From contig CANQVR010000003.1 in assembly GCA_947627375.1 (NCBI GenBank), forward strand, positions 1 to 40,802: DNA of 40,802 nucleotides, read 5' to 3'. Below are positions 1 through 40,802 of the stretch, piece by piece. Source of the stretch: an uncultured Bacilli bacterium (GTDB lineage Bacteria; Bacillota_I; Bacilli_A; RF39; UBA660). A program made the position numbers and the translations under genes. The notes beneath the pieces are model-generated. The model was not told where the DNA came from. It made no database searches and worked only from the letters and a program-made list of their open reading frames with translations. Position 1 is the first letter of the stretch. Every line of letters starts with the position of its first letter.

Positions 1-163
1 ACATAATATATATTATACTATAATTAGACTTATTTCCGTTAATTTATTTAAAACGAACTTCCAAATAAAAATTCGGATAAATATACTTTTTTCGTTTAAA
101 ACCATTTTCAATTATTCTATTTTTTGATACAATATTATAAGTAGAAAAAGAAAGGTGATAAAT

Positions 164-949
164 ATGGGAAAGGTAATATCTTTAGTAAATCAAAAAGGTG
201 GAGTGGGAAAGACTACAACTAGTATAAACCTTTCTGCATCTTTAGCTTTATTAGGAAAAAAAGTATTGTTAATAGATTTAGATCCTCAAGGAAATACAAC
301 GACTGGTGTTGGAATTAATAAAGGTGATATTGATAAAAGTATTTATGATGTATTAATTTCTAAATGTTCAATTAATGAATCTATTATTAAAACTAAATAT
401 AAAAATTTATTTGTGATACCTGCTACAATTAATTTGGCAGGACTTGATTTAGAATTGATCGAAAAGAGTAGAACTTCTAAGGATTTTTCAAAAGGTAATC
501 AATTAAAAAAACATTTAGATACAATTAGAGAATCTTTTGATTTTATAATTCTAGATTGTCCACCTTCACTTGGATTAATTACAACTAATGCTTTAAGTGC
601 TTCTAATTCTGTAATAATACCTGTACAATGTGAATTCTTCGCATTAGAAGGAATAATGCAACTTTTAAATACTATTATGATGGCTCAAAAAAGTTTGAAT
701 CCAAATTTAGATATAGAAGGAGTTTTATTAACTATGTTAGATTCTAGAACTAATTTAGGTTTTGAAGTTGTAGATGATATTAGAAAATTCTTTAAGGAAA
801 GAGTTTATAATACTATAATTCCTAGACTTATAAGACTTACAGAAGCACCTTCGCATGGAGAACCAATTATTGCTTATGATCCAAAAAGTAGAGGTAGTGA
901 AGCTTATATAAATTTGGCTAAGGAAGTGATAGAAAGAAATGGAAACTAA
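164..949 (+). CDS. parA: ParA/Soj chromosome partitioning ATPase
   Basis: Deviant Walker A KGGVGKTTTSINL and LIDLDPQGN; followed by parB. Start placed at ATG 164 after the aaaggtgat Shine-Dalgarno (SD), not GTG 155. Confidence 0.96.
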   Translation: MGKVISLVNQKGGVGKTTTSINLSASLALLGKKVLLIDLDPQGNTTTGVGINKGDIDKSIYDVLISKCSINESIIKTKYKNLFVIPATINLAGLDLELIEKSRTSKDFSKGNQLKKHLDTIRESFDFIILDCPPSLGLITTNALSASNSVIIPVQCEFFALEGIMQLLNTIMMAQKSLNPNLDIEGVLLTMLDSRTNLGFEVVDDIRKFFKERVYNTIIPRLIRLTEAPSHGEPIIAYDPKSRGSEAYINLAKEVIERNGN

Positions 950-1826
950 TAGGAGAAAAGCGCTAGGGCGTGGTTTAGAAGAATTATTTAATAATGAACC
1001 AATGGATTATAATAAAGTAGAAGAAAAGATTATTACTGAAACGCCAAAAGATGCAATTCAAAAGATTTCTATATCTGATTTACGTAGTAATCCATATCAG
1101 CCTAGGCAAAAATTTGAAGAGAATGCTTTACGAGAATTATCTGAATCTATCAAGGAACATGGTGTTTTTCAACCGATAATTGTGAAAAAAAGTATAAAAG
1201 GTTATGAAATAATAGCTGGTGAGAGAAGAGTTAAAGCATCTACTATGGCAGGTCTTAAAGAAATTCCTGCAATAATTAGAGATTTTACGGATGATGAAAT
1301 GATGGAAATAGCTCTACTTGAGAATTTACAAAGAGAAAATTTAACAGCTTTAGAAGAGGCAACAGCTTATAAAAAAATGTTAGATCATTTAAAAATAACG
1401 CAAGAAGCTTTAGCAAAACGTCTTGGTAAAAGTAGAAGTCATATTACAAATATGCTTGGTATTTTACATTTACCATCATCAGTTAAAAATTTGATAACTG
1501 ATAAAAAAATTAGTATGGGACATGCTAGAGTTCTTAGTAAATTAGAAGATGAAAATCAAATCAAATCTCTAGCAGATAAAATTGTTAGTGAAGGATTAAG
1601 TGTTAGACAACTAGAAGAAAAAACAAAAGAAACTACAAAATTTGTAAGAAAAAATAAAGTAAATAATACCAAAAATATTCAATCTTCAGAATATAAATAT
1701 TTAGAAGAAGTTTTATGTGAAAAATTTGGTACTAAAGTAAAAATAAAGAATAATCGTTTAGAAATTCAATTTGTAAATAAAAATGATTTTAATAGAATAT
1801 TAGAAATAATGAATTTGAATAATTAA
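939..1826 (+). CDS. parB: ParB/Spo0J partition protein
   Basis: NPYQPRQKFEE, GERRVKAS, ENLQRENL and HTH region; overlaps the parA 3' end. Confidence 0.96.
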   Translation: METNRRKALGRGLEELFNNEPMDYNKVEEKIITETPKDAIQKISISDLRSNPYQPRQKFEENALRELSESIKEHGVFQPIIVKKSIKGYEIIAGERRVKASTMAGLKEIPAIIRDFTDDEMMEIALLENLQRENLTALEEATAYKKMLDHLKITQEALAKRLGKSRSHITNMLGILHLPSSVKNLITDKKISMGHARVLSKLEDENQIKSLADKIVSEGLSVRQLEEKTKETTKFVRKNKVNNTKNIQSSEYKYLEEVLCEKFGTKVKIKNNRLEIQFVNKNDFNRILEIMNLNN

Positions 1827-1842
1827 AAAAGAGGGTGGTCTA

Positions 1843-2658
1843 ATGGCGATATTTGGCATTGATTTATGGTTAATTGTAAGTAAGATTTTAAAGTGTGTTA
1901 TAAGTATTTCAATAGGGATAATAATATATAAATTCATTAAAAAAACGATAATTAAGTTAACTACTAAAAGTAAGACAAGATCTAAATATAAGCAAAAGAG
2001 ATTACAAACCATACAATCTTTACTTAAAAATTTAACTAAATATATTATATATATCTTTGTATTTTTATATATTTTATCAATCTTTGGAGTAAATGTAAGT
2101 GGAATAGTGGCAGGACTTGGTGTTTCTGCAGCTTTGATTGGACTTGCATTTCAAGATACAGCTAAAGATATAATAGCTGGTGTTTCGATGATAACTGATG
2201 ATGAATTTGAGATAGGAGATACAGTAAAAATCGATGGTTTTATGGGAGAAGTTGTTTTTATTGGTCTTCGTTCTACTAAGATAAGAGATTATAAAGGTGC
2301 TACTATGATTATTGCAAATCATTCTATTAACAAAGTTATAAATTATAATCTTCATGATTCTCTAGCTGTTGTAGATGTATCGGTAGCTTATGAAAGTGAT
2401 TTAAATGAAGTGGAGAAAGTTTTAAATAATTTAGCTAAAAAATTAGAGAAAAAATTAGATTATTTAAAAGGTGATATCGAAATTTTAGGTATTGACAATT
2501 TAGATGATTCTGCAATAGTATATAGAGTGACTGCTTTAGTGGAACCAATGAAGCATATTATTACTCAAAGAACTTTGAGAAAAGAAATTGCTGAGGCATT
2601 TAAAAAGTCATCAGTAAAAATACCATATAAACAAATAGAGGTACATAATGCAAAATGA
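1843..2658 (+). CDS. MscS-family small-conductance mechanosensitive channel
   Basis: TM helices followed by GLGVSAALIGLAFQDTAKDIIAGVSMITDDEFEIGDTV, typical MscS pore/beta domain. Confidence 0.92.
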   Translation: MAIFGIDLWLIVSKILKCVISISIGIIIYKFIKKTIIKLTTKSKTRSKYKQKRLQTIQSLLKNLTKYIIYIFVFLYILSIFGVNVSGIVAGLGVSAALIGLAFQDTAKDIIAGVSMITDDEFEIGDTVKIDGFMGEVVFIGLRSTKIRDYKGATMIIANHSINKVINYNLHDSLAVVDVSVAYESDLNEVEKVLNNLAKKLEKKLDYLKGDIEILGIDNLDDSAIVYRVTALVEPMKHIITQRTLRKEIAEAFKKSSVKIPYKQIEVHNAK

Positions 2659-2836
2659 TTTTAATTATAAGTTAGGAAGTAAAGTAGTAATGAAAAAACA
2701 ACATCCTTGTGGTAATAATGAATTTGAGATTACTAGGTTAGGAGCAGATATTAAGATAAAATGTCTTAATTGTGGAAGATCTATTTTACTACCAAGAATA
2801 GAATTTAATAAAAAAGTGAAAAAAGTAATCTCTTAG
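2648..2836 (+). CDS. DUF951 family small zinc-ribbon-like protein
   Basis: LGSKVVMKKQHPCGNNEFEITRLGADIKIKCLNCGRSILLPR; conserved position next to mscS/ychF. Confidence 0.88.
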   Translation: MQNDFNYKLGSKVVMKKQHPCGNNEFEITRLGADIKIKCLNCGRSILLPRIEFNKKVKKVIS

Positions 2837-2849
2837 GAGTGATTTAAAT

Positions 2850-4448
2850 ATGAGAAAAGAAAAAAGAAAACTAAAACTGAAAAAGTTTTATTTTCATCCA
2901 ATTACTATGTTTTTAGTTTGTAGTGTTGTAGTAGTATTGTTAAGTGCAGTTCTTGAAAAGTTACAAGTTCAAAGTACTTATCAATTAGTAAGTGACAGCG
3001 TTAATGATTTAGAAACGACAGTAGTTGCGGTTGAAAATCTTTTGAACTTTGATGGTATGAAATATATAATTAGTAATTCTACTAAAAACTTTATGAGTTT
3101 TGCTCCATTGGCATCTTTACTTATTTCTTTAATTGGAATAAGTGTTGCTGAGGCAACTGGTTTTTTAGAAGCTTTTAGTAAAAAATATTTAAGAAAATTA
3201 ACTAAACCAAAACTTACATTTATTATTCTTTTTATAGGAATAATCTCTTCATTAATTAATGATGTTGGATATGCTATATTAATTCCATTATCAGCTATGA
3301 TATATAAAATTTTAAAGAGAAATCCATCCCTCGGAATTATTACGGCTTTTTGTGGAGTAGCCTTTGGGTATGGGGTATCGGTTTTTATTGGATCGATGGA
3401 GGTTTCTTTAATTCCTTATACTACTAGTGCAGCTCATTTAGTCGATGAAGCAGTTCATGTTAGTTTAAGTTCTAATTTATTTATAATAATAGTAAGTGTA
3501 TTTTTGTTGACTATTTTTGGTACTTTTGTAATAGAAAAACTTATCGCACCAAAACTTAGTGCATATAAAGAAGAAAAGAATTTTAGTAGGACACAAGAAA
3601 TTGATATAATCGATATAGAAGAATTTGAACAACAAAAAATTGAAAAAGAAAAAAATCAAAAACGTGGTTTAAGATATTCTCTTTTTGCCGGTATTATTGT
3701 TATTTCAATATTTATTTATATGTTAATACCTAATTTACCTTGGTCAGGATTACTTCTTGATATGAAACAAAAAACTTATTTAAATCAAATATTTGGTGAT
3801 AGTGCTTATTTCCAAGATGGATTTACTTATATGATTAGTTTATTGTTTTTAGTTGTTGGACTTGCATACGGAATAGGAGCAAATTCTGTAAAAAATGATA
3901 AAGATATTATTGAAAAAGCTACTACTAATTTTGAAAAAATAGGTAGTATAATCTTACTTATGTTTGTAGCGTCTCAATTTTTATCTATATTTAAGAAAAC
4001 TGAAATAGGAACAGTTATTGCCGGTAATTTAGCAAATTTAATAGAATCACTTAAGTTTACAGGTATACCACTGATTATAATTGTTATTGTTGCTATTGCG
4101 GTATCTAATTTGTTTTTAACATCACCATCTATAAAATGGCAAATATTTTCTCCAGTAGTGGTACCACTTTTAATGGAATCTAATATTTCACCACAATTTG
4201 CTCAATTTATAATGAGAGCATCTGATTCTATGACAAATGGTATAACACCATTACTGGCGGCATTTACAATTTATTTAGGATATTTAAATATTTATAATAA
4301 AGATAAATCCAAACCGATAGTTATTACAAAAGCTATAAAGATGATAATGCCTTACTTTGTAGTTAGTGTTGGAGTATGGTTATTAATTATATTTGGATGG
4401 TATTTATTGGGTCTTCCAATTGGACCTAATGTTTATCCAACAATTTAA
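2850..4448 (+). CDS. AbgT-family transporter
   Basis: Multi-TM protein; SFAPLASLLISLIGISVAEATGFLEAF and INDVGYAILIPLSAMIYKILKRNPSLGIITAFCGV resemble the AbgT family. Confidence 0.72.
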   Translation: MRKEKRKLKLKKFYFHPITMFLVCSVVVVLLSAVLEKLQVQSTYQLVSDSVNDLETTVVAVENLLNFDGMKYIISNSTKNFMSFAPLASLLISLIGISVAEATGFLEAFSKKYLRKLTKPKLTFIILFIGIISSLINDVGYAILIPLSAMIYKILKRNPSLGIITAFCGVAFGYGVSVFIGSMEVSLIPYTTSAAHLVDEAVHVSLSSNLFIIIVSVFLLTIFGTFVIEKLIAPKLSAYKEEKNFSRTQEIDIIDIEEFEQQKIEKEKNQKRGLRYSLFAGIIVISIFIYMLIPNLPWSGLLLDMKQKTYLNQIFGDSAYFQDGFTYMISLLFLVVGLAYGIGANSVKNDKDIIEKATTNFEKIGSIILLMFVASQFLSIFKKTEIGTVIAGNLANLIESLKFTGIPLIIIVIVAIAVSNLFLTSPSIKWQIFSPVVVPLLMESNISPQFAQFIMRASDSMTNGITPLLAAFTIYLGYLNIYNKDKSKPIVITKAIKMIMPYFVVSVGVWLLIIFGWYLLGLPIGPNVYPTI

Positions 4449-4469
4449 AAGTGTTGAAATACACTTTTT
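4447..4469 (+). terminator. Intrinsic terminator after the AbgT-family gene
   Basis: AAAAGTGT-tgaaat-ACACTTTT plus T. Confidence 0.75.
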
Positions 4470-4504
4470 CTATTGGTATAATATAAAAAGAAATGAGGGA
4501 TATT

Positions 4505-5605
4505 ATGAGTTTATGCACTGGAATTGTTGGACTTCCAAATGTCGGAAAGTCAACGTTATTTAATGCTATTACGAAACAAAAGATTTTAGCTGAAAATTAC
4601 CCTTTTGCAACAATCGATCCTAATGTAGGTGTGGTGGTAGTACCTGATGAGAGGATAGAAAAATTAAATCAGATGTATCAACCTAAGAGAAAAATACCTA
4701 CAACTTATGAATTTACGGATATAGCTGGTCTTGTAAAAGGAGCTTCAACTGGAGAAGGACTTGGTAATAAATTTTTATCTCATATTAGAGAGGTAGATGC
4801 TATTGTCGAGGTAGTTCGTTGTTTTAATGATGGTAATATTATTCATGTAGATGGAGAAATAGATCCAATTAGAGATATTGAAACAATTAATTTAGAACTT
4901 GCTATTGCCGATTTAGAAATTGTTCAAAACAGGTTGGAAAAAGTCTCTAAAAAAGCTAGGACAACTAAACAAAAAGAGGAACTTTTAGAACTTGAAGCAC
5001 TTGATAAAGCTTGTGCAACTTTAAAGGAAAATAAACCGCTTCGTTTAGTTGATTTTAGTGAAGAAGAAAAACTAGCTTTAAAATCATATAATTTTTTAAC
5101 TTTGAAGCCTATGATATATCTTGCTAATATAGCAGAAGATATGGTAGGTCAAAAAGATAATGTATATGTTCAAAAGGTAAAAGAATACGCTGAGAAGGAA
5201 GAAGCTAAAGTTGTTACAGTTTGTGCTAAATTAGAGGAAGATTTGTCTGAATTAGAAGATGTAGAAAGAAAAGAATTGTTAGAAGGACTTGATTTAAAAA
5301 CTTCAGGTCTTGATGATTTGATTCAAGCTACATATGATTTACTTGGTTTAGAAACTTATTTTACAGTAGGAAAAGATGAAGTTAGAGCGTGGACTTTTAG
5401 AAAGGGAATGAATGCTAAAAAGTGTGCAGGTATTATTCATACTGATTTTGAAAAAGGTTTTATTCGTGCAGAAGTTATGTCTTATGATGATTTGATTGAT
5501 TGTGGGAGTGAATTGGCAGTAAGAGAAGCTGGTAAAATGAGACTTGAAGGAAAAGATTATTTAATGCAAGATGGTGATATTTGTCATTTTAGATTTAATG
5601 TTTAA
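4505..5605 (+). CDS. ychF: Redox-regulated ATPase YchF (OLA1 family)
   Basis: GIVGLPNVGKSTLFNAIT, NYPFATIDPNVGVV, DIAGLVKGAS, TGS-like C-terminus. Start placed at ATG 4505. Confidence 0.96.
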   Translation: MSLCTGIVGLPNVGKSTLFNAITKQKILAENYPFATIDPNVGVVVVPDERIEKLNQMYQPKRKIPTTYEFTDIAGLVKGASTGEGLGNKFLSHIREVDAIVEVVRCFNDGNIIHVDGEIDPIRDIETINLELAIADLEIVQNRLEKVSKKARTTKQKEELLELEALDKACATLKENKPLRLVDFSEEEKLALKSYNFLTLKPMIYLANIAEDMVGQKDNVYVQKVKEYAEKEEAKVVTVCAKLEEDLSELEDVERKELLEGLDLKTSGLDDLIQATYDLLGLETYFTVGKDEVRAWTFRKGMNAKKCAGIIHTDFEKGFIRAEVMSYDDLIDCGSELAVREAGKMRLEGKDYLMQDGDICHFRFNV

Positions 5606-5621
5606 ATAAAATATTATAAAT

Positions 5622-5670
5622 ACTAAGTAATTTTATTTACATATGTAATTAATATATTTACTTAGTTTTT
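5622..5670 (+). terminator. Intrinsic terminator after ychF
   Basis: ACTAAGTAA (5622-5630) and TTACTTAGT (5658-5666) followed by a T tract. Confidence 0.7.
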
Positions 5671-5821
5671 TACATTTTTATATTTGTTTAATTCCTTAAT
5701 GTGTTTTTTAAATACAAAAAAAATAATTAATATTTGTAATTGCTTGACATATTATTATTTGTTTTAAATATAAAAATAAATTTAATAAAGATTTTTCCTA
5801 AAAGAAGATTAGATTAATATC

Positions 5822-5850
5822 TTGATAGTTAAAGAAAAATTTGTTATAAT
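5822..5850 (+). promoter_or_regulatory. Sigma-A promoter for the rpsF operon
   Basis: TTGATA (5822-5827), 17-bp spacer, TATAAT (5845-5850). Confidence 0.82.
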
Positions 5851-5856
5851 ACATAC

Positions 5857-5907
5857 GAGTATTTTTAATACTCCTTGCCTATATTAGGCCTTATGTCCAA
5901 AAGGAGG
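5857..5907 (+). promoter_or_regulatory. Structured rpsF leader, possible S6:S18-type autoregulatory element
   Basis: GAGTATT/AATACTC hairpin, GCCTA/TAGGC hairpin, and CTCCTT (5871-5876) complementary to SD AAGGAG (5901-5906). Confidence 0.65.
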
Positions 5908-5914
5908 TGTACAA

Positions 5915-6202
5915 ATGAGAAAATATGAATTAATGTTTATCGTTAAAACTGATATTGAAGAAAGCGCAGTTAATAGTGTTGTTGATTCATTAAAGAAAGT
6001 ACTTAAATCTCATAAAGCTAAAATACTAGAGGAAAAAGCTTTAGGTCAAAAAGAATTAGCTTATGAAATTAAAAAACATAAAATAGGTTATTACTTTCTA
6101 TTAACAGTTGAAGCTGATAGTGCAGCAATCGATGAATTTGAAAGAGTAATATTAATTAATGAAAACGTTCTACGTCATATTGTTGTTAGAGTAGAAGATT
6201 AA
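5915..6202 (+). CDS. rpsF: 30S ribosomal protein S6
   Basis: MRKYELMFIVKTDIEE; followed by ssb and rpsR. Confidence 0.97.
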   Translation: MRKYELMFIVKTDIEESAVNSVVDSLKKVLKSHKAKILEEKALGQKELAYEIKKHKIGYYFLLTVEADSAAIDEFERVILINENVLRHIVVRVED

Positions 6203-6213
6203 GAGAGGTTATT

Positions 6214-6705
6214 ATGAATAAGGTATTTTTAATTGGAAGACTTACTAGAGATCCAGAACTTAGATATACATCTAGTAATATTGCTGTTGCTACTTTTTTT
6301 CTTGCAGTAAATAGAACTTTTACTAACAGTTCAGGAGAAAGAGAAGCAGATTTTATTAACATTGTTGTTTGGAGAAAACAAGCAGAAAATGTAAAAAATT
6401 ATTTATCACAAGGAAGTCAAGTAGCTATTGATGGACGTATTCAAAGTAGAAGTTATGAAACTGAGGAAGGAAAAAGACGTTATATTACTGAGGTAGTAGC
6501 TGATAATGTAGAATTTATTAGTTCTAAAAGAGATAATAATGATAATAAACCTTCACAGAATAATACTAAATCTGTTTCATCAAAAGAAGAAGTTACTCCA
6601 TATGATTTTCCTGATGAACAAGCTAAAACTACTGATGTAGATAATAATCCTTTTGCAGATTTTGGTGCAAATGTAGAAATTAGTGATGATGAATTACCAT
6701 TTTAA
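6214..6705 (+). CDS. ssb: Single-stranded DNA-binding protein
   Basis: MNKVFLIGRLTRDPELRYTSSNIAVATFFLAVNR; acidic DDELPF tip. Confidence 0.97.
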   Translation: MNKVFLIGRLTRDPELRYTSSNIAVATFFLAVNRTFTNSSGEREADFINIVVWRKQAENVKNYLSQGSQVAIDGRIQSRSYETEEGKRRYITEVVADNVEFISSKRDNNDNKPSQNNTKSVSSKEEVTPYDFPDEQAKTTDVDNNPFADFGANVEISDDELPF

Positions 6706-6744
6706 AATAACGTAGAGTGTATTTTTAGAAAAAGGAGGAGAATT

Positions 6745-6960
6745 ATGGCAGATTTTTATCGTAAAAAGAAAAAAGTATGTAGAATGTGTACAGGAGCAAC
6801 TGTTGATTATAAAGATATAGATACTTTAAAAAGATATATTAATGAGAAAGGTAAAATTTTACCTAGACGTGTTACTGGAAATTGCGCTCGTCATCAAAGA
6901 GTTATTGCAACACAAATCAAAAGAGCTCGTGCAATTGGTTTACTTCCATATACAAAATAA
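6745..6960 (+). CDS. rpsR: 30S ribosomal protein S18
   Basis: [35 protein letters not shown]. Confidence 0.97.
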
Positions 6961-6965
6961 GATTT

Positions 6966-6990
6966 TAAGAGTGATTTATTCATTCTTTTT
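6966..6990 (+). terminator. Intrinsic terminator after rpsR
   Basis: AAGAGTGA-ttta-TTCATTCTT-type stem followed by TTTTTC. Confidence 0.6.
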
Positions 6991-7060
6991 CTTTTGTATT
7001 TTATTAGACATTAGTTATATTTTATTATATAATAAAGAAGAGATGGAAGGGATGGCAATA

Positions 7061-8050
7061 ATGGTTATTTTAGAAAATAGTAAAGAAATAATAAAAGAAA
7101 TTAAAAAGTCCAAAAAGATATTTATTATGGGACATAAAGATTTAGATCTAGATGCTTTAGGTAGTTCAATTGGAATGGCACTTATTGCGAAACATTATAA
7201 TAAGGAATGTTTTATTATAATAGATGATAAAAACCATGAAATGGGTGTTAGTAAAATTTTAGAGGAACAAGAAGGATGCTTTAATATTATTAAAAGTAAT
7301 GAAGTAGATAATAATTTATATTCTCATCATAAAAAAAATTTACTTATAGTTTTAGATACTAGTAAAAGTGATTTAGTTCAAAGTTCTGATGTATTAGGAA
7401 AAATAACGAGAAAAATTATAATTGATCATCATGAATATGATGATAAATCTATTAAAGATGGTTTGCTTGTTATCGATAATAATGTTTCTTCTACTTGTGA
7501 GATGCTTACTACTTTAGTAGAAAAATTAAAGATAGATTTAGAATCATATTATGCGACATTGCTTCTTTCAGGAATTGTACTTGATACTAATAATTTTACA
7601 TTAAAAACAAATGCTGAAACTTATTATACTGCTTATTATTTAGCGTGTCTTGGTGCTAGTACTAAGAAAGTACAATATTTGTTGAAACAAGATTTGAAAG
7701 AATATATTGAACGTCAAAAATTATTTACTGATATTACTATTATTGATAAAATAGCAGTTTCAAAAGGTACTAGTTATGCTAAGTATCGAAGAGAAGATTT
7801 AGCAAAAGTTGCAGATATTTTATTATTCTTTAATGGAGTAGAAGCATCATTTGTTATTGGTAAACTTGGTGATAAAGTTGTTGGCGTAAGCGCTAGAAGT
7901 ATGGGTAATTATGATATTAATAATATTTTAAAAGAATTTAATGGTGGAGGAGACCAATATAACGGAGCAGCTCGTATCGAAGATGATACTGTTAGTAAAA
8001 TCAATCAAAAATTAGTTAAATTATTAAAAGAAAAAAATCAGGAGGGTTAA
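7061..8050 (+). CDS. DHH/DHHA1 phosphoesterase, GdpP catalytic-domain-like, without sensory domains
   Basis: GHKDLDLDALGSSIGMALIA, IIIDHHEYDD, STCEMLTTLVEKL; located between rpsR and rplI, where gdpP lies in Bacillus. The track ORF start at 6842 overlaps rpsR and is unlikely. Confidence 0.88.
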   Translation: MVILENSKEIIKEIKKSKKIFIMGHKDLDLDALGSSIGMALIAKHYNKECFIIIDDKNHEMGVSKILEEQEGCFNIIKSNEVDNNLYSHHKKNLLIVLDTSKSDLVQSSDVLGKITRKIIIDHHEYDDKSIKDGLLVIDNNVSSTCEMLTTLVEKLKIDLESYYATLLLSGIVLDTNNFTLKTNAETYYTAYYLACLGASTKKVQYLLKQDLKEYIERQKLFTDITIIDKIAVSKGTSYAKYRREDLAKVADILLFFNGVEASFVIGKLGDKVVGVSARSMGNYDINNILKEFNGGGDQYNGAARIEDDTVSKINQKLVKLLKEKNQEG

Positions 8051-8051
8051 A

Positions 8052-8492
8052 ATGCAAGTTATTTTAATAAAAGATGTAAGAAAACTTGGTAAAAAAGGTG
8101 AAATTAAGACTGTTAAGGATGGTTATGGTCAAAATTATTTAATAAAAAATGGTTTGGCTAAACCAGCTAATCAGAAGAATCTAGCTGAGTTGGAACATCA
8201 AAAGAAAAAAGAGAAAAAGTTAGATGCTGAAAACAAAGAGAAAGCTTTAGAAATTGCTAAAAAACTAGAAAAAACTAAATTTAAATTTGTTGTTAAAACT
8301 GGAGCAAATGATAAAATGTTTGGAAGTGTTTCAGTAAAGCAAATAAAAGAAAAATTAGAAGAAAAAGGTTTTTCAATTGATAAAACTAAAATAGAATTAG
8401 ATCATCCTATTACTAACTTAGGATTTCATGATATTATAATTCATCTTTATCATGGAGTAGATGCAAAAATAAAAATAGAAATAACAAAGTAG
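8052..8492 (+). CDS. rplI: 50S ribosomal protein L9
   Basis: MQVILIKDVRKLGKKGEIKTVKDGYGQNYLIKNGLA. Confidence 0.97.
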   Translation: MQVILIKDVRKLGKKGEIKTVKDGYGQNYLIKNGLAKPANQKNLAELEHQKKKEKKLDAENKEKALEIAKKLEKTKFKFVVKTGANDKMFGSVSVKQIKEKLEEKGFSIDKTKIELDHPITNLGFHDIIIHLYHGVDAKIKIEITK

Positions 8493-8501
8493 GTGATATA
8501 T

Positions 8502-9854
8502 ATGCCAGGAAGAGTAATGCCTAACAATATTGAAGCAGAGCAATCAGTTTTAGGAGCATGTTTTTTAAGTAAATCGGCTTTACAAAAAACATGTGATATT
8601 TTAAATCCTGATTATTTTTATGATGATAAAAATAGTGAAATTTTCAAAGCTATGCAAGAACTAGTTGATGAAAAAACACCAATTGATTTAACTACTATTA
8701 CTGGTAAACTTAAGAAAAAAAATAAATTGAAAGAAGTAGGAGGAGTAGAATATTTAACTGAACTTTTAAATTTTGTTCCTACTGCTGCTAATATTGATTA
8801 TTATATTAAAAATGTAGAAGATGCTGCTATTACTAGAAATTTAATAGATACAGCTACTGATATTGTTACAAGCGGTTATCAAAATGAAGATGATGTTAAT
8901 ACTTTACTTGATGAATCAGAAAAGAAAATTTTAAATATAAAGAAAAGACAAACTAGTGAATTTCGTTCTATTAAAGATGTTATAAATAAAGCTCAGGCTA
9001 ATTTGGAAAAACTTGCAGATACTAAAAACGAAATTACAGGACTTGCAACAGGTTTTTATGAAATTGATAAAATAACTAGTGGTTTTCATGAAAATGAGTT
9101 TATAGTTATCGCTGCACGTCCAGCAATGGGTAAAACTGCTTTTGCTCTTAATATGGCTACTTCTATGGCTAATTCTACTGATAAAGCCATTGCTTTATTT
9201 AATTTGGAAATGGGAGCTGAACAACTTGCTAATAGAATACTTTCATCACTTGGACAAGTCGAAGGATATAAACTTCGTACTGGTAAACTTTTAAATGATG
9301 ATTGGAAAAGAGTAAATGAAGCTGTTTCTCAAATTGAAGGAACAAATATTTTTATAGATGATACACCTGGTATAACTATTGGTGAAATAAGAGCTAAATG
9401 TCGAAGACTTGCTAGTAGTGATAAAGGATTAGGTATAGTTATAATAGATTATTTACAACTTATTTCAGGTGGTAAAAATTATGGTAGTAATCGTCAACAG
9501 GAAGTATCTGATATTTCTAGGAGTTTAAAGACACTTGCAATGGAGTTACATGTTCCTATTATCGCTTTAGCGCAACTTTCTCGTGCTGTTGAGAGTCGTG
9601 AGGATAAAAGACCTCTTATGAGTGATTTACGTGAATCTGGTTCTATTGAACAAGATGCTGATATTGTTTCATTCTTATATCGTGATGATTATTATAACAA
9701 AGAAGCTAGAAGAGAAGATGATATTAGTATCAGTGAATTCATTATTGGAAAACATCGTAATGGACCTACTGCAACTATAGAATTATTATTTAAAAAGAAT
9801 ACTTCAACTTTTGTTAATATGCAAAAAGGATTTAAAAAAGAGGAGGAACAGTAG
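8502..9854 (+). CDS. dnaB: Replicative DNA helicase DnaB
   Basis: IEAEQSVLGACFLS, Walker A ARPAMGKTAFALN, IDYLQLISG. Start placed at ATG 8502. Confidence 0.96.
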   Translation: MPGRVMPNNIEAEQSVLGACFLSKSALQKTCDILNPDYFYDDKNSEIFKAMQELVDEKTPIDLTTITGKLKKKNKLKEVGGVEYLTELLNFVPTAANIDYYIKNVEDAAITRNLIDTATDIVTSGYQNEDDVNTLLDESEKKILNIKKRQTSEFRSIKDVINKAQANLEKLADTKNEITGLATGFYEIDKITSGFHENEFIVIAARPAMGKTAFALNMATSMANSTDKAIALFNLEMGAEQLANRILSSLGQVEGYKLRTGKLLNDDWKRVNEAVSQIEGTNIFIDDTPGITIGEIRAKCRRLASSDKGLGIVIIDYLQLISGGKNYGSNRQQEVSDISRSLKTLAMELHVPIIALAQLSRAVESREDKRPLMSDLRESGSIEQDADIVSFLYRDDYYNKEARREDDISISEFIIGKHRNGPTATIELLFKKNTSTFVNMQKGFKKEEEQ

Positions 9855-11347
9855 TGAAGAATAAAATTTTAATGATAAGTTTTTTATTAATTGTTTCGAT
9901 TTTTAGTGTAGGGTATAAATCTTATTCAGAGACTCCTCAAAAAGTATATAGAGTTTACTTAGGAGGAAAGTCTTTAGGAATTATAAAATCTTCTAAAGCA
10001 TTAGAAAATTATATTGATAAGAAACAAGAACGTTTAAAGAAAAAATATAAAGTAGATAAAATTTATGCTCCTGATACACTTGATATCAGAAAAGAAATTA
10101 CTTATAATGAGGATTTATCTACTATAAAAGAAATATATGAAAAAATAGAAGATAAAGCACCATTTACTGTTGATGGTTTTGCAATTAAGATAAAAGGAAT
10201 TGAGACTGTAACTAATGAAAGTAAAAAGAAAAAGAGTAAAGATCAAATTTTATATGTTTTGGATAAAAAAGTATTTACTGATTCCGTAGATAATACTATT
10301 AAATCTTTTGTTGATTCTGATAAATATAAAGCTTATAAGGAAAATACTCAAACTAAGATAAAAGATACTGGTTCTATTATTGAAAATATTTATATCAAAA
10401 ATAATGTTTCTATTAGTAAGCAAAAAATTCCTGTTAATAAAAAGATATATATGAGTAAAGAATCATTAAGTAAATATTTGTTATTTGGAACTACTAAGGA
10501 ACAACAAAAATATACTGTTAAAGAAGGAGATACGATCTCTGATATATCTTTTAATAATAAAATTTCAACTGAAGAATTTTTAATTGCTAATACTGATTTT
10601 CAAGATGATAAAGCTCTACTTTATGCAGGGCAAGAAGTTACTATTGGTATTTTAAAACCACAAATCAGTTTAGTAGAAGAAGATCATACAGTTATAAAAG
10701 AAGAAAAAAATTATGAAACTGAAACGACTTATGATCCTGATAAACCAATTGGAACAACCGAAGTTGTCCAAGAAGGGGTAAAAGGAGAAAATAAAGTAAC
10801 TCAAAAAATTCAAAAGGTTAATGGTGAAACTACTAGTGTTGTAACTGTTAATACTGAAGTTATTAAAGAACCAATTAAAGAAAAAATAGTTAAAGGTGGA
10901 AAAGAAGAAAATTATAAAGGTGGCGGATATGGTCAAGTAGTAGCAACCCGTGGAGAATGGGGTTGGCCTGCATCTTGTTCAACAACGTCATCAGGATTTG
11001 GATATCGCTGGGGAAGTTTACATGATGGAATGGATATAGCTGGTTGTGGTTATGGATCTAATATTTTTGCAGCCCAAAGTGGTACAGTAGTAGCGGCAGG
11101 TTCTGGTATATTTATCGGAAGTGGTGAAGCTGTATTAATCGATCATCATAATGGTTACTATACAATGTATGCTCACATGTGCAAAGGTTGTCTTCGTGTT
11201 TCAGCCGGGGCAAATGTTGTCAAAGGACAAGTAATTGGTGGTATGGGACAAACAGGAAATGCTACCGGAGTTCACTTACATTTTTCATTATGGACTGGTT
11301 ATCCTTATAGAAATGGAACGGCATTAAATCCAGCAAGTTTATATTAA
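9854..11347 (+). CDS. Secreted or anchored M23 peptidase with LysM and G5 domains
   Basis: N-terminal signal/anchor; LysM YTVKEGDTISDISFNNKISTEEFLIAN; G5-like segment; M23 HDGMD and HLHFSLW motifs. Confidence 0.9.
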   Translation: MKNKILMISFLLIVSIFSVGYKSYSETPQKVYRVYLGGKSLGIIKSSKALENYIDKKQERLKKKYKVDKIYAPDTLDIRKEITYNEDLSTIKEIYEKIEDKAPFTVDGFAIKIKGIETVTNESKKKKSKDQILYVLDKKVFTDSVDNTIKSFVDSDKYKAYKENTQTKIKDTGSIIENIYIKNNVSISKQKIPVNKKIYMSKESLSKYLLFGTTKEQQKYTVKEGDTISDISFNNKISTEEFLIANTDFQDDKALLYAGQEVTIGILKPQISLVEEDHTVIKEEKNYETETTYDPDKPIGTTEVVQEGVKGENKVTQKIQKVNGETTSVVTVNTEVIKEPIKEKIVKGGKEENYKGGGYGQVVATRGEWGWPASCSTTSSGFGYRWGSLHDGMDIAGCGYGSNIFAAQSGTVVAAGSGIFIGSGEAVLIDHHNGYYTMYAHMCKGCLRVSAGANVVKGQVIGGMGQTGNATGVHLHFSLWTGYPYRNGTALNPASLY

Positions 11348-11348
11348 A

Positions 11349-12113
11349 ATGAAGTTTCAATCTTTAGCAAGCGGTTCCAAAGGTAATTGTTCAATTGTTA
11401 TAAGTGATAATACTAAAATTATTATTGATTTAGGTATTTCTCATTTGCAATTGAAAAGAAAGCTTGAAAAAAATAAGTTAAAAGTAGATGATTTTGCTGC
11501 TATTTTAATTACTCATTGTCATAATGATCATATTAAAGGATTATCATCTACTTTGAAACATAATAAAATTAATGTTTATGCCCCAGTTGATATGATAAAA
11601 GAATTAAGTGAACTTATCCCAAAGGAGAGAATAGTAGCTATACCTGTAGAATATAATATTGGAGATTTTGATATTAATTATATAAAAACTTCTCATGATG
11701 CAGATTATTCAGTTGGTTATATTCTAACTTGTAATAATAAATCTATAGTATATGTTACTGATACAGGATATATTAATCGTAAATATTTTAAAAGAATTAA
11801 AGGTAAAGAAATATATTTAATAGAAAGTAATCATGATGAAGAAATGTTAATGAATGGGCCTTATCCATATTATTTAAAACAAAGAGTTATTTCGGATAAA
11901 GGACATTTATCTAATGAAACAACTGCCAAATATTTAAAAGAGTTGGTAGGAGATAAGACTAAATATGTTTTTTTAGCGCATTTAAGTGAAAAAAATAATA
12001 CTCCAACTTTAGCTATGGCGGCTACTGAACAAAAATTAAAAGAAATAAATAAAGATGATATTGAAATAATAATTGCTAATCAAGAAGAAGAAAGTCCGTT
12101 TGTAGAGGTATAA
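11349..12113 (+). CDS. walJ: MBL-fold hydrolase, WalJ/YycJ family
   Basis: SLASGSKGNCSIV, ILITHCHNDHIKGL, YVTDTGYI; dnaB...rlmH neighbourhood. Confidence 0.88.
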   Translation: MKFQSLASGSKGNCSIVISDNTKIIIDLGISHLQLKRKLEKNKLKVDDFAAILITHCHNDHIKGLSSTLKHNKINVYAPVDMIKELSELIPKERIVAIPVEYNIGDFDINYIKTSHDADYSVGYILTCNNKSIVYVTDTGYINRKYFKRIKGKEIYLIESNHDEEMLMNGPYPYYLKQRVISDKGHLSNETTAKYLKELVGDKTKYVFLAHLSEKNNTPTLAMAATEQKLKEINKDDIEIIIANQEEESPFVEV

Positions 12114-12114
12114 T

Positions 12115-12570
12115 ATGATTAGAATAATATGTGTAGGAAAAATAAAGAAACAATTCTTAAAAGATGCTATAGCTGATTATAGTAAAAGAATATCTAAATA
12201 TACTAAATTTGAAATTATCGAAGTAAAAGATGAATCTATAGGAACAATAAAAGAAATACAGAAGAAAGAAGCTTTAAATATTAAAAAATATATCAAAGAT
12301 AAAGATTATAATATTTCCCTTGTAATAGAAGGAGAAATGTTACCATCTATAGATTTTGCTTTAAAAATCGAAAAAGTATTTAATAATTATAGTAATATAA
12401 ATTTCATTATAGGTGGGAGTTATGGTTTGGATGAAGAAATTAAAAAAATTTCAAATTTACAATTATCTTTTTCTAAATTAACTTTTCCACACCAATTATT
12501 TAGAGTTATGTTATTAGAACAAATATATAGGGCTTTTAAAATAATTAATAAAGAGAGTTATCATAAGTAG
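12115..12570 (+). CDS. rlmH: 23S rRNA (pseudouridine1915-N3)-methyltransferase RlmH
   Basis: MIRIICVGKIKKQF, NFIIGGSYGLDEEI, TFPHQLFRVMLLEQIYRAFKI. Confidence 0.95.
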   Translation: MIRIICVGKIKKQFLKDAIADYSKRISKYTKFEIIEVKDESIGTIKEIQKKEALNIKKYIKDKDYNISLVIEGEMLPSIDFALKIEKVFNNYSNINFIIGGSYGLDEEIKKISNLQLSFSKLTFPHQLFRVMLLEQIYRAFKIINKESYHK

Positions 12571-12584
12571 TAGAGGTGAAGTAT

Positions 12585-13247
12585 ATGATAGGAAATGATT
12601 GGGATTATTATTTAGAAGAGGAATATGATAAAGAATATTTTAAAGAATTAATTAAGTACATTTCAAAAGAATATAAGGAAAAGGTAGTATATCCAAAACA
12701 AAATGAAGTTTTTAATGCTTTTAGATATACTGATTTTGATAATGTTAAAGTAGTTATTTTGGGACAAGATCCATATCATGGTCCTAATCAAGCCGAGGGT
12801 CTTTCTTTTTCAGTTAGTAATAGTGTTTTAAAACCTCCTTCTTTAAAAAATATTTTTAAGGAATTAGAGGATGATTTAGGGATTCCTTTTCCTGAAAAAA
12901 ATTCTTTAAAGCCATGGGCAAAAGAGGGAGTTTTGTTATTAAATTCAGTGTTAACAGTAGAAGAACATAATCCAACTTCCCATAAAGATAAAGGTTGGGA
13001 AAAATTCACTGATGAAGTTATTAAAATTATTAATAGAAAGAAAACTCCTGTTGTATTTATACTTTGGGGGAGTTATGCAAGAAATAAGAGATCTTTAATT
13101 ACTAATGATATTCATTATGTTATAGAGTCACCTCATCCTTCGCCTTTTTCTGCAAATAATGGTTTTTTTGGAAGTAAACCATTTTCAAAAGCTAATAATT
13201 TTTTAAAATCTAAAGGTATAGAAGAAGTAAATTGGAAAATAGAATAA
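12585..13247 (+). CDS. ung: Uracil-DNA glycosylase
   Basis: VVILGQDPYHGPNQAEGLSFSV, VVFILWGSYA, ESPHPSPFSA. Start placed at ATG 12585. Confidence 0.96.
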   Translation: MIGNDWDYYLEEEYDKEYFKELIKYISKEYKEKVVYPKQNEVFNAFRYTDFDNVKVVILGQDPYHGPNQAEGLSFSVSNSVLKPPSLKNIFKELEDDLGIPFPEKNSLKPWAKEGVLLLNSVLTVEEHNPTSHKDKGWEKFTDEVIKIINRKKTPVVFILWGSYARNKRSLITNDIHYVIESPHPSPFSANNGFFGSKPFSKANNFLKSKGIEEVNWKIE

Positions 13248-13248
13248 G

Positions 13249-13276
13249 AAAACTGAAGATTGATTCTTCAGTTTTT
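13249..13276. terminator. Bidirectional terminator between convergent ung and pta
   Basis: AAAACTGAAGA-ttgat-TCTTCAGTTTT, perfect 11-bp stem; overlaps the pta stop. Confidence 0.85.
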
Positions 13277-14263
13277 ATCTTTTTGAGCTTGAACAGCAGT
13301 AATAGCTACGACTCCTACAATATCATCTATGCTACAACCTCTAGATAAATCATTAATAGGTGCGGCAATTCCTTGACATATAGGACCATATGCTTCAGCT
13401 TTAGCTAATCTTTGGACTAATTTATAACCAATATTTCCAGCATCTAAATTTGGAAAAATTAATACATTTGCTTTGCCAGCAACGTTACTTTTAGGTGCTT
13501 TTATTTTTGCAATTTCTGGATCAATAGCAGCATCTAATTGTAATTCACCATCTATTTTTAAATTTGGATTTTTCTTTTTGGTTATTTTGACAGCTTCTAT
13601 TATATTATCGATTATTTTGTGTTTAGCACTACCTAAAGTAGAATGTGATAATAAAGCAACTTTAGGTTCTTTTTGAACTAATTTTTTAAATGTTTCTGCA
13701 CTAGTTTCTGCGATTGTTACTAATTCATCTTTAGTTGGATATTGAATAAGTCCTGCATCAGCAAAGATAAAGACACCTTTTTCGCCATATTCACAATTTG
13801 GAACAATCATTAAAAAGAAAGCTGATACAATAGGAGTTTTAGGTTTTGTTTTAATGATCTGCAGAGCAGGTCTTAGAGTATCAGAAGTAAAATGACATGC
13901 TCCTGAAACTACTCCGTCGGCATAACCTTCTTTTACAAGCATACAAGCATAATACATATAGTCTTCTAATAAAAATTTTCGAGCTTTCGCATAAGTCATA
14001 CCTTTATCTTTTCTAATAGTAACTAATTTTTCTATAAATTTTTCAGTTAAACCACTCATAGATGGATCTATAATAATAGCTTGATCAAGCTTTAAATTAC
14101 TTTTCTTTATTTCTTTTATTTTTCCAATAAGAATAATTTTAGCAATACCTTCTTTTAAAATAATTTCAGCAGCTTTTAAGACTCTTTGATCCATCGATTC
14201 TGGTAATACAATTGTTTTTAAATCTTGTTTGGCTCTTGTTTTTATATTTTTTATAAAATCCAT
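13268..14263 (-). CDS. pta: Phosphate acetyltransferase
   Basis: IVLPESMDQRVLKAAEIIL, GMTYAKARKFL, ADGVVSGACHFTSDTLRPALQII. Confidence 0.95.
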   Translation of the reverse strand: MDFIKNIKTRAKQDLKTIVLPESMDQRVLKAAEIILKEGIAKIILIGKIKEIKKSNLKLDQAIIIDPSMSGLTEKFIEKLVTIRKDKGMTYAKARKFLLEDYMYYACMLVKEGYADGVVSGACHFTSDTLRPALQIIKTKPKTPIVSAFFLMIVPNCEYGEKGVFIFADAGLIQYPTKDELVTIAETSAETFKKLVQKEPKVALLSHSTLGSAKHKIIDNIIEAVKITKKKNPNLKIDGELQLDAAIDPEIAKIKAPKSNVAGKANVLIFPNLDAGNIGYKLVQRLAKAEAYGPICQGIAAPINDLSRGCSIDDIVGVVAITAVQAQKDKN

Positions 14264-14275
14264 AATTCTTACTTC

Positions 14276-14824
14276 CTATTTATCATTTAAAATTTCATAC
14301 ATTTCTCTTTTTTCATCTTTATAGAATTCTTTCTTCTTATATCTAAAGAAAATTCTAATAATATTAGATGGAAAAGAGACAATTAATTTATTAAATTCAA
14401 CGACGTTATCATTATAATATTTTATTGATGCGATCAGATCTAATTCATTATCACTTAAATCTTCAATTAGGTTTGCTATTTGCTCATTATTAAGTAATTT
14501 CTCATTTTCATCAATTGTTTTCATAAGTTCAATATAAAAATCAGCAAGTATAGAATTAGTTTGAAAATGATTTTCTTTTTTTATATCTAGTTCTTCTAAG
14601 TTATTTAAAAAGTTTTTTTCATCTATTTCTTCTTTGATTAGAGGTTTTAATCTATCTAAATATTCTTTTTTCTTTTCTAAAACTAAATCAGTATTTTTTT
14701 CTGCTTCATTAATTTTGATGATTGCAAACTGAAATTTGTTATAACATGATATTACTGTTATAGCAATAATAACTATTAATAATAAACTTATTCCTATTAT
14801 AATTCCTATTATCATATAAACCAC
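14276..14824 (-). CDS. LemA-like membrane protein
   Basis: N-terminal TM helix; C-terminal YYNDNVVEFNKLIVSFPSNIIRIFFRYKKKEFY resembles the LemA family. Confidence 0.62.
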   Translation of the reverse strand: MVYMIIGIIIGISLLLIVIIAITVISCYNKFQFAIIKINEAEKNTDLVLEKKKEYLDRLKPLIKEEIDEKNFLNNLEELDIKKENHFQTNSILADFYIELMKTIDENEKLLNNEQIANLIEDLSDNELDLIASIKYYNDNVVEFNKLIVSFPSNIIRIFFRYKKKEFYKDEKREMYEILNDK

Positions 14825-14890
14825 CTTCTACTTTACAATTATAACAAAAGAATGATTTATATACAATTATTGTGACAAAATATTTTAATT

Positions 14891-16858
14891 TTATGTTGGA
14901 TTAGCATTCTCTAATTTTTCATCAAAGACAGTATCAGTATCTTTTGGTTCACTCCCCTTGATGAAATACATTAGTTTTTTTCTTTCACTTGCCTCATTTA
15001 CTGGTTTTCCTGATATAGGATCTACTAAAACTCCTGTGACGTTATCAGGTATTTGATACCAATCATCTTCTTTATTTTTTTCATAGTTTTCAATCGTTTG
15101 ATACCAAATATTTTGTCCATATTTATAATCAGATGATAGTAAAGTTTTGTTATTATCATAACCTACCCAACTTGCTACTAAAATATCTTTATTATAACCA
15201 ATATACCAGTTATCTGTATCAGTTGTACCACTTTTTAAAGCATATTTATGAGTTAATTTAGAAGCAAGTCCAATAGCTGTAGGATAATTATAATCAATGT
15301 AATCTTTATCGTATGTTGCAGTTAACATGTTATTTAAAATAAAAGTTAAACTTGAGTCTAATACTTTATTTTTTTCTTGTTTGGCACTATATAGAACGTT
15401 ACCATTAGAGTCTTCTATTTTTTTTATAAAATGAGGTTTAACTTTATAACCTTCATTGGCAAAAGCACAATATCCACCAGCAAATTCTAACATATTTATT
15501 TCTTTAGTACCAAGAGGAAGAGAAGCAACATTTTCTAATTTAGTAGTAATTCCTGTTCTTCTAGCGGTATTTATTAAGGCATCACTTCCTAAAAACATAT
15601 GTGTTTTTACTGCAAAAACATTTTCTGAATAAGCTATAGCTGTAGCCATAGATATAGGTTTGTTTCCATATTTGTCGTTATAATTTTTAGGAGAATAGGT
15701 GGTGTTATTTGAGAAATTAAAGGTAGTTTGTTCACTGGTAAAAGCAGTACTTGAAGTAAAACCATTTTCTAAAGCAGCGTAATAAAGAAAAGGTTTCATA
15801 GTAGAACCTACTTGGCGAGCAGCACTGGTTGCACGATTAAATTCAGAAATATTATAATTTCTACCACCAACTAAAGCAATTACTTCTCCAGTGGTCGGTT
15901 TAATCATAACACTGGCAGTTTGTAATTCTTCGTTATCTTCAGGCATTGTGTTTTTTACATTTTCTTCTAGATTACTTTGCGCATCGGGATCTAAAGTAGT
16001 ATATATTTTTAAACCATTGGTTTCAGTATATGATTCAGGGATATTTTCTATTGTCTTTAATTCTTTTAAAACAGCATCGTGAAAATACATTTCAGTATTT
16101 AATTTTTCTAAGTTATTTTTTCCGACTAAATTTAATTTTTCATTATAAGAGGCATTTTTTTCTTCTTCAGTTATCATACCTGCTTTTTGCATGTTCTCTA
16201 AAATAATAAGTTGTCTTTCTTTAGCTGTTGTATAATCCGCAAGAGGGGAAAAGTTAGCTGGCGATTTAGGAATTCCAGCAAGTATCGTAGCTTCTGCAAG
16301 AGTTAACTGAGAAGCACTTTTATCAAAATAAAATTTACTAGCGTTTTCTATTCCATACATTCCGTGTCCGTAGTTAATGGTATTTAAGTATCCTTCTAAG
16401 ATTTCTTCTTTACTATAATGAGTTTCAAGTTCTATGGTATACCACATTTCTTTCCATTTTCTTTGCCATGTTTTATCAAAGTCTAAAAATAAATTTTTAG
16501 CATATTGTTGAGTAATGGTTGATGCTCCTTGAAGTTTATCATGTTTAGTAATATTTGTATAACTAGCTTTTAGGATTCTTAAATAGTCAAAACCATTATG
16601 TTTATAAAAATTTTTATCTTCGGTAACTAAAGTAGCATTAATTAGATTTTGAGATATTTTTTTTAAAGGTATCCATTCTTTAGAACCAGTACCTTGAAAA
16701 AACAAATTATTATTGCTATCATATAGTGAAATACTATTAGCGTTTTTTATTTCTAATTTTGGTGTTATTTTAGCATATGTAAAAATTCCTATGTTTAAAA
16801 CAACAATTAAAATGATTATAGCAAAAAAAGTTTTTAATAGTCGTTTTAAAAATTTCAT
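14891..16858 (-). CDS. Penicillin-binding protein 1A (transglycosylase/transpeptidase)
   Basis: EDKNFYKHNGFD, GASTITQQYAKNLFL, RQVGSTMKPFLYYAALE, KSGTTDTDNWYIGY. Confidence 0.94.
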   Translation of the reverse strand: MKFLKRLLKTFFAIIILIVVLNIGIFTYAKITPKLEIKNANSISLYDSNNNLFFQGTGSKEWIPLKKISQNLINATLVTEDKNFYKHNGFDYLRILKASYTNITKHDKLQGASTITQQYAKNLFLDFDKTWQRKWKEMWYTIELETHYSKEEILEGYLNTINYGHGMYGIENASKFYFDKSASQLTLAEATILAGIPKSPANFSPLADYTTAKERQLIILENMQKAGMITEEEKNASYNEKLNLVGKNNLEKLNTEMYFHDAVLKELKTIENIPESYTETNGLKIYTTLDPDAQSNLEENVKNTMPEDNEELQTASVMIKPTTGEVIALVGGRNYNISEFNRATSAARQVGSTMKPFLYYAALENGFTSSTAFTSEQTTFNFSNNTTYSPKNYNDKYGNKPISMATAIAYSENVFAVKTHMFLGSDALINTARRTGITTKLENVASLPLGTKEINMLEFAGGYCAFANEGYKVKPHFIKKIEDSNGNVLYSAKQEKNKVLDSSLTFILNNMLTATYDKDYIDYNYPTAIGLASKLTHKYALKSGTTDTDNWYIGYNKDILVASWVGYDNNKTLLSSDYKYGQNIWYQTIENYEKNKEDDWYQIPDNVTGVLVDPISGKPVNEASERKKLMYFIKGSEPKDTDTVFDEKLENANPT

Positions 16859-16958
16859 ATTTCCACACCTTTCTAAGTTTTAGTATGAAAAATAAGTTTA
16901 AAAATTATGTATATAAAAAATTAATTTTGTATTATAATCATCTAAAGGAGTAAATTTT

Positions 16959-17318
16959 ATGAAAAATTTAAAAGCTAGAATAATACTTAAAACAGAAAAT
17001 GAAGAATCTGTTTATGATGTGGATATTTTTATTAATAAAAAAGAAACCGAAATAACATATATTGAAAAAGATAAAGAAAAGACTTTTGTAAGTTATAATT
17101 ATATGAATAATATTTTAAAAAGGGATAATAATAGTTTGTATATGGAATTTGATTTTAATAATTCCATTGGATCTATTTTGTTTAAAGAAATTAATCAAAA
17201 GACAAAAATTTCTTTACAAGTTGAAAAAATTATTAAAACTAATGATATTATTAGTGTAAAGTACTATTATGATGGTAAAAATTATGAATATAAAATAACA
17301 AAAACTTTAGAAAAATAG
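16959..17318 (+). CDS. DUF1934/YwiB-like protein
   Basis: Beta-rich ~120-aa protein upstream of rpoE, the position of ywiB in Bacillus; weak sequence recognition. Confidence 0.5.
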   Translation: MKNLKARIILKTENEESVYDVDIFINKKETEITYIEKDKEKTFVSYNYMNNILKRDNNSLYMEFDFNNSIGSILFKEINQKTKISLQVEKIIKTNDIISVKYYYDGKNYEYKITKTLEK

Positions 17319-17431
17319 CAAAAATTATTGCATTTATATTTATTTCATGTTATAAGTTTGTTTGTGATAATAAACAAAATTTATTTTCTATCATATAGTA
17401 TTTAGAAAATATTACAGGAGGAAGTATTAGT

Positions 17432-17872
17432 ATGAATAAGAAAAAATTAGAAGATTTAGAGTTAATGTCTAATAAAGATATTGCGTATATGATTTTAAAT
17501 GAAAGAAAAAGATCTATAAGTACAGCAGCTCTTTTTAAAAAAATAATTGATATGTTAAAGTTACCTGAATCTACATTTGAAGAAAAAATTGCGGATTTTT
17601 ATACTACTTTATCTACTGACAAAAGATTTATTTTACTTGATAATGGTAATTGGGATTTAAAAAATAGACATAGTTCAGATAAAGTTAAACAAAATATAGC
17701 AGAAGAAGAGGAAGATGATGATCTAGCAGATCAAGAAGTAGAAGAAGAGGAAGATGATGAAGTAATAGAAGATAATTATGATGCTACTGATGATAACGAT
17801 GATTATGTAGATCCTAATGAAGATATAAAAGATTTAGTAATATTAGATGAAAATGAATTAGAACAAGATTAA
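17432..17872 (+). CDS. rpoE: DNA-directed RNA polymerase delta subunit
   Basis: N-terminal HARE-HTH-like region KDIAYMILNERKRSISTAALFKKI plus very acidic C-terminal tail. Confidence 0.9.
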   Translation: MNKKKLEDLELMSNKDIAYMILNERKRSISTAALFKKIIDMLKLPESTFEEKIADFYTTLSTDKRFILLDNGNWDLKNRHSSDKVKQNIAEEEEDDDLADQEVEEEEDDEVIEDNYDATDDNDDYVDPNEDIKDLVILDENELEQD

Positions 17873-17951
17873 TTGTTCTTTTTTGTTTTAAAGAGTTTGT
17901 ACAAAATATTAAACTCATGTTATAATACTGTTGCAGAAAGGAGTGTATATA

Positions 17952-19013
17952 ATGATTGAGAGATTAGAAGTAATTGAAAAAAAGTATGATGATTTACAAA
18001 GAAAACTTACAACTCCGGAAGTATTAAATGATTTTAATAAAACGAAAGAAATATCTAAGAAAATTTCAGAAATTGAAGAAGTAGTTAGTGTTTTTAAAAA
18101 ATATAAAAAATTATTAGAAAATATTAATGATACTAGAGAAATGCTTAAAGATCCTGAACTAGGAGAAATGGCTAAAGAGGATATTTCTAATTTAGAAGAA
18201 GAAAAAGAGACTTTAGAAAAAGAACTTGAAATATTACTTATTCCTAAAGATCCGAATGATGATAAAAATGTTATTATGGAAATAAGAGGAGCAGCAGGAG
18301 GAGATGAAGCAAATATTTTTGCGGGGGATCTATTTAGAATGTATACTAGATACGCTGAAAAACAAGGATTTACTTATCAAGTATATAATGCAGTCGAAGG
18401 AAGTGCTGGAGGGTATAGTCAAATAGAATTTATTATTAAAGGTAAAAATATTTATTCCAAACTTAAATATGAAAGTGGATCTCATAGAGTACAGAGGGTG
18501 CCTGTTACAGAATCTAATGGAAGAATTCAAACTTCGACAGCTACAGTTTTAGTTATTCCAGAAGAAGATGATAGTATAGATATTAATATTAATCCAAGTG
18601 ATTTAAGAATAGATATCTTTAGATCGAGTGGTTGTGGAGGACAAGGAGTTAATACTACTGATTCTGCGGTGAGAATTACACATCTGCCGACAAATACAGT
18701 TGTTACTTGTCAAAATGAAAGAAGTCAAATTCAAAATAAAGAACAGGCAATGAAAGTTTTAAAGGCAAGACTTTATGAACAAGAAAGACAAAAAATCGAA
18801 GCTGAACAAGGCGATGTTAGAAGAATGAAAATTGGTACTGGAGATAGAGCAGAAAAGATTAGAACTTATAATTATCCTCAAAATAGAGTTACTGATCATA
18901 GAATTGGATTTACAACTAAAAATTTAGATAGAGTAATGGATGGAGACTTAGAAGATATTATTGAGGCTTTGATTAGCGAAGACCAAAAAAGAAAATTAGA
19001 AGAACAAGAATAG
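17952..19013 (+). CDS. prfA: Peptide chain release factor 1
   Basis: GGQGVNTTDSAVRITHLPT, YNYPQNRVTDHRI. Start placed at ATG 17952. Confidence 0.97.
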   Translation: MIERLEVIEKKYDDLQRKLTTPEVLNDFNKTKEISKKISEIEEVVSVFKKYKKLLENINDTREMLKDPELGEMAKEDISNLEEEKETLEKELEILLIPKDPNDDKNVIMEIRGAAGGDEANIFAGDLFRMYTRYAEKQGFTYQVYNAVEGSAGGYSQIEFIIKGKNIYSKLKYESGSHRVQRVPVTESNGRIQTSTATVLVIPEEDDSIDININPSDLRIDIFRSSGCGGQGVNTTDSAVRITHLPTNTVVTCQNERSQIQNKEQAMKVLKARLYEQERQKIEAEQGDVRRMKIGTGDRAEKIRTYNYPQNRVTDHRIGFTTKNLDRVMDGDLEDIIEALISEDQKRKLEEQE

Positions 19014-19022
19014 GGGTTAGTT

Positions 19023-19856
19023 ATGACTGTAGAAGAATTATTAATTTATGGAAAAAAACATTGTCATTCTGATCATGCTAAATTTTTACTTTCAGATATT
19101 TTAGGTTGTAATCCACTTGAACTTTTAAATTATCTAAATAAAGAAATAAATGAAGAAAAAAGTAATTTATATAAAGCAGAAATAAAAGCTTTGGAAGAAG
19201 GAAATCCAATTCAATATGTGACAGGGAAAACAAATTTTTATGGTTATCAGTTTTTAGTTAATAAAGATGTTTTAATTCCTAGATTTGAAACTGAACAACT
19301 TGTCGAGAAAACTATCGAATATGTTAATAAGTATTTTGATGATAAGATAGACGTTATTGATCTTGGCTGTGGAAGTGGTGCGATAGGAATTACTCTTGCT
19401 AAAAAGTTAAAAAATATTGATTTAACTTTACTAGATATAAGTAAACAAGCTTTAAACGTTTCATATCGTAATGCTTTATATCAAGAAGTTGATGCATCTT
19501 TTATTGAAAGTGATATGTTTTCTAATGTTAAAAAGAAATATGATGTGATAATTAGTAATCCTCCTTATATTAAAGAAGATGAGGAAATAGAAGATATAGT
19601 TAAAAATAATGAACCGAGTATTGCTTTATATGGAGGAAAAGATGGACTTTGTTTTTATGATAAGATTTTAAAAGATATAAAAGACCATATGAAAACAAAG
19701 TGTTTAGTAGCATTTGAAATAGGTGCAACACAAGGACAAGATGTTTATAATTTAATTCAAAAATATTTACCTGGTGCTATAGTTGAAGTAAAAAAAGATT
19801 TAGCGGGACGTGATAGAATGGTATTTATTTTTCATAATTTAGAAAAAAATATTTAA
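19023..19856 (+). CDS. prmC: Peptide chain release factor N5-glutamine methyltransferase
   Basis: IPRFETEQLVE, DLGCGSGAIGITLAK, SNPPYIK. Confidence 0.95.
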   Translation: MTVEELLIYGKKHCHSDHAKFLLSDILGCNPLELLNYLNKEINEEKSNLYKAEIKALEEGNPIQYVTGKTNFYGYQFLVNKDVLIPRFETEQLVEKTIEYVNKYFDDKIDVIDLGCGSGAIGITLAKKLKNIDLTLLDISKQALNVSYRNALYQEVDASFIESDMFSNVKKKYDVIISNPPYIKEDEEIEDIVKNNEPSIALYGGKDGLCFYDKILKDIKDHMKTKCLVAFEIGATQGQDVYNLIQKYLPGAIVEVKKDLAGRDRMVFIFHNLEKNI

Positions 19857-19911
19857 AAATTGTATAAAAATATAACCACCAATCATTATAGAAGTGAAAG
19901 GTGGTTTTATT

Positions 19912-20445
19912 ATTAAAAAAACTATAATTATTGGAACAATTATTTTAATTTTAGTTTCTCTTTTAAATAATGTATCAGAGGAAGTTATCATTCCCAAAAG
20001 TGCGATTAGATTTAGAGTGATTGCTAATAGTAATTCGACATTTGATCAAAATATAAAATTAAAAGTTAGAGATAATTTACAAAAACAGATGAATAGTGTT
20101 TTAAAGGAATCTGATTCAATTGAGACTTCTAGAAATATTTTAAAAAATAATACTTTATTATTTGAAGAAAATGTTAATAATACTTTGAAAAATTTAAATG
20201 TTAAACAAAAAGTAGATGTTAATTATGGAATGAATTATTTTCCTGAAAAAGTATATAAAGGAGTTACTTATAAAAAAGGAAATTATGAATCATTAGTAGT
20301 AAAACTTGGAGAAGGAAAAGGAGATAATTGGTGGTGTGTTTTATTTCCTCCACTTTGTCTTTTAGAAGCAGAAGAAGATGAAGCAAAAGAAAAAGTTGAG
20401 TATAAATTTTTTGTCAAAGAATTGATCGATAAGTATTTTAAGTAA
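19912..20445 (+). CDS. spoIIR: Stage II sporulation protein R; start codon uncertain (AUU 19912 or GTG 19894)
   Basis: IPKSAIRFRVIANSNSTFDQNIKLKVRDNLQK and Y(F)P-KVY-GV-Y-KGNYESLVVKLGEGKGDNWWCVLFPPLC are typical SpoIIR; downstream of prmC. Confidence 0.88.
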   Translation: MKKTIIIGTIILILVSLLNNVSEEVIIPKSAIRFRVIANSNSTFDQNIKLKVRDNLQKQMNSVLKESDSIETSRNILKNNTLLFEENVNNTLKNLNVKQKVDVNYGMNYFPEKVYKGVTYKKGNYESLVVKLGEGKGDNWWCVLFPPLCLLEAEEDEAKEKVEYKFFVKELIDKYFK

Positions 20446-20473
20446 AGGTTATTAATAAAATATATAAGGTGAT

Positions 20474-21016
20474 ATGATGAGAGATATCCTTATATATTTT
20501 TTTGTGGCTTTAGGTCTTAGTATGGATGCATTTTCTTTGGCAATAGTTTATGGAGTTAGTAAAATTACTTTTATGAAAATGTTACTTCTTTCCTTATGTG
20601 TTGGAGTTTTTCATTTTTTTATGCCGATATTGGGTGGAAGTGTTGGTGTTTTGTTTCAAAAGCAATTGATTTTTAGCGCTAATATAATAGTTAGTGTTGT
20701 CTTTTTTATAATTGCTATTTCCATGATTAGATCTTTAAATGAAGATGAGGAAGTAATCTTACTTTCTAAGTTTTATCATTTTTTATTTTTTGCTTTTACT
20801 GTAAGTTTAGATAGTTTATCAGTTGGTATTGCTTATGGTATTTTAAAAGAGGAGATGCTGCTTGCAGCTTTAATATTTTCGATAATTAGTTTTATCTTTA
20901 CTTTCTTAGGAGTTTTAATAGGTAATTATTTTGGAAAGAAATTTGGTAAGTGTTCTAAAGTTATAGGAGCTTTAATTTTATTTTTTTTGGGTCTTAAATA
21001 TCTTATTTTGTCTTAG
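20474..21016 (+). CDS. MntP/YtaF-family membrane protein
   Basis: GLSMDAFSLAIVYGV and TVSLDSLSVGIAYGI repeat halves typical of MntP/YtaF. Confidence 0.85.
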   Translation: MMRDILIYFFVALGLSMDAFSLAIVYGVSKITFMKMLLLSLCVGVFHFFMPILGGSVGVLFQKQLIFSANIIVSVVFFIIAISMIRSLNEDEEVILLSKFYHFLFFAFTVSLDSLSVGIAYGILKEEMLLAALIFSIISFIFTFLGVLIGNYFGKKFGKCSKVIGALILFFLGLKYLILS

Positions 21017-21022
21017 TATTTT

Positions 21023-21051
21023 TTGACTTTTTTTAAAATTCATGTTAAAAT
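21023..21051 (+). promoter_or_regulatory. Sigma-A promoter
   Basis: TTGACT (21023-21028), 17-bp spacer, TAAAAT (21046-21051). Confidence 0.72.
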
Positions 21052-21086
21052 ATAGCTGCTTTTAAAGTATTGAGGGAGGCTTTAGA

Positions 21087-22124
21087 ATGTATTTTGATAT
21101 TTCTAATTTTGAAGTTGATTTAAAAAATGCTATAAAAAAAGCAACTAATATTATAATTACGCCACATGTATATCCTGATTTTGATGCTATAGGTTCTGCT
21201 CTTGGTATTGCAACTTTATGTAATCATTATGGAGGAAAACCTTATATTTTAATAAATGATAATTTAGATAACTTAGATTATAAAGTTACTGAAATAATCA
21301 ATGAAGCAAAAGAAGATTATAATTTTATTACTTTAGAAGAATACAATCAAATTAAAAGTGATAATGATACGTTAATCACTACCGATGTTAATAAGAAAAA
21401 TATTGTGCATGTGGAAAATGATCTTAAAAGTTTTAAAGATATATTTATCATAGACCATCATCAAGTTGATAATAATACTATTGTTACTGATCCAGAAAAA
21501 ATGTATATAAATGTTTTTTCATCTAGTGCTAGTGAGATAGTTACTAATATTTTACTTGATAATGATATTAAATTTGATGCTAAAATTGCAACTTATTTAT
21601 ATACGGGAATAGTATTAGATACTAATAGATTTATGAAAGATACAACATCTCAAACTTTAACAATTGCGGCAGAACTTTTAAAAAGAGGTGCTAGTATAGA
21701 AAGAGCAAATAATTTATTGAAAAGTAATAATATTCAGAATTTAAAAATATATAAATTAGTTAATTCTGCTAAATTTATGAATTATAATTTAGGAATTGCT
21801 GGACTTGCTAAAGAAAATAGACAAGTTTATGAAATAAAAGAAATTGCTATTGCTGCAGATAGAATTTTAAATGGTGATATGGCTTCTAATCAAATGTCTA
21901 AAAATTTATCATTAGAAAATTTAAATGTTTCTATTGCCATGGGACCAATTGATAAAAATAGATATCGTATAAGTGCTAGAAGTAGTGAAAATGGATTAGA
22001 TGTGTGTGAAATAATGAAAAAAATTGGTGGAGGAGGCAATACCCATAGTGCAGCTGCTGAAGTTAATCGAAAAAATTCTTATAAGGCATTAGTTAAAATA
22101 AAGGATATTATCAAAAAACAATAA
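21087..22124 (+). CDS. Second DHH/DHHA1 phosphoesterase (GdpP/NrnA-like)
   Basis: HVYPDFDAIGSALGIA, FIIDHHQVD, SSASEIVTNIL, GIVLDTNRF, GGGGNTHSAAAE. Confidence 0.88.
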   Translation: MYFDISNFEVDLKNAIKKATNIIITPHVYPDFDAIGSALGIATLCNHYGGKPYILINDNLDNLDYKVTEIINEAKEDYNFITLEEYNQIKSDNDTLITTDVNKKNIVHVENDLKSFKDIFIIDHHQVDNNTIVTDPEKMYINVFSSSASEIVTNILLDNDIKFDAKIATYLYTGIVLDTNRFMKDTTSQTLTIAAELLKRGASIERANNLLKSNNIQNLKIYKLVNSAKFMNYNLGIAGLAKENRQVYEIKEIAIAADRILNGDMASNQMSKNLSLENLNVSIAMGPIDKNRYRISARSSENGLDVCEIMKKIGGGGNTHSAAAEVNRKNSYKALVKIKDIIKKQ

Positions 22125-22157
22125 TATCTTTTTTCTTTTTTCTTTTAAGCAGTTTAA

Positions 22158-22186
22158 TTGACAAGTTATCATAAATTTTATATGAT
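22158..22186 (+). promoter_or_regulatory. Sigma-A promoter for fba
   Basis: TTGACA (22158-22163), 17-bp spacer, TATGAT (22181-22186). Confidence 0.85.
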
Positions 22187-22202
22187 ATAGTTGGTGATAA
22201 TA

Positions 22203-23051
22203 ATGTTAGTTAATTTTAAAGAAATGATGCATGAGGCAAAACAAAAAAAATATGCTGTTCCACAGTTTAATATTAATAATTTAGAGTGGACAAAGTATAT
22301 TTTGGAAGAATGTCAAAAGCTTAATATACCTGTAATTTTAGGAGTAAGTGAAGGTGCAGTAAGATATATGGGAGGATACCATATAGTAGTAGCATTAGTT
22401 GAGTCTCTTATTAAAGATTTAAGAATAACTATTCCTGTATGTCTTCATTTAGATCATGGAACTTTTGAAGGATGTTTTAAAGCAGTAGATGCTGGATTTA
22501 GTTCAGTTATGATAGATGCTTCCCGTGAAGAGTTAAATAAAAATATTGAAATAACAAAAAAAGTGGTAGAATATGCTCATCCTAAAGGTGTTAGCGTCGA
22601 AGCTGAAATTGGTCATATTGGTGGAGTAGAAGATGATATAAGTGGAAAGTTGTTTTATGCAAGAGTAGATGAATGTAAAACACTTTATAATGAAACGAAT
22701 ATTGATTCTATTGCACCGGCTTTAGGTAGTGTTCATGGTCCATATAAAGGAGAACCTAAACTTGATTTTAAAACCATGAGAGAAATAGATGAGGCTTTGG
22801 AAATCCCTTTAGTTTTGCATGGAGGTTCAGGAATACCTGATTATCAAATTAAAGAAGCTATTTCTTGTGGAATTGCTAAAATTAATGTTAATACGGATTT
22901 ACAAATTGTTTGGTCAAAAGCTGTTCGTGAATTTTTAAATAGTGATAGTAAAGTTTATGATCCACGAAAAATTATTGGAAGTGGAGAGAACGCTATAAAA
23001 ACTAAAATAGAAGAATTAGTTTACATTTTTGGAACAAAATCTATGAAATAA
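22203..23051 (+). CDS. fba: Class II fructose-bisphosphate aldolase
   Basis: KKYAVPQFNINNLEW, HLDHGTFEGC, GSVHGPYKGEPKLDF, LHGGSGIPD. Start placed at ATG 22203. Confidence 0.94.
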   Translation: MLVNFKEMMHEAKQKKYAVPQFNINNLEWTKYILEECQKLNIPVILGVSEGAVRYMGGYHIVVALVESLIKDLRITIPVCLHLDHGTFEGCFKAVDAGFSSVMIDASREELNKNIEITKKVVEYAHPKGVSVEAEIGHIGGVEDDISGKLFYARVDECKTLYNETNIDSIAPALGSVHGPYKGEPKLDFKTMREIDEALEIPLVLHGGSGIPDYQIKEAISCGIAKINVNTDLQIVWSKAVREFLNSDSKVYDPRKIIGSGENAIKTKIEELVYIFGTKSMK

Positions 23052-23075
23052 AAATATAATAAATTGGAGGAAATA

Positions 23076-24329
23076 ATGAAAGTATTAGAAATAACAGGAG
23101 GTCAAACTCTATCTGGAACTATACGAATAAGTGGGGCAAAAAATAGTGTTGTAGCTTTAATTCCAGCGGCTATTTTAGCAGATGAAGATGTTACTATTTG
23201 TAATGTTCCTGAGATTACGGATACTGATGCTTTATGTGAAGCTTTAGAATATTTAAATGTTTCAGTAAAAAGAGCTAGTGAAAGTTTAGTTATAAATGCT
23301 AGTAAATTACAAAACAAAGAAATAACTATTCACTATTCTCAAAAGTTGAGAGCGTCATATTATTTTATGGGAGCACTTCTTGGTAAATATAAAAAAGTAA
23401 CTATGTATTTTCCTGGAGGTTGTGCTATTGGAAAAAGACCTATTAATTTACATTTAAAAGGATTTGAATCTCTTGGAGCAACAGTTACAAGTGATGATAA
23501 TAAATATACAGTGGCAGCAGATGAGCTTAAAGGCGCTAATATTTATTTAGATATAGCTTCAGTTGGAGCTACAGTAAATATTATGTTGGCTGCAGTTTAT
23601 GCAAAAGGTAAAACGGTAATTGAAAATGCTGCTAAAGAGCCTGAGATTGTTAATATTGCTACCTTTTTAAATAATATGGGAGCAAAAATTACAGGAGCAG
23701 GTACTTCTACGATAACGATAGTTGGAGTAGATAAACTTCACGGATGTTTCCATGAAGTTATACCTGATAGAATTGAAGCAGGAACTTATTTGATTGCTGG
23801 GGCTTTAGTTGGAAAGTATTTAAAAATAGATAATATTATTCCAGAACATTTAGAAAGTCTTACTTCTAAATTAGAAGAAATAGGTGCCGAACTGGAAATA
23901 GGAGCTGATTATATTATTGTTAATAAAGGTAATCATTATAAAGCAACTAATATAAAAACGCTTGTATATCCTGGCTTTCCAACGGACCTACAACAACCTT
24001 TTACGACTCTTTTAACTCAATGTAAAGGAAAAAGTAAGGTCGAAGAAACAATTTGGGAAAATCGTTTTATGCATGTTCCATATTTAGAAAAGATGGGAGC
24101 TGATATAGAAGTTAGAGATACTACAGCTATTGTTTTAAGAAATACTCCTCTTGTTGGTTGTCGAGTTACTGCTACTGATTTACGTGCAGGAGCTGCTTTG
24201 GTAGTGGCAGGACTTGTAGCAAGTGGTACTACTATAATAGATAATATTGATCATATTTTAAGAGGATATGAACAAATAATTGAAAAATTAACCGGTGTCG
24301 GTGCTAAAATAACATTAAAAGAAATATAG
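23076..24329 (+). CDS. murA: UDP-N-acetylglucosamine 1-carboxyvinyltransferase
   Basis: ISGAKNSVVALIPA, PGGCAIGKRPINLH with catalytic Cys, FPTDLQQPF. Start placed at ATG 23076. Confidence 0.95.
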   Translation: MKVLEITGGQTLSGTIRISGAKNSVVALIPAAILADEDVTICNVPEITDTDALCEALEYLNVSVKRASESLVINASKLQNKEITIHYSQKLRASYYFMGALLGKYKKVTMYFPGGCAIGKRPINLHLKGFESLGATVTSDDNKYTVAADELKGANIYLDIASVGATVNIMLAAVYAKGKTVIENAAKEPEIVNIATFLNNMGAKITGAGTSTITIVGVDKLHGCFHEVIPDRIEAGTYLIAGALVGKYLKIDNIIPEHLESLTSKLEEIGAELEIGADYIIVNKGNHYKATNIKTLVYPGFPTDLQQPFTTLLTQCKGKSKVEETIWENRFMHVPYLEKMGADIEVRDTTAIVLRNTPLVGCRVTATDLRAGAALVVAGLVASGTTIIDNIDHILRGYEQIIEKLTGVGAKITLKEI

Positions 24330-24365
24330 TATTATATATTCTTTTTTTGTATGGAGGCATACATC

Positions 24366-25064
24366 ATGAAATATAAAAAAATACTATTCTTTGTATTAGT
24401 GATTATAATTATTTATTTAATTTATTTTTTTTACCATGGTAAAACTATTTCTTATATTGCTTTAGGAGACTCTTTTGCATTAGGAGAAAATCCTTATGGA
24501 GAAGTTGGTTATAGTTATGCTGATTATTTAAGAGATGATTTAAGTAAAAATAAAAATATAAAATTATATACTAAAGAATTTACTAAAAAAAATTATTATA
24601 TCCAAGATTTATATGAAGATATTATTTTTAATAAAAAAATTTTGATTGATGGAAAGACATTATCTCTAAAAAGTACTTTAAGAGATGCTAATTTAATTAC
24701 TATTTCTATAGGAAAAGATGATTTGTTTTCCAAGATTTCTTTTCAACAATCTAAAAATATAAGTGATGATGATATAGTTGATAATATTTCTCATGAGATG
24801 AATTTATTAATAAAAGAAATTATGAAATATAATAGTAATATTATTTTAGTTGGATATTATAATTTATTTTATGATAAGAATGATTCTAAAATATTTGAAA
24901 AGTTAAATGAAGAATATAAAAGTATTGCTAAAAAACATGGTATTACTTATATAGATATTTATAATAAAATGAATTATGATAATCTTTCTAATCCTAATAG
25001 TTATTATCCAAATGTAGAAGGATATAGATTTATAGAAAGTGAAATAATGAAGAGTTTTAAGTAA
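24366..25064 (+). CDS. SGNH/GDSL hydrolase-fold membrane-anchored protein, probably catalytically altered
   Basis: N-terminal TM helix then YIALGDSFALGENPYGEVGYSYADYL; later ITISIGKDDLF and SYYPNVEGYRFIE. Confidence 0.75.
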   Translation: MKYKKILFFVLVIIIIYLIYFFYHGKTISYIALGDSFALGENPYGEVGYSYADYLRDDLSKNKNIKLYTKEFTKKNYYIQDLYEDIIFNKKILIDGKTLSLKSTLRDANLITISIGKDDLFSKISFQQSKNISDDDIVDNISHEMNLLIKEIMKYNSNIILVGYYNLFYDKNDSKIFEKLNEEYKSIAKKHGITYIDIYNKMNYDNLSNPNSYYPNVEGYRFIESEIMKSFK

Positions 25065-25074
25065 AGTTTTTTAA

Positions 25075-25103
25075 TTGATTTTTATAATTCTCAGTGCTAT
25101 AAT
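25075..25103 (+). promoter_or_regulatory. Sigma-A promoter
   Basis: TTGATT (25075-25080), 17-bp spacer, TATAAT (25098-25103). Confidence 0.8.
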
Positions 25104-25129
25104 AGAGATTATTAAAAAGGAGAAGGATT

Positions 25130-25600
25130 ATGAAAAAACGAAAAAAAGAACTTTCTAGAAGTGAAAAAATGATTGTTGCTGCACAAGGAACAATGCTTTG
25201 TTTTCTCGCACCTTTTTTTGTTTGTTTTGGTGCAAATGCAACTTTTAGTCTTTTTTCTGCTGCTCTTACTTTGGGAAGTGGTTTAGGATCTGGTATTTGT
25301 CTTGGTGTAGGAATATTTTCTTTTTTGGCTTTGGTTGTGGCGCCAATACAGATTTCTATGTGGGCAGTTAAAAATATATGTTCATTTTTGAAAGAAAGTA
25401 AAAAAGGTAATAATGAAAAAGTTACTGAAAAAAATAATGAAAAATTACATGATAAAAAAGTTACTATAGGAAAAGATAATAATAAGGTTAAAAAGACAGA
25501 ATTTATTTTAGGTGATAATAAAAAGAACAATCATACTAGTTGTTATGATGACTATGTTTATGATGCTAAAGCAAAAGGAAAACAAAAAGTGAAAAAATAA
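25130..25600 (+). CDS. Hypothetical small membrane protein with charged C-terminal tail
   Basis: SD AAGGAGAAGG, own promoter, two hydrophobic segments, Lys/Asn-rich tail. Confidence 0.75.
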   Translation: MKKRKKELSRSEKMIVAAQGTMLCFLAPFFVCFGANATFSLFSAALTLGSGLGSGICLGVGIFSFLALVVAPIQISMWAVKNICSFLKESKKGNNEKVTEKNNEKLHDKKVTIGKDNNKVKKTEFILGDNKKNNHTSCYDDYVYDAKAKGKQKVKK

Positions 25601-25616
25601 TTTTATTGTTAAAAAT

Positions 25617-25645
25617 TTGCGTATTTTTGGAAAGTTTGCTATACT
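25617..25645 (+). promoter_or_regulatory. Sigma-A promoter for rpmE
   Basis: TTGCGT (25617-25622), 17-bp spacer, TATACT (25640-25645). Confidence 0.68.
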
Positions 25646-25667
25646 ATCTATGCTTGTTTATATTTCT

Positions 25668-25697
25668 ATGACAAATAATTTGTCATGGCGGAAGGAG
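25668..25697 (+). promoter_or_regulatory. rpmE leader hairpin, possible L31-type ribosomal protein leader
   Basis: ATGACAAA-TAA-TTTGTCAT perfect 8-bp stem (25668-25686) immediately before ggcGGAAGGAG. Confidence 0.55.
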
Positions 25698-25705
25698 TGA
25701 AACTT

Positions 25706-25921
25706 ATGAAAAAAGGAATTCATCCAGAAGTTAAGGATTGTACTGTTACTTGTGTTTGTGGTGAAACTTTTACTACAAAATCAGTAAAGGATGAAATTAA
25801 TGTTGAAGTTTGTTCTAAGTGTCATCCATTTTATACAGGAGAACAAAATAGAGCATCACGTGCTGGACGTGTAGATAAATTCAACAAAAAATATGGATTC
25901 GATAAAAAAGAAGCTGCTTAA
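25706..25921 (+). CDS. rpmE: 50S ribosomal protein L31
   Basis: [34 protein letters not shown]. Start placed at ATG 25706, since ATG 25685 lies in the leader hairpin. Confidence 0.96.
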
Positions 25922-25974
25922 TTTAAGTAGTTTTTTCTTTTTTGTGATATACTTATAATAGAAAGGGTGATTTG

Positions 25975-26421
25975 ATGAAAGTAGGTATAGCTAGTGATCA
26001 TAGAGGTTATGATTTAAAAAAATATTTGAAAGAAAATTTAAATGATTATGAAATAATTGATTATGGTACTTATTCAAATGAAGCAGTAGATTATCCTGAT
26101 TATGGTTTTTTACTTGGAGAAAAAGTATCAGAACAAGAAGTAGATTATGGAATTGCAATATGTGGTTCTGGTATTGGTATCAGCATTGCCTGCAATAAAG
26201 TTAAAGGAATACGTTGTGCAAAAGTATCTAGTGTAAGTGATGCACGAATGACAAGAATTGATAATGATGCTAATATTGTAGCGATTTCTTCAAATACTAA
26301 AAACGAGGAAGCATTAGAAATTGTAAATGTGTTTTTAACTACTGCTTTTTCACAAGAAGAAAGACATCATCGAAGAGTTGAAAAAATAAAAAAATATGAG
26401 GAAGAACATTATGAGTGTTAA
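25975..26421 (+). CDS. rpiB: Ribose-5-phosphate isomerase B
   Basis: VGIASDHRGYDLKKYL, DYPDYG, GIAICGSGIGISIACNKVKGIRCA. Confidence 0.95.
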   Translation: MKVGIASDHRGYDLKKYLKENLNDYEIIDYGTYSNEAVDYPDYGFLLGEKVSEQEVDYGIAICGSGIGISIACNKVKGIRCAKVSSVSDARMTRIDNDANIVAISSNTKNEEALEIVNVFLTTAFSQEERHHRRVEKIKKYEEEHYEC

Positions 26422-26608
26422 GTTTTTTATTTATATTTTTGTCACAATACTTGTGATTTGGGCGATGGATTCTTTAAATATTAATAGATTTTTTAAAAAA
26501 AATAAAGTTATTCAAGCACAAGTGTTTTATGTTTTACTTGGACTTTCAATGATTTATTTAATTACTAATTTTATTTTTGATTTATTTACTTCATATAAAA
26601 TTTTTTAA
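26411..26608 (+). CDS. DUF1146 (YwzB-like) small membrane protein
   Basis: Two TM helices, ~65 aa, upstream of spoIIQ/spoIIID/mbl as in Bacillus. Start ATG 26411 overlaps rpiB. Confidence 0.65.
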   Translation: MSVKFFIYIFVTILVIWAMDSLNINRFFKKNKVIQAQVFYVLLGLSMIYLITNFIFDLFTSYKIF

Positions 26609-26658
26609 AAATAGTATAAAAAATATTATTTGTGCCAAACTCTTAATGAGGTGAAAAA

Positions 26659-27372
26659 ATGAAAAGAAGAAAATTAAAACAAGGAGTTTGGATTAGTCTT
26701 TATCTAGTATTAATAGTAGGTTTAGTTTTTAGTGCTTATGCATTAAGGAACGCTATGAGATCATCTACTAATGATAATGATGATAAAAATCAATATGTTT
26801 CTAGTTCGATAGTAGATGAAGATGTACCTGTTATTAATGAAGTTACAAAAATCATTAATCCTTATAATGCAGAAGGTGTAAGTATTGCTAAGACTTATTA
26901 TGATTATCAAGCAGAAGCTGCTGAACAAGAAAAATCAATTATTTATCATGATAATACTTATATGCAAAACTCAGGAGTTGATTATGTTTTAAATACAACT
27001 TTTGATGTCTTAAGTGTAATGGATGGTACTGTTACTAGTGTTAAAGATGATGAGCTTGTTGGAAAAACAATCGAAATAAAACATGATAATGATTATGTTA
27101 GTGTTTATCAAAGTTTATCAGAAGTATCTTTGAAAAAAGGAGATACTGTTAAACAAGGTGATGTAATTGGTAAGAGTGGTACTAATAAACTTGATGGAGA
27201 CTTAGGAAATCATTTACATTTTGAACTTTATGTTAATGGTCAAGTTGTTAATCCAGTAAATTATGTAGATAAAGAAATCAAAAAAGATAATAGTTCTACA
27301 ACTAATAAAACAAACGAAGAGAATAATTCTAATAATACGACAACTGAAGAAAATAAAAATAATCAAGAATAG
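26659..27372 (+). CDS. spoIIQ: SpoIIQ-like LytM/M23-domain sporulation protein
   Basis: N-terminal TM, LytM domain with HLHFELYVNGQVVNP; followed by spoIIID and mbl. Confidence 0.85.
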   Translation: MKRRKLKQGVWISLYLVLIVGLVFSAYALRNAMRSSTNDNDDKNQYVSSSIVDEDVPVINEVTKIINPYNAEGVSIAKTYYDYQAEAAEQEKSIIYHDNTYMQNSGVDYVLNTTFDVLSVMDGTVTSVKDDELVGKTIEIKHDNDYVSVYQSLSEVSLKKGDTVKQGDVIGKSGTNKLDGDLGNHLHFELYVNGQVVNPVNYVDKEIKKDNSSTTNKTNEENNSNNTTTEENKNNQE

Positions 27373-27393
27373 GAAGCGGAAGCTTCTTTTTTC
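27373..27393 (+). terminator. Intrinsic terminator after spoIIQ
   Basis: GAAGC-ggaa-GCTTC followed by TTTTTT. Confidence 0.78.
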
Positions 27394-27437
27394 ATAAAAA
27401 AATTTCTTTTTTATATAATTAAACAGGAAGGAGTTAT

Positions 27438-27683
27438 ATGAAAGAGAAATTAAAAACTAGGATCTTAAATGAAGGAAATAGAATTGTGGAAACTGGGAAA
27501 ACTTTAAGAGAATTAGCGCTTGAATTTGGTGTTAGTAAAAGTACTATTCATAAAGATATGCAGACTAAACTAATTCATTTAGATGAAGATTTATATAGGA
27601 AAGTTCAAAAGGTATTTTGGGAACATTTGGAGTCTAGATATTACTTAGGAGGAGAAAACTCTAAAAAAAATATAAAAAAATAA
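27438..27683 (+). CDS. spoIIID: Stage III sporulation transcriptional regulator SpoIIID
   Basis: TLRELALEFGVSKSTIHKDMQTKL, FWEHLESRYYLGGENSKK. Confidence 0.95.
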   Translation: MKEKLKTRILNEGNRIVETGKTLRELALEFGVSKSTIHKDMQTKLIHLDEDLYRKVQKVFWEHLESRYYLGGENSKKNIKK

Positions 27684-27684
27684 T

Positions 27685-27702
27685 ATAAAATCTAGATTTT
27701 AT
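27685..27702. repeat. 18-bp perfect palindrome between spoIIID and mbl
   Basis: ATAAAATCTAGATTTTAT equals its own reverse complement. Confidence 0.85.
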
Positions 27703-27735
27703 GGTAAAATAATAAGGAGAAAGAGGAGGAAGAAG

Positions 27736-28731
27736 ATGTTAGCAAAAAATATAGGTATTGACTTAGGAACAGCCAATGTATTAATTTATGTAAAAGATCA
27801 AGGGATTGTGCTAAATGAGCCTAGCATTGTAGCAATAGATACTGAAACAAAAAGAGTAATTGCCGTTGGACGTGAAGCAAATGATATGTTAGGGAGAACT
27901 CCAGGAAAAGTAAAAGCTATTAAGCCTATGAAAGACGGAGTTATTGCGGATTTTGAAATCACTGAAATAATGTTAAATACTTTTATTAAAAAGATTAAAG
28001 CTAAATCTATTTTCACTCGTCCTAAAATATTAATATGTTGTCCATCTAATATTACTCCTGTTGAAAAAAATGCTATACGTGAAGCAGCAGAAAGAACAGG
28101 AGCTAAAAAAGTTTATATTGAAGAAGAACCTAAAGTTGCAGCTATAGGGGCAGGTATGGATATTTCTAAACCAACTGCTAATATGGTTATCGATATCGGT
28201 GGAGGAACTACTGATATTGCAATACTTTCACTTGATGATATAGTAAATTCTACATCTATTAGATGTGCTGGTAATGTATTTGATCAAGATATTATTAAAT
28301 ATATTAAGGATAAGTACAAATTACTTATTGGAGATCCAACAGCTGAAGATATTAAGATTAATTTTGGTAATGTATTTAATCCTAGTAAAAAGGAAACTAT
28401 GGAGATTAAAGGAAGAAATTTAGTTACTGGTCTTCCACATACTATAACTATTACTCAAAATGAAACTTTAGATGCTTTACGTGAAAGTATTTATAAAATT
28501 ATCAAGGCAACTACTAATGTTTTAGAACAAACACCTCCTGAGTTATCTGCAGATATTGTCGATAAAGGCATTGTTTTAACTGGAGGAGGAGCAATGATAA
28601 AGGGGTTACCAGAACTTTTGTCGAAAGAATTAGAAGTACCTGTATTTATTGCAGATGATCCACTAACTTGTGTTGCAAATGGAACAGGTGTACTTTTAGA
28701 AAATGTTGGTAAATTAGAAGAAGAAAATTAA
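27736..28731 (+). CDS. mbl: Rod-shape determining protein Mbl/MreB family
   Basis: IGIDLGTANVLIYVKDQGIVLNEPSIVAID, IDIGGGTTDIAILSL, LTGGGAMIKGLPELL. Confidence 0.94.
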   Translation: MLAKNIGIDLGTANVLIYVKDQGIVLNEPSIVAIDTETKRVIAVGREANDMLGRTPGKVKAIKPMKDGVIADFEITEIMLNTFIKKIKAKSIFTRPKILICCPSNITPVEKNAIREAAERTGAKKVYIEEEPKVAAIGAGMDISKPTANMVIDIGGGTTDIAILSLDDIVNSTSIRCAGNVFDQDIIKYIKDKYKLLIGDPTAEDIKINFGNVFNPSKKETMEIKGRNLVTGLPHTITITQNETLDALRESIYKIIKATTNVLEQTPPELSADIVDKGIVLTGGGAMIKGLPELLSKELEVPVFIADDPLTCVANGTGVLLENVGKLEEEN

Positions 28732-28802
28732 TATAAATTTGATTTGTTTTGAAGGAATTTGGTAAAAAAAACCAAAAAAAATAAATTTTTTTCAAAAAAC
28801 AC

Positions 28803-28844
28803 TTGATTTTTAGGCAGAAGTTTTGTACTATATGTAAACTTCTG
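28803..28844. promoter_or_regulatory. Promoter-like element overlapping a 9-bp inverted repeat
   Basis: TTGATT (28803-28808), 17-bp spacer, TACTAT (28826-28831); CAGAAGTTT (28815-28823) and AAACTTCTG (28836-28844) flank the -10. Confidence 0.5.
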
Positions 28845-28924
28845 TAATTTTTTTGTTTTATTATAGAATTTTATTTGATATAATTTATTTAGATTATATT
28901 AAATAAAAGAAATGAGGTATCGAT

Positions 28925-30022
28925 ATGCAATATGAAGTTTTAAATGCACTAAGAATAGTCGGAATTACATTTTTATTTTCGGTTGCAATCATGCCCTTAA
29001 TGAAGAAAATTGCAGTCCATATTGGAGCACTTGATGTTCCAAGGAGTGAAGAAGGACATAGACATATTCATAAAAAGACCGTGCCTAAACTTGGAGGTGT
29101 CGGTATTTTCTTGTCGTTCCTTCTTGGTTATATGCTATTTGGCGAACAAAGTTTACGTATGAATTCTATTTTAATAGGAAGTTTTATTGTCGTTTTAACG
29201 GGCATCATTGATGATATTAAACCTATAAGAGCTTATCAAAAACTACTCGGTCACTTAATTGCAGCTTGTGTGATTGTTTTTTATGGAGGAATATTATTAA
29301 GTGATATTACAGCTTTTGGATTTTATATTAATTTTGGTAAATGGGCTTATCCTATAACAATATTTTTTATTGTAGCTTGTACCAATATTATTAATCTTAT
29401 CGATGGTCTCGATGGCTTAAGTGGCGGAATTTGTTGTATATTTTATTTGACAATAGGTATAATCGGATTTTATCAAGCAAGATATGGGAGTTTGGTAATG
29501 TTACTAACTTTTATTATGCTAGGCTCTACATTTGGCTTTTTGATGCATAATTTTTATCCTGCGAAAATTTTTGCTGGAGATTGTGCTACATTTATGGGAT
29601 TTATTATTTCTATTATAACTTTATTGGAATTTAAGGGAGCCGCACTTACTTCACTTTTTGTTCCGTTAATGATTTTGGGAATACCTATATTAGATACATC
29701 TTTTGCTATAATTAGGAGGTTATTAAAAGGACAGCCTATTTTTGCGCCGGATAAAGAGCATATTCACCACCAATTGTTAGGGATGAATTTTTCTCAGAAA
29801 ACTACAGTACTGATTATTTACGGTATAAATATTTTATTTGCTCTGGCATCTATCTTTTATATATTAAAAGATCCGATGCTTGGTAGGATTATTTATATTA
29901 TATTATTTATAATAGTAGCTTGGTTTGTCTTTAGAACAACGATTATTTCTGAAAAAAATAAAAAGATAACTGATAGAATTAAGTCTAAATTGAGAGCTTT
30001 TAGGCATGATATTAAGAAGTAA
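28925..30022 (+). CDS. tagO: MraY-like UDP-sugar:undecaprenyl-phosphate transferase (TagO/WecA family)
   Basis: HKKTVPKLGGVGIFLSF, NIINLIDGLDGLSGG, FAGDCATFMGF, DKEHIHHQLL. Confidence 0.92.
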   Translation: MQYEVLNALRIVGITFLFSVAIMPLMKKIAVHIGALDVPRSEEGHRHIHKKTVPKLGGVGIFLSFLLGYMLFGEQSLRMNSILIGSFIVVLTGIIDDIKPIRAYQKLLGHLIAACVIVFYGGILLSDITAFGFYINFGKWAYPITIFFIVACTNIINLIDGLDGLSGGICCIFYLTIGIIGFYQARYGSLVMLLTFIMLGSTFGFLMHNFYPAKIFAGDCATFMGFIISIITLLEFKGAALTSLFVPLMILGIPILDTSFAIIRRLLKGQPIFAPDKEHIHHQLLGMNFSQKTTVLIIYGINILFALASIFYILKDPMLGRIIYIILFIIVAWFVFRTTIISEKNKKITDRIKSKLRAFRHDIKK

Positions 30023-30056
30023 CTACATCCCAAAAATAAAGTAGTTACTTTTTATT
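30017..30056 (+). terminator. Intrinsic terminator after tagO
   Basis: AAGTAACTAC (30017-30026) and GTAGTTACTT (30041-30050), 10-bp stem then TTTATTT. Confidence 0.82.
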
Positions 30057-30100
30057 TGAATTAAAGGAGTAGTAAAAAATAATGTAGGAAGGGTGAGATA

Positions 30101-30829
30101 ATGATCAATTTCATAGTAGTTGATGATGATAGAACATATTTAAAGAATATGTGTAATATCATTGAAAAATTTATTGTTAATTATGATTTTGATTACGAAA
30201 TTTTTACTTTTACTAAGTATGATGATGAGTTTGAAAAGATAGTTAAAAGTGATAGAGGTTTTAAAATTTATTTACTTGATATTGAAACTCCTAATGGTAC
30301 TGGTCTTGATGCTTCTAGAATGATTAGAGAAGATTATGACGATTGGATTTCAATTATTTTAATAGTTACTTCTTATGGTGAGTATAAAATGGAAGTTTTC
30401 GCTAAGAGACTTTATATATCATCTTTTATTCATAAGAGTGAAGACGGAAAAGAAGTTATTATTGAAGAATTAGGAAAAGCTATAAAGAATTATGATAATA
30501 GACCTAAAAGTATAAGAGTAAAATCTCATAACGTTGTTAGTACTATTGAATACAGAAATATAATTAATATTGAGAAAATAATCGATAGTAAAAAATGTCT
30601 TATCAGAACTACTTCAGGTAATAAAATTTATCAAGGAAGTTTAAAAACAATTATGAAAAAGTTAGATGATAAAAGATTTATTCAAGTTCATAAAAGTTTA
30701 ATTGTCAATGAGGATTATATTGATTATTTTCTTAAAAAAGAGAATAAATTGGTTTTTAAGAATGGTAGTTTTACTTATGATGTTTCTAGAGATAAGAAGA
30801 AGGAGTTGAAACAGTATGTTAATGACTAA
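30101..30829 (+). CDS. LytTR-family response regulator (AgrA/ComE-like)
   Basis: Receiver FIVVDDDRTYL...IYLLDIETPNGTGLDASRMIR; C-terminal LytTR domain with SLKTIMKKLDDKRFIQVHKSLIVNEDYID. Confidence 0.92.
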   Translation: MINFIVVDDDRTYLKNMCNIIEKFIVNYDFDYEIFTFTKYDDEFEKIVKSDRGFKIYLLDIETPNGTGLDASRMIREDYDDWISIILIVTSYGEYKMEVFAKRLYISSFIHKSEDGKEVIIEELGKAIKNYDNRPKSIRVKSHNVVSTIEYRNIINIEKIIDSKKCLIRTTSGNKIYQGSLKTIMKKLDDKRFIQVHKSLIVNEDYIDYFLKKENKLVFKNGSFTYDVSRDKKKELKQYVND

Positions 30830-32078
30830 TATTATTTGTTGTGTATTAAATACGATTTTGGGTTTTATAATTATTAGAGATTTAACTAATAATTCATGTA
30901 AGTTATTTAATATTAATAATTTAATACAAATAAGTATTTTAGTAATTCTATCAGTTCTTTTATATAGTGTTCGGTATAATCCTATTTATACTTTGAGTGT
31001 TTATGTCTTTTCTATTATTATATATAAATATATATTTGATGAAGATCTTTTTAATATAATTATTTTAGTCAGTATATTTTTTCTCTTAATGTTGATGTCT
31101 GATATTATAGTATCATGTTTATCGATGTATTTTATAAATATTAAATCAGTACGAGGTGTATGGTATTTAAAACTATTTGGTAATATTGCAGTAGTAGTGT
31201 TAACTTTTTTAGTTTATAATATCCATGCAGTTAAAATTTATTTTAAAAGTTATATTTCTAAACTTGATAATAATAAGAAAACATCGACCATTATATTTTT
31301 TTTACTACTTATGATTATATGTGTTTATATGTTGTATAATATTTCTGTTGTACATGGATTTGATAGTAATTATTTAGTTGATTTGATTGTTTTAAGTGCA
31401 TTTTTCTTTTTAGTAATTATTTTTATAAATGAAAAGAATAATTATTATAAATTAGAATCTGAATATGAAAATTTATTTAATTTTGCACAGGAATTTGAAG
31501 AAAGAATAGAAAACGAGGAGTATAAAAATCATGAATATAAAAACCAGTTAGCAATTTTAATTGGTTTAAGTGATGATAAAGAAGTAATAGATGCTATTCA
31601 CAGTTTTATAGAAAAAAATAAATTTGTAGAAGAAGAATGGATTAAAGGACTTAGATATCTTCCTAAAAGTATATTAAAAGGATTAATTTTTTATAAGTTT
31701 TCTATTGCTAAGAAGAATAATATTAATATTGCAATCGATGTAAGTCATAAAGCTATATCTTTAGTTGAAAAATTAAATGATCAACAATTACAAGTTTTAT
31801 GTAGTTTACTTAATATTTATTTTGATAAAGCCATAGATAATGCTACTAAGACTGAGGATAAAAATATATTATTAGAAATATATATTAAAAAGGGTAAATT
31901 AAATATTACTATTACTAGTAGTATTTTAGAAAATATGAAGATTGATAAAATATATATAAGGAAAAAAGGGTTTAAACTTTTAGAACAGATTCTTTATAGA
32001 AATTATGAATGGATTAACATTGGTCAAAAGATAATTGATGATAATTATTATGTTCAAGAAATTGAAATAAAAAATTAA
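30816..32078 (+). CDS. AgrC/HPK10-like sensor protein with degenerate ATPase C-terminus
   Basis: Six or so N-terminal TM segments, H-box-like NHEYKNQLAIL, N-box-like LLNIYFDKAIDNAT; overlaps the response regulator gene. Confidence 0.8.
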   Translation: MLMTNIICCVLNTILGFIIIRDLTNNSCKLFNINNLIQISILVILSVLLYSVRYNPIYTLSVYVFSIIIYKYIFDEDLFNIIILVSIFFLLMLMSDIIVSCLSMYFINIKSVRGVWYLKLFGNIAVVVLTFLVYNIHAVKIYFKSYISKLDNNKKTSTIIFFLLLMIICVYMLYNISVVHGFDSNYLVDLIVLSAFFFLVIIFINEKNNYYKLESEYENLFNFAQEFEERIENEEYKNHEYKNQLAILIGLSDDKEVIDAIHSFIEKNKFVEEEWIKGLRYLPKSILKGLIFYKFSIAKKNNINIAIDVSHKAISLVEKLNDQQLQVLCSLLNIYFDKAIDNATKTEDKNILLEIYIKKGKLNITITSSILENMKIDKIYIRKKGFKLLEQILYRNYEWINIGQKIIDDNYYVQEIEIKN

Positions 32079-32084
32079 AAAAAT

Positions 32085-32116
32085 GCATTTCGCGGCCTAA
32101 AAACGACAATTGAGGG
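32085..32116 (+). promoter_or_regulatory. Candidate tandem LytTR (ComE/AgrA-like) binding site
   Basis: CATTTCGCGG (32086-32095) and CAATTGAGGG (32107-32116), 21 bp start to start; TATGAT at 32142-32147 downstream. Confidence 0.55.
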
Positions 32117-32222
32117 AAAAATTATTTTTTTAGCTTATTCATATGATAAAGTGATAATAACATCTGAGAAGAAAGCATATCTAGAAAAAAAGCAAAAAAA
32201 ATAATAGAAGGTGAGGTGCGAA

Positions 32223-32441
32223 GTGATTAGTAGAGTCAAGTGGTTCAATAACGAAAAAGGTTATGGCTTTATTGAATATAAAGATAATCAAGATGTCTTT
32301 GTGCATTATTCTGCAATTCAAACTGATGGTTATAAAACTTTATCTGAGGGACAATTAGTTAGTTTCAAGATGATAGAAACAGTTAAAGGATTACAAGCTT
32401 TGAATGTAACTTTAGTCGAAGACAATATGACTACAAACTAG
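32223..32441 (+). CDS. csp: Cold-shock domain protein
   Basis: [29 protein letters not shown]. Start placed at GTG 32223 after the aaggtgaggtg SD. Confidence 0.94.
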
Positions 32442-32456
32442 TGTAGTCTTTTTTTA
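32429..32456 (+). terminator. Intrinsic terminator overlapping the csp stop
   Basis: GACTACA-aactag-TGTAGTC followed by TTTTTTT. Confidence 0.85.
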
Positions 32457-32533
32457 TTAAATAATAAATTTTAGTTTATTGATTTATCCATTTATTCTAT
32501 GTTATAATTGGTCTATATATAGGAGGGATTTTT

Positions 32534-33064
32534 ATGGAAATCGTAATAAGAGGTGACAAATTAAAAGTTACCGATTCAATGAAAAAATATATTGAAGAGA
32601 AAATAAGTAAGCTTGAAAAATATTTACAAAAAAGTGAAGATGTAAGAGCGATGGTAGTAGTAAAGATTAGAAATCACAAACAAGTAATAGAAGTTACTAT
32701 TCCTTTAAAATCTTTAATCTTAAGAAGTGAAGAAGCTCAAGAAGATATTTATGCTGCAGTTGATGTGGCTATTGATAAACTAGAAAGACAAATTAGAAAA
32801 AATAAAACTAAATTAATGGCAAGACAAACTAAAAATGTACAACCTGAGTTTTATATGGAAAAAATAGAAGATGAAGAAAGAGAAAAAAGTGTAGTTGTTA
32901 AAAGAAAATTAATCGAGGTAAAACCTATGAGTGAAGAGGAAGCTATTTTACAACTAGAACTTTTAGGACATCAGTTTTATATGTATAAAGATAGTGATAC
33001 TATGAAACCAGTTGTTGTTTATAAGAGAAAAGATGGAGGATATGGGATAATTGAATCAGAATAG
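32534..33064 (+). CDS. hpf: Ribosome hibernation promoting factor, long form
   Basis: MEIVIRGDKLKVTDSMKKYIEEKISKLEKY; C-terminal VKRKLIEVKPMSEEEAILQLELLGHQFYMYKDSDT. Confidence 0.95.
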   Translation: MEIVIRGDKLKVTDSMKKYIEEKISKLEKYLQKSEDVRAMVVVKIRNHKQVIEVTIPLKSLILRSEEAQEDIYAAVDVAIDKLERQIRKNKTKLMARQTKNVQPEFYMEKIEDEEREKSVVVKRKLIEVKPMSEEEAILQLELLGHQFYMYKDSDTMKPVVVYKRKDGGYGIIESE

Positions 33065-33126
33065 AAGAAATATCTTTTATTCTTTTTTCTTTTTTGTTAT
33101 AATATCTAAATGAGGAGATGATTCTT

Positions 33127-35616
33127 ATGAACATGTTAAAAAAGTTATTTGATCATGAATATAAAGAATTAAAGAAATTTACAAAGATTGCAGATTCTAT
33201 AGTAGCACTTGATAATGAAATGCAAAAACTTACTGATACTGAATTGGTTGCTAAAACTGAAGAATTTAAAAATAGGCTACAAAATAATGAAACATTAGAT
33301 GATATTTTAGTAGAAGCTTTTGCTGTAGCAAGAGAGGCTGCTTTTCGTGTTATTGGAGAGAAACCTTTTTATGTTCAAATACTAGGAGCACTTGCTATTC
33401 ATTATGGTAATATTGCTGAAATGAAAACTGGTGAAGGTAAAACATTGACTAGTGTACTTCCTGCTTATTTGAATGCTTTAACAGGAGAAGGAGTTCATAT
33501 TGTTACTGTAAATGAATACTTGGCAGGACGTGATGCTGAATGGATGGGAGGAATCCATCGTTTTTTAGGACTTACTGTAGGAGTTAATACTAGAGATTTG
33601 AGTCCAAAAGAAAAACAAGAGCAATATGCATGTGATATTTTATATTCTACTAATAATGAAATTGGTTTTGATTATTTAAGAGATAATATGGTTGTAAAAA
33701 GTGAAGATAGAGTTCAAAGACCGCTTAACTTTGCTATTATCGATGAGGTTGATTCGGTTTTAATTGATGAAGCTCGTACACCACTTATTATTTCAGGTGG
33801 ACAAATGTCTAGTGCTAATCTTTATCAAGAAGCAGATAGATTTTCAAAAGGGTTGAAAGAGAATGAAGATTACATTTACGATGAAAAAACAAAAAGCGTT
33901 AGTTTGACTGAAAACGGAAGCGATAAAGCTGAAAAAATGTTTGGAATAAACAATTTATATGATTTAAGCAATGCAACTCTTGTTCATTATATTAATCAAG
34001 CATTACGTGCTAATTATTCTATGGTAAGAGATGTTGATTATGTAGTACAAGATGGAGAGATTGTAATAGTTGATCAATTTACTGGACGTCTTATGAAAGG
34101 ACGTGCTTATTCTGATGGTCTTCATCAAGCAATTGAAGCTAAAGAAGGTGTTGAAATTAACGAAGAGACTAAGACACTTGCAACTATAACTTTCCAAAAC
34201 TTATTTAGAATGTATAAAAAACTTTCAGGTATGACTGGTACTGCTAAGACTGAAGAAGAAGAATTTAGAAATATTTATAATATGTATGTTATTGAAATAC
34301 CAACTAATAAACCTGTAATTCGTATTGATGCGCCTGATTTAGTTTATGCAACAAAAGAAGCTAAATATAAAGCCATCATAGAAACTGTTAAAGAATGTTA
34401 TACTAAAGGACAACCTGTATTAATTGGTACAATTGCTATTGAGACAAGTGAACTTATTAGTAGTTTATTAAAAAAAGCAGGTATTCCACATGAAGTATTG
34501 AATGCTAAAAATCATGCTCGTGAAGCAGATATCATTGCGGGTATTGGATTACATAAATCAGTAACAATAGCTACTAATATGGCTGGTCGTGGTACTGATA
34601 TTAAACTTTCAGATGAAATTAGAGCGTTAGGAGGACTTTTTGTACTAGGTACTGAGCGTCACGAATCTCGTCGTATCGACAATCAGTTACGTGGACGTTC
34701 TGGTCGTCAAGGAGATCCTGGATATACACAATTTTTCGTATCTATGCAAGATGATTTAATGATTCGTTTCGGTTCTGATAGAATTATGAATTTAATGCAA
34801 ACAATGGGCTTAGGAGATCAAGCGATTCAAAGTAAAACATTTACTAAATCAATAGGTACTGCTCAAACTCGTGTTGAAGGAAATAACTTTGATATTCGTA
34901 AACAATTACTTCAATATGATGATGTTATGAATAATCAAAGAGAAATTATTTATCGTAAAAGAAATGAAATCTTAGATAATGAATCTATTCATGAGACTAC
35001 TCTTGATTCTATGAGACATCATATTGAAGATTTAGTAAAATCACATTTAATGCCTGAAGGAGAAATTACTGAGGATGATATTAAAGAAATAATTGAAGCT
35101 GCTAATGAAAATTTACTTAAAAAAGATGTTAAAAGAAGTGATTTTGAAAATTTAGATGCAGAAGATATTATCGATAAACTTTATAAATTAATTTCAGCTG
35201 AGTATGAGGAAAAGGTTAGTGAAATACCTGATGAAGTAAAAGATGAATTTGAAAAAGCAATTTCTCTTCAAGTAATTGATCGTTATTGGATGGAACATAT
35301 TAATACAATGTCTCATTTAAGAGAAGGAATACATTTACGTGGTTATGCTCAAGAAGATCCTCTTCGTGCATATACTATGGAAGGTTTTGAAATGTTTGAT
35401 GGAATGATGCAAAATATTGATAAAGATATTACGATATTTTTACTTAAAGCAGAAATACATCAAAATATAGAAAGAAAGGCTGTGGCAAAGAAAACTACTA
35501 CTAATGAAGCAAAAGAAGATCATAAACAAAGACCTAAAAGAGTTAAAAAAGTAGGAAGAAATGAACCTTGTCCATGTGGGTCAGGGAAGAAATATAAACA
35601 TTGTCATGGGAAATAA
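33127..35616 (+). CDS. secA: Preprotein translocase subunit SecA
   Basis: MKTGEGKTLTSVLPAYLNAL, IDEVDSVLIDEARTPLIISG, C-terminal zinc motif GRNEPCPCGSGKKYKHCHGK. Confidence 0.97.
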   Translation: MNMLKKLFDHEYKELKKFTKIADSIVALDNEMQKLTDTELVAKTEEFKNRLQNNETLDDILVEAFAVAREAAFRVIGEKPFYVQILGALAIHYGNIAEMKTGEGKTLTSVLPAYLNALTGEGVHIVTVNEYLAGRDAEWMGGIHRFLGLTVGVNTRDLSPKEKQEQYACDILYSTNNEIGFDYLRDNMVVKSEDRVQRPLNFAIIDEVDSVLIDEARTPLIISGGQMSSANLYQEADRFSKGLKENEDYIYDEKTKSVSLTENGSDKAEKMFGINNLYDLSNATLVHYINQALRANYSMVRDVDYVVQDGEIVIVDQFTGRLMKGRAYSDGLHQAIEAKEGVEINEETKTLATITFQNLFRMYKKLSGMTGTAKTEEEEFRNIYNMYVIEIPTNKPVIRIDAPDLVYATKEAKYKAIIETVKECYTKGQPVLIGTIAIETSELISSLLKKAGIPHEVLNAKNHAREADIIAGIGLHKSVTIATNMAGRGTDIKLSDEIRALGGLFVLGTERHESRRIDNQLRGRSGRQGDPGYTQFFVSMQDDLMIRFGSDRIMNLMQTMGLGDQAIQSKTFTKSIGTAQTRVEGNNFDIRKQLLQYDDVMNNQREIIYRKRNEILDNESIHETTLDSMRHHIEDLVKSHLMPEGEITEDDIKEIIEAANENLLKKDVKRSDFENLDAEDIIDKLYKLISAEYEEKVSEIPDEVKDEFEKAISLQVIDRYWMEHINTMSHLREGIHLRGYAQEDPLRAYTMEGFEMFDGMMQNIDKDITIFLLKAEIHQNIERKAVAKKTTTNEAKEDHKQRPKRVKKVGRNEPCPCGSGKKYKHCHGK

Positions 35617-35623
35617 GATAAAA

Positions 35624-35660
35624 AAAGAATGTCACTAATTATAAATAGTTGACATCTTTT
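35624..35660. terminator. Terminator hairpin after secA
   Basis: AAAAGAATGTCACTA...TAGTTGACATCTTTT. Confidence 0.75.
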
Positions 35661-35681
35661 ATGTTTTAGGAGGTTTAATAA

Positions 35682-35993
35682 ATGGATAATAGAGATAATT
35701 CTAATAATGTTGTTATTTATCAATCAGATGATGGAGTTACAAAAATTGATGTTAAATTAGAAAAAGAAACAGTTTGGTTATCTCAACAACAAATGGCATT
35801 ACTTTTTAAAACTTCAAGAATAAATATTATTGAACATATAAACAATATATATTTAGAAGAAGAATTGGATAAAAGTTCAACATGTCAAAATTTCCGACAG
35901 GTTCGAAAAGAAGTAAGTGAAAAATTCGAACAAACAATTTCTTCAAAAGTTATTAAACAAATTATAAATAAAAGGATTAAAGTCATTGACTAA
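35682..35993 (+). pseudogene. N-terminal fragment of a virulence RhuM-family protein
   Basis: YQSDDGVTKIDVKLEKETVWLSQQQMALLFKTSRINIIEHINNIYLEEELDKSSTCQNFRQVRKE matches the RhuM N-terminus; family members normally continue well beyond this. Confidence 0.72.
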
Positions 35994-36014
35994 AGATACC
36001 GTTTGCGGTACAAT
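35986..36014 (+). promoter_or_regulatory. Promoter for the Fic gene with embedded palindrome
   Basis: TTGACT (35986-35991), 17-bp spacer, TACAAT (36009-36014); TACCG-TTTG-CGGTA at 35997-36010. Confidence 0.75.
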
Positions 36015-36034
36015 TATTTTGAGAGGTGATATCT

Positions 36035-36958
36035 ATGGAATTTATGACTACAAAAGAGGCTACCCAAAAATGGAATATTAGTGAAAGAAGAATAAGAAAA
36101 TTATTAAAAGAGGGAAGAATAGAAGGTGCAGTCAAAAACGGAAATAGTTGGAATATTCCAATTGATGCATTAAAACCAGTTGATAAAAGGATTATAAAAC
36201 CTAATCATAATGATTTTATTATTAATTTACCAAATAACTTTTTTGATGAAGTAGACAATTTAAAAAAAGAACTTGATAATAAAAGACCTATACCAAAAGA
36301 TACACTTAGAACTCTACAAGAAAAAATCAATTTGGAATGGACTTATAACAGTAATGGTATAGAAGGAAATACTTTGACGCTTAGAGAAACTCAAGTAGTT
36401 TTAGAAGGAATTACTGTTGGAGGTAAATCGATAAAGGAACACTTAGAAGCTATAAATCACGAACACGCAATTTTATTTTTAAATGATTTAGTAAAGGATG
36501 ATAACCCAATTACTGAATTGAACATTAAAAATATACACACTCTTATATTAAAGGAAATTGATGAAAACGCAGGAAGATATAGAAATGAAAATGTAACTAT
36601 AAAAGGAGCAACTCATATTCCTCCAGATTTTGTAAAAGTGCCTGAGTTAATGGAAAAATTAATTTTAAATTATAAAACTTGGAATAAATATCATCCAATA
36701 ATTCAAGCTACGCTATTGCATGGTGAACTTGTTAAAATTCATCCTTTTGTTGATGGAAATGGAAGAACATCAAGATTAATTATGAATTTAGATTTAATGA
36801 AGCATGGGTTTAACCCTGTAATTATAAAAAAAGAAAATAGGCTACAATATTATGAAGCTTTAGATAAAGCTCATACAACGAAAGATTATACTGATTTTAT
36901 CAAATTGATAAATGGATTAGAGATAGAAATGTTAAAGAAATATTTAGAATTATTGTAA
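36035..36958 (+). CDS. Fic-domain protein with N-terminal HTH
   Basis: N-terminal TTKEATQKWNISERRIRKLLKEGRIEGAVKNGNSWNIP helix-turn-helix; inhibitory-type NSNGIEGN; HPFVDGNGRTSRLIMN Fic core. Confidence 0.93.
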   Translation: MEFMTTKEATQKWNISERRIRKLLKEGRIEGAVKNGNSWNIPIDALKPVDKRIIKPNHNDFIINLPNNFFDEVDNLKKELDNKRPIPKDTLRTLQEKINLEWTYNSNGIEGNTLTLRETQVVLEGITVGGKSIKEHLEAINHEHAILFLNDLVKDDNPITELNIKNIHTLILKEIDENAGRYRNENVTIKGATHIPPDFVKVPELMEKLILNYKTWNKYHPIIQATLLHGELVKIHPFVDGNGRTSRLIMNLDLMKHGFNPVIIKKENRLQYYEALDKAHTTKDYTDFIKLINGLEIEMLKKYLELL

Positions 36959-36970
36959 GAGGAGTTTTTA

Positions 36971-37200
36971 ATGAATCAAACCAAAGAAAAAAACAAAATA
37001 AGATATTAAAAGTTATTTATTATGATGAAAATGCTGCTATGGATTATGTAACAATAAGTAATAATAAATAATCGGAAAATAGTAATCTTACGATGTGATT
37101 AGATTTAGAAAAACTATGATATAATTTATATAATTTTGCCATTAACTTAGAAACTTTACAAAATCAAATAAATGCTAAAGATAAAATTTTAATTGATTAA
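36971..37200 (+). pseudogene. Decayed DUF6414-like gene
   Basis: ATG 36971 (MNQTKEKNK), then frameshifted ILKVIYYDENAAMDYVTISNNK* (37003-37071), then FAINLETLQNQINAKDKILID* (37135-37200). Confidence 0.5.
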
Positions 37201-37223
37201 AATACAAATAAGATATAGTCATA

Positions 37224-37273
37224 TCAATAAATAGATGTGATCATACTATAAATGATTAACATCTATTTATTGA
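37224..37273. repeat. Long perfect inverted repeat/hairpin
   Basis: TCAATAAATAGATGT (37224-37238) and ACATCTATTTATTGA (37259-37273), 15-bp perfect; inner ATCAT/ATGAT extends the stem. Confidence 0.85.
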
Positions 37274-37339
37274 GTATATAAAAATTATAAAAAAAATGTT
37301 ATAATTATATGGAATTATAAATTAATGGAGTGATAATGA

Positions 37340-38986
37340 ATGAAAAAGAATTCATTTTTAGAAGGAAGTTTTATTGCAACAGCATCTATTATTTTTGTAA
37401 AAATTCTTGGAATGCTTTATGTTATTCCTTTTTATGCAATAGTCGGTGTTAAGGGAGCAAGTTTATATGCTTATGCTTATACAATTTATAATATATTTTT
37501 AGATATAGCATCAGCAGGGTTGCCAGTTGCAATAAGTAAACTTATAAATGAGTATAATACATTAGGAAAAAAAGAAGCTAAGGTTCGTACCTATAAGATT
37601 GGAATTATTATAGTGGGAATTCTTTCTTTAATATCTTTTCTAATTGTCTTCTTTTTTGCAAAATATATTGCGATTGCGATACTTGGTGATTTATCAGGTG
37701 GAAATACAATAAAAGATGTAACTTTAGTTATACGTTCAATTTCATTTGCTATATTAGTAATTCCATACCTTGCTATTTCTAAAGGATATTTACAAGGACA
37801 TCATTTTATTGGACCTCCTTCAGTTAGTCAAGTTTTAGAACAAATTGTAAGAATTTTAGTTTTACTTGGTGGTTCATTTATTATTATAAAACTATTAGGT
37901 TTTGATGTATCTATTGGTGTTGCAGTTTCTTTACTTGGAGCGTTTATTGGTGGAATAGTTGCTTACTTATATATTCGTGGTAAAATAAGTAAAAATAAAG
38001 ATCAATTAGATTTAGATGAAGATTTACCAAGAGATAATGTAGAAAGTAAAGAAATTATAAAAAAAATAATTGTTTATTCATTACCTTTAATAATAATGGA
38101 TACAGCAATAAGTATTTATCATTTTATAGATATGGTTTTAATTATTAGAACACTTGATTATTTAAAATTTACAGCTCATGATGTTGAAATGATTACTAGT
38201 TCAATAGTAACTTATGCTCCAAAAATTAATATGATTATAGCCAGTATGGCTACTGGTATGTCAGTTAGTTTAATTCCAACAATAGTATCTAGTTATGTTA
38301 AAAAAGATTGGAAAGATGTAAATGATAAACTTAATAAAGCATTACAAATAATACTTATTATTTCTATTCCAATGGCAGTTGGTATTTCCTTACTTGCAAA
38401 ACCAATATGGGCACTTTTCTATCAACCAAATAATTATGGAACTTTGATTTTAGCGCTTTCTATATTTGTAGCAATACTTACTAATGTTTTTGTTATTACT
38501 AATTCAGTATTACAAGGACTTAATAAATTTAGAGTATTATATATATGTATATTTACAGGATTTATTACTAATGGTTTATTAGATGTTCCTTTGATGCTTT
38601 TATTTAATAAGTTAGGACTTCCTGTTTATTATGGAGCGATTGTTGCGACTATAATAGGATATAGTTTGACTATATTTATGGTCTTAACTACATTACATCA
38701 AAAAGAAAAACTTACTTATCGAAAAACATTTAAAGTTTTAGGAAAAACAATAGTACCACTTATTTTCATGATTGGAGTTGTATTGATACTTAAGTTAATT
38801 ATTCCATTAAATATAGCAAGTAAAATAAGTTGTATTGTATATATTGCTATTATTTCAATAGTGGGAGCAGTAGTATTCTTATATACTTCTTATAAGATGA
38901 ATATTTTACAAGAGATATTTGGATTTAAGTTTTTAAATAATTTTGTGCAAAAGATGACTTTTGGAAAATTAAAATTAAAAAAATAA
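37340..38986 (+). CDS. SpoVB/MATE-like polysaccharide biosynthesis flippase
   Basis: SFLEGSFIATASIIFVKILGMLYVIPFYAIVGVKGASLYAYAYTIYNIFLDIASAGLPVAISKLI. Confidence 0.9.
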   Translation: MKKNSFLEGSFIATASIIFVKILGMLYVIPFYAIVGVKGASLYAYAYTIYNIFLDIASAGLPVAISKLINEYNTLGKKEAKVRTYKIGIIIVGILSLISFLIVFFFAKYIAIAILGDLSGGNTIKDVTLVIRSISFAILVIPYLAISKGYLQGHHFIGPPSVSQVLEQIVRILVLLGGSFIIIKLLGFDVSIGVAVSLLGAFIGGIVAYLYIRGKISKNKDQLDLDEDLPRDNVESKEIIKKIIVYSLPLIIMDTAISIYHFIDMVLIIRTLDYLKFTAHDVEMITSSIVTYAPKINMIIASMATGMSVSLIPTIVSSYVKKDWKDVNDKLNKALQIILIISIPMAVGISLLAKPIWALFYQPNNYGTLILALSIFVAILTNVFVITNSVLQGLNKFRVLYICIFTGFITNGLLDVPLMLLFNKLGLPVYYGAIVATIIGYSLTIFMVLTTLHQKEKLTYRKTFKVLGKTIVPLIFMIGVVLILKLIIPLNIASKISCIVYIAIISIVGAVVFLYTSYKMNILQEIFGFKFLNNFVQKMTFGKLKLKK

Positions 38987-39030
38987 TTTTAAGTGTTTGT
39001 GTTATAATATAGGTAGTTGGAGATGTTATT

Positions 39031-40413
39031 ATGTCAGATAAAGAATTATATTTAAATTATGAAAAATATTTAGATAAAGAAGTTGTATTAGAAGGATGGA
39101 TAAGAAATCATAGAAAACAAAAAGAATTTGGATTTATTTCGTTTTCTGATGGAACTTATTTTCCACAGATTCAAATTGTTTATGATAATAAGTTAGATAA
39201 TTTTTCTACTATTACAAAATTTCATATAGGTAGTTCAATAAGAGTAAGAGGAATTGTGGTTAAATCACCTAAGGAAAATCAAGCTTTTGAGATACATGCT
39301 TTAGAAATAGTTTTATTAGGAGATTGTCCTGAAGATTATCCGATTCAACCTAAAAGACATTCTCGTGAATTTCTAAGAGAACAAGCTTATCTTAGACCTA
39401 GAACTAATTTGTTTCAAGCAGTTTTTAAAGTAAGAAGTAAAGCAGCTTTTGCAATTCATGAATATTTTCAAAATAAAGATTTTGTTTATCTTCATGCTCC
39501 TTTGATTACTGCGAGTGATTGTGAAGGAGCAGGAGAGATGTTTCATGTTACTAGTTTTGATCTAGAAAATATTCCAAAAGATGAAAATGGTAATGTTGAT
39601 TATAGTAAAGATTTCTTTGGTAAAATGGCTTCTCTAACTGTATCTGGACAACTTCAAGCAGAAACTTTTGCTTTAGCTTATAAAAATGTTTATACTTTTG
39701 GACCTACATTTAGAGCAGAGAACTCTAATACTAAAACACATGCTTCTGAATTTTGGATGATCGAGCCTGAAATGGCATTTTGTGATTTAGAAAAAGATAT
39801 GGATGTTATGGAAGATATGTTAAAGTATATAGTTAATTATGTACTTAAAAATTGTAAAGAAGAACTTAAATTCTTAAATAATTTTGTAGAAAAAGGTTTA
39901 ATAGAGAAACTTGAAAAATTAGTTAATTCTAAAGCAGTGAGAATTACTCATCATGAAGCGATAGAAATTTTAAAAAATTCTGGAAAAGACTTCGAATTCA
40001 CGCCTGAGTTTTCTGAAGATTTAGCCCGTGAACATGAAAAGTATTTAACTGAAGAAAAATATCATTGTCCAGTATTTGTTTATGATTGGCCTAAAGATAT
40101 TAAAGCATTTTATATGAGACTTAATGATGATTTAGAAACAGTTGGAGCAGTAGATTTACTTGTACCAGGTTCAGGTGAATTAATGGGAGGTTCACAAAGA
40201 GAAGAAAGATATGATGTTTTGATGCATCGTATGGAAGAAATGAATGTTTCACGTGATGAACTTTCTTGGTATTTAAAACTTAGAGAATATGGTGGATGTA
40301 TTCATTCAGGATTTGGTATGGGATTTGAAAGATTAATTATGTATTTAACTGGAGTTGAAAATATAAGAGATGTTATACCATATCCAAGAACTCCAAAGTC
40401 TTGTGATTTTTAA
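39031..40413 (+). CDS. asnS: Asparaginyl-tRNA synthetase
   Basis: VLEGWIRNHRKQKEFGFISFSDG, FGPTFRAENSNTKTHASEFWMIEPEMAF, GFGMGFERLIMYLTGVENIRDVIPYPRTPKSCDF. Confidence 0.96.
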   Translation: MSDKELYLNYEKYLDKEVVLEGWIRNHRKQKEFGFISFSDGTYFPQIQIVYDNKLDNFSTITKFHIGSSIRVRGIVVKSPKENQAFEIHALEIVLLGDCPEDYPIQPKRHSREFLREQAYLRPRTNLFQAVFKVRSKAAFAIHEYFQNKDFVYLHAPLITASDCEGAGEMFHVTSFDLENIPKDENGNVDYSKDFFGKMASLTVSGQLQAETFALAYKNVYTFGPTFRAENSNTKTHASEFWMIEPEMAFCDLEKDMDVMEDMLKYIVNYVLKNCKEELKFLNNFVEKGLIEKLEKLVNSKAVRITHHEAIEILKNSGKDFEFTPEFSEDLAREHEKYLTEEKYHCPVFVYDWPKDIKAFYMRLNDDLETVGAVDLLVPGSGELMGGSQREERYDVLMHRMEEMNVSRDELSWYLKLREYGGCIHSGFGMGFERLIMYLTGVENIRDVIPYPRTPKSCDF

Positions 40414-40423
40414 AATAATTATA

Positions 40424-40452
40424 TTGAAAAAAATATAAATTAATGATATGAT
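40424..40452 (+). promoter_or_regulatory. Sigma-A promoter downstream of asnS
   Basis: TTGAAA (40424-40429), 17-bp spacer, TATGAT (40447-40452). Confidence 0.72.
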
Positions 40453-40458
40453 TAATTT

Positions 40459-40554
40459 ATCAAGGAAACTTGAATAATATATTGTAAGAAGACTCAAAGT
40501 CAGGTTGAGCACTTACCATTTAGTATGCACTCAAGATGATTGAGTGCTCTTTTA
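40459..40554 (+). ncRNA. Candidate structured small RNA
   Basis: Promoter upstream; TCAAG-GAAA-CTTGA hairpin, GACT-caa-AGTC hairpin, GTAAG/CTTAC pairing, terminator hairpin; no convincing ORF. Confidence 0.55.
40527..40554 (+). terminator. Intrinsic terminator of the candidate small RNA
   Basis: GCACTCAA-gatga-TTGAGTGC followed by TCTTTTATT. Confidence 0.78.
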
Positions 40555-40595
40555 TTAATAATTTAATTAAATACTATCAATAAAAGATTATTAGT

Positions 40596-40640
40596 AAAAA
40601 AGATAGCTATTATTTTTTGTTTAATAATAACTATCTTTTT
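40596..40640. terminator. Bidirectional terminator
   Basis: AAAAAAGATAGCTATTATT...AATAATAACTATCTTTTT. Confidence 0.7.
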
Positions 40641-40802
40641 ATATTATTTTAATTTAACAATTTGATTTGTATTGTCTTTTCGATCTTTTAATACTTCTTT
40701 CCAATTAATTGGGACAACATCTTTTAAGAGAGTGTAAAAAACTTTGTGTAAAGTTACCATCTATGGTAATAAAGATATTAGAGACTAGAGAATCAGTCTC
40801 TT

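Follow-up and report, generated by a model that had tools for sequence, protein, structure and literature searches.

A probable type I toxin-antitoxin family in gut Bacilli of the RF39 type, with an orphan antitoxin copy downstream of asnS

The window, a stretch of 40,802 nucleotides from an uncultured Bacilli bacterium, carries close to its right end a short RNA gene. In all likelihood it belongs, as the antitoxin, to a type I toxin-antitoxin family found in gut Bacilli of the RF39 type, and it is present here as a copy orphaned by loss of its toxin. The best reading is that the family is a new one of a known kind, apparently undescribed; a search of the open-licence literature for RF39 and type I toxin-antitoxin jointly found no paper, which is not proof of absence. 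Type I systems combine a hydrophobic peptide gene with a non-coding RNA antisense to its mRNA. Such a gene, with translation signals, is found in the family, while the window itself holds only a remnant. The RNA has its own promoter, and its antisense relation to the peptide mRNA is read from convergent overlap, 5' UTR complementarity and covariation.

The RNA and its elements

The elements of the RNA are listed below. R1 is a covariance model built from 45 sequences; the window is one of these training sequences, and its match has an E-value of 1.3e-7.

40424-40452, + strand: putative antitoxin promoter, TTGAAA-N17-TATGAT by sequence
40424-40429, + strand: -35 TTGAAA, with a 17-nt spacer to the -10 TATGAT at 40447-40452
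40458-40555, + strand: orphan member of the family, a putative antitoxin RNA about 95 nt in length (R1 match 40458-40554, 61.7 bits)
40460-40473, + strand: helix 1, the 5' hairpin TCAAG-GAAA-CTTGA, near-invariant across the family
40474-40488, + strand: linker, the decayed counterpart of ATAAAATAAAAAAGG seen in toxin-bearing relatives
40484-40516, + strand: hairpin 2, with outer arms GTAAG (40484-40488) and CTTAC (40512-40516), and CTCAA (40493-40497) paired with TTGAG (40505-40509)
40527-40555, + strand: intrinsic terminator of the RNA, GCACTCAA..TTGAGTGC followed by CTCTTTTATT, with an 8-bp hairpin at 40527-40547

The folding energy of the window RNA is moderately unusual (z -2.15). As 6/200 shuffles fold equally well, folding alone is no proof of the RNA. 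The RNA at 40458-40555 is judged to be real because R1 finds homologues and because family members show covariation in helices 2 and 3. The original prediction described a standalone RNA, about 95 nt long, that has a promoter and a terminator of its own and for which a simple cis-leader role is unlikely, and this part of it stands; promoter, helices and terminator each lie at, or at most one base from, the positions it gave. It missed the convergent hydrophobic ORF and the multi-copy antisense nature of the RNA. Its inner GACT/AGTC hairpin is not conserved in the family, and the conserved hairpin 2 is formed by CTCAA and TTGAG.

Two further pairings near the terminator, TTGAG/CTCAA and GAGCACT/AGTGCTC, are present in the sequence and had been interpreted as mutually exclusive folds. 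They resemble attenuation, as would be expected if the RNA were a cis-acting leader or riboswitch whose gene lies past the contig end. They arise from the complementary words CTCAA/TTGAG, which recur in hairpin 2, in the terminator and in the 5' UTR of the toxin mRNA; this repetition looks like antisense target recognition, and no switch need be involved. The absence of a + strand ORF downstream in the window was correctly noted, and + strand genes downstream of other copies vary from copy to copy; the partner conserved in intact relatives is a convergent small ORF on the - strand. Rfam offers no leader or riboswitch for the RNA. Its matches to the window RNA at gathering and permissive thresholds (E up to 10) are chance matches only, in agreement with the earlier remark that no known family was recognised, and in six loci with relatives of the RNA it finds tRNAs and weak chance matches elsewhere, with nothing for the RNA. 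A leader or riboswitch has next to no probability, and the RNA is treated below as an antitoxin. Elsewhere in the window, an L31-Firmicutes ribosomal protein leader at 25666-25697 is the only Rfam match at the gathering threshold.

Distribution and structure of the RNA family

R1 finds the RNA in 282/386 genomes of the window genome's family, often with at least nine copies each. The class-wide sample has it in 25 genomes of this family and in one other genome, G552. The latter belongs to another family of the class and has a single complete unit of group D (contig C32, L269; the groups are given below), owing either to horizontal transfer or to a misbinned contig. More than 100 stretches were returned by a pattern scan of a bacterial genome collection, nearly all of them titled as MAGs of gut-type Bacilli, 'Tenericutes' or Erysipelotrichaceae. 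The titles include Candidatus Coprosoma and Ventrenecus, and Coprosoma is assigned to order RF39 (PMC8035907). From these relatives, the genome of the window is taken to be RF39 too. A DNA-level search of that genome and its relatives finds numerous repeats of the 5' part, made up of the promoter and the TCAAGGAAACTTG hairpin. No match to the RNA was found in the viral contigs, phages and plasmids searched.

Three helices are common to the family. Helix 1 is swapped for other short stems, TCAAGG-TTT-CCTTGA and ATGTA-GAT-TACAT, in two sister genomes (loci L044 and L038). Hairpin 2 and the terminator differ strongly among copies with their pairing preserved: two-sided changes occur in 7/8 pairs of helix 2 and in 9/11 pairs of helix 3 (the terminator). 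In the family alignment 90% of cells are paired, compared with 24-41% for slid structures, and 141 two-sided cells are observed compared with 38 after shuffling. The compensatory changes that the original prediction asked for in homologues are extensive in helices 2 and 3.

Complete modules also exist in tandem arrays of two or three, about 320-390 bp apart and sometimes of mixed groups (G001 contig C10, L038; G002 contig C44, L039; G027 contig C16, L041; and L163). The antitoxin RNA starts downstream of a same-strand tRNA gene, mostly by 75-91 nt, in 57/200 units (e.g., L002, L023, L088, and L138); random points in the same loci have this spacing in 2.7% of cases. Note that this and the other unit counts come from a pattern that uses helix 1 and the linker A-tract as its anchors, so that divergent copies are under-counted. 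The tRNA genes are those for Leu, Thr, Arg, Met, Ala, Phe, Glu, Lys, and His, and a hairpin CTCGAA..TTCGAG is often found between the tRNA gene and the RNA. The modules may travel to, or become fixed behind, tRNA genes.

The convergent peptide gene

Facing the RNA, on the opposite strand, a hydrophobic ORF with a start codon and a Shine-Dalgarno sequence is found in 143/200 units; the first set of units had such an ORF in 113/162. It is typically 24-30 codons long, and its stop lies at the antitoxin RNA terminator. The encoded peptide opens with a short charged segment and continues as a single, very hydrophobic stretch (the 17-aa hydropathy maximum has a mean of 3.47). The intact copy on contig C10 of the window genome, for example, encodes MKKKDLLISFLILIIILLIVSLMILSIKK. 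Synonymous changes greatly outnumber non-synonymous ones (dN/dS 0.09-0.43), and by this measure the ORF is under purifying selection. The same excess indicates that it is very probably translated and useful. Five peptide groups (A-E) can be distinguished, each with matching RNA variants. Searches of Pfam, NCBIfam, PADLOC, and PHROGs gave no family above threshold for the peptides, whose toxicity is a prediction. About a quarter of the units, including the window, have no recognisable toxin.

Complementarity between the RNA and the toxin mRNA

Upstream of the Shine-Dalgarno sequence, the 5' UTR of the toxin mRNA repeats in mirrored form the words found in antitoxin hairpin 2. At one intact locus a repeat finder gives the mirrored words GGAACATTCAGTT/AACTGAATATTCC and GAATGTCTACC/GGTAGACACTC. 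RNAduplex over long stretches discriminated poorly: when unrestricted, it gave -25.9 kcal/mol for cognate and -23.0 kcal/mol for non-cognate pairs, a weak separation with cognate pairs at the 31st percentile. Pairing was scored instead as contiguous complementarity between the RNA loop or terminator arm and the toxin 5' UTR. By this score, cognate pairs have a mean of 19.1, compared with 14.0 +/- 2.5 for shuffled UTRs, and each antitoxin group pairs best with its own toxin group (five of five rows). In this test, the window RNA matches toxin 5' UTRs by a complementary word that forms the 5' arm of its terminator.

The two RNAs would also overlap at their 3' ends. The linker of toxin-bearing relatives is ATAAAATAAAAAAGG. 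Its complement on the toxin strand is a U-tract that comes after hairpin 2, and reversed hairpin 2 plus this U-tract would make up the terminator of the toxin mRNA. Mismatches in the linker A-tract amount to 0.08 in toxin-bearing units and 0.42 in orphans (p=0.003), whereas helix 1 is conserved alike in both (p=0.37). Better conservation of the tract where a toxin is present agrees with its proposed role in toxin termination. A terminator pattern scan of L035 did not report hairpin 2 on the toxin strand, and this step therefore rests on the conserved tract. The antitoxin terminator is without a T-run on the toxin side.

With up to a dozen copies per genome, inverted repeats at the locus ends, and clustering 75-91 nt behind tRNA genes, the unit has some features of a MITE-like selfish repeat, in which the promoter and terminator would be fortuitous. 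Copies within a genome are highly diverged, however, and not recent, and two sister genomes have units at shared positions. A bare repeat would not be expected to show selection on the ORF as coding sequence, RNA helices with compensatory changes, or group-specific matching. A selfish repeat is very improbable, and a functional pair of RNA and peptide is the preferred reading.

Promoters and LexA boxes

Most genomes of the family have a lexA gene, and boxes such as CGAACAAATGTTTG are found in the lexA promoters. A LexA matrix was derived from these promoters, independently of the toxins, and a score of 9 or more was counted as a match. It matches 62/137 toxin promoters, 2/135 antitoxin promoters and about 0.8/137 shuffled promoters, where counts such as 62/137 comprise non-independent events since units are related by descent. 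Boxes in toxin promoters are mostly found directly 5' of TATAAT, i.e., just upstream of the -10; the other 75/137 toxin promoters do not have one. The window's own genome has only five RAACNNNTGTTTG sites, of which one lies in the lexA promoter and another in that of the intact C10 toxin. From these boxes, SOS induction of many of the toxins should be expected.

Another motif, TGTTCGCTTGTTT, is found near the -35 in 31/137 toxin promoters, almost never alongside a LexA box; it is not enriched genome-wide. As for the antitoxin promoter, the -35 of the window copy lies within a short inverted repeat, TTATATT..AATATAA, as it does in part of the family. An inverted repeat with a stem of 7 or more covers the -35 in 25% of units, compared with 5% of shuffles. 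It is followed by T-runs (AAAACGTACTTGATAAAAGTGCGTTTTT), for example at L035:1130-1158 and at 40421-40441 in the window, and perhaps doubles as the terminator of the upstream gene.

No peptide matches a known toxin family, purifying selection suits any functional peptide, and hydrophobic peptides such as these could be non-toxic. They might be small regulatory membrane peptides, with the RNA acting as an ordinary cis-antisense repressor. This is unlikely, because the predicted SOS control and groups of RNA and peptide with matched words are odd for a housekeeping peptide, and many copies per genome, with the peptide frequently lost and the RNA retained, are typical of toxin-antitoxin systems. 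Toxin and antitoxin remain the preferred designations.

Loss of the toxin in the window

The surroundings of the window RNA are as follows.

39031-40413, + strand: asnS (asparagine--tRNA ligase; NF003037, 633 bits), unrelated upstream neighbour
40563-40586, - strand: remains of the 3' end of the toxin gene, the final codons reading.LLLIVFN-stop, by similarity to intact loci
40597-40640, - strand: terminator-like hairpin followed by a T-run, probably (orientation deduced) of the - strand gene that now adjoins the remnant
40653-40727, - strand: convergent gene truncated by the probable insertion sequence, with its 3' end present (..LLKDVVPINWKEVLKDRKDNTNQIVKLK-stop)
40727-40802, strand not assigned: contig edge, probably the end of an insertion sequence, with identical copies of 75-76 bp at several further contig ends

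DNA similarity to intact loci extends to about 40583 and then stops. About six C-terminal codons of the toxin are left, with neither a start codon nor a Shine-Dalgarno sequence upstream. The toxin being reduced to this remnant, the window copy is, by sequence comparison, an orphan antitoxin. The label 'transposase' for all of 40653-40802 was dropped, as the repeated part begins only at about 40727. The RNA does lie downstream of asnS, as originally described, but it is not tied to that gene: other copies are located elsewhere, and no RNA unit follows asnS in two congeneric genomes. An ancestral link between RNA and asnS was rejected on the ground that sister genomes are without the unit there.

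Five copies of the RNA exist in the window's own genome. Besides the window copy, contig C10 has an intact one, contig C7 has kept the toxin ORF and lost the leader, and contigs C48 and C63 have lost the toxin. There is about an even chance that the window RNA is a drifting relic without present function, which is compatible with its origin as an antitoxin. Its linker A-tract has decayed, its score of 61.7 bits is well below the 98 of the intact copy of the same genome, and the toxin-less copies on C48 and C63 show that it is not alone. On the other hand, the promoter, helix 1, the pairing of hairpin 2 and the terminator have all been preserved, and the terminator arm continues to match the toxin 5' UTRs of groups A and B.

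Comparison with known type I systems

The antisense RNAs of bsrG/SR4 and txpA/RatA in Bacillus subtilis overlap the 3' end of the toxin mRNA. The same arrangement is described for yonT/SR6 (PMC5848175), where the YonT toxin has 58 aa; the B. subtilis toxins are longer than the peptides described here. Compared with these systems, the present family adds an antitoxin mirroring the toxin 5' UTR and LexA boxes in many toxin promoters.

Fst/par (par of pAD1; RNA I/RNA II) likewise has convergent promoters, a short antitoxin RNA and a small membrane peptide, with complementarity at the 3' overlap and via repeated words reaching the toxin 5' UTR (PMC7472228). The repeated words here are mirrored hairpins, whereas those of par are the direct repeats DRa/DRb. 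A single bidirectional terminator is shared in par, and none is obvious here. LexA control, predicted here for many toxin promoters, is unmentioned in the passages on par considered here (PMC7472228). The Fst/Ldr motif PxxxG(C) and the conserved Trp are missing: P...G and W are each found in 1/143 peptides. Fst models in Pfam and NCBIfam gave no match to the peptides with E up to 10.

In Escherichia coli, tisB/istR-1 and dinQ/agrB likewise consist of a membrane toxin under LexA that is repressed by a small antisense RNA, the toxins of this type being SOS-induced peptides of 27-29 aa (PMC8309996). They belong to a different phylum and have no sequence relation to the present family in the libraries searched. 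Moreover, IstR-1 acts on the tisB standby site, whereas the RNA here is convergent and overlaps the toxin 3' end. Judged by its sequences, the family belongs to neither Fst/par nor tisB/istR-1, despite similar working.

Proposed mechanism and implications

Intact copies have two predicted promoters facing each other about 250 bp apart. One is predicted to produce the antitoxin RNA of roughly 95 nt, and the other the mRNA of a membrane-spanning peptide. The likely 3' end of the toxin mRNA is the reverse complement of hairpin 2 of the antitoxin, together with the U-tract; with this end, a perfect overlap of about 75 nt between the two RNAs would result. A second site of pairing would be the mirrored words in the toxin mRNA 5' UTR, to which both hairpin 2 and the 5' arm of the terminator are suited. 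Pairing should then block translation and mark the mRNA for decay, and the toxin would be neutralised. At the about 45% of copies with a LexA box, DNA damage would raise the toxin mRNA above the constitutive antitoxin. The orphan RNA of the window could act only in trans. It is a tentative and rather doubtful suggestion that the lineage as a whole has multi-copy LexA-controlled membrane toxins and that selection keeps orphan RNAs because they confer immunity in trans to same-group toxins, from their own genome or from other strains.

If the antitoxin reading is true, a very large uncultured group of gut bacteria has a type I family that is new to the protein and RNA libraries searched. The five groups of RNA and peptide would be a natural series for studies of antisense specificity, and the orphan copies would be material for studying how such modules decay. 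The LexA boxes predict that DNA damage turns on many small membrane toxins together in these tiny-genome gut symbionts, like TisB in E. coli.
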